Assembly: GCF_003640395.1 (NCBI RefSeq)
Contig: NZ_RBZQ01000002.1
Location: 124,001 to 188,000, forward strand
Reading direction: 5' to 3'
Length of the DNA stretch: 64,000 nucleotides
Source: Stutzerimonas urumqiensis
GTDB taxonomy: Bacteria > Pseudomonadota > Gammaproteobacteria > Pseudomonadales > Pseudomonadaceae
Positions 1 through 64,000 of this stretch are shown in pieces; within the stretch, counting starts at the first letter, position 1, and every line of letters starts with the position of its first letter. The notes beneath the pieces were generated by a model that saw only the letters and a list, made by a program, of their open reading frames with translations, ran no database searches and was not told the origin of the DNA. The position numbers were made by a program, and so were the translations under genes.

Positions 1-875
1 GGCCGCCAGACGAAGTCAGGACGTTTGCGAGTGATCGTGAAGGTGCGCAGCCCCATCAGCGACCCGAGATGGCCGCCACCCGAATCGTTGCTGATGACCA
101 CCTCGCAGCCGGCCAGATGGTCCATCAGGTGCTTGATCGAGTCGAACGAACGTACCGGAAACGGCCGCGCCGCCGCCTCGATCTGCGCCTGCTCGACTGG
201 CATGCAGACGAATTCGACCCGCCAGCCCAGTCGCTCCAGGCGCCTGGCCAACCTGATGAACCCGTGCAGCGAGTAGTTCTTGCTGGGCTCGGGCGTGGTC
301 GGAAAGATCGAAACGCAGGGCCGCGTCGCCTGGCCCGCCGTGGGCAGGTGCACCTGCACAGGCTCGTCGCAAGACAGTCCGAACACCTCGCGCGCATAGT
401 GATCGACCCACTGCACCATGCTCCACCCGGTCCGCGATTGCAGGCACAGGGGCCGGCAGGCGCCGGCGAAGGTCATGCCCGCCACGGTCACGGCGCGGCC
501 GTCGAGCGCCAGCGAGCGCGGCAACTTCTTCGCCGTGACATAGGCGACGTTCGGCGCCTGCAGGACGTCGTCGATGGCCTCTCCGGTGCGGTGCAGCCAG
601 TTCACGTAGCTGACGACCAGATCGTGCGTCGCGGCCAGCTGCGCCAGGCTGAGGCCCGCATCATCCTTCAGCTCGATCCACGGGAAGTAGGCCTGGGCCG
701 ATACCAGCAACCCGGAATGGAAGCTGACCTGCGCCCCGCTGCGGTGAAAGATCCAGGCCAGGTGCAGGTAGAGCGTGACGTCGCCGAGCGCCGGGCAAGG
801 TACGACGGCGACCCGCTTGGCCCGGAACGCCGCGTTCGTCGGCGTCAACTGCCCTTGCCGAGCGGCGACGCTCAC
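1..875 (-). CDS. GT9-like glycosyltransferase of the LPS core cluster (partial, runs off left edge)
   Basis: An open frame starts at a GTG (875-873) that overlaps the waaP stop in a GTGA junction, and it runs without a stop to base 1, giving about 291 codons. The visible protein has a nucleotide-fold start (AVVPCPALGDVTLYLHLAW). Near its end it has ISNDSGGGHLGSLMG, which resembles the SNDSGPMHL sugar-nucleotide signature of heptosyltransferase-family (GT9) enzymes. I infer that it transfers a sugar to the LPS core or a related glycan in the cytoplasm, because it is the fifth gene of the waaF-C-G-P operon. P. aeruginosa has kinase-like genes at this place as I recall, so this gene may mark a different core structure. 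The C-terminus is missing, and donor and acceptor cannot be told from the sequence. Confidence 0.7.
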   Translation of the reverse strand, partial: MSVAARQGQLTPTNAAFRAKRVAVVPCPALGDVTLYLHLAWIFHRSGAQVSFHSGLLVSAQAYFPWIELKDDAGLSLAQLAATHDLVVSYVNWLHRTGEAIDDVLQAPNVAYVTAKKLPRSLALDGRAVTVAGMTFAGACRPLCLQSRTGWSMVQWVDHYAREVFGLSCDEPVQVHLPTAGQATRPCVSIFPTTPEPSKNYSLHGFIRLARRLERLGWRVEFVCMPVEQAQIEAAARPFPVRSFDSIKHLMDHLAGCEVVISNDSGGGHLGSLMGLRTFTITRKRPDFVWR

Positions 876-1687
876 AGCGCGCCCCCGTAACGCTGCTTGC
901 GCGCGAGCAATCGGGCAGCCTTGCGTTCGAGCCGCCGCAATAGGGCCTGCTCCTGCGCCAGAACCTGGCGCAGCGGTCGCTCGAAGTAACGACGTAGAAA
1001 ACGCAGTTTGTCGCGTTCGGTCAGACCAATGCCAAGCGCTGAAAAGTAGAGCCCGGCCAGGTCCTTGTCCCGCCAGCGACGCGGCACCGCATCGCGTGTC
1101 TGGGCGCGGTGCAGATCGATCAGCGACAGCCGCAGCGCATCGGGCGCCACCGGCGTGTCGGTGTGCAGCAGGAAGTGGCAGATATAGAAGTCGCGATGGT
1201 TGACGCCGGCGCGGTGCATGGTCCCGGCCATGCGGGCGACCTCGGCGATCAGGGCGCGCTTGATGACCGGAGAGGGCGGCCGCTCGAGCCAGTCGGCGGT
1301 GTAGTCCTCGAGGCTGATCGTCGGCGCCAGCTCCTCGGTGATGATGAACGAATGCTGCCGCGCCGGATTGGCGCCCCGCTCGCCGTAGGCCACCGCCGTC
1401 ATCGTCGGCACGCCCGCCTGGTGCAGCCTTTCCAGCGCCCGCCATTCCTGGCCCGCGCCGAGCACCGGACGTTTTCCGAGCGACAGGTTCTTGAAGATCT
1501 CGCCCCAGCCGATACCGCGGTGGATCTTGACGAAATACCCCCGCCCGGCCACCTCGGTGCGCAGCGTGCGCCGCCCTTCGAGCGCGCGGTAGACCTGGCC
1601 GTGCAGCGCCTCGACGGCCTCGAACGGATCGCGATCGGCCCAGAGCGTGGCGAACGGCGCCTTGAGGACCAGCGCCTGCGTCTTCAC
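872..1687 (-). CDS. waaP: LPS core heptose(I) kinase WaaP (RfaP)
   Basis: This 271-residue protein is a cytoplasmic kinase that phosphorylates heptose I of the LPS inner core, a modification needed for outer-membrane integrity in Pseudomonas. It has the WaaP pattern throughout: GYFVKIHRGIGWGEI near residue 50, the catalytic loop NHRDFYICHFLL, and the metal-binding SLIDLHRAQ. The family length is about 268. Translation starts at GTG, which overlaps the waaG stop (GTGA), so the two are translationally coupled. It also overlaps the glycosyltransferase gene downstream. Regulation is most likely that of the whole waaFCGP operon. The assignment is supported by both motif and gene order. Confidence 0.93.
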   Translation of the reverse strand: MKTQALVLKAPFATLWADRDPFEAVEALHGQVYRALEGRRTLRTEVAGRGYFVKIHRGIGWGEIFKNLSLGKRPVLGAGQEWRALERLHQAGVPTMTAVAYGERGANPARQHSFIITEELAPTISLEDYTADWLERPPSPVIKRALIAEVARMAGTMHRAGVNHRDFYICHFLLHTDTPVAPDALRLSLIDLHRAQTRDAVPRRWRDKDLAGLYFSALGIGLTERDKLRFLRRYFERPLRQVLAQEQALLRRLERKAARLLARKQRYGGAL

Positions 1688-2805
1688 GAACGCGCTCCGA
1701 GAATGACGTCCGCCGCCCGCTCGGGCATCGAATACAAGTCAGCCTGGTCGGCGAACGCCAGGGCATTGGCCGACCAGTGACGACGCGCCTCATCGTCGAC
1801 CAGCATCTCGGCCAGCAGACGGTCCAGGGTGCGCTGTTCGAAGGGGCTGGGCACCACTCGGCCGGCCTTCGCGTCATCGATGTAATGGGCGTATCCGCAG
1901 ACCTCGGTGGCCAGCACCGGCAGACCGGCGACCAACGCCTCGAGCAGCACGGTGCCCGTGTTCTCGTTATAGGCCGGGTGGATCAACAGGTCCGCGCCGA
2001 GCATGAAGCGCGGTACGTCGCTGCGGCCCTTGAGAATCTCCACCTGATCGCCGATGCCGAGCGCCCGGACCTGGAGCAGGAACGGCTTGGGATCATCCTG
2101 ACCGATCACGATCAGCCGGGTGCGCCTCTTCAGCGGCGCCGGCAGCGCGGCGATCGCCTTGAGGCTGCGGTCCAGGCCCTTGGTCTTGAAGCCGGACCCG
2201 ATCTGCACCACCAGCAGGTCGGTCTCGCCGAGGCCGAATTCCTGCCGGAACGCGGCGCGAATGTCGGCCGCATTGGCGGGTGCGCGGCGATCCGCGGCGA
2301 TACCGGGCGGCAACAGGTGAAAGCGCTCGGCGGGCGTCCCGTAGTGCTTGACGAACAGCGGCTGCTGCACCTCGGAAATCATCAGGATTTCGGTGCGCGA
2401 CTGCGGCGCGAAGACGGCGCGCTCGTACTCGGCGAAGTGCCGGTAGCGCCCCCACTTGCGGTACAGCGGGTTGCGCAAGGTCTGCGCCTTGTCTTCGAAG
2501 CAGGGATCGGCGGCGTAATACACGTCCAGCCCCGGCATCTTGTTGAAACCGACGACCCGGTCGACCGGCCGACGCTCGAGGTCGGCCTGCACCCAGGCGG
2601 TGAACTTCTCGTTGCGGCTATGGTTGAACAGCGCCTTGACCGGCGCCACCAGCACCTCGAAACCGGCCGGTACCTCGCCTTCCCAGATCAGCGTGTAGAC
2701 GCGGATCGAATGGCCGCGGCGCTGACATTCCTGGGCGATGCGAAGGAAATCGCGCTGCAGCCCACCGAAGGGAAAATACTTGTAGAGCACGAAGGCGAGC
2801 TGCAT
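1684..2805 (-). CDS. waaG: LPS core glucosyl/galactosaminyl transferase WaaG (GT4)
   Basis: This 373-residue GT-B glycosyltransferase of family GT4 adds the first outer-core sugar to heptose II. The N-terminal region (FVLYKYFPFGGLQRDFLRIA) and the C-terminal donor site (HPAYNENTGTVLLEALVAGLPV) match WaaG well. The E-x7-E donor-binding motif lies in the latter stretch. The start overlaps the waaC stop by one base (TGATG), and its end overlaps waaP by four bases. In P. aeruginosa the corresponding enzyme transfers galactosamine. The exact sugar here cannot be read from the sequence. Confidence 0.93.
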   Translation of the reverse strand: MQLAFVLYKYFPFGGLQRDFLRIAQECQRRGHSIRVYTLIWEGEVPAGFEVLVAPVKALFNHSRNEKFTAWVQADLERRPVDRVVGFNKMPGLDVYYAADPCFEDKAQTLRNPLYRKWGRYRHFAEYERAVFAPQSRTEILMISEVQQPLFVKHYGTPAERFHLLPPGIAADRRAPANAADIRAAFRQEFGLGETDLLVVQIGSGFKTKGLDRSLKAIAALPAPLKRRTRLIVIGQDDPKPFLLQVRALGIGDQVEILKGRSDVPRFMLGADLLIHPAYNENTGTVLLEALVAGLPVLATEVCGYAHYIDDAKAGRVVPSPFEQRTLDRLLAEMLVDDEARRHWSANALAFADQADLYSMPERAADVILGARS

Positions 2806-3812
2806 CAGGCCGTCTCCGCCCGAGAAACGAGGGTTGCCAGCGCGTCGAGCACAGGGTCGGGCGTCAGGTTCTCGAAGCAGGGCTTGTGGCGGTCGCCGCG
2901 CCCGGCATTCGGGCCTTCCGCACAGAGATGGACCTGGCCCGGCCCGTAGGCGCCGACCCGGCCGGGCCGCGTCGGACCGTACAGCGAAACACCCGGAACG
3001 CCGAGCGCTGCCGCCAGGTGGCCGAGCCCGGTATCGACCGCAATGCAGGCACTGGCGCCAGCGATTTGCGCCGCCACGCCGGTCAGGTTCAGGCGAGGCA
3101 GGACCATCACGCCCGCCAACCCGTCGGCGATCCGCTCGGCCCGCAACCGCTCATCCTGATTGCCCCACGGCAACCGCACCCGCCAGCCCGCCGCGACTGT
3201 GCGCTCGGCCAGCTCGCGCCAGAATGCCTCGGGCCAGTGCTTGCTCGGCCAAGTGGTGCCGTGCAGGAACAGCAGATAGGGCTCGTCCGGCTGCCCGGCC
3301 AGGCGCGATCTGTCGAGGCCGTAATCTGCCGGCGACGGCGGCAGCGGATAGTCGAGCGCCTGCGCGAACAACTGACGGACCCGCTCCAGGGCATGCTGCT
3401 CGACGGGAACGGCATAGCGCCGATCGTAGAAGCGCGTCGCCAGCGGTTCGCGCGCGCTGCGCGCATCGAGACCGGCAACCGGCGCATCGACCAGCCGCGT
3501 CAGCCAGGCGCTCTTGAGCAAACCCTGCGCATCGATCACCAGGTCATACCGACGCGCGCCCAGGCGCTGCTTGAAACCTGACCATTCGCCGCTGCGCCAG
3601 GTTTGCCAAGGGCTCTTGCGCCAACGACGGATCGCGACCGGGATCACCTCGTCCACGGCGGGATGCCAGCGGGGAATCTCGGCGAAGCCTTCCTCCACCA
3701 CCCAGTCGAAACGCAGCTGCGGGCAGGCTCGATGCGCATCGGTCAGCGCCGGCAACGTGTGGACGACATCCCCAAGCGACGAGGTCTTGATCACCAGCAC
3801 TCTCAACGGCAT
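2805..3812 (-). CDS. waaC: ADP-heptose:LPS heptosyltransferase I (WaaC)
   Basis: This 335-residue GT9 enzyme adds the first L-glycero-D-manno-heptose to Kdo2-lipid A at the inner face of the inner membrane. The N-terminus VLVIKTSSLGDVVHTLPAL is the classic WaaC/WaaF start. The C-terminal AVDTGLGHLAAALGVPGVSLYGPT is the donor-site signature. The neighbour waaF is a paralogue carrying the second heptose. A GGGAG ribosome-binding site precedes the ATG. The start is 37 bases after the waaF stop, so it is very likely in the same transcript. Confidence 0.95.
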   Translation of the reverse strand: MPLRVLVIKTSSLGDVVHTLPALTDAHRACPQLRFDWVVEEGFAEIPRWHPAVDEVIPVAIRRWRKSPWQTWRSGEWSGFKQRLGARRYDLVIDAQGLLKSAWLTRLVDAPVAGLDARSAREPLATRFYDRRYAVPVEQHALERVRQLFAQALDYPLPPSPADYGLDRSRLAGQPDEPYLLFLHGTTWPSKHWPEAFWRELAERTVAAGWRVRLPWGNQDERLRAERIADGLAGVMVLPRLNLTGVAAQIAGASACIAVDTGLGHLAAALGVPGVSLYGPTRPGRVGAYGPGQVHLCAEGPNAGRGDRHKPCFENLTPDPVLDALATLVSRAETA

Positions 3813-3849
3813 TCGCTCCCGCTAGCGCTTGCACACAGACCGGAACGGC

Positions 3850-4890
3850 TCATGGCGACTTGATCTCGACAGGGTGCGGCACCAGCCGATCGAGGGCTTC
3901 CTCGACCAGCCCGGGCCGCAGTTCACGCATGCAGTTGTTGTGACCGAACCGGCAGGTGCGCTCGAAGCAGGGGCTGCAATCGAGCCCCAGGCGGACGACC
4001 TCCACCTGCTCGGATAGCGGCGGGGTGAACGCCGGCGAGGTCGAGCCGTAGACCGCGACCAGCGGCCGACCGAGCGCCGCCAGCACATGCATGAGCCCCG
4101 AATCGTTGGACACCGCCGCGTCGGCGCAGGACAGGAGGTCGATCGCCTCGGCGAGGGTCGTCTCGCCTGCGAGGTTGATCGACTCTTCGCGCAAGCCCGG
4201 AATCAGCAGCTCGCGGATTTCCTCGCCCACAGCGTGATCGTTCTTCGAGCCGAACAGCCAGACCTGCCAGCCCTCTCGCACATGACGCTCGGCCACCGCC
4301 GCGAAATGCGCCGCCGGCCAGCGCTTCGATTCACCGAATTCCGCCCCTGGGCAAAGCGCCAGGACGGGCCGGTCCAGCGCCAGCTCGAAGCGCGCCAACG
4401 CCCGCTCCCGGCTCGCCGCGTCGATTCGCAGCGAGGGCCGCGGATACGGCTGCGGCAAGGGCTGATTCGGCTCGTAGGCCAGCGCCATGAAGCGCTCGAT
4501 CATCAACGGGTAGCGGGCCTTGTCGAGCCGGCGGATATCGTTGAGCAGCCCGTAGCGCATCTCGCCACGCCAACCGGTTCGCAGCGGGATGCCCGCCATG
4601 AACGGCACCATCGCCGACTTCAGCGAATTGGGCAGCACGATGGCCTGGTCATAGCGCCCCCGCAGGCCCGACGCGATACGCCGACGCGTGGCCAGATCGA
4701 GCACACCGTGACCGAGCGGAAAGCTCAGCGCCTCGTTCACTTCGGGCATGCGCTGGAGAATCGGCCGGCTCCACTCGGGCGCCAGCACATCGATCCGACA
4801 CGCCGGATGGCGCTGTTTGAGGCAGACGAACAGCGTCTGCGCCATCACCATGTCGCCTACCCAGCTGGGTCCCACGATCAGAATGTTCAT
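3850..4890 (-). CDS. waaF: ADP-heptose:LPS heptosyltransferase II (WaaF)
   Basis: This 346-residue GT9 enzyme adds the second heptose of the LPS inner core. The start NILIVGPSWVGDMVMAQTLF and the donor signature AVSNDSGLMHVLAALGRPLVAVYGST are diagnostic. A C-terminal CSPCFERTCRFGHNNCM cysteine cluster is also typical of WaaF. It is the first gene of the minus-strand waaFCGP run. No strong ribosome-binding site is visible before the ATG. The 80 bases upstream, between it and ilvE, are filled by interleaved inverted repeats described separately. Confidence 0.95.
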   Translation of the reverse strand: MNILIVGPSWVGDMVMAQTLFVCLKQRHPACRIDVLAPEWSRPILQRMPEVNEALSFPLGHGVLDLATRRRIASGLRGRYDQAIVLPNSLKSAMVPFMAGIPLRTGWRGEMRYGLLNDIRRLDKARYPLMIERFMALAYEPNQPLPQPYPRPSLRIDAASRERALARFELALDRPVLALCPGAEFGESKRWPAAHFAAVAERHVREGWQVWLFGSKNDHAVGEEIRELLIPGLREESINLAGETTLAEAIDLLSCADAAVSNDSGLMHVLAALGRPLVAVYGSTSPAFTPPLSEQVEVVRLGLDCSPCFERTCRFGHNNCMRELRPGLVEEALDRLVPHPVEIKSP

Positions 4891-4910
4891 AAGCCGAAAG
4901 CCATAAGCTT

Positions 4911-4966
4911 GAAGCCGGAAGCAGGAGCCGGAGCATTGCCACGTCCGGCTTCAGGCGCCCGGCTCC
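4911..4966. repeat. Interleaved inverted repeats between ilvE and waaF
   Basis: Two inverted repeats are interleaved here. GAAGCCGGA (4911-4919) pairs with TCCGGCTTC (4944-4952), and GGAGCCG (4924-4930) pairs with CGGCTCC (4960-4966). They occupy almost the whole gap between the ilvE stop and the waaF start. The two hairpins overlap and so are mutually exclusive, or could form a pseudoknot. There is no T-tract for an intrinsic terminator on either strand. The role is unknown. Transcript processing, attenuation or a degenerate REP-like element are all possible. Confidence 0.5.
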
Positions 4967-4970
4967 GGGC

Positions 4971-5894
4971 TTACTTGACCAATGTCCGCCATTCCGGGTG
5001 CGCGGCGGTCTTGCCGCTCACCAGGTCGAAGTAGGCCTTCTGCAGCCGCTCCGTCACCGGGCCCCGGCGACCCGCGCCGATCTGGCGGCCATCGACTTCG
5101 CGAATCGGCGTGACTTCCGCGGCGGTACCGGTGAAGAACGCCTCGTCGGCGATGTAGACCTCGTCGCGGGTGATGCGCTTCTCGACCACCTTGATGCCAA
5201 GTTCGTCGGCCAGGGCCAGTACGGTGCCGCGGGTGATGCCGTTCAGGCAGGCGGTGACTTCCGGCGTGTAGACCACGCCGTTCTTGATGATGAACACGTT
5301 CTCGCCGGAGCCTTCGGCCACGTAGCCTTCCGGATCGAGCATCAGGGCTTCGTCCGCGCCGCCGGAAATCGCTTCCTGAAGCGCCAGCATCGAGTTGATG
5401 TAGGCGCCGTTGGACTTGGCGCGGGTCATCGAGATGTTGACGTGATGACGGGTGAAGGAGCTGGTGCGCACCTTGATGCCCTGGGTCAGCGCGTCTTCGC
5501 CCATGTACGCGCCCCAGTGCCAGGCGGCGACGATCACATGCACCTTCAGCCCGGTAGCACGCAGGCCCATGCCTTCCGATCCGTAGAACACCATCGGGCG
5601 CAGGTAAGCCGACTCGAGGTTGTTCTCGCGCACGGCGGCGCGCTGGGCCTCGTTCAGCTCGTCCTTGGTGAAGGGGATCTTCATGTTCATGATGTGCGCC
5701 GAATCGAACAGGCGATCGGTATGCGCGTCGAGCCGGAAGATGGCCGTGCCGTCAGGCGTGTCGTAGGCCCGCACGCCCTCGAACACGCCCATTCCATAGT
5801 GCAGCGTATGGGTCAGGACGTGGGTCGTGGCGTCGCGCCACGGCACCAATTCACCGTCATACCAGATCACACCGTCACGATCGGCCATCGACAT
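4971..5894 (-). CDS. ilvE: Branched-chain amino acid aminotransferase IlvE
   Basis: This 307-residue fold-type IV PLP enzyme carries out the last step of valine, leucine and isoleucine synthesis with glutamate as amino donor. It carries HYGMGVFEGVRAY, the RHHVNISMTRAKSNGAYINS region with the PLP lysine, and EGYVAEGSGENVFI, all typical of class IV aminotransferases. I chose the ATG at 5894 because a GAGGAG ribosome-binding site lies nine bases upstream and the resulting length equals the P. aeruginosa protein. An ATG at 5933 would add 13 residues. It lies 57 bases after glnE on the same strand. Confidence 0.94.
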   Translation of the reverse strand: MSMADRDGVIWYDGELVPWRDATTHVLTHTLHYGMGVFEGVRAYDTPDGTAIFRLDAHTDRLFDSAHIMNMKIPFTKDELNEAQRAAVRENNLESAYLRPMVFYGSEGMGLRATGLKVHVIVAAWHWGAYMGEDALTQGIKVRTSSFTRHHVNISMTRAKSNGAYINSMLALQEAISGGADEALMLDPEGYVAEGSGENVFIIKNGVVYTPEVTACLNGITRGTVLALADELGIKVVEKRITRDEVYIADEAFFTGTAAEVTPIREVDGRQIGAGRRGPVTERLQKAYFDLVSGKTAAHPEWRTLVK

Positions 5895-5951
5895 CGTTGC
5901 CAGCTCCTCAAGAATGCGTTTCGTAGTCGCCAAGGGTTCAGGACGCCGGGC

Positions 5952-8897
5952 TCAGGCGAGTCCCAGCTCGCGCCAGATCCGCATGACGGACTGCCGCTCG
6001 GGTTGGAATTGATCCGCGCTCACCACACCGGGCAGCTTTTGCAGCGATTGCCGGTGGGCGGCCGCGCGATAGGCCTTGTATGCATCCTGCAGCAAGTTCA
6101 CGTCCTGCGCGGACAGCAATCCGGCGTCCCCGAGCCCGTCGAGAATGCGGATGTTATCCGTGTAGCGCAGCAGCGTCGGATGCCTGTGCGACCACGCCAA
6201 GGCCGCGTATTGCACCATAAATTCGATATCCACGATACCTCCGGCGTCCTGCTTGAGGTCGAACACGGCGCCCGGATCGAAGGCGTTCGGCCCGCGTCCG
6301 GCGGTCGTCGCGCGGGTGCCGAGGCTGTCGCGCATCTTCGCGCGCATGGCGCTGACCTCGTCGCGCAGCGTGGGCAGGTCTCGCTCGCGACCGAGCACCG
6401 TGGCGCGAACGCGCTCGACGTCCCGCCCCAGACGCGGACAGCCGACCAGCACCCGCGCACGGACCAACGCCTGATGTTCCCAGGTCCAGGCTTCGCCGGC
6501 CTGATAGCGCTCGAAGGCCGCCAGCGAGCTGACCAGCAGCCCCGCCGCCCCCGACGGACGCAACCGCATATCGACGTCGTAGAGCTGCCCTGAGGTCGTC
6601 TGCGTCGTCAGCAGGTGAATGATCCGCTGACCCAGGCGCGTGAAGAATTGCGCGCCATCGATCGGCTTGGGGCCGTCCGTCTCGGCATTCGGGTCGCCAT
6701 CGTGGACGAACACCAGGTCCAGGTCCGAGCCGTGCCCCAGTTCCAGCCCGCCGACCTTGCCGTAGCCGAGGATGACGAACGCCGGATCGCACAGCGAGCC
6801 ATCGCTGCGCAGGGGCTGCCCGTGACGCGAGACGGTATGCCGCCAGGCCAGCGCCAGAACCTGCTCGAGAATCGCCTCCGCCAGCCAGGTCAGGTAATCG
6901 CTGACCTTCATCAGCGGCAGCGTGCCGGCGATTTCCGACGCAGCCACGCGCAGGCCGTGCGCCAGCTTGAAGTGCCGCAACGCCTCCATCTGTTGCTCGA
7001 GGTCGTCCTCGGGAATGCGCACCAGGCGTTCGCGCAGCTCGGCAGCCAACTCCGGCGCTTGCGGTGGGCTATATAGGCGCCCGGCATTGAGCAGCTCGTC
7101 GAGCAGGATCGGAAACCGCGCGATCTGCTCGGCGATCCAGGGGCTGGCCGCGCAGAGTTCGACCAGGCGTTGCAACGCGCCGGGATTCTCGGTCAGGAGG
7201 ACGAGATAGGCCGAGCGTCGCGCCACCGCCTCGACCAGCGGCAACACCCGCTCGAGCACCAGATCCGGGTTCGCCTGCTCGACGGCCATCGCCAGCAGCC
7301 GTGGAATGAAGGCGTCGAGGCGTTCGCGCCCCATCCGTTGCATGGTGCGCACCCGGTTGCCATCCCGCAGGGCGGCCAACCGCTGGCAGGCCGCCTGCCC
7401 ATCGGCAAAACCGGCCTCACCGAGCTGGCGACAGGCCGACGCTTCGTCCCAGGCCTCTTCCCAGAGCGGCAGCCATTCGCCACCCGCCAGCATTTCGCCG
7501 TCGCTCGCATCCTCGTCGTCGGGGCTGGCGATAACCTGGCGAAAATGCTCGGCGATGCGTTCGCGCCACCGGTCGAGCTGCTCGCGAAAATGCGTCCAGT
7601 CATCGAACCCGAGGATGAAGGCCACGCGCGCGCGATTCGTCTCGTCTTCCGGCAGCATCTGCGTCTGCCGGTCGTCGATCGCCTGCAAGGCATGCTCGGT
7701 ATAGCGCAGGAACTCGTAGCCCTCGCGCAGCTCGGCGACCACCTCGGCCGGCATGTAGCCCTTGGCTTCGAGGGTCGCCAGCACGCCCAGCAGGGGACGC
7801 TGCTGAAGCGCGAGGTCGCGGCCGCCATGAATCAGCTGGAACGACTGGGCGATGAATTCGACCTCGCGGATACCGCCCGCACCCAGCTTGATGTTCTCGG
7901 CCATGCCCTTGCGCTTCACCTCCCGCTGGATCAGCAGCTTCATGTCGCGCAGCGCTTCGATCGCCGAGAAATCCAGGTAGCGCCGGTAGACGAACGGCTT
8001 GAGCATCGCCAGCAGCTCGTCGCCCGCCGCTCGATCGCCACCGACCACGCGCGCCTTGATCATGGCGTAGCGCTCCCAGTCGCGGCCCTGGTCCTGGTAG
8101 TACTGTTCCAGCGCGTTGAAGCTGAGCACCAGCGCACCGGAGGAGCCATAAGGCCGCAGGCGCATGTCGACGCGAAACACGAAGCCGTCGACGGTCTTGG
8201 CATCGAGCGCCTTGATGAGCTTCTGGCCGAGCCGAATGAAGAACTCCTGGTTGTCCAGCGCCCGCCGCGCGCCCTGGGTTTCGCCACCCTCGGGATAGCC
8301 GAAGATCAGGTCGATGTCGGAGGACAGGTTCAGCTCGCCCGCGCCGAGCTTGCCCATGCCCAGGATGACCATGTGCTGAGGCTCGCCGCTGCGGCGACCG
8401 GTCGGCGTGCCGAACTGCTCGCGATGCCCCCGGTACAGCCACTGGTAGGCCTGATCGATGCAGGCATCGGCCAGGTTGGAAAGATCGCGGCAGGTTTCGG
8501 CGAGATCGGCCTGGCGGCTCACGTCCCGCCAGACGATCCGCACCTGATGGCGATTACGAAAGCGTCGCAGCGTTTCGGCCAGCGAGTCCTCGCTGGCGCA
8601 GGATTCGAGGGCCGAGCAGAGCGTTGCGGCCAGCTCGCCCTGTTCGAGCGAACGCTCCAGCAGGCCCTCGTCCGCCAGCCCGAGCAGCATGGCGGGATCT
8701 CGACTAATCTGGTCGCTGACGAAATCGCTGGCGCCGCACACCCGCACGAAGGCGTCGCGCCGGAACTCCGGCCAGGCCAGGAAACGAGGCCGCGCGTCTT
8801 CCGTCAGCCCATCGAGGGCAGCGAGGAACGACTCTTCGGCACGGCGGACAAAAGGCAGGAGCGGGGCCGGCAACGCGACGTGTCGGGGCAGGCTCAT
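5952..8897 (-). CDS. glnE: Bifunctional glutamine synthetase adenylyltransferase/deadenylase GlnE
   Basis: This 981-residue cytoplasmic enzyme adds and removes AMP on glutamine synthetase in response to PII and glutamine. Two nucleotidyltransferase domains are visible. The N-terminal deadenylylase half has LSSDIDLIFGYP near residue 195. The C-terminal adenylyltransferase half has LGHGSDLDLVFVHD near residue 720. Length and both motifs match the family. The start ATG follows AGGAAG. The gene is divergent from aceE, with a 291-base shared upstream region. Confidence 0.95.
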   Translation of the reverse strand: MSLPRHVALPAPLLPFVRRAEESFLAALDGLTEDARPRFLAWPEFRRDAFVRVCGASDFVSDQISRDPAMLLGLADEGLLERSLEQGELAATLCSALESCASEDSLAETLRRFRNRHQVRIVWRDVSRQADLAETCRDLSNLADACIDQAYQWLYRGHREQFGTPTGRRSGEPQHMVILGMGKLGAGELNLSSDIDLIFGYPEGGETQGARRALDNQEFFIRLGQKLIKALDAKTVDGFVFRVDMRLRPYGSSGALVLSFNALEQYYQDQGRDWERYAMIKARVVGGDRAAGDELLAMLKPFVYRRYLDFSAIEALRDMKLLIQREVKRKGMAENIKLGAGGIREVEFIAQSFQLIHGGRDLALQQRPLLGVLATLEAKGYMPAEVVAELREGYEFLRYTEHALQAIDDRQTQMLPEDETNRARVAFILGFDDWTHFREQLDRWRERIAEHFRQVIASPDDEDASDGEMLAGGEWLPLWEEAWDEASACRQLGEAGFADGQAACQRLAALRDGNRVRTMQRMGRERLDAFIPRLLAMAVEQANPDLVLERVLPLVEAVARRSAYLVLLTENPGALQRLVELCAASPWIAEQIARFPILLDELLNAGRLYSPPQAPELAAELRERLVRIPEDDLEQQMEALRHFKLAHGLRVAASEIAGTLPLMKVSDYLTWLAEAILEQVLALAWRHTVSRHGQPLRSDGSLCDPAFVILGYGKVGGLELGHGSDLDLVFVHDGDPNAETDGPKPIDGAQFFTRLGQRIIHLLTTQTTSGQLYDVDMRLRPSGAAGLLVSSLAAFERYQAGEAWTWEHQALVRARVLVGCPRLGRDVERVRATVLGRERDLPTLRDEVSAMRAKMRDSLGTRATTAGRGPNAFDPGAVFDLKQDAGGIVDIEFMVQYAALAWSHRHPTLLRYTDNIRILDGLGDAGLLSAQDVNLLQDAYKAYRAAAHRQSLQKLPGVVSADQFQPERQSVMRIWRELGLA

Positions 8898-9011
8898 GAG
8901 TACTTCCTAGAAAGGTCGAAACCGCCGTTCCAGCGCAGTCGCGACAGGGCCTTCGAGAGTACGTCGGCATCGCCCCGGGCCTTGCGTACGCCGAGCTGCA
9001 GCCGCCGCAAA

Positions 9012-9078
9012 TGTAGTTTTACTACTGAAGGATGATGGCAGGGGGCTGATCTGGTCGCCAATTTGTAGTAAAACTACA
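9012..9078. promoter_or_regulatory. Pair of dyad-symmetric operator candidates upstream of aceE
   Basis: Two 13-base elements of form GTAGT-N3-ACTAC lie at 9013-9025 and 9065-9077. The flanking bases extend them into a perfect 14-base inverted pair, TGTAGTTTTACTAC (9012-9025) and GTAGTAAAACTACA (9065-9078). Their centres are 52 bases apart, close to five helical turns, so both would face the same side of the DNA. They sit 110-180 bases before the aceE ATG, in the glnE-aceE divergent region. This looks like binding sites for a dimeric repressor, perhaps of the GntR/FadR type that often controls pyruvate dehydrogenase. The regulator itself is not identified. Confidence 0.6.
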
Positions 9079-9188
9079 GGGCCCGGTCCTACCCCCGGCA
9101 TAACATCCAAGAACATATGCGCCGGCTCACAAAGCTGGTCGCAAAGCAGGCAACCGATTCTGGAAGCCTTTCCGCCCTGGAGCAAGCC

Positions 9189-11834
<2,646 letters not shown>

Positions 11835-11861
11835 TGCCGCGAGCGAAGAGGAGAACCTATT

Positions 11862-13865
11862 GTGAGTGAGACCATTCGCGTACCCGACATCGGCAGCGGT
11901 GAGGGTGAAGTGATCGAAATCTTCGTGAAGGTCGGCGACCGGATCGAAGCGGACCAGAGCATTCTCACGCTTGAATCCGACAAGGCCAGCATGGAGATAC
12001 CGGCGCCGCGCGCCGGTGTCGTCAAGGCACTGAAAGTGAAACTCGGCGATCGCCTCAAGGAAGGCGACGAGCTGCTCGAGCTGGACAGCGACGCCGGACA
12101 AGCGGACGAGCGCAAGGCCGAAGCCGCCTCCAGCGAGCCTGCTGGCGCCGCCACGGGCGGTCCGGCCGATGAAGCCGAAGCCTCGACACCCCAGGGCGAC
12201 GACGATGCGTCGGCATCCGCCGGCGAAGGCGAGTCGCAGGAGATCAAGGTCCCGGACATCGGCTCGGCCGGCAAGGCCAGCGTGATCGAGGTATCGGTCA
12301 AGCCAGGCGACAGCATTGCCGCCGAGCAATCGCTGATCACCCTGGAGTCCGACAAGGCCAGCATGGAAATCCCCTCGCCCGCCGCTGGCGTGGTCGAGAG
12401 CATCTCCGTCAAGGTGGGCGACGAGGTCGGCACGGGCGATCTGATCCTGGTGCTCAAGGGCGCCGCGCCAGCAACCAAGCGCGAGCCGGCACCCAGCCAG
12501 GCCGCTGCCGCGCCCGCGGCCAAGGAGCAGCTCCAGGAAACCGCCGACGACGCACCGGTTGGTGAAAGCATCGACGAGGTCAAGGTGCCGGACATCGGCT
12601 CCAGCGGCACCGCCAATGTCATCGAGGTGATGGTCAAGCCAGGCGATCGGGTCGAGGCCGAGCAGTCGCTCATCACCCTCGAATCCGACAAGGCCAGCAT
12701 GGAAATTCCGGCACCCAAGGCCGGCGTGGTCGAAAGCGTGTCGATGAAGGTCGGCGACCAGGCCAAGACCGGCGACCTGATCCTGACGCTCAAGGTCGCC
12801 GGCGCTGCGCCAGCCAAGTCTGCCGCCAAGCCAGCGCAGGCCCCGGCCGCTGCGCCGCAGCAAGCCGTCGCACCCAACAAGCAGGGTACGCCGGAAGCCA
12901 AGGTGGCGGCTTCGCCCGCACCGGCCGCCGCGCCAAGCGGGGACGGCAAGAAGGTCCATGCCGGCCCGGCCGTGCGCATGCTCGCGCGCGAACTCGGCGT
13001 CGATCTCGGACAGGTCAGCGGGACCGGACCAAAGGGTCGCATTCTCAAGGAAGACGTGCAGACCCATGTCAAGTCGATGCTGCAGCAAGCGCGGCAGGGC
13101 TCGTCCGGCGCGGCCGGGCCCGGCGGCGTCGGCATTCCGCCGATTCCGGCCGTCGACTTCAGCAAGTTCGGCGAGGTCGAGGAAGTTCCGATGACCCGCC
13201 TGATGCAGGTCGGCGCCGCCAACCTGCACCGCAGCTGGCTGAACGTTCCGCATGTGACGCAGTTCGACCAGGCCGACATCACCGAGCTGGAGGCCTTCCG
13301 CGTGGCGCAGAAGGCGGTGGCGGAGAAGGCGGGCGTCAAGCTCACCGTGCTGCCGCTGCTGCTCAAGGCCTGCGCGCACCTGCTCAAGGAACTGCCGGAG
13401 TTCAATAGCTCGCTGGCACCGAGCGGCAAGGCCGTGATCCGCAAGAAGTACGTCCATGTCGGCTTCGCCGTCGACACGCCGGACGGCCTGCTGGTCCCGG
13501 TGATCCGCAACGTCGATCAGAAAAGCCTGCTGCAGCTGGCGGCCGAAGCGGCGGATCTCGCCGACAAGGCGCGCAACAAGAAGCTCTCGGCCGATGCCAT
13601 GCAGGGCGCCTGCTTCACCATTTCGAGCCTCGGCCACATCGGCGGGACCGGCTTCACGCCGATCGTCAACGCGCCGGAAGTGGCGATTCTCGGGGTGTCG
13701 AAGGCGACCATGCAGCCGGTCTGGGACGGCAAGGCGTTCCAGCCAAGGCTGATGTTGCCGCTGTCGCTGTCGTACGATCACCGGGTGATCAACGGCGCCG
13801 CCGCGGCGCGCTTCACCAAGCGCCTGAGCGAGCTGCTGGCCGACATCCGTACGATGCTCTTGTAA
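11862..13865 (+). CDS. aceF: Dihydrolipoyllysine acetyltransferase AceF (E2) with three lipoyl domains
   Basis: This 667-residue E2 core of pyruvate dehydrogenase moves acetyl groups from E1 to CoA. It has three N-terminal lipoyl domains, each with ESDKASMEIP and lipoyl lysines at about K41, K165 and K277. These are separated by Ala/Pro-rich linkers. Next come a peripheral subunit-binding domain (about residues 366-403) and a catalytic domain ending with SYDHRVINGAAAARF, with histidine about 640. The start is GTG after GAAGAGGAG, 27 bases after aceE. I recall two lipoyl domains in the P. aeruginosa protein and three in E. coli and Azotobacter, so this is the longer type. Confidence 0.95.
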   Translation: MSETIRVPDIGSGEGEVIEIFVKVGDRIEADQSILTLESDKASMEIPAPRAGVVKALKVKLGDRLKEGDELLELDSDAGQADERKAEAASSEPAGAATGGPADEAEASTPQGDDDASASAGEGESQEIKVPDIGSAGKASVIEVSVKPGDSIAAEQSLITLESDKASMEIPSPAAGVVESISVKVGDEVGTGDLILVLKGAAPATKREPAPSQAAAAPAAKEQLQETADDAPVGESIDEVKVPDIGSSGTANVIEVMVKPGDRVEAEQSLITLESDKASMEIPAPKAGVVESVSMKVGDQAKTGDLILTLKVAGAAPAKSAAKPAQAPAAAPQQAVAPNKQGTPEAKVAASPAPAAAPSGDGKKVHAGPAVRMLARELGVDLGQVSGTGPKGRILKEDVQTHVKSMLQQARQGSSGAAGPGGVGIPPIPAVDFSKFGEVEEVPMTRLMQVGAANLHRSWLNVPHVTQFDQADITELEAFRVAQKAVAEKAGVKLTVLPLLLKACAHLLKELPEFNSSLAPSGKAVIRKKYVHVGFAVDTPDGLLVPVIRNVDQKSLLQLAAEAADLADKARNKKLSADAMQGACFTISSLGHIGGTGFTPIVNAPEVAILGVSKATMQPVWDGKAFQPRLMLPLSLSYDHRVINGAAAARFTKRLSELLADIRTMLL

Positions 13866-13882
13866 GCCTTCGATGCGTCATC

Positions 13883-13908
13883 AAGCCCCGCTTCGTGCGG
13901 GGCTTTTT
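13883..13908 (+). terminator. Rho-independent terminator after aceEF
   Basis: The stem AAGCCCCGC / GCGGGGCTT with a TTCGT loop is followed by a T-run (13904-13908). It begins 18 bases after the aceF stop and ends the aceEF transcript. Confidence 0.9.
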
Positions 13909-13948
13909 CATGGTTTGAAAGGCCGCCATGCGGTCACTGACGCCGCTG

Positions 13949-13962
13949 TGCTGACGTCAGCA
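13949..13962. promoter_or_regulatory. Perfect 14-base palindrome upstream of dipA
   Basis: TGCTGACGTCAGCA is a perfect palindrome about 160 bases before the dipA ATG, in the 254-base aceF-dipA gap. It has the size and symmetry of a dimeric regulator site. No regulator is assigned, and chance occurrence cannot be excluded. Confidence 0.35.
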
Positions 13963-14119
13963 AACCGGCTCGTCGGAATGGCTGGCAAAACCCCGCAATC
14001 TCCCGTTTTGCCGGGCGCCGGGCCGCTTGCCAGAGCGGTCCGCATCATGCAACCTTGCCCCACTAATTCCAATGGGCCATCAGTGTGCCGCTCCCCGCTC
14101 ACCTGAAGACGACAGCTTG

Positions 14120-16801
14120 ATGAAAGCGCACCCCGACGCGACGTTACGCGCGGCGACGGACGTCGTTACACAGCTACCGGTGCCATCGCGCCTTGGCATG
14201 CTGCGCTTCGAGCGTCTGAACGAAGCGAGCTGGGCCCTCCTCTATCTCGACCCCGCCTGCGAGCGTTCGCTGGGGCTGCCCGCTGGCGAACTCTGCGCGC
14301 TGATCGGCTCGCCCTACGCCAGCCTGATGGAACCCGAGGCGCGCCACCAGCTGCATGACGTGGTGCAGATGCAGCTGGCCCGCGACGGCCAGTACCAGGT
14401 GCATTACCGCCTGCATACGCCCAACGGCGTGCTCGACATGCTCGAGCTGGGCGAAGCCTTCGTCCAGCACGGGCGCAGCCTGCTGCACGGCTACCTGCTG
14501 GCATACGAGAAGCAGCAGGACTTCGACTACCAGAAGGACCTCCAGGCCCAGAACGCCCGCCTGAAAGCCTCGCTGGAGCTGTACCAGCATTCGCAGGAAG
14601 AACACCTGCAGCACCTGATTCGCTCGCGTGCGCAGCAGAGCCTCATCGTCAGGCTGGCGCGTCATCGGTACAGCGCCGACGATCCGCTGCTCGAGGCCGC
14701 GCAGCTGATCACCCAGGCGGCGAGCGAGGCCTACGACGTCACCAGTGCCAGCGTCTGGCAACTGGACGAGGGCCAGCTACAGGCCGTGACGCTGTATCAC
14801 CGTCCCAGCGACCGCCACAGCGTGCCGGAGACGATCGAGGCGGCGCGCTATCCGGTTTACCTCCAGGCACTGAACAGCGCACGGGTGATCGACGCGCACG
14901 ACGCTCGCCGTGACCCGCGCACCGCCGAACTGGCGCACGATCACCTGCTACCGCGCCAGGTCACCGCCGTGCTTGACGCAGGCGTGCGGATCGGCGGCGA
15001 GGTGGTCGGCGTGCTGCGCCTCGAGCACACCGGCTCGACCCGCACCTGGCACGCCGACGAGATTGCCTTCGCTGGCGAACTCGCCGATCAGTTCGCCCAG
15101 GTCCTGGCCAATCAGCAGCGTCTCAGTGCCACGCACCGGCTGCATCTGTTCCGCCGCGCCGTCGAGCAGAGCGCCAGCGCCTTCCTGCTGGTCGGTCGGA
15201 ACGGATCGCTGGAATACGTCAACCCGAGCTTCACCGCCATCACCCAATACAGCTCGGACGAAGTGCTCGGCAAGTCGCTGGCCGAACTGCCCGCCTGGGA
15301 AGGCCTCGGCGATCTCCTGACCGACGCCCGAAGCGCGCTGGCGACCAGCAACAGCTGGCATGGCGAAGTCCGCAGCCGGCGCAAGAACCTGGAGCCCTAC
15401 TGGGCTCAGCTGACGATATCCAAGGTATTCGCCGAAGACGGGCAGCTCACGCATTACATCGGCATCTACGAAGACATCACGCAGAGCAAGCTGGCGCAGC
15501 AGCGCATCGAGCGGCTGGCCTACACCGACAACCTCACCGGCCTCGGCAATCGCCCCTACTTCATCCGCTCGCTCGAAGAACGCTTCACCGACGCGCAGGT
15601 GCCGGAGATTTCCCTGCTGCTGGTGGACATCGACAACTTCAAGCGCATCAACGACAGCCTCGGTCACCAGACCGGCGACAAATTACTCAGCAGTCTGGCC
15701 CTGCGCTTGCGCAATACGCTGCCGCCCGACAGCACCCTGGCGCGCTTCGCCAGCAACGAGTTCGCGGTCATGCTCGCCGGCATCGGGCTCGAGGCGGGCC
15801 AGGCCCTCGCCAACCAGGTGCTGCGCAGCCTCGAACAGCCGCTGTTCGTCGACAAGCAGCTGATTAGCGTCAGCGGATCGGTAGGCCTGGCCTGTGCGCC
15901 TGCCCATGGCGGCGATCCGCAAACGCTGATGAAGCACGCGGGCCTCGCGCTGCACAAGGCCAAGGCCAACGGCAAGAACCAGATGCAGGTGTTCACCGAG
16001 ACCCTGAATGCCGAGGCCGACTACAAGCTGTTCCTGGAGAACAACCTGCGCCGTGCGTTGACGCAAAACGAGCTGGAGGTCTTCTACCAACCCAAGCTCG
16101 ACCTGCGCACCGGCCAGCTGCAAGGCATGGAGGCGCTGCTGCGCTGGAACCACCCGGACAAGGGCATGATCCGCCCGGATCAGTTCATCGGCGTGGCGGA
16201 AGAGACGGGCCTGATCGTACCGATCGGCAAGTGGGTGGCCCGCCAGGCGTGCCGTATGTGCATGCAGCTCGGCGCGCTCGGCCTTGGGCATCTGCAAGTC
16301 GCCATCAACCTCTCGCCCAAGCAGTTCTCCGATCCCGACCTGGTCGCCTCGATCGCCGCGATCCTGCGCGAGGAGCAACTGCCCCCGGCCCAGCTCGAAC
16401 TGGAGCTGACCGAGAGCCTGCTGCTGGAAGCCACCGAGGACACCCGCCGGCAGCTGCTCGAGCTCAAGGCGCTGGGCGTGACCTTGGCAATGGACGACTT
16501 CGGCACCGGCTACTCGTCGCTCAGCTACCTGAAGAAATTCCCGATCGACGTGATCAAGATCGACCGCAGCTTCATCAAGGACATCCCCGACAGCCAGGAC
16601 GACATGGAGATCACCTCCGCCGTGATCGCGATGGCCCGCAACCTCAAGCTCAAGGTCGTCGCCGAGGGCATCGAAACCTCGCAGCAGCTGTCCTTCCTGC
16701 GGCGCCAGCACTGCGACATCGGCCAGGGCTACCTCTTCGACAAGCCGCTGCCGGGGCGCGAGCTGGTCGACGGCCTGCGCCGCTATCGCCGGCATCAGTA
16801 G
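14120..16801 (+). CDS. dipA: Cyclic-di-GMP phosphodiesterase, PAS-GAF-PAS-GGDEF-EAL (DipA-like)
   Basis: This 893-residue signalling protein has no obvious membrane segment. In order it shows a PAS-like region (about 20-135), a GAF-like domain (about 175-335), a PAS domain (about 343-455), a GGDEF domain (about 465-625) and an EAL domain (about 650-890). The GGDEF active-site motif is degenerate, ASNEF at residues 544-548, so diguanylate cyclase activity is unlikely. The EAL domain is intact: E671-A672-L673 in MEALLRW, then LELTES, MDDFGTGYSSLSYL and EGIET. I infer that it hydrolyses c-di-GMP. P. aeruginosa DipA (biofilm dispersion) has this layout and the same place after aceF. I chose the ATG at 14120 over a TTG at 14027. 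Confidence 0.85.
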   Translation: MKAHPDATLRAATDVVTQLPVPSRLGMLRFERLNEASWALLYLDPACERSLGLPAGELCALIGSPYASLMEPEARHQLHDVVQMQLARDGQYQVHYRLHTPNGVLDMLELGEAFVQHGRSLLHGYLLAYEKQQDFDYQKDLQAQNARLKASLELYQHSQEEHLQHLIRSRAQQSLIVRLARHRYSADDPLLEAAQLITQAASEAYDVTSASVWQLDEGQLQAVTLYHRPSDRHSVPETIEAARYPVYLQALNSARVIDAHDARRDPRTAELAHDHLLPRQVTAVLDAGVRIGGEVVGVLRLEHTGSTRTWHADEIAFAGELADQFAQVLANQQRLSATHRLHLFRRAVEQSASAFLLVGRNGSLEYVNPSFTAITQYSSDEVLGKSLAELPAWEGLGDLLTDARSALATSNSWHGEVRSRRKNLEPYWAQLTISKVFAEDGQLTHYIGIYEDITQSKLAQQRIERLAYTDNLTGLGNRPYFIRSLEERFTDAQVPEISLLLVDIDNFKRINDSLGHQTGDKLLSSLALRLRNTLPPDSTLARFASNEFAVMLAGIGLEAGQALANQVLRSLEQPLFVDKQLISVSGSVGLACAPAHGGDPQTLMKHAGLALHKAKANGKNQMQVFTETLNAEADYKLFLENNLRRALTQNELEVFYQPKLDLRTGQLQGMEALLRWNHPDKGMIRPDQFIGVAEETGLIVPIGKWVARQACRMCMQLGALGLGHLQVAINLSPKQFSDPDLVASIAAILREEQLPPAQLELELTESLLLEATEDTRRQLLELKALGVTLAMDDFGTGYSSLSYLKKFPIDVIKIDRSFIKDIPDSQDDMEITSAVIAMARNLKLKVVAEGIETSQQLSFLRRQHCDIGQGYLFDKPLPGRELVDGLRRYRRHQ

Positions 16802-16876
16802 CCGCACACGGCGGTAGCAGACAACCGCACCGACGCGGCGCAAAATGGCGGCCCGCTGTCATCCACGAGTCAATCG

Positions 16877-17773
16877 ATGGCCACCGCCGACCTGCGCAAG
16901 GGCTACATGCTGGGGCTGCTCGCCTACGGCATCTGGGGCCTGTTCCCGCTGTATTTCAAACTGCTGACCGCCTTCGATCCGATGCTGATCGTGACCCAGC
17001 GCGTCCTCTGGTCCGCGCTGTTCGGTGCGCTCGCGCTGGCCGTGTGGCGCCACCGCGGCTGGTGGCGCGAGCTCATCGACCACCCGCGCCGCATTGGCGT
17101 GCTGGCGGTCAGTGGACTGCTGATCGCCAGCAACTGGCTAATCTACGTCTGGGCGGTGAACAATGACCAGATGGTCGCGGCGAGCCTGGGCTACTACATC
17201 AACCCGCTGGTCAACGTGGTGCTCGGCCTGGTCCTGCTGCGCGAGCGGCTGCGCCGCCTGCAATGGATCGCGGTAGGCCTGGCGGCGCTCGGCGTGCTGC
17301 AGCAATTGATGGCGCTGGGGCAGATTCCCTGGGTGTCGCTCGTGCTGGCGCTGAGCTTCGGCTTCTATGGCCTGCTGCGCAAACAGGCGCCCGTGGCGGC
17401 GCTGCCCGGGCTGGTCGTCGAAACCTGGCTGCTTCTTCCGCTGGCGCTGGGCTGGCTGCTGTTGAGCGGCGACGGCGCCAGTGCCAGCGCCTTCACCCTT
17501 ACGCAGCCGCAGGCGATCTGGCTGATCGCTGCCGGCCCGATCACGCTGGTCCCGCTGCTGTGCTTCAACGCGGCCGCACGCCATTTGCCGTATTCGACGC
17601 TGGGGTTCCTGCAATACATCGCGCCGACGCTGATCCTGCTGCTGGCCGTCGCGGTATTCGACGAGCCCTTCCCGCCGGACAAACTCATCGCCTTCGGCTT
17701 CATCTGGGCCGGTCTGACGGTGTACAGCCTCGACGCCTGGTGGCAGCTCAAGCGCACGCCCGTCGAGATTTAA
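16877..17773 (+). CDS. rarD: EamA-family transporter RarD
   Basis: This 298-residue inner-membrane protein has about ten hydrophobic segments. The start (LLAYGIWGLFPLYFKLL) and the stretch ASNWLIYVWAVNNDQMVAASLGYYINPLVNV are typical of RarD in the drug/metabolite transporter superfamily. RarD was named for chloramphenicol sensitivity in E. coli, but its substrate is not established. It lies 75 bases after dipA, and its stop overlaps the convergent ACT-domain gene by four bases. Confidence 0.9.
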   Translation: MATADLRKGYMLGLLAYGIWGLFPLYFKLLTAFDPMLIVTQRVLWSALFGALALAVWRHRGWWRELIDHPRRIGVLAVSGLLIASNWLIYVWAVNNDQMVAASLGYYINPLVNVVLGLVLLRERLRRLQWIAVGLAALGVLQQLMALGQIPWVSLVLALSFGFYGLLRKQAPVAALPGLVVETWLLLPLALGWLLLSGDGASASAFTLTQPQAIWLIAAGPITLVPLLCFNAAARHLPYSTLGFLQYIAPTLILLLAVAVFDEPFPPDKLIAFGFIWAGLTVYSLDAWWQLKRTPVEI

Positions 17774-18288
17774 TCCTCGGCCTGGAGTTTCAGTTCCACC
17801 ATCAGGTCATCAGCCAAGGCCTCGAGCCGCTGTTGCAAGGTGTCGAGCGGCAGGTCGGCCGGCACCGCCAGGCGCGCCTGGGCCTGGAACAGCAGCTCGC
17901 TGCTCATCGGCGCCGGCACCACTTCGGTATTCAGACGCTCGACGTTCACCCGGTGCTCGGCCAGCAACCGCGTGATGTCGCGCACGATGCCCGGCCGGTC
18001 GTTGCCGACCAGCTCCAGCGTGATCTGCCGCCCTGCCACCGGCTCAGGCGAGCCGCTGGTCGCGACCTGCACCCGAATGCCGTGCACGTCCAGCGCCTCG
18101 AGCGCGGCGACCAGGGCCTGGCTCTGCCCCGGCGCGACGTCGATCCGCAGGATGCCGGCGAACTGGCCGGCCATGCGCGACATGCGGCTCTCCAGCCAGT
18201 TGCCGCCATTGCCGGCGATGGCGTTTGACAAGCGTTCGACGAGACCGGGCTGGTCCGGCGCGATGAGGGTAAGTACCAGATGCTCCAC
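17770..18288 (-). CDS. Two-ACT-domain regulatory protein (GcvR-like)
   Basis: This 172-residue protein is made of two ACT domains (about residues 3-80 and 88-165). Typical starts are visible in LTLIAPDQPGLVERLSNAI and ELVGNDRPGIVRDITRLL. It resembles GcvR, the glycine-cleavage regulator that binds an activator and small ligands, but it is only moderately similar and could sense another amino acid. The start is a GTG at 18288 preceded by TAGGAG with good spacing. It points away from glcB and is convergent with rarD. Confidence 0.75.
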   Translation of the reverse strand: MEHLVLTLIAPDQPGLVERLSNAIAGNGGNWLESRMSRMAGQFAGILRIDVAPGQSQALVAALEALDVHGIRVQVATSGSPEPVAGRQITLELVGNDRPGIVRDITRLLAEHRVNVERLNTEVVPAPMSSELLFQAQARLAVPADLPLDTLQQRLEALADDLMVELKLQAED

Positions 18289-18642
18289 GGGGCGCTCCTA
18301 CTAATGCTGGGCCTGATTGAGTGCTGGGCTAGGTATAGATCAGCCGGAGCCGCCTGGCCACCGGCAGCAGCGCGACCAGGACGAAAGTTTCGTATGCAGC
18401 AAATGCCATTACATGGAACAATATCGGCCGTTTTTGTGGACAACCGTATCCGCGTGACCGGTTTTTAGCTCGCAGTCATCATCAGACTTGCCGACTGCAA
18501 ATTCCGGCGCGCTTCATGTAGTATCCCGCCGCGTGCACTACATAACGGTTTGCGCGTTGTGGCATCCGCCGCAGCCGCGTCCCGGACAGCCCGCGGCCCC
18601 GCCGCCGCTCCCGTTTCCAACGCTCAACAAGTGAGGCAAGTG
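18289..18642. other. 354-base gene-free region upstream of glcB with an inverted repeat
   Basis: This is the shared upstream region of the ACT gene (minus) and glcB (plus). It is more AT-rich in its middle part (about 18370-18520) than the surrounding genes. It holds an inverted repeat, ATGTAGT at 18516-18522 and ACTACAT at 18537-18543, with starts 21 bases apart (two helical turns). The TGTAGT half-site is the same one found in the aceE operators. I could not assign -35 and -10 boxes with acceptable spacing, and no small gene is convincing here. Confidence 0.5.
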
Positions 18643-20820
18643 ATGACTGAGCGCGTTCAAGTCGGTGGCCTGCAGGTCGCCAAGGTCCTGTATGACTTCG
18701 TGACCCAACAAGCCATTCCCGGAACCGGGTTGGACGCCGATGCGTTCTGGGCCGGTGCCGCTCGCCTGATTCACGACCTCGCGCCGAAGAACCGTGCCCT
18801 GCTGGCCAAGCGTGACGAGCTGCAGGCGAAGATCGACGGCTGGCACCAGGCCCGCGCCGGTCAGCCGCACGACGCAGCGGCCTACAAGGCATTCCTGCAG
18901 GAGATCGGCTACCTGCTGCCGCCCGCCGAGGACTTCCAGGCCAGCACCGAGAACGTCGACATCGAGATCGCCGAGATGGCCGGCCCGCAGCTGGTCGTGC
19001 CGATCATGAATGCCCGGTTCGCACTCAACGCGGCCAACGCCCGCTGGGGTTCGCTGTACGACGCGCTCTACGGCACCGACGCCATCCCCGAAGCCGACGG
19101 CGCCACCAAGGGTCCGGGCTACAACGAAATCCGCGGCGCCAAGGTCATCGCCTTTGCCCGCCAGTTCCTCGATCAAGCCGCGCCGCTGGCATCCGGCTCG
19201 CACGCTGACTCGACGAACTACCGCATCGAAGACGGTCGCCTGCTCGTCAGCCTGAAGGACGGCCAGAGCACCGGGCTCAAGCAGCCCGATCAGCTGATCG
19301 GCTTCCAGGGCGACGCCAGCGCGCCCGAGGCCATCCTGCTCAAGCACAACGGCCTGCACTTCGAAATCCAGATCGATCCGACCAGCGCCATCGGCCAGAC
19401 CGACGCGGCCGGCGTCAAGGACGTGCTGATGGAATCGGCGCTGACCACCATCATGGACTGCGAAGACTCGGTCGCCGCGGTCGATGCCGATGACAAGACC
19501 CTCGTCTACCGCAACTGGCTGGGCCTGATGAAAGGCGACCTGGCCGAAACGGTCAGCAAGGGCGGCAGCCAGTTCACCCGCACTATGAACCCGGACCGCG
19601 TCTATACCACCGTGGACGGCGGCGAAGTCACCCTGCACGGCCGCTCGCTGCTGTTCGTGCGCAACGTCGGCCACCTGATGACCAACGACGCCATCCTCGA
19701 CCAGGACGGCAACGAGGTGCCGGAAGGGATCATGGACGGCCTGTTCACCAGCCTGATCGCCCTGCATAACCTCAAGGGCAACTCCCGCCGCGCCAACTCG
19801 CGCACCGGCTCGGTGTACATCGTCAAGCCGAAGATGCACGGCCCCGAGGAAGTCGCCTTCGCCAGCGAGCTGTTCGGTCGCGTGGAAGACGTGCTCGGCC
19901 TGCCGCGCAATACGCTCAAGGTCGGCATCATGGACGAGGAGCGCCGCACCAGCCTCAACCTCAAGGCCTGCATCCGGGAAGCGCGCGAGCGCGTGGTGTT
20001 CATCAACACTGGCTTCCTCGACCGCACCGGCGATGAAATCCACACCTCTATGGAAGCCGGCCCGGTCGTGCGCAAGGCCGCCATGAAAGGCGAGAAGTGG
20101 ATCGGTGCCTACGAGAACAACAACGTCGACGTCGGCCTGGCCTGCGGCCTGAAGGGCCGCGCCCAGATCGGCAAGGGCATGTGGGCGATGCCGGACCTGA
20201 TGGCCGCCATGCTCGAACAGAAGCTCGGCCACCCCATGAGCGGCGCCAACACCGCCTGGGTCCCCTCGCCGACCGCCGCCACCCTGCACGCGCTGCACTA
20301 CCATCAGGTCGACGTGTTCGCCCGCCAGGACGAACTGGCCGCACGCGCGCCGGCCTCGGTCGACGACATCCTGACCCTCCCGCTCGCCCCGAACACCGAC
20401 TGGAGCGCCGAAGAAATCCAGCATGAACTGGACAACAACGCCCAGGGCATCCTCGGCTACGTGGTGCGCTGGATCGACCAGGGCGTCGGCTGCTCGAAGG
20501 TGCCGGACATCAACGACGTCGGCCTGATGGAAGACCGCGCCACCCTGCGCATCTCCAGCCAGCACATCGCCAACTGGCTGCGCCACGGCGTGGTGACGCC
20601 GGAGATGGTGATGGAAGCGCTCAAGCGCATGGCGGTGATCGTCGACCGGCAGAACGAGCATGACCCGCTCTATCGCCCGATGGCCGAGAACTACGACGAC
20701 AACGTCGCCTTCCAGGCCGCGCTGGAGCTGGTATTCGAAGGCGCCAGGCAGCCCAACGGCTACACCGAGCCGGTGCTGCATCGCCGCCGCCGGGAGTTCA
20801 AGGCCCGCAACGGCCTCTGA
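18643..20820 (+). CDS. glcB: Malate synthase G
   Basis: This 725-residue cytoplasmic enzyme condenses acetyl-CoA with glyoxylate to give malate in the glyoxylate and glycolate pathways. Length and sequence match the monomeric G isoform, for example [38 protein letters not shown] and [21 protein letters not shown] chose the ATG at 18643, after GTGAGGCAAG. The frame also opens at 18550, but that adds 31 low-complexity residues. It stands alone, with its own terminator at 20834. Confidence 0.95.
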
Positions 20821-20833
20821 TCGTCTCGCGAAC

Positions 20834-20865
20834 AGGCCGCCCGTTCCTGCGGGCGGCCTTTTTTT
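20834..20865 (+). terminator. Rho-independent terminator after glcB
   Basis: A perfect ten-base stem, AGGCCGCCCG / CGGGCGGCCT, with a six-base loop is followed by seven T residues. It starts 14 bases after the glcB stop. Confidence 0.93.
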
Positions 20866-21022
20866 CGCCTCGAATCAACCGTTTGTCATGTTTTGTAAAA
20901 CGCCCTCAAGGCGCCACGAGGCACGCCGATAACCACTTCACGCACGGGCATCCGCCCGCCGTGTAGCCGATGGATGCACCGGCCGATCTCACCGCCGAGG
21001 CACCGTAGTCATTGGGGTTTCC

Positions 21023-22645
21023 ATGCTCAAAAACCTGTCGCTCGCCTACAAGTTGTCGCTGGTTCCGGCGATCGCCCTCATCGGCCTGTTGCTCTTCGTC
21101 GGCTACACCTCCCTGAAGCTTTCGGCGACCGACGAGCGCCTCGTCACGCTGGAAACCCACAGTTACCCCACGCTGGAAAAGGCCGACGCGGTGCTGTTCC
21201 AGTTCTCGCGCCTGCCGGGCCTGTTCAATAACGCGGTGGCCGCAGGCGAATCCTCGGTGCTGGACGAAGCGCGCAGCGTGATCGCAGAGATAGACGCGGA
21301 CCAGCGCGCCCTCGCCGAACTCACCGCGGGCCAGCCGCAACGCCGTCAGGAGCTGGATGCCTGGCGCAGCGCCGTCAGCGAATACGCGACCAACGCCCTC
21401 GGCGCCTCGGAAAAGCTCATCGCCGGCAGCGCCTCCTTCGATGACCTGCGCCCGAGCCTCGACCGCATGGCGACCGACCTGGAGAAGGCCCGGCAGGTCG
21501 GCGGACAGTTCCGTACCCATGCCTACGAAGACTTCCGCCAGACGCTCGCGGTGACCCGTCAGGACAACGCCGCCACCACGCGCCTGGGCATCCTGCTCAG
21601 CCTGGCACTGGTCGTGCTCGTCAGCGCCGGTGCCTGGCTGGTCACGCGCCGCATCATGCGCAACGTGCGCGGCGTCATCGAATCGTTGCAGGCGATCGCC
21701 CGCGGCGACGGCGACCTGACCCGCCGCGTGCATGTCGAGACGACCGACGAGATCGGCGCCATGATCGAACTGTTCAACGGCTTCCTCGACAAGTTGCAGG
21801 GCACCATCCGCCAGGTCATCGATGCCGCCAGCCCGCTCGGCCAGGTCTCGCAGGATCTCCAGCGCCTGACCCGCAGCTCCGAAGAGAACGCCAAGTCGCA
21901 GCAGAAACACACCGACTCCATCGGCCGCGACATCCAGACCATGACCGGCAGCATCGACGAAGTGGCCCGCCGCTCGCGCCAGGCCTCGGACGAAGCCGGC
22001 AGCGCCTCCCACCAGGCGACCGTCGCCCGGCAGAACATCGGCGGCCTGTCCGACAGCATCAGCGACCTGGGCAGCAGCGTCATGAGCGCCGTGCAGGCGA
22101 TGGAACAGCTCGAGGAAGAAACCCAGGCGGTCGGCTCGGTGCTGACCGTCATCCGCGGCATCGCCGAGCAGACCAACCTGCTCGCGCTCAACGCAGCGAT
22201 CGAAGCGGCACGGGCCGGCGAACAGGGTCGCGGCTTCGCCGTCGTTGCCGACGAGGTGCGCAACCTCGCACAGAAGACCACCGCCTCCACCGCCGAGATC
22301 CAGCAGATCATCCAGCGCCTGCAAACCAGCGCCAACACCGTGCTGGACGTGATGACCGCCAACGGCAAGAAGAGCCAGGCGAGCATCGAGCTGTCGGTCG
22401 AAGCGACCCGCCTGCTCGACGCCATCACCGGCACGGTTGCCCAGATCGACGAACTCAACGCCGGTATCGCCCAGCTCACGCAGGAGCAGATCGGCCTGTC
22501 GGGTTCCATCCAACAAGAAACCGAAGTGTTGCAGCAGGACGCACAAGCAACCGCTCACGGGGCAGAAGCCACCACGCGCCTGGCCGAACAGTTGGTCAGT
22601 ACCGGGGATCGCTTGCGCGCGGCCACCGCCCAATTCCGCGTCTAA
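21023..22645 (+). CDS. Methyl-accepting chemotaxis protein
   Basis: This 540-residue transmembrane chemoreceptor has a first membrane segment at about residues 12-30 and a periplasmic domain at about 31-187. The periplasmic domain looks helical and is the size of a four-helix bundle. A second membrane segment follows at about 190-208, then HAMP at about 210-262. The cytoplasmic signalling region has the conserved hairpin [19 protein letters not shown] near residues 382-400. There is no C-terminal CheR-binding pentapeptide. The ligand is not known from sequence. It lies 24 bases before a porin gene that is followed by a PstS-like protein, which suggests a shared substrate or a binding-protein partner. 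Confidence 0.88.
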
Positions 22646-22669
22646 AAAATCACTTCACGGAGCATCTCG

Positions 22670-23758
22670 ATGTCTGCAGTACGTGTACTCGGCCTGGCCG
22701 CCGCCTGCCTGGCCGCCAGCCCCGCTTTCGCGCTCGAACAGGGCGAATACCGCTTCAATGGTTTCGGCACTGTCGGTATCACCCATCTGGGTGGTGAGGA
22801 TGACGGTCGCGCCTATGGCATCCAGGGTCAGACCAACGACTCCTGGCGCGGCGACCAGCTGTCCAAGCTCGGTGGCCAGTTCCAGTACGGGCTGACCGAC
22901 AAGCTGGGTCTGACGGCCCAGGTCATCGCCAAGGCCGAGCAGGACAACTGGAAGGCCAATCTCGAATGGCTGTACCTGTCGTATCAGGTCGACGACCGTC
23001 TGGTCGTACGCGCCGGTCGCCTGCGCAACCCGGTCTACATGTACTCCGAGACGCTCGATGTCGGCTTCACCTATCCCTGGCTGCGCCTGCCGGACGAGGT
23101 GTACCACCAGGTTCAGATCACCAACTATGAAGGTGCTGACTTCGTCTATACGCTGCCGCTGTCCTTCGGCTCGCTGAGCCTGCAGGCCAATGGTGGTCAG
23201 GCGGTCAATCGCAACTTCTTCGTTTATGACCAGCTGCGCGACATGGATTACAAGAAGGTCGCTGGCGCCAACGCCGCTCTGGCAACCAACAGCTTCGGTA
23301 CCTTCCGGGTGGGCTACAGCGAATCCAGCCTGTCCCTCGATGGCTTCATCGAAGACAGAAAGGGCAAGTTCACCTCGCTCGGCTACCAGTTCGACAACGG
23401 CACCTGGATCACCGCCAACGAGGCGACCCGCCTGGTCGTCGAAGGCGCGACCTCCACCAAGGACGCGTTCTACCTGATGGGTGGCCGCCGCTTCGGTGAT
23501 TTCCTGGCGCACGTCACCTATGCCCAGATGGATGAATCCAACGCGGGCGGCCAGTCCTCCTGGACCTACGGCCTGAACTACAGCCTGACCCCGACCGTCA
23601 CGCTCAAGGGCGAGTACAAGCGCGTCGACACCTACGACCAGGGCAAGGGTGTGTTCGTGAAGAGCTTCGACGAGCTGGTCAGCGAAGCCTTTGGTGTCAC
23701 CACTCCTCGTACCTTCGACGGCGACATCGTCTCCGTCGGCGTCGACTTCGTGTTCTAA
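22670..23758 (+). CDS. Outer-membrane porin-like beta-barrel protein
   Basis: This 362-residue secreted protein has a signal peptide ending near residue 21 (SPAFA|LEQ). The mature part alternates polar and aromatic residues in the way of beta-barrels and ends in VDFVF, a C-terminal phenylalanine typical of outer-membrane porins. Motifs such as RAGRLRNPVYMYSETLDVG resemble the porin family paired with small PstS-like proteins in other gammaproteobacteria, as I recall. Substrate is unknown. It sits 24 bases after the chemoreceptor gene and 11 bases before the PstS-like gene, so all three are probably co-transcribed. Confidence 0.8.
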   Translation: MSAVRVLGLAAACLAASPAFALEQGEYRFNGFGTVGITHLGGEDDGRAYGIQGQTNDSWRGDQLSKLGGQFQYGLTDKLGLTAQVIAKAEQDNWKANLEWLYLSYQVDDRLVVRAGRLRNPVYMYSETLDVGFTYPWLRLPDEVYHQVQITNYEGADFVYTLPLSFGSLSLQANGGQAVNRNFFVYDQLRDMDYKKVAGANAALATNSFGTFRVGYSESSLSLDGFIEDRKGKFTSLGYQFDNGTWITANEATRLVVEGATSTKDAFYLMGGRRFGDFLAHVTYAQMDESNAGGQSSWTYGLNYSLTPTVTLKGEYKRVDTYDQGKGVFVKSFDELVSEAFGVTTPRTFDGDIVSVGVDFVF

Positions 23759-23769
23759 GGGAGGCCGTC

Positions 23770-24174
23770 ATGAAGCGTTTTGCACAAGCCAGCCTTCTCG
23801 CACTCGCCACCGGCATCGCCGGACTGGCCAGCGCCGAAGTCGCCGTGATCGTCAACCCGGGCGCCGCCAAGGCGCCGAGCCAGTCGGAAGTGGCGAACAT
23901 CTTCCTCGGCAAGGACAAGTCCCTCACCGGCATCGACCAGAAGGACTGGAACCCCACCAAGGAAACGTTCTACGCCGCCGTCACCAGCAAGAACGAAGCC
24001 CAGCTGAAGTCCTACTGGTCCGGCCTGGTGTTCACCGGCAAGGGCCAGCCGCTGTCGAGCGTCGCGGATGACGCCGCCGTGGTCGCCAAGGTCGCGGGCG
24101 ACGCCAGCGCCATCGGCTACGTCGATGCCGCCGCCGTCAATGACCAGGTCAAGGTGCTGTTCACCCTGCCCTAA
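23770..24174 (+). CDS. Small periplasmic PstS-like (phosphate-binding family) protein
   Basis: This 134-residue protein has a signal peptide (cleavage after ASA, about residue 22). The mature part (VIVNPGAAKAPSQSEVANIFLGK ending with DASAIGYVDAAAV) resembles one lobe of PstS-type substrate-binding proteins, which are normally 300 residues or more. It may bind an anion such as phosphate in the periplasm, or only resemble such a protein. A GGGAGG ribosome-binding site precedes the ATG. No ABC transporter genes are nearby, so it is unlikely to feed a dedicated permease. It may instead present ligand to the chemoreceptor or porin encoded just upstream. Confidence 0.75.
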   Translation: MKRFAQASLLALATGIAGLASAEVAVIVNPGAAKAPSQSEVANIFLGKDKSLTGIDQKDWNPTKETFYAAVTSKNEAQLKSYWSGLVFTGKGQPLSSVADDAAVVAKVAGDASAIGYVDAAAVNDQVKVLFTLP

Positions 24175-24193
24175 GCGATCCTGATGTACGAAG

Positions 24194-24228
24194 CCGCCCC
24201 TCTCAGGTTGTCTGATTGGGGCGGTTTT
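24194..24228 (+). terminator. Terminator after the MCP-porin-PstS-like unit
   Basis: The stem CCGCCCC (24194-24200) / GGGGCGG (24218-24224) with a 17-base loop is followed by TTTT. It lies 20 bases after the PstS-like stop and before fdhD, which separates the two units. Confidence 0.7.
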
Positions 24229-24326
24229 CGTTTCTGGGTACGGAAAACCAGGTCGGCCTCGACGCCCCACCGGTGGACGCGAACCTGGCGTCGGCCTAGG
24301 CTGCGCAAAAACCGCACGAGCCTGCC

Positions 24327-25169
24327 ATGACCGAGATCGCTCGCCCTTCCCCGCCTGACGGCCCGGGTGCGCCGCCACCCGACGCCAGCGGCCGCTACCA
24401 CTTCCACGCCCTGCAATCGGCGGACGCCGACGACATCGAACTGGCCGAGGAATGTGCGCTGTCGGTCGTCTACAACGGCCTGAGCCAGGCCGTGATGATG
24501 GTCACCCCGGCGGACCTCGAGGACTTCGTCACCGGCTTCGCGCTGTCCAGCGGCGTGGTGACGGACGCCAGTGACATCTATGACATCCAGCTCGCCGGCC
24601 AGGGCAGCGCGCGCGAAGCGCGGGTCGAGATCGCCAACCGCGCCTTCTGGGCGCTCAAGCAGCAGCGGCGGCATCTCGCCGGCACCAGCGGCTGCGGGCT
24701 GTGCGGGGTCGAGGCGCTGGAACAGGCGCTGCCCGAGCTGCCATCGCTGCGGCCCAGCGCACCGCCGTCCCCCGCGCAGCTCGACGGCCTGCGCGAGCGC
24801 ATCGCGGCATTCCAGCCGCTCGGCCGGCATTGCGGGGCCGTGCATGCGGCCGTCTTCATGGACGCTCGGGGCGAACTGCGCCTTGGCCGCGAGGACATCG
24901 GCCGGCACAACGCGCTCGACAAGCTCATCGGGGGCCTGCTTCGCAACCGGATCGACACCACCGGCGGCGCCGCCGTGGTGACCAGCCGATGCAGCCTCGA
25001 ACTCATCCACAAGGCGCTGCGCGCCCGGCTGGGCACGCTGATCAGCCTCTCGGCCCCGACCGGCCTGGCGGTGGAGTGGGCCCGTAGCCACAACCTCAAC
25101 CTCATTCACATTCCCCACCGCAGCGGGCCGCGCGTCTACAGCCCCGCGCCGAGCGAGCCCACCGCATGA
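24327..25169 (+). CDS. fdhD: Formate dehydrogenase accessory sulfurtransferase FdhD
   Basis: This 280-residue cytoplasmic protein belongs to the family that passes sulfur from IscS to the molybdenum of bis-MGD cofactors, which activates formate dehydrogenase-type enzymes. The conserved CGxCG motif is present as C123-G-L-C126-G. The C-terminal DIGRHNALDKLIGG and SRCSLELIHKA are also typical. Its stop overlaps the start of the following molybdoenzyme gene in ATGA, so the pair is translationally coupled. That molybdoenzyme is its likely client. Confidence 0.92.
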   Translation: MTEIARPSPPDGPGAPPPDASGRYHFHALQSADADDIELAEECALSVVYNGLSQAVMMVTPADLEDFVTGFALSSGVVTDASDIYDIQLAGQGSAREARVEIANRAFWALKQQRRHLAGTSGCGLCGVEALEQALPELPSLRPSAPPSPAQLDGLRERIAAFQPLGRHCGAVHAAVFMDARGELRLGREDIGRHNALDKLIGGLLRNRIDTTGGAAVVTSRCSLELIHKALRARLGTLISLSAPTGLAVEWARSHNLNLIHIPHRSGPRVYSPAPSEPTA

Positions 25170-27502
25170 CCTCCCGCACCGCCCTGCCACGCTATCGTCC
25201 CTACACGCGACCGGCCGCCGGCTGGGGCGCGCTGCGCAGCGTGGCGCGCGCCTGGATCGACAGCGGACAGCCGCTGCGCAACCTGCGCGCCATGCTCAGG
25301 ACCAACCAGCACGGCGGCTTCGACTGCCCGGGCTGCGCCTGGGGCGACTCGCCAGGCGCCGACCGGGTGAAATTCTGCGAAAACGGCGCCAAGGCCGTGA
25401 ACTGGGAAGCCACCGGCCGACGCGTCGACGCCGCCTTCTTCGCGCGCCACACGCTCGCTCGATTGCGCGAGCAGAGCGACTACTGGCTCGAGTACCAGGG
25501 CCGGCTGACCGAACCGATGCGCTATGACCCCCAGACCGATCGCTACGTGCCGATCGCCTGGGAAGACGCCTTCCGGCTGATCGCCGCCCACCTGCATGCC
25601 CTCGATGACCCGAACCAGGCGGAGTTCTATACCTCGGGCCGCACCAGCAACGAGGCGGCCTTTCTCTACCAGCTGTTCGTCCGGGCGCTGGGGACCAACA
25701 ACTTTCCCGACTGCTCGAACATGTGCCACGAGGCCAGCGGCGTCGCACTCGGCGCCAGCATCGGCGTCGGCAAGGGCACGGTGACCTTCGACGACTTCGC
25801 CCAGGCCGACGCCATCTTCGTGCTGGGCCAGAACCCCGGCACCAACCATCCGCGCATGCTCGAACCATTGCGCGAGGCCGTTCGGCGCGGCGCCCAGGTG
25901 GTCTGCTTCAATCCGCTGAAGGAACGTGGGCTGGAGCGCTTCCAGCACCCGCAGCATCTGCTGGAAATGCTCGCCGACGGCTCCGCCCCGCTGAACACCG
26001 CCTTCTTCCGTCCGGCGCTCGGCGGCGACCAGGCCGCGTTACGCGGCATGGCCAAGTACCTGCTGCAATGGGAGCGCGAGGCGCAGGCGGCCGGCGGGAT
26101 GCCGGTGTTCGACCACGCCTTCATCGCCGCGCACACCGAAGGCATCGACGACTACCTCGCCGCGGTGGACGCCACGCCCTGGGCGCGCATCGTCGAGCAG
26201 TCCGGCCTGACGCAGGCCGAAATCGAACAGGCGGCGCGGCTCCATCGCCGGGCCGACCGAGTGATCGTCTGCTGGGCGATGGGCATCACGCAGCATCGCC
26301 ACTCGGTCGCCACCATCCAGGAGATCGCCAACCTCCAGCTCTTGCGCGGCAACATCGGCCGACCGGGCGCCGGGCTGTGCCCGGTGCGCGGACACAGCAA
26401 CGTGCAGGGCGACCGCACGATGGGCATCAATGACCGTCCCGCCGCGGCGCTGCTCGATGCCCTGGAAAAGCGCTTCGGCTTCAGCGTGCCGCGGCGGCAT
26501 GGGCACAACACGGTCGCCGCGATCGAGGCGATGCTCGCCGGCCGCGCGCGGGTGTTCATCGGCCTGGGCGGCAACTTCGCCCAAGCCACGCCGGACAGCC
26601 CGCGCACCCACGAGGCGCTGCGCCGCTGCGCGCTGACGGTGCAGATCAGCACCAAGCTCAATCGCAGCCACCTGCTGCCGGGCCGCGAGGCGCTCATCCT
26701 GCCGTGCCTCGGCCGCACCGATATCGACCGCCAGGCCGGCGGCCCGCAAGCGGTGACCGTGGAAGACTCCTTCAGCATGGTGCACGCCTCGTACGGCCAG
26801 CTCGAACCCCTGGCGCCCACGATGCGCTCGGAGCCGGCGATCGTCGCCGGCATGGCCAAGGCCACGCTGGGCAACCACCCGGTCGACTGGGACGCGCTGA
26901 TCGCCAACTACGATCGCATCCGCGACCTGATCGCCGACACGATCCCGGGCTTTGCCGACTTCAACCGCCGGTTGCGCCAGCCCGGTGGCTTCTACCTCGG
27001 CAACGCAGCAGGCGAGCGGCGCTGGAACGTTCCGGGCGGCCGGGCGCGCTTCCAGCCCCACGAACTGGCCGACGCCTTGTTGCCGGCGGCGGTGCGCGCG
27101 TCCGGGGCGCAGCCGGACCTGATCCTGCAGACCTTGCGTTCGCACGATCAGTACAACACCACCGTCTACGGCCTGGACGACCGCTACCGCGGCATCACGG
27201 GGCAGCGCCGGGTGCTGTTCGTCAATGGCGAAGACCTCCGGCGGCTCGGCTACAAGCCGGGGCAATCGGTGGACATCCGCTCGCTGTGGGATGACGGCAT
27301 CGAGCGTGTGGTGCGGGGTTTCAGCCTGATCGCCTACGACATTCCGCCCGGACAGGCGGCCGCCTACTATCCCGAAGCCAATCCGCTGCTGCCGCTGGCG
27401 AGTGTTGGCGAAGGCAGCTTCACGCCGACGTCCAAGTTCATCGCGATCCGCCTGGAACCTACCGCCGAACAGGCCGATCTGGTCGTCTCGCAAGGCGGCT
27501 GA
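25166..27502 (+). CDS. Molybdopterin oxidoreductase of the FdhF/YdeP family
   Basis: This 778-residue enzyme contains an N-terminal CxxC segment (GGFDCPGCAWGDSP) and a bis-MGD-binding molybdopterin fold. Family stretches are visible in FYTSGRTSNEAAFLYQLFVRALGTNNFPDCSN, GQNPGTNHPRMLE and RGHSNVQGDRTMG, with the C-terminal dinucleotide domain at about 640-760. There is no Tat signal, so it should be cytoplasmic. YdeP in E. coli is linked to acid resistance, but the natural substrate of the family is not known. No partner iron-sulfur or NADH subunits are next to it. Coupling to fdhD suggests it needs cofactor sulfuration. Confidence 0.87.
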   Translation: MTSRTALPRYRPYTRPAAGWGALRSVARAWIDSGQPLRNLRAMLRTNQHGGFDCPGCAWGDSPGADRVKFCENGAKAVNWEATGRRVDAAFFARHTLARLREQSDYWLEYQGRLTEPMRYDPQTDRYVPIAWEDAFRLIAAHLHALDDPNQAEFYTSGRTSNEAAFLYQLFVRALGTNNFPDCSNMCHEASGVALGASIGVGKGTVTFDDFAQADAIFVLGQNPGTNHPRMLEPLREAVRRGAQVVCFNPLKERGLERFQHPQHLLEMLADGSAPLNTAFFRPALGGDQAALRGMAKYLLQWEREAQAAGGMPVFDHAFIAAHTEGIDDYLAAVDATPWARIVEQSGLTQAEIEQAARLHRRADRVIVCWAMGITQHRHSVATIQEIANLQLLRGNIGRPGAGLCPVRGHSNVQGDRTMGINDRPAAALLDALEKRFGFSVPRRHGHNTVAAIEAMLAGRARVFIGLGGNFAQATPDSPRTHEALRRCALTVQISTKLNRSHLLPGREALILPCLGRTDIDRQAGGPQAVTVEDSFSMVHASYGQLEPLAPTMRSEPAIVAGMAKATLGNHPVDWDALIANYDRIRDLIADTIPGFADFNRRLRQPGGFYLGNAAGERRWNVPGGRARFQPHELADALLPAAVRASGAQPDLILQTLRSHDQYNTTVYGLDDRYRGITGQRRVLFVNGEDLRRLGYKPGQSVDIRSLWDDGIERVVRGFSLIAYDIPPGQAAAYYPEANPLLPLASVGEGSFTPTSKFIAIRLEPTAEQADLVVSQGG

Positions 27503-27656
27503 ATCGACCTCAGACCACGCCGAAAACGCCATATTCGAGGCGACCTGGCAAATTTTTGCACAACGCTGAATTTGTCACGATGTGCAGGGTGAGGCGCTTG
27601 CCAAACAGGCGGAGCGGAGCGAGCATCGGCGCACCATCCGCAATTGGAATCACTCG

Positions 27657-28118
27657 ATGAAGTACCTTTCCGTAGCCATGTTGACCGCCAGCCTGTTCAG
27701 TGGCGCCGCCGTTGCCGGTGGCACTGCCGAAGCCGCCGTTGGCGGAGCCCTGGGTGGCGCACTGGGTTCGGTGGTTGGTGAACATCTCGGCGGCTCGACC
27801 GGTGCCGCCATCGGCGCCGGCGTTGGCGGTGCGGCCGGCAGCGCCGTCGGAGCCGACAAGCGCAGCCGTACCGAAGCTGCGATCGGCGGCGCGCTCGGCG
27901 CGGCGGGCGGCAACGTGGTCGGCCAGAAGGTCGGCGGCTCGAGCGGCGGCCTGCTCGGCGCGGCGGTCGGCGGCGCGGCGGGCGGTGCGCTTGGCAATGC
28001 CTATGGCGACGACGATGACGATCGCTACCGCTACCGCGACCGCCGTCATGACGACCGTTACTACGAGCATCCCGGCCGCGGCCACCACAAGCACAAGTGG
28101 CACAAGAAGCACCGCTGA
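27657..28118 (+). CDS. Glycine-zipper envelope protein with charged His/Arg/Asp tail
   Basis: This 153-residue protein has a signal peptide (cleavage near residue 20, after AVAG). The central region has several repeats of GGALGGALG, GAAIGAGVGGAAG and GGLLGAAVGGAAGG, which are glycine-zipper membrane segments (about residues 22-118). The C-terminus (about 120-153) is strongly charged and rich in Asp, Arg, Tyr, His and Lys. Related proteins are annotated as glycine-zipper 2TM or YMGG-like outer-membrane or surface proteins without known function. I chose the ATG at 27657 because it begins the signal peptide. The earlier frame start at 27582 lacks support. The histidine-rich tail could bind metal, but this is inference. 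Confidence 0.8.
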   Translation: MKYLSVAMLTASLFSGAAVAGGTAEAAVGGALGGALGSVVGEHLGGSTGAAIGAGVGGAAGSAVGADKRSRTEAAIGGALGAAGGNVVGQKVGGSSGGLLGAAVGGAAGGALGNAYGDDDDDRYRYRDRRHDDRYYEHPGRGHHKHKWHKKHR

Positions 28119-28128
28119 TGCACTAACC

Positions 28129-28155
28129 GAAGCCCGGCACCCGCCGGGCTTCTTC
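28129..28155. terminator. Bidirectional terminator between the glycine-zipper and GNAT genes
   Basis: The stem GAAGCCCGGC / GCCGGGCTTC with a four-base loop is followed by TTC on the plus strand. It lies between two convergent genes and can serve both. Confidence 0.75.
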
Positions 28156-28168
28156 ATTCAGGGCCTGA

Positions 28169-28651
28169 TCACAGCAGCGCCGTGTCCTCGCCGCCATCGG
28201 TTGCGCTCTTGCCCAGCGGCAGCTCGTCGCACGCCCGCATGACCAGTTCGACATGGCCGGCGCGCTCGTCCATGCGCAGGTCGATCTGGCAGAACCCCTG
28301 CCGCTGGTAGAACGCAACGGCCTGGGCGTTGCGCTGATACACCGACAGCTCCAGCGGCTCGGGCGACAGCAGGCGGGCCTTGGCGAGCAGGGCCGAACCG
28401 ATGCCCTGCCCGTGCACCTCGGGATGCACGAACAGCGCAGCCAGCATGTTGACCTGCAAGGCGAAGAAGCCGACCACCTGCCCATCGCGCTCATAGACCC
28501 AGACGTCGGCGCTGGGCAGGTAGTGGTCGCGCATGTCGTCCAGCTTGCCCTGCCAGAACGTCGGCTCGATGAAATCATGGGCCTGCAGCGAGGCCGCGAG
28601 CCAGATGGACAGCACCGATGTCATGTCGGCGGGCACGAAGGAACGGATCAC
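28169..28651 (-). CDS. GNAT-family N-acetyltransferase
   Basis: This 160-residue protein matches the GNAT fold. Motif A (FVHPEVHGQGIGSALL) binds acetyl-CoA, and the C-terminal VYQRNAQAVAFYQRQGF is motif B. Pattern and length resemble YjaB/YafP-type acetyltransferases; the acceptor is unknown. I chose the GTG at 28651 because CAGGAG lies seven bases upstream and the protein then starts with the usual IRSF strand. The frame opens earlier at 28717. It follows the thioesterase gene by 69 bases on the same strand. Confidence 0.8.
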   Translation of the reverse strand: MIRSFVPADMTSVLSIWLAASLQAHDFIEPTFWQGKLDDMRDHYLPSADVWVYERDGQVVGFFALQVNMLAALFVHPEVHGQGIGSALLAKARLLSPEPLELSVYQRNAQAVAFYQRQGFCQIDLRMDERAGHVELVMRACDELPLGKSATDGGEDTALL

Positions 28652-28720
28652 GAAGCGACTCCTGTGGCGATGGGGCGTGCAGTCTAGACCCTTCTCGGCG
28701 ACGCTTCGCGACGCCACCGG

Positions 28721-29155
28721 TCAGACCCGCAGCCCCTCCAGCGCGCCGCGCAAGCGGGGCGGGATGGCGGTGGGCCGGTTGTTCGCGCGGTCGACGAACA
28801 CATGCACGAAGCGCCCGGCGGCACAGGCGTGTTCCTCGCCGCGCTTGAAGATCGCCAGCTCGTACTGCACGGAGCTGTTGCCCAGCTTGCCGACGCGCAG
28901 GCCGACTTCGATCGACTCGGGAAAAGCGATCGAGGCGAAGTAATCGCAGCTGGAGCTGACCACGAAGCCCACCACTTCGCCGTCGTGAATGTCCAGCCCG
29001 CCGCGCTCGATCAGGTAGGTGTTCACCGCGCTGTCGAAGTAGCTGTAGTAGACGACGTTGTTCACGTGACCGTAGACATCGTTGTCGTGCCAGCGCGTGG
29101 TGATCGGCTGGAAGTGGCGGTAGTCGCCGCGCCGGTGCTCGGGTTGTTCAGCCAT
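28721..29155 (-). CDS. Acyl-CoA thioesterase, 4HBT (YbgC/FcbC-like) family
   Basis: This 144-residue hotdog-fold protein has the conserved TTRWHDNDVYGHVNNVVYYSYFD start. Its aspartate is the catalytic residue in 4-hydroxybenzoyl-CoA thioesterase relatives. It likely hydrolyses an acyl-CoA to free acid and CoA in the cytoplasm. It is 21 bases downstream of the alcohol dehydrogenase gene and probably in the same transcript. The acyl-chain preference cannot be told. Confidence 0.85.
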   Translation of the reverse strand: MAEQPEHRRGDYRHFQPITTRWHDNDVYGHVNNVVYYSYFDSAVNTYLIERGGLDIHDGEVVGFVVSSSCDYFASIAFPESIEVGLRVGKLGNSSVQYELAIFKRGEEHACAAGRFVHVFVDRANNRPTAIPPRLRGALEGLRV

Positions 29156-29176
29156 GCGGAAGTCCTTGTCGATGGG

Positions 29177-30340
29177 TCAGTAAGCGGCGCGGTAGATAGC
29201 CAGGGCGTCGGCCTCGGTCACTTCGCGTGGATTGTTGACCAGCAGGCGCTGCTGCAGCATCGCCTCCTTCGCCAGTTGCGGCAGCATCTCCTCCGGCACA
29301 CCGGCGTCGCGCAGGCGGGTCGGCAGGCCGACGCGGGCGCTCATCTGCTCGAACTCCTCGATCAGCTGTTCGGCGTAGGTCGAGGGATCGTCCTTGCGCA
29401 GCCGGTCGCCGAGGACGATCGGCGCCAGCTCGCCGTAATGAGTGGTCGCCGCGCTGACGTTGAAGCGCAGCACCTGCGGCAGCACCAGCGCGTTCGACAG
29501 CCCGTGCGGAATGTGGAAGTTGCCGCCCAATGGATAAGCCAGGGCGTGCACCGCGGCCACCGGTGCGTTGGCGAAGGCCTGCCCGGCGAGGCACGCGCCG
29601 AGCAGCATGGCCTGGCGCGCCTCGCGGTTGTTGCCGTTGTGCACCGCCTCGTCGAGGTTGGCAGCCAAGAGCCGTAGCGCCTCGCGGGCCAGCAGGTCGG
29701 ACATCGGGTTCTTCTTCAGTGCGCTGGTGTAGGCCTCGATGGCATGCACCATGGCGTCAATGCCGGTCGCGGCGGTCACCGCCGGCGGCAGGCCGAGGGT
29801 GAGATCCGCGTCGAGCAGGGCCAGGTCCGGCAGCAGCAGCGGCGAGACCACGCCCATCTTGGTCGTCTCGCCGGTGGTGATGATGGCGATCTGCGTCACT
29901 TCCGAGCCGGTGCCGGCAGTAGTCGGCACCTGAATCAGCGGCAGGCGCTTGCCCTTGGCGTTGCCGACGCCGTAGATGTCTTGCAGCGTCTGGGCGTTGT
30001 CCGGGTGCGCCAGCAGCGCGACCAGCTTGGCGACGTCCATCGAGCTGCCGCCGCCGAAACCGACGATCAGGTCGGCGTTGCGCGCCTTGGCCTGGTCCAC
30101 CGCGGCGAGCACGATGGCTTCCGGCGGGTCGGCCACGACCTGGTCATACACGGCGACGTCCAGCCCTTCGCTCTGAAAGCCCGGCAGCACTTCGTCCAAC
30201 AGGCCGAGACGAGTGATGCCCGGATCGGTGACGATCAGCACCGAGCGGGCTTCACGTTCGCGGCACAGGTTGGCCAGGCGTCTGGCCGAGCCCGGTTCGC
30301 AGATCAACTGGGCGGTGGTGGCGAAACTGAACGGATGCAT
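29177..30340 (-). CDS. Iron-containing alcohol dehydrogenase
   Basis: This 387-residue group III alcohol dehydrogenase uses NAD(P) and a divalent metal. The nucleotide-binding GGGSSMDVAKLVALL, the family stretch GTGSEVTQIAIIT, and the metal-site region GIDAMVHAIEAYTS with later histidines (AHPL-like, HGLSNALVLP) are all present. I chose the ATG at 30340 because AAGGAGG lies just upstream. The frame opens at 30415 without support. In this cluster it may oxidise an alcohol that feeds the acyl-CoA enzymes upstream. The 320 bases before it hold the REP elements. Confidence 0.9.
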   Translation of the reverse strand: MHPFSFATTAQLICEPGSARRLANLCREREARSVLIVTDPGITRLGLLDEVLPGFQSEGLDVAVYDQVVADPPEAIVLAAVDQAKARNADLIVGFGGGSSMDVAKLVALLAHPDNAQTLQDIYGVGNAKGKRLPLIQVPTTAGTGSEVTQIAIITTGETTKMGVVSPLLLPDLALLDADLTLGLPPAVTAATGIDAMVHAIEAYTSALKKNPMSDLLAREALRLLAANLDEAVHNGNNREARQAMLLGACLAGQAFANAPVAAVHALAYPLGGNFHIPHGLSNALVLPQVLRFNVSAATTHYGELAPIVLGDRLRKDDPSTYAEQLIEEFEQMSARVGLPTRLRDAGVPEEMLPQLAKEAMLQQRLLVNNPREVTEADALAIYRAAY

Positions 30341-30404
30341 GGGCGCCTCCTTATTCGAGAAAAGAACTCCTCCACGCGGGGGAGCTGGATTGAGCCTTAG
30401 AAGC

Positions 30405-30600
30405 TTCGCCAGCAAGCTGGCTCCTACACGTGAACTGCCTTTGGCCGTTGCGTCGTACCTGCCATGCCGACGTTTGGCCCGCGTCGCCTTTCGTTGGAGC
30501 CAACGTGTTGGCGAGCAACGCGGCCAAGTTCATTCGCGAGCAAGCTCGCTCCTACGGAACGGCGCACGCCCAACCCTGGAGGAGCCAGCTTGCTGGCGAA
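30405..30600. repeat. Cluster of four REP-type hairpin repeats in alternating orientation
   Basis: Four copies of a 23-base REP element (consensus beginning TTCGCNAGC and ending GCTCCTAC) lie at 30405-30427 (+), 30493-30515 (-), 30533-30555 (+) and 30578-30600 (-). They alternate in direction, so they form two REPIN-like inverted pairs. Between copies 1 and 3 the stem changes from CCAGC/GCTGG to CGAGC/GCTCG, and copy 2 has CCAAC/GTTGG. These are paired, compensatory changes that keep the hairpin. They fill the gene-free stretch 30341-30660 between the acyl-CoA dehydrogenase and alcohol dehydrogenase genes. Such repeats are common in Pseudomonas intergenic DNA and are mobilised by RAYT transposases; no RAYT gene is in the window. 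Confidence 0.85.
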
Positions 30601-30660
30601 TAGCGCTACGAAGCCCTCCGAGGTTGACGAGCACATTGGGCGATTCCCCCCGGCCTTCCA

Positions 30661-32438
<1,778 letters not shown>

Positions 32439-32442
<4 letters not shown>

Positions 32443-33689
32443 GCGCGGCCCTCCTGGACTTCGGAGAACCGCTTGCCGTCGGCGGCCAGGCGCTCGATCA
32501 ATGCCGCCGGCTTCCAGTGCTCGCCGAAGCGCTCCTGCAACGCCAGCAGGCGGTCGCGGATCGCACTCACGCCCTGGGCGTCGGCCCAGGCCATCGGCCC
32601 GCCCTTGTCGGCCGGGAAGCCGTAGCCGTTGAGGTAGACGAGGTCGACGTCATGGCTGTTGGCGGCGATGCCTTCCTCGAGAATCTTCGCGCCCTCGTTG
32701 ACCAGGGCCAGCAACGAGCGCTCGACGATTTCCTCGGCGCCGATCTCGCGGCGCTGGTAACCCAGCTGCTCGGACACCTGCTGCACCAGCGCGTCGACTT
32801 CCGGGTCGTGCTCGGCCTGGCGGCTGCCCTCGGCGTAGCGGTAATAACCCATGCGCGTCTTCTGACCGAAGCGGCCCAGCTCGCACAGGCGGTTGTCGAC
32901 CTGCACTTCCGGCACGTCCTGGCCCTTGCCGGCCATCTCGCGGGTGCGCCATTCCAGGTCGATGCCGACCACGTCGTACATGCGGAACGGACCCATGGCG
33001 AAGCCGAAGCCCTGCAACGCGCCATCGACCTGATGCGGATAGGCGCCTTCGAGCAGCATGGCGCGCGCCTCGCGTACATAGGTGGCGAGCATGCGGTTGC
33101 CGATGAAGCCGTGGCAGTTGCCGGACACCACCGCCACCTTGCCCATGCGCCGGCCGAGTTCCAGCGCAGCGTCGAGCACGGCCTTGTCGGTCTTGGCGCC
33201 GCGCACGATTTCCAGCAGCTTCATGATGTGTGCCGGGCTGAAGAAGTGCAGGCCGAGCACGCGCTCGGGGCGGTCGGTCACGGCGGCGATGGCGTCGATG
33301 TCGAGCGCCGAGGTGTTGCTGGCAAGGATGGCCTCGGGCTTCACCACACGGTCGAGTTGGCGAAAGATGTCCTGCTTCAGTTCGAGGTTCTCGTACACCG
33401 CCTCGATCACCAGATCGACTCTGGCCAACGCCGCGTAGTCGGCGGCCGGCAGCACGCAGGCGCGGCGGCTGGCGGCCTGTTCTTCGCTGATGCGGCCCTG
33501 ACGCACGTTGTGCGCGTAGGTCTCGGCGACCACGGTCAGGCCCTGCTCGATCATCTGGGGGTTGTTGTCCAGCCACAGCACCTGCACGCCGGCGTTGGCC
33601 AGGCTCATGACGATGCCGCGGCCCATGGTGCCGGCGCCGATCACCGCGACCTGGCCAATGGGGGGAACGGGAACGGGCGTAGTGCTCAT
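32439..33689 (-). CDS. 3-hydroxyacyl-CoA dehydrogenase (FadB C-terminal type, stand-alone)
   Basis: This 416-residue NAD-dependent enzyme oxidises 3-hydroxyacyl-CoA. It has the Rossmann motif VIGAGTMGRGI near residue 15. The catalytic histidine region is LGLHFFSPAHIMKLLEIVRG. Two C-terminal dimerisation domains follow (GFIGNRMLATYVREA and the repeat ending KGGPMAWAD), giving the longer form seen in the dehydrogenase part of FadB. No enoyl-CoA hydratase domain is attached. I chose the ATG at 33689, after GAGGA. It is the first gene of a minus-strand oxidation cluster and faces a divergent LysR gene. Confidence 0.9.
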
Positions 33690-33792
33690 CGGGTGTCCTC
33701 GAGTCTTCTTATGGGTCACGAAACGTGCGCTAACTTACGGGCAGCGGCTACTATTTGGGAAATTTCACCTTGTGATAAGTCCTATTTTGCAG

Positions 33793-34728
33793 ATGAATAC
33801 CTCGACCTTCGATCTGAACCTGCTTCGCGTGCTCGACGCCCTGCTGCGCGAGCGCAACGTGTCGCGCGCCGCCGAGCGGCTGTCGCTGAGCCAACCGGCG
33901 GTGAGCAACGCCCTCGGCCGCCTGCGCGAGCTGCTCGACGACCCGCTGCTGCTGCGCGTCGGGCGCACCATGCAGCCGACGCCGCGGGCGCTGGAGCTGG
34001 AGGCGCCGATTCGCCAGTCGTTGCAGCAGATCGAGCTTAGCCTGCTGCAGGGTGCGTGCTTCGACCCGGCGCGCAGCCGCCTGCAGTTCCGCATCGCGGT
34101 CACCGATTACGTCGAGCTGATCTGCATGCCGGCGCTGATGCGGCGCCTCGCCGAACAGGCGCCGGGCGTGCGCATCGCCATCGAGCATCTGGACCCCACC
34201 CTGCCGGCCGAACGGCTGGACAAGGGCGAGCTGGACCTGGTGCTGGGGCGCTTCACCGAGGTTCCGGCGCGCTTCGCGCGACGCCACTGGGCCCGCGAGA
34301 CGCTGCGCCTGGCGGTCCGGCGCGAGCATCCGCTGGTGAAAGACGAGCCGGACCTCGCCGCGTTCCTGCGCTTGCAGCACCTGTGGGTACACGGCGGCCA
34401 GACCCGCGGCATGGTCGATCAGTGGCTGACCGAGCAGGGCTTCGAGCGGCAGATCGTCTACACCACGCCGAACTACCTGCAAGCCGCGCATATCGTCGCC
34501 AGCAGCGACCTGGCGGCCGTCCTGCCGACCCAACTGGCGCGCCACTTCGCCGCGCTTCTTCCGCTGACGCTCCACGAGCTGCCGTTCGCGCTCGGGCCAT
34601 TCGAACTGGACATCGTCAGCGTTGCCCAGCGCGAGCGCGACGTGGCGCTGCAATGGCTGATCGGGCAGGTCGCCTCGGTCGCTCCGCGGCTGGCGGACGC
34701 GCCGGCTGATCAGGCGCCCTTCTCGTAG
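33793..34728 (+). CDS. LysR-family transcriptional regulator
   Basis: This 311-residue regulator has an N-terminal winged helix-turn-helix (about residues 8-65, ERNVSRAAERLSLSQPAVSN) and a periplasmic-binding-like effector domain. It is closest in look to the NodD/NahR-type subgroup with IAVTDYVELICMPALM. It is transcribed away from the 3-hydroxyacyl-CoA dehydrogenase gene with 103 bases between the starts, which is the usual position for a LysR regulator of the divergent operon. The effector is unknown. Its stop overlaps the convergent histidine phosphatase gene by 19 bases. Confidence 0.9.
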   Translation: MNTSTFDLNLLRVLDALLRERNVSRAAERLSLSQPAVSNALGRLRELLDDPLLLRVGRTMQPTPRALELEAPIRQSLQQIELSLLQGACFDPARSRLQFRIAVTDYVELICMPALMRRLAEQAPGVRIAIEHLDPTLPAERLDKGELDLVLGRFTEVPARFARRHWARETLRLAVRREHPLVKDEPDLAAFLRLQHLWVHGGQTRGMVDQWLTEQGFERQIVYTTPNYLQAAHIVASSDLAAVLPTQLARHFAALLPLTLHELPFALGPFELDIVSVAQRERDVALQWLIGQVASVAPRLADAPADQAPFS

Positions 34729-35273
34729 ACGCTTGGCGACCAGTAGGGGCGCAGGAACAGGTGCAGCGGACCCGACCAGCCGAGCCGGCGCAGGTGCCGG
34801 CCGATGAGGATGTTTATGATGCCGTGGCCCATCAGCAGCACCCGCCCATGGGTTTCGGCGAGCGCGATCAACTGCTCGGCCGCGACGCGGGCACGCCGGT
34901 CGGAGACGCGCACCGACTCGGTGTGACGGGAGAAACCGAGGAACCAGGCGCCGCGAAACACCAGTCGCCAGAACCGGGCCGGCAGTCGCGGAAAATCCCA
35001 GTCCAGGTACGGCAGATGCGCTTCGGCGAACAGCGCGTCGCCCGCGTGCTGCGGCCCCTGAACCAGCTGCGAGCGCGATTGCATGCAGCGCGACAACGAG
35101 CTGCACACCACCCAGCCGGCCTGCGAGGCCAGCGTCCGGACAGCCGGCGGCGCCTCGCCGACGACGACACGCGCGGCGTTGTAGCGGGCGATCCACGCCT
35201 GCATCTCGCGCGGCGTGCACCAGCGCGGATTGCGATGGTCGGGCCGTCCGTGACGCACCAGGATGATCTGCAT
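34710..35273 (-). CDS. Histidine phosphatase family protein (phosphoglycerate mutase-like)
   Basis: This 187-residue protein starts with MQIILVRHGRPD, the RHG signature whose histidine (H8) is phosphorylated during catalysis. A second catalytic histidine lies in RVLLMGHGIINI. The length fits small SixA/CobC-type phosphatases. The substrate is not predictable. I chose the ATG at 35273 because the RHG motif must lie near the N-terminus. The frame opens much farther upstream, but that part is antisense to the monooxygenase gene. Confidence 0.87.
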   Translation of the reverse strand: MQIILVRHGRPDHRNPRWCTPREMQAWIARYNAARVVVGEAPPAVRTLASQAGWVVCSSLSRCMQSRSQLVQGPQHAGDALFAEAHLPYLDWDFPRLPARFWRLVFRGAWFLGFSRHTESVRVSDRRARVAAEQLIALAETHGRVLLMGHGIINILIGRHLRRLGWSGPLHLFLRPYWSPSVYEKGA

Positions 35274-35392
35274 GAAAGTCCGCTCGCCAGCTTGGTCAGC
35301 ATCGGACCACGCACCGGCCGCCGCGTGCGCACCTCGATCCGCGTGCGCGTGGACAGCGCCCGCCGCGCACCGCACCATCGGCGAAAACAAGC

Positions 35393-36961
35393 ATGACGGC
35401 GCCCAAGCCAGCGAGCCCTCCCGTGAATTCGATCCCAGAGCGTGACCCAACGACCGCCGACGCGCCGGAACACCTGGACGTGTTGATCGTCGGCGCCGGC
35501 CTTTCCGGCATCGACGCGGCGTACCGGTTGCAGACCGAATGCCCCGGCAAGCGCTTCGCCCTGCTCGAAGCGCGCGAGGCCATCGGCGGTACCTGGGACT
35601 TCTTTCGCTACCCCGGCATCCGTTCGGATTCGGACATGAGCACCCTGGGCTTTCCGTTCCGCCCGTGGCGCGACGCCCGCGCACTCGCCGCCGGCGACGA
35701 GATACGCGACTACGTGCAGGACACCGCCCGCCAGTACGGCATCGACCGTCAGGTGCGCCTTGGCTGGCGCGTGACGCGGGCGGCCTGGTGCAGCCGCGAA
35801 GCACGCTGGACGGTGGATGCGCAGGCAGGCCCCGAGCAACGCGCCACCCGCCTGACCTGCGATTTCCTGTACCTGTGCAGCGGCTACTACGATTACGCCA
35901 GGGGCCATTCCCCGACATTCCCAGGGGCCGAGCGCTTTGGCGGACGAATTGTCCACCCGCAGGACTGGCCGGCCGATCTCGACTACAGCGGTCAGCGCGT
36001 GGTGGTCATCGGCAGCGGCGCCACCGCCGTCACCCTGGTGCCCGCCCTGACCGAGCGGGCGGCCCAGGTGACGCTGCTGCAACGCTCGCCGACCTACATC
36101 GTCAGCCGACCGCGCGACGACCGCCTGGCACGCTGGGCTCAGGCGAATCTACCCGCGACGCTCGCCGATCGGCTGGTGCGCTGGGCCAATATCGGCCTCG
36201 GCATTGCGACCTACCGCTTCTGCCGCACCTTTCCCGAGCGGGCCAGGGCGTCGATCCTCGCCGGCGTGCGCCGTGCGCTCGGCCCGGGCCATGACGTCGA
36301 GCGGCACTTCACGCCGCGCTACAAGCCCTGGGACCAGCGCATCTGCCTGGTGCCGGACGGCGACCTGTTCCGCGCGCTGCGCGAAGGCAAGGCCTCGATC
36401 GCCACCGACCGGATCGAGCACTTCACCGAAACCGGCGTGCAACTCGCGGGCGGCGACCACCTGGACGCCGACCTCATCGTCACCGCCACCGGCCTCGTGC
36501 TGAAGATGGCGGGTGGCGCGGAGCTGGAGATGGACGGCAGGGCGATCGATCCGGCGCGTCGGATGGTCTACCGGGGCATGATGCTCGAAGGTGTACCGAA
36601 CCTGGCGATCGCCTTCGGTTACAGCAATGCGTCCTGGACGCTGCGCTGCGACCTGACCGCCCGCCACGTCTGCCGTCTGCTCAACTACATGGATCGGCAT
36701 GGCTACCGTTATTGCCTGGCGCCGCCGGATGCCTCGCTGCGCCCGCGGCCCTTGCTGGATTTCAGCTCCGGTTACGTTCGCCGCGCCGACGCCGTGCTGC
36801 CACGCCAGGGCTGGCGGGCGCCGTGGCGGGTGCACCAGAACTACCTGCTGGACTGGGCGGCCTTCACGTTCGGCCGTCCGGACGACGGCGTGATGCGGTT
36901 CTTCCGCACGCCCGACAAAACCGCCAGCACCGAAGAACGCCCCAACGAGGAGACCCGATGA
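35393..36961 (+). CDS. Flavin-dependent monooxygenase, Baeyer-Villiger type
   Basis: This 522-residue flavoprotein has an FAD-binding VGAGLSGIDAAY (about residues 33-44) and GGTWDFFRYPGIRSDSDM. The Baeyer-Villiger fingerprint FxGxxxHxxxWP is F182 to P193 (FGGRIVHPQDWP), and the NADPH Rossmann motif is VVVIGSGATAV. Such enzymes insert oxygen next to a ketone to give an ester or lactone. Long-chain alkane/ketone oxygenases of the AlmA group are relatives. Its stop overlaps the start of an alpha/beta hydrolase gene in ATGA, so the hydrolase is its likely partner for cleaving the ester. The substrate is unknown. Confidence 0.88.
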   Translation: MTAPKPASPPVNSIPERDPTTADAPEHLDVLIVGAGLSGIDAAYRLQTECPGKRFALLEAREAIGGTWDFFRYPGIRSDSDMSTLGFPFRPWRDARALAAGDEIRDYVQDTARQYGIDRQVRLGWRVTRAAWCSREARWTVDAQAGPEQRATRLTCDFLYLCSGYYDYARGHSPTFPGAERFGGRIVHPQDWPADLDYSGQRVVVIGSGATAVTLVPALTERAAQVTLLQRSPTYIVSRPRDDRLARWAQANLPATLADRLVRWANIGLGIATYRFCRTFPERARASILAGVRRALGPGHDVERHFTPRYKPWDQRICLVPDGDLFRALREGKASIATDRIEHFTETGVQLAGGDHLDADLIVTATGLVLKMAGGAELEMDGRAIDPARRMVYRGMMLEGVPNLAIAFGYSNASWTLRCDLTARHVCRLLNYMDRHGYRYCLAPPDASLRPRPLLDFSSGYVRRADAVLPRQGWRAPWRVHQNYLLDWAAFTFGRPDDGVMRFFRTPDKTASTEERPNEETR

Positions 36962-37914
36962 TCGCCAAGCTGCTGCTCGCCTTGACCGCCACCGGCGCCG
37001 GACTGGCCTGGTACAGCAACCGTCTGGCGCGCCAGGCCGAGGCGCGGGTACCGGCCGATGGCCGGTTCGTCGAGATCGACGGCGCGCGCCTGCATATCGT
37101 CGACCTGCGCCCGACCGTGCCGGATCCGGCCAGCCCGCCGATCGTCCTGGTGCACGGGCTGTGCGGCCAGGTTCGCAACTTCACCTATGCGCTGGCGACG
37201 CGGCTGGCCGAACGTCACCGCGTCGTCGTCCTCGATCGTCCGGGCTCGGGCTACTCGACGCCGCCGCCGGGCCCGTTTCCCGGCCTGGCGGCGCAGGCGC
37301 GGCTGGTCGGCCGGTTGATCGAAACGCTCGAACTGGAAGAGCCCCCGCTGCTGGTCGGCCACTCCCTTGGCGGCGCCATCTCGCTGGCGTTGGCGCTGGA
37401 GCAGCCCGCCTGCGTTCGCGGCCTGGCGTTGATCGCGCCGCTGACCCAGCCGGTCGTCGAAGCCCCGCGCGCGCTGGCCGGGCTGAGGGTGCCGGCGTCG
37501 CTTCGCTGGCTGATCGCCCGCACCCTGGCGGTGCCGCTCACCCGGTGGTCGGGCGACAAGGGCCTGACGCTGGCCTTTTCACCGGAACCGGTACCGGCGG
37601 ACTTCCCCGTTCGTGGCGGTGCCGATCTGGCCCTGCGGCCGGGCAGCGCCTTCGCCGCCTCGTCCGATGTGTGCAGCGTCAATGCCGAAATGCCGGCCCT
37701 GGCGGCGCGCTATGGCGAACTGGCGCTGCCGGTGGCGGTGCTCTACGGGCGCGACGACCGCCTGCTCGATCACCGGCTGCATGGCGTGCGGTTCGCCGCC
37801 CAGGCCCCGGGCGTGCAACTCGAGCTGATCGATGGCGGCCACATGCTGCCGGTCACCCGCGCGGCCGAGGTGACGAACTGGATCGAGCGGACGCTGGCAC
37901 GCCCCGTCGCTTGA
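36958..37914 (+). CDS. Alpha/beta hydrolase (putative esterase)
   Basis: This 318-residue alpha/beta-fold hydrolase has an N-terminal hydrophobic segment (about residues 2-20) that could anchor it in the membrane. The oxyanion region is VLVHGLCGQVRNF. The nucleophile elbow GHSLGG has S136. The acid region is LYGRDDRLLD (D266/D267) and the histidine is H295 in DGGHMLP, so the catalytic triad is complete. It is translationally coupled to the monooxygenase (ATGA). I infer that it hydrolyses the ester made by that enzyme, but general esterase or haloperoxidase-like roles cannot be excluded. Confidence 0.85.
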   Translation: MIAKLLLALTATGAGLAWYSNRLARQAEARVPADGRFVEIDGARLHIVDLRPTVPDPASPPIVLVHGLCGQVRNFTYALATRLAERHRVVVLDRPGSGYSTPPPGPFPGLAAQARLVGRLIETLELEEPPLLVGHSLGGAISLALALEQPACVRGLALIAPLTQPVVEAPRALAGLRVPASLRWLIARTLAVPLTRWSGDKGLTLAFSPEPVPADFPVRGGADLALRPGSAFAASSDVCSVNAEMPALAARYGELALPVAVLYGRDDRLLDHRLHGVRFAAQAPGVQLELIDGGHMLPVTRAAEVTNWIERTLARPVA

Positions 37915-37928
37915 GCGATGCGGCCGGG

Positions 37929-38306
37929 TCAGTCGAGATCGAGCGACTCGTGCAGCAGGACGAAACTGCCGTCGGCTGCCTGGTCATGGATGAAATGCAT
38001 CTGCACCTCGCCATTCGCCAGGCTCAATGCCAGGTAGTCGCCCACCTCCGGCGCCGCAGCACCCGGACGATCGAGCGCGATACGGGCGCGCTGAAATGCG
38101 CCCGGCTCGGCATCCTCGAAGAAGGCGTCGCGTTCGGCGGCGTCCCACTCCGACGGTGGCTCGAACGGTCCGAGCAGCAGCACCTTGCCGTCGCCCAGAT
38201 CCAGCTCCTCGGCGTCGGCGTCGCGCGGGTCCGGGCGGTACAGGGTGCAGTCCTGCGCGTCGGGATGGGCGAGCAGTTGCTCGCGAGTGAGGTCGGCAGC
38301 GGTCAT
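37929..38306 (-). CDS. Conserved hypothetical protein, acidic, 125 residues
   Basis: I do not recognise this protein. It is very acidic (many Asp and Glu), with no signal peptide or membrane segment, so it is probably cytoplasmic. It has a short repeated style of LGDGKVLLLGPF and DYLALSLANGEVQMHF beta-rich stretches. It lies 30 bases downstream of a membrane-protein gene on the same strand and may be co-transcribed with it. It converges on the hydrolase gene with a 14-base gap. Codon use looks like that of its neighbours, which supports it as a real gene. Confidence 0.65.
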   Translation of the reverse strand: MTAADLTREQLLAHPDAQDCTLYRPDPRDADAEELDLGDGKVLLLGPFEPPSEWDAAERDAFFEDAEPGAFQRARIALDRPGAAAPEVGDYLALSLANGEVQMHFIHDQAADGSFVLLHESLDLD

Positions 38307-38336
38307 CGCAGGCTCCGGGCGGATGGGTGGGCGAGT

Positions 38337-39059
38337 CTATAGCGCCAGCAACAGCGCCGCATAACCAAAGGCACCGAGCAGGAAGGCGCTGAAGCGGCTG
38401 GCGCGCTCTTCGGGCAGCTCTTCCTTCATCACGTTGAGGATCACACTGCCGGTCAGGAAGGCGATGCAGGCGGAGATCGCCAGCTCGGTCACTTCGATGA
38501 ACACGCCCATGGCCCAGCCGACGAGCAGGGCAGCCGACAGCACCCAGCGTCCGATCCGGTCGAAGCGGCCGCGATGGTCCTGTTGCAGGCCGAAGTCGTT
38601 GACCAGGAAATGCAGCGCCATCGCGACCGCGAACCAGATCAGGCTCGACAGCCCCGGCTCTTCCCGGTGCAGGAGCAGGTAACCGACCAGCACGTTGTAG
38701 ACGCTGAACGAGGCGATATGCAGCCAGAACACGCCGGGCGGCGTGTCGGCGTCCTTCGGCAGCCGATCGCGGCGGCGCTTGACCAGCCGCTCCAGGCCGT
38801 AGAACACCACCAGCCCGGTGAGCGCCAGCAGGTAGGCGTGGTGCTCCAGGTAGCCGAACGGCTGCACGGCGTGGTCTTCGAACAGCCGCTGGCCCCGCGC
38901 GATTTCCGGCAGCAGATGGATGAACACATAGGCCACCGACACCCCGCCCGCCGACGACAGCCAGCGACTGCGCGGCGTGCCGGACAGAAAGCGCAGCCTG
39001 CCGGAAAACAGATGGACGACGACCAGCAGCGCGGCGGCCGCGAATGACAGCATCAGCAT
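38337..39059 (-). CDS. Integral membrane protein, possibly ZIP-like
   Basis: This 240-residue protein has about seven hydrophobic segments and a charged cytoplasmic loop (RLVKRRRDRLPKDADTPP). It contains YVFIHLLPE, which recalls the H-x-x-P-E of ZIP metal transporters. A C-terminal helix pair around LTGSVILNVMKEELPEE is also seen in that family. The resemblance is weak, and the metal-site helices of true ZIPs are not clearly present. I call it a polytopic inner-membrane protein with possible transporter ancestry. Confidence 0.6.
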   Translation of the reverse strand: MLMLSFAAAALLVVVHLFSGRLRFLSGTPRSRWLSSAGGVSVAYVFIHLLPEIARGQRLFEDHAVQPFGYLEHHAYLLALTGLVVFYGLERLVKRRRDRLPKDADTPPGVFWLHIASFSVYNVLVGYLLLHREEPGLSSLIWFAVAMALHFLVNDFGLQQDHRGRFDRIGRWVLSAALLVGWAMGVFIEVTELAISACIAFLTGSVILNVMKEELPEERASRFSAFLLGAFGYAALLLAL

Positions 39060-39099
39060 GGACGGACCTTGTCTGGGGAGAACGGCGGACGGCGGTCGA

Positions 39100-39465
39100 T
39101 CAGGGCTCCCGCTCGGGCACGCCCTCGGGCTTGCACACCAGCCGGGCGATCGGGCCGCCCGCGCTGTATTTGCCGGGCACCCGCATCACCGCCTGCTCGT
39201 TGGGGTCGATGGCGAACGCCGGGGTCGCGGTCATGGACGTCTCTTCCGGCAGCGAATGGAACTGGCAGGACGCGATCTCGTTGCTGCGGTTGGTGACCTT
39301 GATGGCGGGCACACCGATCAGGTCGACCTTGTCCGAGGACACGCCGGGCACGCCGAGCGGCTCGATTTCCAGGTCCATGCCGTTGAGCTGCTTCTCGATC
39401 TGTATTTCCTGCGCCAGCACGGGCATGGCGATTGCCATGACGCAGGCCAAGAGGGTGCGCTTCAT
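39100..39465 (-). CDS. Small secreted hypothetical protein, 121 residues
   Basis: This protein has a clear signal peptide (MKRTLLACVMAIAMPVLAQ, cleavage after VLA), so it is exported to the periplasm. The mature part contains single cysteines in IASCQFHS and RLVCKPEG that could form one disulfide. TGGAGGCGAT before the ATG at 39465 is a strong ribosome-binding site and fixes the start. I do not recognise a family. It lies 40 bases upstream of the membrane-protein gene on the same strand, so the two may share a transcript. Confidence 0.7.
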   Translation of the reverse strand: MKRTLLACVMAIAMPVLAQEIQIEKQLNGMDLEIEPLGVPGVSSDKVDLIGVPAIKVTNRSNEIASCQFHSLPEETSMTATPAFAIDPNEQAVMRVPGKYSAGGPIARLVCKPEGVPEREP

Positions 39466-39615
39466 ATCGCCTCCAGAGCTCGGGTTCAGTTTTTTAGAAG
39501 GACCCTGGCCGCAGGAGTTCGGCCGGATCGGGCAGCGGACCGGCCAGCGGCGCGAGTGACCGCGAGCTGACCGGAGCGGATGCACGCCTACACCGCCCGA
39601 GGCCGAGCGCGTCGA

Positions 39616-40218
39616 TCAGCCGGGCCGGCTCAGCCAGGCCGAGAGCAGGAGCAGCAGCGCCATCGCCTGGTTGAACCGGCGCAGCGCCCCGGCCGAGCGG
39701 ATCACGCGAGCCGCCCCGGCGCCGAGTCCGGCCCACAGCGCCATGCAGGGAAGCGAAATCAGCAGAAACAGGATGGCCAGCCGGGCGACGCGCTCGCCGG
39801 TCGATCCGTCGCCGACCGCGAACACGCCGACCACCGCCAGCGCCATCATCCAGACCTTGGGATTGACCAGTTGCAGTGCCGCGGCGCCACCGATGCCCAG
39901 CCGCGCGGTCGGGTTGGCGTCCTCGGCGCGTGGGTCCGCCGCCGCGCTGACGAAGAGTCGCCAGGCCAGCCAGGCCAGCCACGCGATGCCGGCCCAGCCC
40001 ATCACCCGGGCGACAGCGGGCCGTGCGGTCAGCCAGTCGCCGAGGCCGAGCCCGACCAGCCAGACGATGCCCGCCGCGGCGGTACAGGCGCCGAGAACGA
40101 TCGGCAGGCTGGCCATGAAGCCATGCCGGGCACCGTGCGCCAGGACCAGGACGTTGGTCGGTCCCGGCGTGATCGACGCAACGAAGGCGAACAGGGCAAA
40201 GGCCAAAAAGTCATTCAT
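39616..40218 (-). CDS. LysE-family amino acid exporter
   Basis: This 200-residue inner-membrane protein has about six hydrophobic segments. The N-terminus FALFAFVASITPGPTNVLVLAHGARHG is the LysE/RhtB signature. Members export amino acids or homoserine lactone-like compounds; the substrate here is unknown. I placed the start at the ATG 40218, where the first membrane helix begins. The frame opens at 40269 without a clear ribosome-binding site. It is downstream of an AraC-family regulator gene on the same strand, a common pairing for this exporter type. Confidence 0.87.
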   Translation of the reverse strand: MNDFLAFALFAFVASITPGPTNVLVLAHGARHGFMASLPIVLGACTAAAGIVWLVGLGLGDWLTARPAVARVMGWAGIAWLAWLAWRLFVSAAADPRAEDANPTARLGIGGAAALQLVNPKVWMMALAVVGVFAVGDGSTGERVARLAILFLLISLPCMALWAGLGAGAARVIRSAGALRRFNQAMALLLLLSAWLSRPG

Positions 40219-40340
40219 GTCGCGACCCGCCCGGCATGAGGCGATGGCATCGGCACGTTGAACGGGCACGTCGAACGGGGATCGGCGGTGAGAGTCATGA
40301 GCGGCCTCCAGAACAGGACGGCCTCAGTTTCGCCACCGTC

Positions 40341-41177
40341 TCAGGCGGGGTCTGGAAGCTTTGTGCAGTGCCGACGGTAACTCGCCGGCGTCAGGCCATA
40401 AGCCCGGCGGAACCAGCGGCCCATATGGCTCTGGTCGGCGAAGCCCAGCCAGGCAGCGACCGTAGCCGGGCTTTCACCCAGGGCGAGCAGGCGCCGTGCG
40501 CGCGCCAGCCGCAGCTGCACCAGATAGGCATGCGGCGCGAGACCGAACGCCGCCTTGAAGGCGCGGGTCAGGCGGTAGCGGTCGACGCCGCACACACTTG
40601 CCAGCTCGACCAGCCCGATGTCGCGATCGTGGTGCGCATGCAGATAGTCCCGTGCTCGCAACGCCACACTCGGCAGGCGCGGATCATCCGGCAGACGGCG
40701 GCGCCAGTGCAGGTGACGGGTGAGCCCGGCCAGCATGTCGTCCAGCGCGGCATCGCGCACCATTCGCGGCTCCGGCCGTTGCACGGCCCGGCAGGCCTCG
40801 ACGATGGCCTGCCGCAGCGCCGGCTCGCCGACCAGGGTCTGGGCAAAGCCCGGTTGGCAGTCGACCGGCACCTCCTCGAACAGGCCACGCAACGCCGACC
40901 CGACCCACTCGGGATCGAGATAGAGCATCGAGTAGGTGAAGCCGTTGTCGGCCGGCGCGTGACCGTCATGTAGCTCGCCCGGCTCGACCAGAAAGACCTG
41001 CCCCGGCGTGCTGCGGTGCAAGACGCGGCGGCAATGGAACTGCTGGACGCCCGTCTCGGTGAAACCGACCAGGTAGCTGTCGTGAAAATGGGGATCGTAG
41101 GCATGCCCGTCGAAATGCGCCCGGATCGCCTCGATTCCGGTGTGAGGGTCCTGCTTCAGATCGATCCAGCTCCCCAT
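40341..41177 (-). CDS. AraC-family transcriptional regulator
   Basis: This 278-residue regulator has an N-terminal cupin-like sensor (FDGHAYDPHFHDSYLVGFTETGVQQF) and a C-terminal double helix-turn-helix (about residues 175-272, including IGLVELASVCGVDRYRLTRAFK and WLGFADQSHMGRWFRRAYG). It likely controls the LysE exporter gene 122 bases downstream and may sense the exported compound. The effector is unknown. Confidence 0.87.
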   Translation of the reverse strand: MGSWIDLKQDPHTGIEAIRAHFDGHAYDPHFHDSYLVGFTETGVQQFHCRRVLHRSTPGQVFLVEPGELHDGHAPADNGFTYSMLYLDPEWVGSALRGLFEEVPVDCQPGFAQTLVGEPALRQAIVEACRAVQRPEPRMVRDAALDDMLAGLTRHLHWRRRLPDDPRLPSVALRARDYLHAHHDRDIGLVELASVCGVDRYRLTRAFKAAFGLAPHAYLVQLRLARARRLLALGESPATVAAWLGFADQSHMGRWFRRAYGLTPASYRRHCTKLPDPA

Positions 41178-41288
41178 GCGCCCGCCCTGTCATCGCCGTT
41201 ATTGCCGGTACTTTCAGCCTAGCCCTTGGCCGCCGCAAACTCTGGAAGGTTTGTGCAGCAGGCAGCCACTCGCTGAACCATGAATGCA

Positions 41289-41312
41289 AAAGGCCGCCCG
41301 GAGGCGGCCTTT
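41289..41312 (-). terminator. Rho-independent terminator after pckA
   Basis: A perfect ten-base stem, AAAGGCCGCC / GGCGGCCTTT, with a four-base loop (41299-41302) lies 18 bases past the pckA stop on the minus strand and runs into a T-run on that strand. It could also work from the other side. Confidence 0.88.
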
Positions 41313-41330
41313 CGTTCGACACCGGATCGC

Positions 41331-42869
<1,539 letters not shown>

Positions 42870-43020
42870 AGTGTCCCCGTCGGCCGACTGGCCGCTTTCT
42901 CCTTTAGGTTGTAGCGGACGATGGGACCCGCTACATCGATAAAAGTGCCGGCGAGTATGCCAGAAAAGGCCATTGGCCGGCATAGCGCGCGGTGCGTCTC
43001 GGCCGGCGTCGACCGGGGAG

Positions 43021-43914
43021 TCAGTGGCGGGTCGTGCCCGGCGCGTCGCTGCCGCCGCCTGCGAACAGCTGGGCGACGTCGGCGGCATCGAACTCGTAGC
43101 GCTGGTTGCAGAACTGGCAGTCGATGGTGATCCGACCGCCCTGCTCGTCCAGCAGCAGCTGCGCATCATGCTGGCCAAGGCTGGTGAGCGCGCTGGCCGA
43201 GCGCTCGCGCGAGCAGCTGCAGCGGAATTCGATCGGCTGCCGGTCGAACAGGCGAACCTGCTCCTGGTGGTACAGCCGGCGCAGGAGCGTCTCGGTGTCC
43301 AGGCTCAGCAGCTCTTCGGCGGTCAGGGTATCGGCGAGGGTGGTCAGGTGCTGCCAGTCGGCTTCGCGCGCCTCGGGTTCGCGGCGGCGGTCGGCCGGCA
43401 ACTGCTGGAGCAGCATGCCGCAGGCGCGGCGGCCGTCGGCGTTCAGCCAGAAGCGGGTCGGCAACTGCTCGGAGGTGGCGAAGTAGCCGGACAGGCACTC
43501 GGCGAGCGTCGCGCCTTCGAGGCCGACGATGCCCTGATAGCGCTGGCCGCGCGTGGGGTCGACGGTCATGGTCAGTACGCCCTCGGGCATCAGCTCGCCC
43601 AGGCTGGCGCCCGGCTGGATCTGTTCGGCGTGATAACGGGCGATGCCGCGCACTTCCCGCGCGCTGGAGCATTCGACCATCAACAGCGGGACGGCGCCGG
43701 CCGAGCGCGCCTGCAGCACCAGCAGGCCGTCGAACTTCAGCGTACCGACCAGCAGCGCCGCGGCGGCCAGCAGCTCGCCCAACAGGGCCGCGACCGGTTC
43801 GGGATAGGGGTGTTTGGCGAGCACTTCGGCGTAGCTGCGTTCGAGGCCGGCCCACTCGCCACGCACGTCGGTGTCGTCGAAAAGAAAGCGCTGGGTGAAA
43901 TCGAGATCGAGCAT
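43021..43914 (-). CDS. hslO: Redox-regulated chaperone Hsp33
   Basis: This 297-residue holdase chaperone is switched on by oxidation. Its C-terminal zinc switch has C232-x-C234 (CSCSRE) and C266-x2-C269 (CQFCNQRY), the complete four-cysteine redox centre. The N-terminal substrate-binding part contains [29 protein letters not shown] placed the start at the ATG 43914. The extension to 43971 is not family sequence. It lies downstream of hslR in the same direction, as in many gammaproteobacteria, and before pckA. Confidence 0.94.
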
Positions 43915-44004
43915 GGGCGTACCTGATGCAAGGGGCCAGACGGCCGGAACCGGGCGAAAAAGGGACCGCATTCTAGGGTGAAAGCGACGGCGGTCAACGC
44001 CGCG

Positions 44005-44400
44005 CTAATCGTGCTCCGCGCGGAAGCGATGCAGGTCGCGGCGTTGCTTCTTGCTCGGCCGGCCATCGGTGGCAAGGCCCAGCGCCCCGGCCTTGCGCAG
44101 CGCGGCGGCCTGTTCGCGGCGGGCGATGCTGTCGGCGGTTTCCTCGTAGAGCGCCTGCGCCTCGGGCGCGCCGCGACGCACCCCGGACAACGCCCGCACG
44201 ACCACCGTGCGCTCGTCGTATCCGGTGCGCAACGTCAGTTCGTCGCCGACCCTCGGCTCCTTGCCCGGCTTGCAGCGCTCGCCGCGCATCTGCACCTTGC
44301 CGCCCTCGATCGCGGCCTTGGCCAGCGCGCGGGTCTTGTAGAAACGTGCCGCCCAGAGCCACTTGTCCAGGCGGACCTTGTCGTCGTCGTTCTCGCTCAT
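44005..44400 (-). CDS. hslR: Ribosome-associated heat shock protein Hsp15 (S4 domain)
   Basis: This 131-residue RNA-binding protein has an N-terminal S4 domain (VRLDKWLWAARFYKTRALAKAAI). It matches Hsp15, which in E. coli binds 50S subunits carrying nascent chains after heat shock and helps recycle them. The basic C-terminus (GRPSKKQRRDLHRF) is typical. It is next to hslO and divergent from rimB with 100 bases between starts. Confidence 0.9.
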   Translation of the reverse strand: MSENDDDKVRLDKWLWAARFYKTRALAKAAIEGGKVQMRGERCKPGKEPRVGDELTLRTGYDERTVVVRALSGVRRGAPEAQALYEETADSIARREQAAALRKAGALGLATDGRPSKKQRRDLHRFRAEHD

Positions 44401-44500
44401 GTGTCACTCGTGTCGCGTCGTTGTCCTAGCCTGAAGCAGACGGGATGCAGTTGTCATGCAGCCATGTTAAGAATGCGCGCACTTTGGCCGGAACCCTTCG

Positions 44501-44962
44501 ATGACCGCAAAAACCCCCACAGTGATCGGTCTGCGTGAGTGGATCGCGCTGCCCGATCTCGGTGTCGTCGGCCTGCGCGCCAAGATCGACACCGGCGCCG
44601 CCACCTCGGCGCTGCATGCCACCGATATCGTGCCGTTCGAGCGCCATGGCAAGTCCTGGGTACGTTTCACCGCCCACCTCGGCACGCTGGTGCAGCGCCG
44701 CCACCGCTGCGAAGCGCCGCTGGTCGCCTGCAAGATCATCAAGAGCTCCAACGGCCAAGCGCAGACCCGCTATGTGATCCGCACCTTGCTCGCGCTGGGC
44801 GACCGCGCCTGGCCGGTCGAATTCACCCTGACCTGCCGCAAGACCATGCGCTATCGCGTGCTGCTCGGCTCCAAGGCGCTGGGCGACGGCCACTGGCTGA
44901 TCGATCCGGCGAAGACCTACATGCAAGACAAACCGCAGATGCTCACCCCTGGTGCCCCATGA
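44501..44962 (+). CDS. rimB: RimB-type retropepsin-like protease (RimK-associated)
   Basis: This 153-residue protein has an aspartic protease-like D30-T-G32 motif in [15 protein letters not shown] conserved [14 protein letters not shown] follows, and the later segment is [20 protein letters not shown]. The family is often annotated as an ATP-dependent zinc protease. In Pseudomonas the gene beside rimK is called rimB, and its product removes or limits RimK-added glutamates on ribosomal protein RpsF. Its stop overlaps the rimK start in ATGA, so the two are coupled. No rimA-like gene is seen upstream. Confidence 0.8.
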
Positions 44963-45864
44963 AGATCGCCATTCTTTCGCGCAATCCGCGCCTGTATTCC
45001 ACCCGCCGACTCGTCGAGGCCGGCCAGCAGCGCGGGCACGAGATGGTGGTCATCGACACCCTGCGCGCCTACATGAACATCGCCAGCCACAAGCCGCAGA
45101 TCCATTACCGCGGCAAACCGCTGGAGGGCTTCGATGCGGTGATCCCGCGGATCGGCGCCTCGGTGACCTTCTATGGCTGCGCCGTGCTGCGGCAGTTCGA
45201 GATGCAAGGCGTCTTCCCGCTCAACGAATCGGTAGCCATCGCCCGCTCGCGCGACAAGCTCCGGTCGCTGCAACTGCTGTCACGCAAGGGCATCGGGCTG
45301 CCGGTCACCGGTTTCGCCCACTCGCCCGATGACATCCCCGACCTGATCCGCATGGTCAACGGCGCGCCCCTGGTCATCAAGGTGCTCGAAGGCACCCAGG
45401 GCATCGGCGTGGTGCTCTGCGAGACCGAAAAGGCCGCCGAATCGGTGATCGAGGCCTTCATGGGCCTCAAGCAGGACATCATGGTGCAGGAGTACATCCG
45501 CGAGGCCGGCGGCGCCGACATCCGCTGTTTCGTGGTCGGCGACAAGGTCATCGCCGCGATGAAGCGCCAGGCCAAGCCGGGCGAATTCCGCTCGAACCTG
45601 CACCGTGGCGGCTCGGCGAGCCTGATCAAGATCAGCCCCGAGGAGCGCGTCACGGCCATTCGCGCGGCCAGGGTCATGGGCCTCAACGTCGCGGGGGTCG
45701 ACATCCTGCGCTCCAACCACGGGCCGCTGGTGATGGAGGTCAATTCCTCGCCGGGGCTCGAGGGCATCGAGCAGACGACCGGCAAGGACGTCGCCGGCAT
45801 GATCTTCCAGTACCTCGAAAAGAACGCCGGGCCGAACCTGACCCGCACCCGCGGCAAGGGCTGA
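44959..45864 (+). CDS. rimK: Ribosomal protein S6 glutamate ligase RimK
   Basis: This 301-residue ATP-grasp ligase adds glutamates to the C-terminus of ribosomal protein S6 (RpsF) and so influences translation of selected mRNAs. The N-terminus [20 protein letters not shown] and the ATP-grasp stretches [38 protein letters not shown] and [18 protein letters not shown] are diagnostic. The metal-binding E and N lie in the last stretch. It is the second gene of a coupled rimB-rimK pair and is convergent with amgS at a 24-base gap. Confidence 0.94.
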
Positions 45865-45888
45865 TCGAGCCGAGACCGCGCGACGCCC

Positions 45889-47214
45889 TTAGGCCACGCC
45901 GTGAGCGTCGCGCGGCAGCAGCAGGCCGAGCGGCAGGCTGACCCGCGCTTCGAGCCCACCGCCTTCGCGGTTGCGCAGTTCGACGATGCCGCCATGCTGC
46001 GCGGCGATACGCTTGACGATCGCCAGCCCCAATCCCGCGCCCTTGCCACCGCGCGCGCGGTCGCCCCGGATAAAGGGATTGAAGATGCCGTCCAGCTCGC
46101 TCGGATCGATGCCGACGCCGCGATCGAACACACTCAGCACCACGTACGGCGCCTGCCGGTCACCGAGGACGCAGGCGGCCACTTCGACCCCCTTGCCGCC
46201 GTAGCGCAGGGCGTTCTCGATCAGGTTCACCAGCAGCCGCTTGATCGACACCCGGCGCAGCGCCAGGCGCGGCATTGGCTCGACGTGCAGGCCGATCTGC
46301 TCGTGGTGCTGGTTGTACGGCGCGACCACTTCGCGAATCAGCGCGCCGAGGTCGGTGTCCTCGACCGGCTCGTCGCGGCCGTCGCGGACGAAGGCGAGGA
46401 ACTGATCGAGGATAGCGTCCATGTCCTCGATGTCGCGAACCATCTCCTCGGTCAGCTCGGCGTCGGTCGCCATCAGTTCGAGCGACAGGCGCAGCCGGGT
46501 CAGCGGCGTGCGCAGGTCATGGGAGACGCCGGCGAGCATCAGTTCGCGCTCGCGGCCCGCCTGCTCGACGTCCTCGGCCATCTGGTTGAAGGCGCGATAG
46601 AGCTCGGTCATCTCGCTGGGCGTATCGCTGACCGGCAGCCGCACGCTGCGGCCCTGGCCCACCTGGCGCGCGGCGTAGACGAGGCGCTTGAGCGGCAGGT
46701 TGAGCTGGCTGACGAAGACCCAGGCCGCGGCCGTCGACAGCAGGCCGATACCGAGGAACCAGCCGACCACGCTCCAGATGCGCTGGGCGCGCAGCGGATA
46801 GGGATACAACGGAATTTCGACCCACCCGTCACCCAGCCGCGGGGCGCGTACCCATAGCGAAGGCGTCGGCTGGACGCGGACCCTCACCTCGGTGTCGGGG
46901 CCCAGTTCGACCTGCATCTGGTTCTGAAAGATCACGGAATAGGGCCAGTGGTACTCGCCTGGGGGCACCTCTTCCTCGGCCCGGGCCTGGCGCAGGCCGG
47001 CGGCCTCGGCGATACGCGGCCGGTCTTCCGGATCGGCCGCCCAGTAGGCCTTCAGCGTCAGCGCCGCGCCGTGGCTGTACTGGCGGTCGACGAGCATGTC
47101 CTCGTTCATCATCAGGTAGCCGAGCATCAGCACCTTGGAGAACAGCACGACGATCAGCACCATCCAGAGGGTGCGGGCGAAGAAGCTTTGCGGAAACCAG
47201 AGCGGGGTCTTCAT
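45889..47214 (-). CDS. amgS: Sensor histidine kinase AmgS (EnvZ/OmpR-type)
   Basis: This 441-residue inner-membrane kinase has a first membrane segment at about residues 12-36 and a periplasmic sensor to about 153. A second membrane segment follows at about 156-178, then HAMP (LNLPLKRLVYAARQ). The dimerisation/phosphoacceptor domain has H232 in AGVSHDLRTPLTRLRLS, and the ATPase domain has NLIENALRYG, DRGVGID and GAGLGLAIVKR. AmgRS controls envelope-stress responses and aminoglycoside tolerance in P. aeruginosa. It lies 98 bases downstream of its partner amgR, and the order relative to tex and rimK matches that locus. I chose the ATG at 47214 just before the first membrane helix. Confidence 0.9.
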   Translation of the reverse strand: MKTPLWFPQSFFARTLWMVLIVVLFSKVLMLGYLMMNEDMLVDRQYSHGAALTLKAYWAADPEDRPRIAEAAGLRQARAEEEVPPGEYHWPYSVIFQNQMQVELGPDTEVRVRVQPTPSLWVRAPRLGDGWVEIPLYPYPLRAQRIWSVVGWFLGIGLLSTAAAWVFVSQLNLPLKRLVYAARQVGQGRSVRLPVSDTPSEMTELYRAFNQMAEDVEQAGRERELMLAGVSHDLRTPLTRLRLSLELMATDAELTEEMVRDIEDMDAILDQFLAFVRDGRDEPVEDTDLGALIREVVAPYNQHHEQIGLHVEPMPRLALRRVSIKRLLVNLIENALRYGGKGVEVAACVLGDRQAPYVVLSVFDRGVGIDPSELDGIFNPFIRGDRARGGKGAGLGLAIVKRIAAQHGGIVELRNREGGGLEARVSLPLGLLLPRDAHGVA

Positions 47215-47312
47215 ACAAGAGCCGAACGACGCGCTATAGACAGGGAAGCAGGAAGAAACGGCGCAACCCGAAGCGCCGCTCGGCCTCGGGCCTGCGACGC
47301 TGTTGTCGGCGC

Positions 47313-48047
47313 TTACTTGTTGCCATCGGGCACGAACACATAGCCGACGCCCCAGACCGTCTGGATATAGCGCGGCTTGGAGGGATCGGGCTCGATCAGG
47401 CGGCGCAGGCGGGAAATCTGCACGTCGATCGATCGCTCCAGCGCATCCCACTCGCGGCCGCGGGCGAGGTTCATCAGCTTGTCGCGTGTCAGCGGTTCGC
47501 GAGCGTGCTGCACCAGCGCCTTGAGGACGGCGAATTCGCCGGTGGTGAGCATGTGCACCTCCTCGCCGCGCTTGAGCTCGCGCGTGGCCAGCGAGAGGGC
47601 GTAGTCGCCAAAGGTGACGACCTGGTCCTCGCTCGCCGGCGCGCCAGGCACGACCGGCGCCTGGCGGCGCAGCACCGCCTTGATCCGCGCCAGCAGTTCG
47701 CGCGGATTGAAGGGCTTGGCCAGGTAGTCGTCAGCGCCGATTTCCAGCCCCTGGATGCGGCTGCTCTCGTCGCCCTTGGCGGTCAGCATGATGATCGGGA
47801 TCTGGTTGTCGGCCTCGCGCAGACGCCGGCAGGCCGACAGGCCGTCCTCGCCCGGCAGCATGAGGTCCAGGACCACCAGGTGGAAGATTTCACGGCCCAG
47901 CAGCTTGTTCATCTGCTCGGTGTTTTCCGCCGTGCGAACGCGGTAGCCCTGCTCGTCGAGAAATCGTTCCAGCAAGCGACGCAGCCGTGCATCGTCGTCG
48001 ACAACCAGAATCTTCTCGCCCTCGGGCGCTATGGCGGTGCTGCTCAT
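47313..48047 (-). CDS. amgR: Response regulator AmgR (OmpR-like)
   Basis: This 244-residue regulator has a receiver domain (about residues 12-125) with the acidic pocket DDD and phosphoacceptor D61 (VVLDLMLPGEDG). A winged-helix DNA-binding domain follows (about 150-240), ending SRLRRLIEPDPSKPRYIQTVWGVGY. It is the partner of AmgS encoded just downstream. A ribosome-binding GGAG precedes the ATG at 48047. It is divergent from tex across 236 bases. Confidence 0.92.
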   Translation of the reverse strand: MSSTAIAPEGEKILVVDDDARLRRLLERFLDEQGYRVRTAENTEQMNKLLGREIFHLVVLDLMLPGEDGLSACRRLREADNQIPIIMLTAKGDESSRIQGLEIGADDYLAKPFNPRELLARIKAVLRRQAPVVPGAPASEDQVVTFGDYALSLATRELKRGEEVHMLTTGEFAVLKALVQHAREPLTRDKLMNLARGREWDALERSIDVQISRLRRLIEPDPSKPRYIQTVWGVGYVFVPDGNK

Positions 48048-48283
48048 GGAGGCTCCTTTAGGTGCGCCCGCTAGGGCGCCGGCATTATGCGCGCCCTGCG
48101 GCCCGTTCCTTTGCCGGCCATTGTTAGCAGATTTTTCGTCATTGGGCCGGTTCGGACACAGCAAGCCAGCGATGCTCGTCATCCCACCCGCCGGGGCAAC
48201 CCAGGCCCTGGACCAGGCGTTTCCCCTATAATCGCCCGCTTTTCCGGCCGGCAGGCCGCCTTCAAGCCCGCAGCAGGACCCTC

Positions 48284-50599
<2,316 letters not shown>

Positions 50600-50600
50600 C

Positions 50601-50990
50601 ATGAGCGTTCGTCAGGAAGCGGTCGGCACCAGCAGCGCCTTCGGGCGCCTGCTCGGGCTGGAGATTCTCGAGGCCGCCGATGGCCAGGCCGTGCTGCGCC
50701 TGACCATGCACGACGGGCTGCGCAACGTGCGCGGCAAGCTGCACGGCGGCGCGCTGTTCTCGCTGATCGACACGGCCATGGGCCAGGCCAGCCACAGCCT
50801 CAACGGCGGCGAAGCCAAGGCCGTCACGCTCGAGTGCAAGGTGAATTACATCCGCGGCGTGGAGGAAGGCGAAATCCAGTGCCGCGCCTGGGTCGTGCAC
50901 AACGGCCGGCGCACCCAGGTCATCGAAGCCGAGGTGCACCAGCAGGACAAGCTGGTCGCCAAGGCCCAGGCGACCTTCGCCGTGGTCTGA
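50601..50990 (+). CDS. PaaI-family hotdog thioesterase
   Basis: This 129-residue protein has the hotdog signature NVRGKLHGGALFSLIDTAMGQA, typical of PaaI/YdiI-type acyl-CoA thioesterases. The later CKVNYIRGVEEGEIQCRA completes the fold. It likely hydrolyses small or aromatic acyl-CoAs in the cytoplasm. It begins one base after tex and is surely in the same transcript. Confidence 0.85.
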   Translation: MSVRQEAVGTSSAFGRLLGLEILEAADGQAVLRLTMHDGLRNVRGKLHGGALFSLIDTAMGQASHSLNGGEAKAVTLECKVNYIRGVEEGEIQCRAWVVHNGRRTQVIEAEVHQQDKLVAKAQATFAVV

Positions 50991-51136
50991 CGGCGAACCC
51001 TTGGCCGCCCGCCTTGCCTAATCGCGCAGGCGGGCGGTGCCGCCGACACGCGACGACCGTGTCCATCGCGCCCCTCTTGTAGGGCGCACGCCACACCCCC
51101 ATATTGGGCCGATCGACGCGTGAAGGAATCCGATAA

Positions 51137-52723
51137 TTGAGCGACCTTTTCACCCAACGCCTGGCGCTGCTGGCCGAGCCTGCCCACCTTCCGCTGTTGT
51201 CGCAGTGCCTGCACGGGATCGAGCGCGAGTGCCTGCGCGTCGACACCCAGGGACAGCTGGCGCTGACGCCGCACCCGGCGGCGCTCGGCTCGACCCTCAC
51301 GCACCCGCACATCACCACCGACTACGCCGAACCGCTGCTCGAGTTCATCACCGGAACCTCGACCGACCCGGCGCAGACGCTGCACGAGCTCGAAAACATC
51401 CACCGGTTCACCTATGCCAAGCTGGCCGGCGAGTACCTGTGGAGCCCGTCGATGCCCTGTCCATTGCCCGAGGAGCCGCTGATTCCGATCGCCGAATACG
51501 GCCGCTCCAATCTCGGCAGGCTCAAGCACGTCTACCGTCAGGGCCTGGCCGTGCGCTACGGCAAGGCCATGCAGTGCATCGCCGGCATTCATTACAACTT
51601 CTCGCTGCCCGAGGCCATGTGGCCCCTGCTGCAGCAGGTCGACGGCGATGGCCGCTCGGTGCAGGACTACCAGTCGGCGAGCTACTTCGCACTGATCCGC
51701 AACTTCCGCCGCTACAGCTGGCTGCTGATGTACCTGTTCGGCGCCTCGCCCGCACTCGATGCCGGCTTCCTGCGCGGGCGCGATCACCAGCTGGAAGCCT
51801 TCGACGCCGACACGCTCTACCTGCCCTACGCCACCAGCCTGCGCATGAGCGACCTGGGCTACCAGAACAATGCCCAGGCGGGGCTCACACCCTGCTACGA
51901 CGAGCTGAGCAGCTACACCCGCAGCCTGCACCGGGCCGTCAGCACGCCGTACCCGCCCTACGAGGCGATCGGCACCCAGCGCGACGGGCAATGGATCCAG
52001 CTCAACACCAACGTCCTGCAGATCGAAAACGAGTACTACTCGAGCATCCGCCCCAAGCGCGTGACGCGGCCTGGCGAGCGCCCGATCCACGCCTTGCAGG
52101 AGCGCGGCATCCAGTATGTCGAGGCGCGCTGCCTGGACATCAACCCCTTCCTGCCGATGGGCATCGACCTGACCGAGTCGTTGTTCATGGACGCCTTCCT
52201 GCTGTTCTGCGCGCTGGCCGACAGCCCGCTGCTGGCCAACGGCGAATGCCAGACCTGCACCGACAATTTCCTCACGGTCGTCACCGAGGGACGGCGCCCC
52301 GGCCTGATGCTGGCGCGCGGCGGTTCACCGATCGCGATGCGCGACTGGGCCACCGCGCTGCTCGAGCAGATCCAGCAGGTTGCCGTCCTGCTCGACCGTG
52401 CCGGCCACCAGGACCTTCATCGCCAGGCGGTGATCGTTCAGCAGGCGAAGATCGCCGACCCGGCACTGACGCCGTCGGCGCAGATCCTCGAGCAGATGCG
52501 CAGCCAGGGTGAGAGCTTCAGCCGCTTCGCCTACCGCCAGAGCCTGGCGCACGCGGAGTACTTCCGGCGGCAACCGGTGGTGGGTGACGAGCTGGCGCGC
52601 TTCGAACAGCTGGCCAGCCGCTCGCACGATGAGCAAGCGCAACTCGAGGCGCAGGACAGCGTCGACTTCGACAGCTTCGTACGCGCCTATCAGGAAAGCC
52701 TCGCCAGCCCGCCCAGCGCCTGA
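51137..52723 (+). CDS. gshA: Glutamate-cysteine ligase (gamma-glutamylcysteine synthetase)
   Basis: This 528-residue enzyme makes gamma-glutamylcysteine from glutamate and cysteine with ATP, the first step of glutathione synthesis. The N-terminal [21 protein letters not shown] and [13 protein letters not shown], with [11 protein letters not shown] later, are diagnostic of the proteobacterial GshA family. The start is a TTG at 51137 with AAGGA about nine bases upstream. No ATG gives a full-length N-terminus. It stands alone, convergent with argA. Confidence 0.94.
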
Positions 52724-52817
52724 TCGTTTTCGCAGCCGCTCGATCCGGCAGAACAGCGGGCCTCATGCCGGGGCCCGCGTGTGAATTCAGCGCTCCTGCT
52801 GCCGCGCGTTTCCCGCC

Positions 52818-54116
52818 TTACAGCCTTTTCTCGAAGATCTTCGAATTGCGCTGGAAGTTGTAGAGCGACGCGCGGGCGGCGGGCAGGCGCTCGACGCCGC
52901 TCGGCTCGAAGCCGCGCTCGCGGAACCAGTGCGCCGTGCGGGTCGTCAGCACGAACAGCGTTTTCAGGCCCAGCTGCCGGGCGCGCGCCTCGATGCGCTC
53001 GAGCAGCTCGTCGCCCCGACCGCCGTGCCGATACTCCGGATTGACCGCCAGGCACGCGAGTTCGCCGGCGTCGGAATCGGCGATCGGGTATAGCGCCGCG
53101 CAGGCGATGATCAGGCCGTCACGCTCGACGATGCTGAACTGCTCGATTTCCCGCTCCAGCACCTCGCGCGAACGCCGCACTAGGATGCCCTGCTCTTCCA
53201 GGGGCGTGATGAGGTCGATCAGGCCGCCGACATCCTCGATGGTCGCCTCGCGCAGTTGCTCGAACTGCTCCTGCGCCACCAGCGTACCGGCACCGTCGCG
53301 CGTGAAAAGCTCGTTGAGCAGCGCACCGTCATCGACATAACTCACCACATGGCTGCGCCGCACCCCGCCCCGGCAGGCCTGCGCCGCCGCATCGAGCAAC
53401 TCGGCCTGGTAATTGCCGCCCAGCCGCGCGACGTACGCGGGAATCTGCTGCGGGCGCAGCTCCCGAACCAGCTTGCCGTCGCCGTCCAGCAGGCCCGGCT
53501 CGGCGCCGTAGAGCACCAGCTTGTCGGCCGCCAGGTCGATGGCCGCGCGGGTGGCGACGTCCTCGCAGGCGAGGTTGAAGATTTCACCGGTCGGCGAATA
53601 GCCCAGCGGCGGGATCAACACGATGGTGCGCTCGTCGAGCAGCCGGCCGATGCCCTTGCGGTCGATCCGCCGCACCTCGCCGGTGTGGTGGTAATCCACG
53701 CCATCGACCACGCCGATCGGCCGCGCCGTGACGAAATTCCCGCTGGCCACGCGCAGCCGCGCGCCCTGCATCGGAGAGGCCGCCATGTCCATCGACAGGC
53801 GCGCCTCGAGTGCGATGCGCATCTGGCCAACCGCATCGATGACGCATTCGAGGGTCGGGGTGTCGGTGATTCGCAGGTCGCGGTGAAAGCGCGGCGTCAG
53901 CCCGCGAGCGCCCAGCCGCGCCTCGATCTGCGGGCGCGAGCCGAACACCAGCACCAGCCGGACGCCGAGGCTGTGAAGCAGCACCAGGTCATGGACGATG
54001 TTGGGGAAATTGGCGTGCGCTACGCCGTCGCCCGGCAGCATCACCACGAAGGTACGGTCGCGGTGCGAGTTGATGTACGGAGAGGAGTCGCGAAGCCAGG
54101 TGACGTAGTCGTGCAT
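52818..54116 (-). CDS. argA: N-acetylglutamate synthase ArgA
   Basis: This 432-residue enzyme carries out the first step of arginine synthesis, acetylation of glutamate. It has an N-terminal amino-acid-kinase-like domain (about residues 15-280, HRDRTFVVMLPGDGVAH) that usually binds arginine as feedback inhibitor. A C-terminal GNAT domain follows (about 290-432, with LACLAVNPEYRHGGRGDELLERI). It lies 47 bases downstream of argE on the same strand, so the two arginine genes are probably co-transcribed. Confidence 0.94.
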   Translation of the reverse strand: MHDYVTWLRDSSPYINSHRDRTFVVMLPGDGVAHANFPNIVHDLVLLHSLGVRLVLVFGSRPQIEARLGARGLTPRFHRDLRITDTPTLECVIDAVGQMRIALEARLSMDMAASPMQGARLRVASGNFVTARPIGVVDGVDYHHTGEVRRIDRKGIGRLLDERTIVLIPPLGYSPTGEIFNLACEDVATRAAIDLAADKLVLYGAEPGLLDGDGKLVRELRPQQIPAYVARLGGNYQAELLDAAAQACRGGVRRSHVVSYVDDGALLNELFTRDGAGTLVAQEQFEQLREATIEDVGGLIDLITPLEEQGILVRRSREVLEREIEQFSIVERDGLIIACAALYPIADSDAGELACLAVNPEYRHGGRGDELLERIEARARQLGLKTLFVLTTRTAHWFRERGFEPSGVERLPAARASLYNFQRNSKIFEKRL

Positions 54117-54163
54117 TCAGGGGCCTTGTGGCGGGACGAAGGGCCGGGCCGCGCCGGCCGGCT

Positions 54164-55321
54164 TCAGGTTTCGAACATCGGGCTCAGGCAATAGTGCCCG
54201 ATCAGCTGGCGCAGCACGGTCACCGTGGGCTCGATGCGCGCCAGGTCCAGGTACTCGTCCGGCTGGTGCGCGCAGGCGATGTCGCCAGGGCCGAGCACCA
54301 GCGTCTGGCAGCCGAGCTGCTGAAGATAAGCGGCTTCGGTACCGAACGCCACCGCCTCGGCACAGTGCCCGGTCAGGCGCTCGGCGAGGCGCACCAGCTC
54401 GCTGCCGGCCGGCTCTTCGAACGCGGGTGCGCTAGGGAACAGCGGCGCCAAATCGAGCTGCACCTGATGGCGCTCGGCAACCGGTCGCAAGCGCTCGCGG
54501 ATCATCATGCGCAGCTGGTCGGGCTGCATGCCGGGCAAGGGCCGCAGATCAAACTCGAGCGCGCAGTGGCCGCAGATGCGATTGGGGTTGTCGCCGCCGT
54601 GGATGCAACCGAGGTTGAGGGTCGGCTGCGGCACGCTGAACATCTGATTGCGAAACTGCTGCTGCCACTCGCCCCGCAGCGCGATGAGCTCGCCCATCAC
54701 GGCGTGCATCGCATCCAGCGCACTGCGACCGTAGGCCGGATTCGAGGAGTGCCCGCTCTGCCCGAGGATATCGATCCGCTCCATCATCACGCCCTTGTGC
54801 AGGCGCACCGGCCGCAGCCCGGTCGGCTCGCCGATCACCGCGGCGCGGCCGAGCGGCCTGCCGGCGTCGGCCAGCGCCCGCGCACCGGACATCGAGCTTT
54901 CCTCGTCGCACGTGGCGAGAATGATCAGCGGCTGACGGAACGGCTGGTCCAACAGCGGCCGCACGGCCTCGATGACGAGCGCGAAGAAGCCTTTCATGTC
55001 GCAGGCGCCAAGGCCGTACCAGCGGTCGTCGGCCTCGCGCAGCGTCAGCGGATCGGCCCGCCAGAGCGCCTCGTCGAAGGGAACGGTATCGCTGTGCCCG
55101 GCCAGCACCAGGCCGCCAGGCCCGCTGCCACGGGTCGCGAGCAGGTTGTACTTGCCGGGCGCGATCAGCTGGCATTCACAGGCGAAACCCAGGCTGCCGA
55201 GCCAGTCGGCCAGCAGGTCGATCACGCCGGCATTGCTCTGATCCAGCTCCGGTTGCGTGCAGCTGACCGAAGGCGCTGCGATGAGGGCGGCGAACTGTTG
55301 TTTCAGCGAGGGGACATTCAA
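54164..55321 (-). CDS. argE: Acetylornithine deacetylase ArgE
   Basis: This 385-residue M20-family metallohydrolase removes the acetyl group from N-acetylornithine to give ornithine. Metal-site motifs include VLAGHSDTVPFD (H and D), GLGACDMKGFFALVIEA and ATCDEESSMSGARAL. The dimerisation domain with GGDNPNRICGHC and the C-terminal FGTEAAYLQQLG are also typical. I chose the TTG at 55321, which follows AGGAGG by six bases and gives the family length. The frame opens at 55384 without support. The argE-argA order matches P. aeruginosa closely. Confidence 0.92.
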   Translation of the reverse strand: MNVPSLKQQFAALIAAPSVSCTQPELDQSNAGVIDLLADWLGSLGFACECQLIAPGKYNLLATRGSGPGGLVLAGHSDTVPFDEALWRADPLTLREADDRWYGLGACDMKGFFALVIEAVRPLLDQPFRQPLIILATCDEESSMSGARALADAGRPLGRAAVIGEPTGLRPVRLHKGVMMERIDILGQSGHSSNPAYGRSALDAMHAVMGELIALRGEWQQQFRNQMFSVPQPTLNLGCIHGGDNPNRICGHCALEFDLRPLPGMQPDQLRMMIRERLRPVAERHQVQLDLAPLFPSAPAFEEPAGSELVRLAERLTGHCAEAVAFGTEAAYLQQLGCQTLVLGPGDIACAHQPDEYLDLARIEPTVTVLRQLIGHYCLSPMFET

Positions 55322-55424
55322 GGGCGACCTCCTGACGTCGATGCACTTCAGTGAAGCACGAATCGAACGCCCGCGACGGTGCACTGCACACGTCGCGGTT
55401 GCCGGAGCCGGCAGAGGCCCGTTC

Positions 55425-56690
55425 CTACAGGAAGATCGCCTGCAGGATGAAGAAGAAGATGATCGACAGCACGGCGCCGATCGGCAGGGTGACCAGCCAG
55501 GACATGAAGATCTTGCCGATCACCCCGAGGTTCAGCGCGCCGATACCACGGGCGAGGCCGACGCCGAGCACGGCGCCGACCAGCGTGTGGGTGGTCGAGA
55601 CCGGCAGGCCGATGGCCGAGGCGCCAACGACGGTTGTCGCGGTCGCCAGCTCGGCCGCAAAGCCACGGCTGGGCGTCAGTTCGGTGATTTCCTTGCCGAT
55701 GGTCGCGATCACCTTGTAGCCGTAGGTCGCAAGGCCGACGACGATACCGATCGCGCCCAGCAGCAGCACCCAGCCCGGCACGGTGGATTGAGCATCGATC
55801 GCGGCGGCCCCGCTGCTCTGGATCACGTCGACAATGGCGGCCAGCGGACCGACCGCATTGGCCACGTCATTCGAGCCGTGGGCGAAGGCCATCGCGCAGG
55901 CGGTGAAGATCATCAGCACCGCGAACACTTTCTCGACGCTGGAAAAGTGGAAGGTACGGTCGGCCTCGGTGTCGACCTTGATGCGGCTCAACAGGGCGAT
56001 GCCCGCCAGCATCACCACGCCGCCGACCACCACGGCCAGCAACAGGCTCTCACCGCCGCTGAGATCCAGACCGATGTGCTTGAGGCCTTTGGACAGCGTC
56101 ATGATCGCGACCATGAAGCCGGTCAGGAACATGTACAGCGGAACGTAGCGCTTGGCGCTCTGAAAAGGGTTATCGGTGTCGATGATGAGTTTCTGCACGC
56201 TCATGAACAGGCCGAAGGCGACGAAACCCGACAGCAGTGGCGAGATCACCCAGCTGGCCACGATCGGACCGACGCCGGCCCAATGCACGGCATCCATCGA
56301 CACACCGACGGCACCAAAGCCGATCACCGCGCCCACGATCGAGTGCGTCGTCGACACCGGCCAGCCCTTGGTCGAGGCGACCAGCAGCCAGGTGCCCGCC
56401 GCCAGCAGCGCCGACATCATGCCCAGCACCAGCAGGTCGGGCGTCATCGAATCGATGTCGACGATGCCGCTCTTGATGGTCTCGGTCACTTCGCCACCGG
56501 CGAGGTAAGCGCCGCAGAATTCGAAGACCATGGCGACGAGAATCGCCTGCTTGATGGTCAGCGCACGCGACCCCACCGAGGTACCCATCGCATTGGCCAC
56601 GTCATTGGCGCCGACGCCCCAGGCCATGAAAAAACCGAAGGCGCAGGCCAGCACCAGGAGTACGAAGCCGTAATCCGCGATCAGAGACAT
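55425..56690 (-). CDS. pit: Inorganic phosphate transporter, PiT family
   Basis: This 421-residue inner-membrane protein has about ten hydrophobic segments and two copies of the PiT signature: GVGANDVANAMGTSVGSRAL near the N-terminus and AHGSNDVANAVGPLAA in the second half. These repeats bind phosphate, usually as a neutral metal-phosphate complex driven by protons. It is 39 bases downstream of a DUF47/PhoU-like gene on the same strand, the usual operon for this low-affinity phosphate transporter. Confidence 0.93.
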   Translation of the reverse strand: MSLIADYGFVLLVLACAFGFFMAWGVGANDVANAMGTSVGSRALTIKQAILVAMVFEFCGAYLAGGEVTETIKSGIVDIDSMTPDLLVLGMMSALLAAGTWLLVASTKGWPVSTTHSIVGAVIGFGAVGVSMDAVHWAGVGPIVASWVISPLLSGFVAFGLFMSVQKLIIDTDNPFQSAKRYVPLYMFLTGFMVAIMTLSKGLKHIGLDLSGGESLLLAVVVGGVVMLAGIALLSRIKVDTEADRTFHFSSVEKVFAVLMIFTACAMAFAHGSNDVANAVGPLAAIVDVIQSSGAAAIDAQSTVPGWVLLLGAIGIVVGLATYGYKVIATIGKEITELTPSRGFAAELATATTVVGASAIGLPVSTTHTLVGAVLGVGLARGIGALNLGVIGKIFMSWLVTLPIGAVLSIIFFFILQAIFL

Positions 56691-56729
56691 AAAACGATCC
56701 TGTAGAACCCAGAAAAGGACGCTGGCGCC

Positions 56730-57407
56730 TTAGCGCGCCAGCAATTGTTCCAGTCGGTTGCCGACTCGCTCGGCACGGTCGGCGACGTCGCCCACCCATT
56801 CGATGACCTTGTAGAGAAACATCACATCGACCGGCGGCAAGTCCTTTTCCAGTTTGTACAGCTCACGGCGAACCGTGATCTGCATACGGTCGGTATCACG
56901 TTCGATGTCTTCCAGCTCCTGGACCATCTGCTCGACCAGCACGGCCTCACGACCGCTGAAGCCGGTTTCGAGCAGCGAATCGAACTCGCACATGGCCTTG
57001 TTGGCCTGGGAGCTGGCCTCGACGCAGCGCTGCACGAAGGCGGTCATCTGCGGCTGCAGCGGCTCGGGAACCGTCATGCAGCGGCCCAGCATCAGGCCGG
57101 CGATGTCCTTGGCACGATTGGCAATTTTGTCCTGTACACTCAGCAGCTCCAGCAGGTCCGAGCGCGGCACCGGCAGGAACAGGCTCATCGGGAGGTGCTG
57201 ACGTACGTTCTTCTTGATCTTGTCGGCCTCGTTCTCCAGCCGGGCCATCTCCTTCTGGATCTGCTCGACCCGCTCCCAGTCCTTCGCCATTGCCGCCTCG
57301 AAAAACGGCACCAGGTTGGCAGCGCATTCGTGGGCCTTGGCCATGTGCTGTTGCATCGGCCCGATGGGCGAACGCCCGAACAGGCTGACGAAAGGATTCG
57401 TAGGCAT
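56730..57407 (-). CDS. DUF47 family (PhoU-like) protein, partner of Pit
   Basis: This 225-residue, helix-rich cytoplasmic protein belongs to the DUF47/TIGR00153 group related to PhoU. It has conserved acid-rich helices (EKARLENEADKIKKNVRQHL-like and LEDIERDTDRMQITVRREL), which in PhoU-type proteins bind metal clusters. It is the first gene of the DUF47-pit operon and probably regulates Pit activity. I chose the ATG at 57407 over more upstream frame openings. It is divergent from the CYTH/CHAD gene. Confidence 0.9.
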   Translation of the reverse strand: MPTNPFVSLFGRSPIGPMQQHMAKAHECAANLVPFFEAAMAKDWERVEQIQKEMARLENEADKIKKNVRQHLPMSLFLPVPRSDLLELLSVQDKIANRAKDIAGLMLGRCMTVPEPLQPQMTAFVQRCVEASSQANKAMCEFDSLLETGFSGREAVLVEQMVQELEDIERDTDRMQITVRRELYKLEKDLPPVDVMFLYKVIEWVGDVADRAERVGNRLEQLLAR

Positions 57408-57516
57408 AGGGAAACCCCCGGCTGGAAAAGGCGGCAAGTATACGAGCGGCACCTGATGCCCGCCACAATGCGATCGATCGCACAGATTTCCGAAACTATA
57501 GGCATTGCCCGGCACC

Positions 57517-58884
57517 ATGCAGAAAGAAACCGAAATCAAGCTACGCGCCAGCCGCGGCACATTGCTCGCCCTACGCGACCACCCGTTGCTGAAAAAGCGG
57601 AACAAGAGCGGCTGGCAGCGCCATGCGCTGACCAACCAGTACTTCGACACCGATACCCGAGCGCTCGCCCAGGCGCGGGTCGCGCTGCGCCTGCGCCGCG
57701 ACGGCGACACCTACATCCAGACGCTCAAGACGCGCGGCAACAGCGTCGCCGGGCTGTCCGAGCGCAACGAGTGGGACTGGTACCTCGACGCGCCGCAGCT
57801 CGATCCATCGCGACTGACCGATGACTGCTGGCCGGCCAGCCTGGCGGATCTCGACAAGCAGCGCCTCGCACCGATCTTCACCACCGATTTCGTCCGGGAG
57901 AAAGCCGAAATCGCCTGGGGGCGCGGCAAGGCCAAGGTGGTCATCGAGGCCGCACTGGACCTCGGCCAGGTGGTGGCCGGCGAGGCGCAGGAAGAAATCT
58001 GCGAGCTCGAGCTCGAATTGCGCCAAGGCGAGCCGGCGGCCCTGCTGGAGCTGGCCGCGGAGCTCGCCGCCGACCTGCCCCTGATGCCCTGCGACATCAG
58101 CAAGGCCGAGCGCGGCTACCGGCTGCATGACCCGGCCAGCTACGTGCTCAGCCTGCCATTGCCGCTCGTCACGGCCCAGACCACGCTCGACGACGCCTTC
58201 GCCGCCCTCGCCTGGCACCTGCTTGGTAGCAGCCAACGTCTGGCCGAGCAGTACCGCTTCAATGGCCACTGGTCGCTTCTCAGCGAGTGGCTGGAACAGC
58301 TGATCGACCTGCGTGCCTTGCTCGGCAGCCTCGGGCAGGCCGCGCCGCGCGCCAGCACACGGGAGCTGCGCGAGAGCCTGGACGGCCTGCTCGACAGCTG
58401 GCGGCCTCGCGTGCTGGCCGGCGCCAGCGATGAAAGCCTGCGCCATACGGCTCCGGCGCTGTTCGCCGACGAGCTGGCCCAACCCCGCTGGGGGCTCTTC
58501 TCGCTACGGGCATCACGCTGGCTGCTCGGCCGCGACTGGCAAGAAGGTCGCAATGACCGCGGCAACCGCCAGGGCGCCGCGGAACTCGGCAACTGGCTGA
58601 CCCGTGAACTGGCCGAAGAAGCCAAGGCCCTCGCCCTCCCCAGCTACGCCAACCGGCCGGAAGGCCTGGCCGAGCAGCTCCCCCGACTGGAACGCATGCG
58701 GGTCTGGCTGCGCCTCGCCCGCGCCGCGGTCGACGTGCCGGAAGCCGACCGCCTCTATGGCGAGCTGTCCAAGCTGCATGCCCTGGCGACCGCCGCCACG
58801 GACGAACCGATCCAGCACGCGCGGACCGAACAGCTACGCACGCTCCAGTCGCTCAAGAGCTGGAAGCTGCTCAGCCGCCGCTGA
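57517..58884 (+). CDS. CYTH and CHAD domain protein
   Basis: This 455-residue protein has an N-terminal CYTH domain (about residues 1-200) with the ExExK motif (E4-T-E6-I-K8). A C-terminal CHAD domain follows (about 215-455), a helical module rich in His, Arg and Lys that binds polyphosphate. CYTH enzymes of this type hydrolyse inorganic triphosphate. I infer a role in triphosphate or polyphosphate metabolism, supported by the divergent phosphate transport genes. I chose the ATG at 57517 so the ExExK motif lies at the N-terminus; a TTG at 57505 is an alternative. Confidence 0.88.
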   Translation: MQKETEIKLRASRGTLLALRDHPLLKKRNKSGWQRHALTNQYFDTDTRALAQARVALRLRRDGDTYIQTLKTRGNSVAGLSERNEWDWYLDAPQLDPSRLTDDCWPASLADLDKQRLAPIFTTDFVREKAEIAWGRGKAKVVIEAALDLGQVVAGEAQEEICELELELRQGEPAALLELAAELAADLPLMPCDISKAERGYRLHDPASYVLSLPLPLVTAQTTLDDAFAALAWHLLGSSQRLAEQYRFNGHWSLLSEWLEQLIDLRALLGSLGQAAPRASTRELRESLDGLLDSWRPRVLAGASDESLRHTAPALFADELAQPRWGLFSLRASRWLLGRDWQEGRNDRGNRQGAAELGNWLTRELAEEAKALALPSYANRPEGLAEQLPRLERMRVWLRLARAAVDVPEADRLYGELSKLHALATAATDEPIQHARTEQLRTLQSLKSWKLLSRR

Positions 58885-59082
58885 CCGGCTTATGCGGATA
58901 GCCCATACGAAGGGCCAATGGAAGGCTCTATACGGCTAGCACAGCTCAGTGGTGGCAGTTTAATATTGCGCTCGCTGCGCACAGCTGCTGCCGCGCGGCT
59001 TCACCAGGACAGTCGCCACCGGTAGGACACGCCTAGCGGCACGCTGCCCTCACGCCTCAATCCACGGACGGAAATACCTTCC

Positions 59083-60462
59083 ATGACCCGACTCTCCTGC
59101 TCGGCAGTCGCCCTGCTGGGCTTGCTGCTTAGCGGTTGCGAAACCTTTCGCAGCTATGAAACCGAGCTCACTGCCGTCAACCAGCACATCCAGGCCGGCG
59201 ACGTCGATGCCGCGCTCGTCCTGCTCGAAAAAAACAACAGCGGTGACGATAAAGACCTTCTCTATTACCTCGAGAAAGGCGAATTGCTGCGCACCAAGGG
59301 CGACCTTGATGCCAGCCAGGCCGCCTGGGCGGTGGCCGATCGAACGGTCACTCAGTGGGAGGACACGATCAAGGCCGACCCAGAGAAATACCTGGCCGAA
59401 TTTGGCAGCCTGCTGGTCAACGACAAAGTGCGTCGCTACGAAGGTTACGACTACGAGAAGGTGATGCTCACCACCCAGATGGCGCTCAATCACCTTGCGC
59501 GCGGTCACTTCGAGCAGGCGCGTACAGACATCAAGAAAACCCACGAGCGGGAAGCGTTCATCAGCGAGCTTCGCGATCGTGAGTACCTCAAGCGCGAAGA
59601 GGAAGCAGAGGCAAAAGGCATCACGGCGCAGTACACCGACCTCCAGGGCTATCCCGTGCAAACGCTGGAAGCGCCCGAAGTGCTCAGCTTGAAAAATAGC
59701 TACCAGAGCGCGTTCAGTCACTACTTGGCCGGTTTCATCTACGAAGCGCTGGGTGAGAAGGGTCTGGCTGCGCCAGGCTATCGCAAGGCGATCGAACTGC
59801 ATCCAAACGAGCCACTGCTCGAGCAAGCGCTGGTCCAACTCGACGCTCCGGCCCCTGGGTCCGGCCAAAGCGATGTATTGATCGTGCTGCAAGCCGGCCT
59901 GGCGCCTGCACGCGATTCGGTACGGATTCCGCTGCCGATTCCGACTACGACAGGGCTGATCATCACCCCGCTGTCCTTCCCAGTGATCAAAAGCGAGCTG
60001 GGTTCGGGCCTGCAAGGCGGCGTCCTGCTTGACGGAGAAGCCTTGCCGCTGGTTCAGCTCAACAACACTGATGCTATGTCGCGTCGTGCGCTGCGCGATG
60101 ACATGCCCGGCATTATCCTGCGCACCAGCGTGCGAGCGATCAGCCGAAGCGTTCTGCAAAAGCAGCTCAACGACAACGTAAGCCCGCTAGCGGGCCTGGC
60201 CGTCGGCGTGTTTTCCGCGGTGACCGAGGGCGCCGACGAGCGTACTTGGCGCACGTTGCCAGACCAGACGCTAGTAGCCCGCCTACGTCTGCCACATGGC
60301 GAACATTTGATCACCCTACCGAATGGGCAGCAGGCGCAGGTAAAGGTAGACCAAGCGTTTCAGGTGGTCGCGCTACGCATGATCGGAAGCCAAGCCTTCG
60401 CTGCCAGCCCAGCCGTGCAAATCACCCCTTCTACTCCAACAAGCCTCGCCCAGGCCCTGTGA
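59083..60462 (+). CDS. COG3014-family lipoprotein
   Basis: This 459-residue protein has a lipoprotein signal with lipobox LLSGC (C19, then Glu at +2). The mature N-terminal half is helical and TPR-like (HIQAGDVDAALVLLEKNN, ARGHFEQARTDIKKTHERE, YLAGFIYEALGEKGLAAPGYRKAIELHP). The C-terminal half (about 270-459) is beta-rich. It resembles the uncharacterised COG3014 family. It is the first of four closely spaced genes (gap to next 11 bases) encoding predicted envelope proteins. Codon use looks less GC-biased than that of surrounding genes, which suggests transfer. Function is unknown; an outer-membrane scaffold for the downstream lipoproteins is one idea. Confidence 0.78.
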   Translation: MTRLSCSAVALLGLLLSGCETFRSYETELTAVNQHIQAGDVDAALVLLEKNNSGDDKDLLYYLEKGELLRTKGDLDASQAAWAVADRTVTQWEDTIKADPEKYLAEFGSLLVNDKVRRYEGYDYEKVMLTTQMALNHLARGHFEQARTDIKKTHEREAFISELRDREYLKREEEAEAKGITAQYTDLQGYPVQTLEAPEVLSLKNSYQSAFSHYLAGFIYEALGEKGLAAPGYRKAIELHPNEPLLEQALVQLDAPAPGSGQSDVLIVLQAGLAPARDSVRIPLPIPTTTGLIITPLSFPVIKSELGSGLQGGVLLDGEALPLVQLNNTDAMSRRALRDDMPGIILRTSVRAISRSVLQKQLNDNVSPLAGLAVGVFSAVTEGADERTWRTLPDQTLVARLRLPHGEHLITLPNGQQAQVKVDQAFQVVALRMIGSQAFAASPAVQITPSTPTSLAQAL

Positions 60463-60473
60463 GCCAGACATCC

Positions 60474-60872
60474 ATGACCCGATTCAGTCCCCTTTTGCTC
60501 GCCATCGCTTTACTCACCACTGGCTGCGCCACACCTCCTCCGCCTGCACCTGGTAGCGCGGCCAGCAAAATCGTCTCGCTTGGAAGCATGAAGCACATCG
60601 AAGTCGGCGCCATGCGCGTTGCCCGTGAAAACGGCTTTCTCACCGTGAAGGCCGCGCTGACCAACACCAGCGCAAAGAACAAATCGATCTACTACCGCTT
60701 TGCCTGGCTTGGTGACGACGGTTTCCCTGTTGCTCCCGAAGAGAGCTGGAAAAGCCTGACGCTTTACGGCACCCAGACCAGCTACCTCCCGGCGATCGCG
60801 CCGGTTCCTCAGGCAACGGACTTCCGACTCGAAGTCCAGACGCCCGAAAACTCCGTCAACCTCTTCCGCTAA
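60474..60872 (+). CDS. YcfL-like (DUF1425) lipoprotein
   Basis: This 132-residue protein has a lipobox LTTGC (C18, Ala at +2), so it is probably an outer-membrane lipoprotein. The mature part (GFLTVKAALTNTSAKNKSIYYRFAWLGDDG) matches the YcfL/DUF1425 domain, which has an immunoglobulin-like fold. In E. coli ycfL sits beside lpoB. Here too it lies just before an LpoB-like gene, nine bases away, which supports both calls. Its own function is unknown. Confidence 0.82.
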   Translation: MTRFSPLLLAIALLTTGCATPPPPAPGSAASKIVSLGSMKHIEVGAMRVARENGFLTVKAALTNTSAKNKSIYYRFAWLGDDGFPVAPEESWKSLTLYGTQTSYLPAIAPVPQATDFRLEVQTPENSVNLFR

Positions 60873-60881
60873 AGGTCCGCC

Positions 60882-61472
60882 ATGTCTATTCGTATCCTCG
60901 CCCTGCTCACCGCTGCCGCCATGCTGACTGGCTGCGCCTCGACTGCCTCGCCCGTACTGGGCGGTGGCAACATTAGCTACGGCGACACCAAGGCTATCGA
61001 ACTGGTGACCAACGAGTTCGGCTCGACCGACCTGCAAAGCATCGCCGAATCGATGGCGCGCTCACTGGCTCAGTCAGGTGTACTGCAAGCTCGCCCTGTT
61101 ATTCAGGTCTACGACGTCAAGAACAAGACCAGCGAATACATCGACACGCGTGAAATCACCACATCCATCAAGACGCAGCTGATGAAGAGTGGAACAGCAC
61201 GCTTCGCCAGCGACAACACGGACATGCAGAGCCAGGTCGACCAGCTCAAGTTGCAAAACCAGAGCGGCCTCTATAAGGATGCGACCGTCAGCCAGATGGG
61301 CAACATGGTGGCGGCCAAGTACCGTTTGGAAGGCAGCATCAGCTCGATCGTCAAACGCAGCAGTGACTACAAGGACGTCTTCTACAAATTCAGCCTGCAA
61401 CTGGTCGATGTCGAGACTGGCTTGGCCGAGTGGATGGACGAAAAGGAAATTCGCAAGACCACGGAGCGCTGA
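60882..61472 (+). CDS. LpoB-like penicillin-binding protein activator lipoprotein
   Basis: This 196-residue protein has a lipobox MLTGC (C18) followed by Ala, consistent with the outer membrane. The mature domain (KAIELVTNEFGSTDLQSIAESMARSL to LVDVETGLAEWMDEKEIRK) matches the LpoB family, related to the TolB-N/CsgG fold. In E. coli LpoB reaches through the peptidoglycan to activate PBP1b. Pseudomonas is known to use a different activator, LpoP, so this would be an additional protein. A short linker follows the lipid anchor, shorter than in E. coli LpoB. It overlaps nothing but lies nine bases after the YcfL-like gene. Confidence 0.82.
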   Translation: MSIRILALLTAAAMLTGCASTASPVLGGGNISYGDTKAIELVTNEFGSTDLQSIAESMARSLAQSGVLQARPVIQVYDVKNKTSEYIDTREITTSIKTQLMKSGTARFASDNTDMQSQVDQLKLQNQSGLYKDATVSQMGNMVAAKYRLEGSISSIVKRSSDYKDVFYKFSLQLVDVETGLAEWMDEKEIRKTTER

Positions 61473-61473
61473 G

Positions 61474-62214
61474 ATGCGTGCACTCACCGGTTTTCTGTTA
61501 TTCGGCCTGAGCCTGGTGTGCCAGGCATCCCCCAAAATCGTGGTTACCGACTTGGCGTATGAAGAGCGCATCAGCGGTTACATCCATATCGTCAATGCCA
61601 GCAGCCAGGCCCAGATCAACGGCCTCTCTGGCTCGTCCAGTAGCCAGTACAACGAACTGGAGGCGACCTACAGTTACCTCGAACAAGGCGAACTGAAGAA
61701 GTTCACTGGCGATATCAAGGGCGCAATCCTTAAGTCCCGCCAGTTCGAGCTGGTTCAGGGCAAACCGCATGGCAAACAGAACGAAGGGGTATACGACGTC
61801 ATCGCGCGTATCCGCAACGGTGACTTCAAGGGGGCGGACTATGTGCTATTCGGCAGCCTTTCGGATCTCGACTTCCGCCAGGATCTGAACGATCTCCAGC
61901 ACACCGACAGCTACTCCAAGGTGTACGGCCTGACGCTGGTCGCTGATTTCAGCCTGGTCGACACCCGTACCTACAAGATTGTCGCCGCCTTCACCGCCAC
62001 GGGCGAAGGCAAGGATGTAAAGCTGATCAATGCAGCCGATGTCCAGGTCACACCGAACCGCGGCCGCGTGGTCAGAGCAGTTTCCCAGACACTGGGAGAC
62101 GATGTTGCACGCCAGCTGCAAGCTCAACTGAGCGGGATCGATCCATCCTTCGCAGCGCCGACCGCGCCGGCCAATTCGCTGCCGCCTGACCAACCGGCAC
62201 AAATCCTCCGTTAA
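61474..62214 (+). CDS. CsgG/LpoB-related secreted protein
   Basis: This 246-residue protein has a signal peptide (LLFGLSLVCQASP, cleavage near residue 18) but no clear lipobox, so it should be periplasmic. The rest resembles the CsgG-type penicillin-binding activator domain (KIVVTDLAYEERISGYIHIV, then GADYVLFGSLSDLDFRQD and SLVDTRTYKIVAAFTATGEG). The ATG is one base after the stop of the LpoB-like gene, so the two are co-translated. It may form a complex with the upstream lipoproteins. A curli-type secretion role is unlikely without csg genes nearby. Confidence 0.78.
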   Translation: MRALTGFLLFGLSLVCQASPKIVVTDLAYEERISGYIHIVNASSQAQINGLSGSSSSQYNELEATYSYLEQGELKKFTGDIKGAILKSRQFELVQGKPHGKQNEGVYDVIARIRNGDFKGADYVLFGSLSDLDFRQDLNDLQHTDSYSKVYGLTLVADFSLVDTRTYKIVAAFTATGEGKDVKLINAADVQVTPNRGRVVRAVSQTLGDDVARQLQAQLSGIDPSFAAPTAPANSLPPDQPAQILR

Positions 62215-62230
62215 CCGTTTCACCCTGCAC

Positions 62231-62253
62231 GAGCGTCGGCCCTGCCGATGCTC
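62231..62253 (+). terminator. Hairpin after the lipoprotein operon
   Basis: The stem GAGCGTCGG / CCGATGCTC (one G-U pair) with a five-base loop lies 17 bases after the operon's last stop. It lacks a T-run, so its strength as a terminator is doubtful. Confidence 0.4.
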
Positions 62254-62333
62254 GACTGCTTCCTACCGTGCGCGTCCTGATTGCGGCATCCTGAGCAGGG
62301 TCGATCTGTTCATCGCTGACTCAAGGAACGCCG

Positions 62334-64000
62334 ATGTCCCTCTTCAACACTGCCGCCGCCTCCGATCGAATGCTCGACCTCAACGATGTTCTGCGCGAAC
62401 TGGTCGAACAGGGCCGGATGGACCAGGACACCGCCGAGCAATGCCTGGCCATCCGCCGCGGCAGCGCCAACGGTCAGCAGCATCCGCTGGAATTCCTCGC
62501 CGCGCAGCAGATCGAAGACCGCACCCGCCCCGGCAAGACGCTCGACCTCGAAACGCTGACCCAATGGCTTGCCGCGTTGGCCGGGCAACCCTACCTGCGG
62601 ATCGACCCGCTGAAGATCGACGTCGCCGCGGTCACGCCGTTGATGTCGTACGCCTTCGCCCAGCGCCACAAGATCCTCGCCGTCGCGGTCAGCCCCGAGG
62701 CCGTCACCATCGCCAGCGCCCAGCCGTTCGCCCATGGCTGGGAGTCGAACCTGACGCACGTGCTCAAGCGCCCGATCAAGCGGGTGGTGGCCAATCCCAC
62801 CGACATTCAGCGCTTCACCAACGAGTTCTACCGCCTGGCGCGCTCGGTCACCGGCGCCACCGCAACCGACCAGAAGGTCAGCGGCATCGGCAACTTCGAG
62901 CAATTGCTGAACCTGGGCGCGAGCGACCAGGAGCCGGATGCCAACGACGCGCATATCGTCAACATCGTCGACTGGCTGTTCCAGTACGCCTTCCAGCAGC
63001 GGGCCAGTGACATCCACATCGAGCCGCGCCGCGAACAGGGCACGGTGCGCTTTCGTATCGATGGCGTGTTGCACAACGTCTACCAGTTTCCACCGCAGGT
63101 GACGATGGCGGTGGTGAGCCGGCTGAAGACGCTGGGGCGGATGAACGTCGCCGAAAAGCGCAAGCCGCAGGACGGGCGCGTCAAGACCAAGACGCCGGAG
63201 GGCGGCGAAGTCGAACTGCGCCTGTCGACCTTGCCGACCGCGTTCGGCGAGAAGATGGTGATGCGGATCTTCGACCCGGAAGTCCTGCTCAAGAGCTTTG
63301 ACCAGCTCGGCTTCTCGGGGGACGATCTCAAGCGCTGGCAGAGCATGACCGGCCAGCCCAACGGCATCATCCTGGTCACCGGCCCGACGGGTTCGGGCAA
63401 GACCACCACGCTTTACACCACGCTCAAGCAGCTGGCGACGCCGGAGGTGAACGTCTGCACCATCGAAGACCCGATCGAGATGATCGAGGGCGCCTTCAAC
63501 CAGATGCAGGTGCAGCACAACATCGACCTGACCTTCGCCAGCGGCGTACGGGCGCTGATGCGGCAGGACCCGGACATCATCATGATCGGCGAGATCCGCG
63601 ACCTGGAGACCGCCGAGATGGCCATCCAGGCCGCGCTGACCGGGCACCTGGTGCTCTCGACGCTGCACACCAACGACGCGCCGAGCGCCATCACGCGCCT
63701 GCTCGAGCTCGGCGTGCCGCATTACCTGCTCAAGGCGACGCTGCTGGGCGTGATGGCGCAGCGGCTGGTGCGCACGCTCTGCCCGCACTGCAAGGCGCCA
63801 ACCACGCTGAACGAAGACGACTGGCAGGCGCTCACCCGCCCATGGAACGCCCCGCTGCCGACCGGCGCGATGCGTGCGGTGGGTTGTATCGAATGCCGCG
63901 AGACGGGCTACCGCGGGCGCGCCGGCGTCTACGAGATCATGCTGCTCAACGATGGCATCAAGCCGCTGATCAAGGCCGACACCGAACTCGTCCCGCTGCG
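62334..64000 (+). CDS. GspE/PilB-family secretion ATPase (partial, runs off right edge)
   Basis: An open frame starts at ATG 62334 after AAGGAACG and continues to the window end (555 codons and two bases). It shows an N-terminal regulatory region, then ASDIHIEPRREQGTVRFRIDG, the Walker A motif LVTGPTGSGKTTTLYTTL, the acidic CTIEDPIE, the Walker B DPDIIMIGEIRD and the HLVLSTLHTNDA box. A zinc site with CPHC and a later CIEC in GCIECRETGYRGRAGVYE is typical of GspE/PilB. It powers type II secretion, type IV pili or a related assembly. In P. aeruginosa a lone secretion-type ATPase gene follows the CYTH gene. No pilus or Gsp partners are visible here. Confidence 0.9.
   Translation, partial: MSLFNTAAASDRMLDLNDVLRELVEQGRMDQDTAEQCLAIRRGSANGQQHPLEFLAAQQIEDRTRPGKTLDLETLTQWLAALAGQPYLRIDPLKIDVAAVTPLMSYAFAQRHKILAVAVSPEAVTIASAQPFAHGWESNLTHVLKRPIKRVVANPTDIQRFTNEFYRLARSVTGATATDQKVSGIGNFEQLLNLGASDQEPDANDAHIVNIVDWLFQYAFQQRASDIHIEPRREQGTVRFRIDGVLHNVYQFPPQVTMAVVSRLKTLGRMNVAEKRKPQDGRVKTKTPEGGEVELRLSTLPTAFGEKMVMRIFDPEVLLKSFDQLGFSGDDLKRWQSMTGQPNGIILVTGPTGSGKTTTLYTTLKQLATPEVNVCTIEDPIEMIEGAFNQMQVQHNIDLTFASGVRALMRQDPDIIMIGEIRDLETAEMAIQAALTGHLVLSTLHTNDAPSAITRLLELGVPHYLLKATLLGVMAQRLVRTLCPHCKAPTTLNEDDWQALTRPWNAPLPTGAMRAVGCIECRETGYRGRAGVYEIMLLNDGIKPLIKADTELVPL

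Follow-up and report, generated by a model that had tools for sequence, protein, structure and literature searches.

A conserved four-gene LpoB/YcfL-type operon of Pseudomonadaceae at an apparently changed address in Stutzerimonas

The four genes at positions 59083–62214 of a 64,000-nucleotide stretch of the Stutzerimonas urumqiensis genome (the window) are, as judged from sequence comparisons, an old Pseudomonadaceae operon that is conserved as a unit and occurs in many Pseudomonas. In the reading that we favour over a second PBP1B activator, and which we place just on the probable side, the operon would serve an outer-membrane-anchored periplasmic complex. What appears to be new is an LpoB/YcfL-type operon that also encodes a TPR lipoprotein and a FlgT/TolB-like protein and stands at a changed address. 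An earlier sequence-only reading had described an envelope operon inserted at a conserved junction; its statements on the envelope operon, the junction and LpoP hold, but foreign or recent insertion is not supported. No study of the four-gene operon in Pseudomonas was found by title or abstract in the open-licence literature.

Layout and gene products of the operon

The genes are closely packed on the + strand, and the coordinates and the intergenic gaps of 11, 9 and 1 bases in the open reading frame (ORF) list are as the sequence-only reading gave them (Table 1). The promoter scan returned zero promoter-like sites and the terminator scan returned 1 terminator-like site versus 3.7 expected. 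The dN/dS values among the three Stutzerimonas copies are 0.08–0.20, and purifying selection acts on all four genes. Pfam confirmed the CYTH domain and the GspE-like ATPase that had been assigned to the flanks, but the CHAD domain assigned to the upstream CYTH gene gave no match at E 0.1.

Table 1 Features of the four-gene operon and its flanks in the window.
Feature	Position	Strand	Evidence
5' flank, CYTH-domain gene	57505..58884	+	PF01928 E 3.3e-29
Gene 1, TPR lipoprotein, 459 aa	59083..60462	+	ORF; sub-threshold TPR matches; AlphaFold2 model
Gene 2, DUF1425/YcfL-like lipoprotein, 132 aa	60474..60872	+	PF07233; lipobox
Gene 3, LpoB-family lipoprotein, 196 aa	60882..61472	+	PF13036; TIGR02722
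Gene 4 (g4), secreted, non-lipidated, 246 aa, predicted FlgT/CsgG/TolB-N-like fold	61474..62214	+	
3' flank, GspE/MshE-like ATPase gene (T2SSE/MshEN)	62334..63998	+	PF00437 E 3.3e-122, PF05157 E 2.3e-14

Gene 1 has the lipobox LLSGC with Cys19 as the lipidated residue. Pfam gave sub-threshold TPR_2 matches in 14 of 16 family members, and a PDB profile search returned TPR-type matches. We use COG3014 as a putative family label, Pfam offering the sub-threshold TPR alone. The AlphaFold2 model (pLDDT 81.3, pTM 0.83) contains helices at residues 25–254 and strands at 262–448 with inserted helices at 329–381, and the protein is thus predicted to be a helical TPR-like solenoid with a C-terminal beta domain.

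The proposed YcfL-like nature of gene 2 was confirmed by PF07233 (DUF1425; E 8.9e-21, 74 bits, above the gathering score of 28.3), and all 98 rows of its family set have a lipobox. Gene 3, read as an LpoB-like lipoprotein, indeed passed the curated cutoff of TIGR02722 (138.1 bits versus 110.55, residues 6–192), and it matched PF13036 LpoB from residue 50 onward with E 3.6e-41 (140.9 bits versus 22.3). The mean column identity of gene 3 is 88% in 16 family members. Its lipobox contains Cys18 with Ala at +2, and among the 98 family rows all have a lipobox and none has Asp at +2. A lipobox without Asp at +2 is, by the lipoprotein sorting rule, what would be expected of an E. coli-type LpoB activator. 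The linker that separates Cys18 from the domain, which begins at residue 50, consists of 31 residues with one proline and a motif conserved across the family, whereas the Pfam match of E. coli LpoB starts at residue 72, with about 50 proline-rich residues behind Cys20; the long proline-rich linker of that type is absent from gene 3. The short linker would be compatible with PBP1B binding yet lends no support to it. Gene 3 matches the solved LpoB structure weakly in sequence (E 0.3), and a PDB search with its family profile, run up to E 1, returned none of the LpoB chains.

The N-terminus of g4 is signal-peptide-like, a lipobox is present in 0 of 98 family rows, and the C-terminal tail LPxDxAPxILR is conserved. 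The predicted fold resembles those of FlgT, PelC, CsgG and TolB (TolB-N) at 7–19% identity in the listed rows, in a model of moderate confidence (pLDDT 69.4); such likeness of a model to FlgT/CsgG/TolB-N is no proof of function. Its earlier description as a CsgG-related periplasmic protein agrees with this fold alone: the lipobox is missing, and neither the FlgT nor the CsgG (PF03783) Pfam models matched any of 16 g4 members at E up to 1. PDB sequence and profile searches with g4 gave nothing meaningful. Against Pfam LpoB, g4 stayed below the cutoff (E 0.039), while 14 of the 16 members gave a match at E ≤ 1, the best being 3.5e-5. Profile comparison gave a probability of 3–4 for g4 with the LpoB of its own operon, 84.9 (E 6.5e-6) with a mixed LpoB set and 39.8 (E 3e-4) with the FlgT-like protein of genome G021.

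Distribution and genomic address

A g4 profile scan of named genomes detected at least 308 relatives, of which the best 80 were kept; 79 of these are titled Pseudomonas or Stutzerimonas and one is a 'Paucimonas' assembly. The four genes recur together elsewhere: the full block was present in identical order and strand in 80/80 named loci (the best 80 of at least 308). LpoB matches were obtained for 75 of 298 family genomes, comprising 62 strong matches (≥66% identity) and 13 weak ones (E 1.5e-6 to 2.7e-14), and the complete set was present in all 18 of the 62 strong genomes that were examined, the window's included. Among 56 genus genomes (completeness 73% in G068 and 71% in G004), gene 1 was found at 74–100% identity in 3 and at 24–26% in 5, with none in 48.

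A class sample of 185 genomes from 176 genera was searched with Pseudomonadaceae-built profiles, which may miss distant relatives. LpoB was detected in 18 genomes, gene 1 in 31 and both in 14, compared with 3.0 expected (P 1.4e-9), and in all 14 the two genes were no more than 2.8 kb apart. The pair is not strict: among the 31 genomes with gene 1, 17 gave no match for LpoB, and among the 18 with LpoB, 4 gave none for gene 1. The g4 profile matched the window genome alone. From these counts, therefore, the gene 1–LpoB association is gammaproteobacterial, and g4 would be a Pseudomonadaceae addition as far as the searches reach.

The block adjoins ElbB/YaiI/FTR1 and/or LysE/ABC-F in 74 of the 80 named loci (best 80 of at least 308), lies between CYTH and GspE in two (S. 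stutzeri TS44 and KOS6) and has neither neighbour set beside it in four. Together with the window's, three Stutzerimonas genomes thus carry it between CYTH and GspE. ElbB, YaiI and ABC-F are our own labels for what these neighbours presumably are; YaiI/DUF188, FTR1 and LysE were confirmed by Pfam in one example each. FTR1, present at 64–65% identity in only 2 of the 56 genus genomes, is a poor marker of the YaiI/FTR1–LysE site. In three genomes of another genus (g34), neither CYTH nor GspE stands alongside the block, and the one ORF list examined (L125) contained neither neighbour set.

The ElbB–LysE distance is 1.1–3.3 kb in eight Stutzerimonas genomes, and YaiI adjoins LysE with zero block genes there in all five Stutzerimonas genomes read. 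In the window genome, the empty YaiI–LysE site and the block share a contig and are separated by about 37 kb. The CYTH–GspE junction, which the sequence-only reading had called conserved, is empty in most genus genomes without the block: GspE follows CYTH by 63–822 bases in 29 of the 31 block-less genus genomes examined, the exceptions being G014, where a contig end cuts the junction, and G009, which has no GspE within 7 kb. Searches for block remnants in the empty junctions found no match better than E 0.05 by tblastn of the four proteins (34 loci in 29 distinct genomes) and, among the matches listed, none better than E 2.1 by blastn of the window's upstream intergenic piece.

Relocation, loss and insertion

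By inference from the sequences, and in a way that the trees fit, the block would have been relocated once in a Stutzerimonas ancestor and then lost repeatedly. The move would have led from the YaiI/FTR1–LysE site to the CYTH–GspE junction, and most Stutzerimonas species would have lost the block afterwards, leaving it in 3 of the 56 genus genomes. Each of the four gene trees unites the three Stutzerimonas copies (support 0.995, 0.947, 0.81 and 0.73). The joint tree places them beside HMWF032/sp1636 with weak support (0.56), in agreement with the PBP1B tree. The three carriers do not group together in the 39-tip PBP1B tree, which includes 36 genus genomes: the window genome lies deep with G058, TS44 beside G062 and G067, and KOS6 near G063 and G010, and all of these neighbours are without the block. 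Counted by eye on this tree, the loss model requires about ten independent losses. Transfer among Stutzerimonas via recombination in the flanks is possible.

A recent horizontal insertion at the CYTH–GspE junction, in line with the earlier word 'inserted' if this meant a foreign or recent arrival, seems to us very unlikely. The patchy presence in 3 of 56 genomes would suit it, as would composition, since the block is less GC-rich than its surroundings (GC 0.590 versus 0.661 in the adjacent 5 kb to either side; GC3 0.70–0.77 in the four block genes versus 0.81–0.91 in four flanking genes), just as the sequence-only reading had noticed. However, LpoP of the same genome has a GC3 of 0.74, so that the low GC of the block is inside the native range, and the block GC is near that of the flanks in TS44 (0.626 versus 0.667) and KOS6 (0.636 versus 0.652). 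The synonymous divergence of the block between TS44 and KOS6 (dS 0.41–0.56) is also near that of the flanks (0.32–0.49). Between the window and TS44, it is 0.94–1.60 and exceeds the 0.50–0.70 of its two flanks, which counts against simple joint descent and would favour insertion; yet eight other genes span 0.48–1.67, with LpoP at 1.67, and the block values fall inside this range. Further points against recent insertion are the Stutzerimonas clade in the four gene trees with its placement like that in the PBP1B tree, and the fact that a deep-branching species and two strains distant on the genus tree share both the junction and the orientation. The sole match in the plasmid collection is a chromosome-like Aeromonas record of 4.9 Mb. 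Recent insertion is hence weakened by the trees, the empty YaiI–LysE site and the composition yardsticks, and the notion of a foreign block gives way to one found at another site in many Pseudomonas. A natural comparison is at hand in Stutzerimonas, where some genomes carry the operon at the known junction and others lack it.

Possible function of the encoded proteins

The core of the proposed outer-membrane-anchored complex would be a gammaproteobacterial pair, an LpoB-family lipoprotein and a TPR lipoprotein ('COG3014'), which DUF1425 often accompanies and to which g4 would have been added. The three lipoproteins would be outer-membrane proteins that retain g4, possibly by way of the TPR protein and of the conserved tail at the C-terminus of g4. 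CsgG, PelC and FlgT form rings, and the assembly may be ring-like in the same manner. LpoP would stay the main PBP1B activator, with the block providing an accessory, dispensable envelope function.

The window genome encodes a PBP1B with a UB2H domain, and the lipoprotein gene 15 bases after it matches the solved P. aeruginosa LpoP (E 4.1e-51), which upholds the earlier expectation that LpoP exists alongside the block. In 29 of 30 genomes, including 17 of 18 block carriers, the gene after PBP1B is LpoP-like on visual inspection of its ends; G140 is the remaining genome. Replacement of LpoP by LpoB is ruled out because both are present in the same genome, and the block is probably no stand-in for this known activator. 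The operon might instead be a second PBP1B activator, in which the LpoB lipoprotein would bind UB2H beside LpoP and be tuned by its three partners. We consider this somewhat unlikely, although gene 3 passes the TIGR02722 equivalog cutoff, UB2H-bearing PBP1B is above the cutoff in 55 of the 56 genus genomes as well as present in the window genome, and ycfL directly precedes lpoB in E. coli. LpoP adjoins PBP1B in the window genome, and an LpoP-like gene does so in nearly all genomes inspected; excerpts of the respective papers describe LpoP as the demonstrated PBP1B activator in P. aeruginosa (PMC7267771) and as an activator of PBP1B in A. baumannii (PMC7943195). E. coli LpoB is elongated (~145 Å) and spans the periplasm according to excerpts of PMC9593243, and the short linker of gene 3 and its weak match to the solved LpoB both speak against an equivalent role. 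Moreover, the profile scores reveal no UB2H difference between block carriers and noncarriers, and 48 of the 56 genus genomes have no gene 1 in either version. The putative tie of the block to PBP1B activation derives from the LpoB family name. In a more specific variant, two outer-membrane lipoprotein systems of unrelated folds, LpoP (TPR) and a four-protein assembly built on LpoB and joined by a secreted FlgT/TolB-like protein, would share one PBP1B as their target within a single cell; the assembly would be an optional input that lineages freely relocate or lose. We regard this as quite improbable.

Under the NCBI model, gene 3 would be annotated as 'penicillin-binding protein activator LpoB', while the activator shown in P. 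aeruginosa is LpoP. Because a TPR lipoprotein accompanies LpoB above chance (14/18) and is not found beside E. coli lpoB, our analysis suggests that the LpoB name is not to be equated with a function. The E. coli locus hinT-ycfL-lpoB-thiK-nagZ resembles the block in having a DUF1425 gene immediately before the LpoB-family gene, but neither gene 1 nor g4 is adjacent, and the E. coli LpoB linker is longer and proline-rich. LpoP of Pseudomonas, which coexists with the block, differs from it in being encoded beside PBP1B.

An unlikely alternative to the periplasmic complex is a CsgG-type secretion or assembly apparatus, in which g4 and the LpoB-fold protein would form an outer-membrane/periplasmic ring exporting or assembling a surface polymer or appendage. 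The g4 model is like CsgG, PelC and FlgT, and a divergent cluster in G021 combines gene 1, DUF1425, LpoB and DUF6844 with a protein that matches FlgT_C below the threshold. Nevertheless, the operon has no substrate gene, and g4 has neither a lipid anchor nor a meaningful PDB sequence match; its predicted fold falls in the FlgT and CsgG/PelC/TolB-N group, but the operon is without flagellar or curli genes. The G021 cluster shares the first three families and their order with the block, but shows 24–30% identity to it, lies at a different site, includes DUF6844 as an additional gene and ends in a larger gene. G021-type gene 1 occurs in five genus genomes, and the four-gene block in none of these five.

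Divergent copies of the block and of its genes

The copy of the four-gene block in genome G187 has evolved unusually fast and forms a long branch: the gene 1 product, a TPR lipoprotein, shares 49% identity with that of the window, in contrast to LpoB of the same block, which is still at 82%. In genome G021, members of the gene 1, DUF1425, and LpoB families form part of a divergent five-gene cluster, and its last protein matches FlgT_C only below threshold. Homologues of the DUF6844 and FlgT-like proteins of this cluster were also present at loci L129 (G034), L130 (G023), and L136 (G108), among loci read that did not include G004 and G031. In G023, a TGA lies within the match to gene 1.

Locations of the genes and clusters discussed
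Feature	Sequence	Coordinates	Content
Upstream flank gene	Window	57505-58884	CYTH
Block copy of G187	L124	7518-10660	
Divergent cluster of G021	L128	5640-10946	Gene 1 family, DUF1425, LpoB, DUF6844, FlgT_C-like protein

Flanking genes and the ElbB-YaiI interval

The upstream flank gene was described as CYTH/CHAD in the sequence-only reading. CYTH is the sole Pfam match of this gene, and no Pfam match to CHAD was found at E 0.1. The junction of G009 (L133) differs from the other CYTH junctions read in that the 7 kb following its CYTH gene hold no GspE match. At the YaiI-LysE site, which was read in five Stutzerimonas genomes, the ElbB-YaiI interval is approximately 2 kb longer in three (L310, L311, and L312) than in the remaining two, and the extra DNA of L310 contains a 711-aa ORF.

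Gene and replicon labels in other genera

In PMC6586353, the gene named lpoB in A. baylyi (ACIAD2235) and mrcB (ACIAD2234) have adjacent locus numbers. Judged from these numbers, its position by mrcB is that of LpoP in Pseudomonas, and ACIAD2235 may be an LpoP-type gene carrying the name lpoB. The Aeromonas caviae record NZ_AP026896.1 (L315) is labelled as a plasmid in the plasmid collection; with a length of 4.9 Mb and only 18 listed features, it is probably a mislabelled chromosome.
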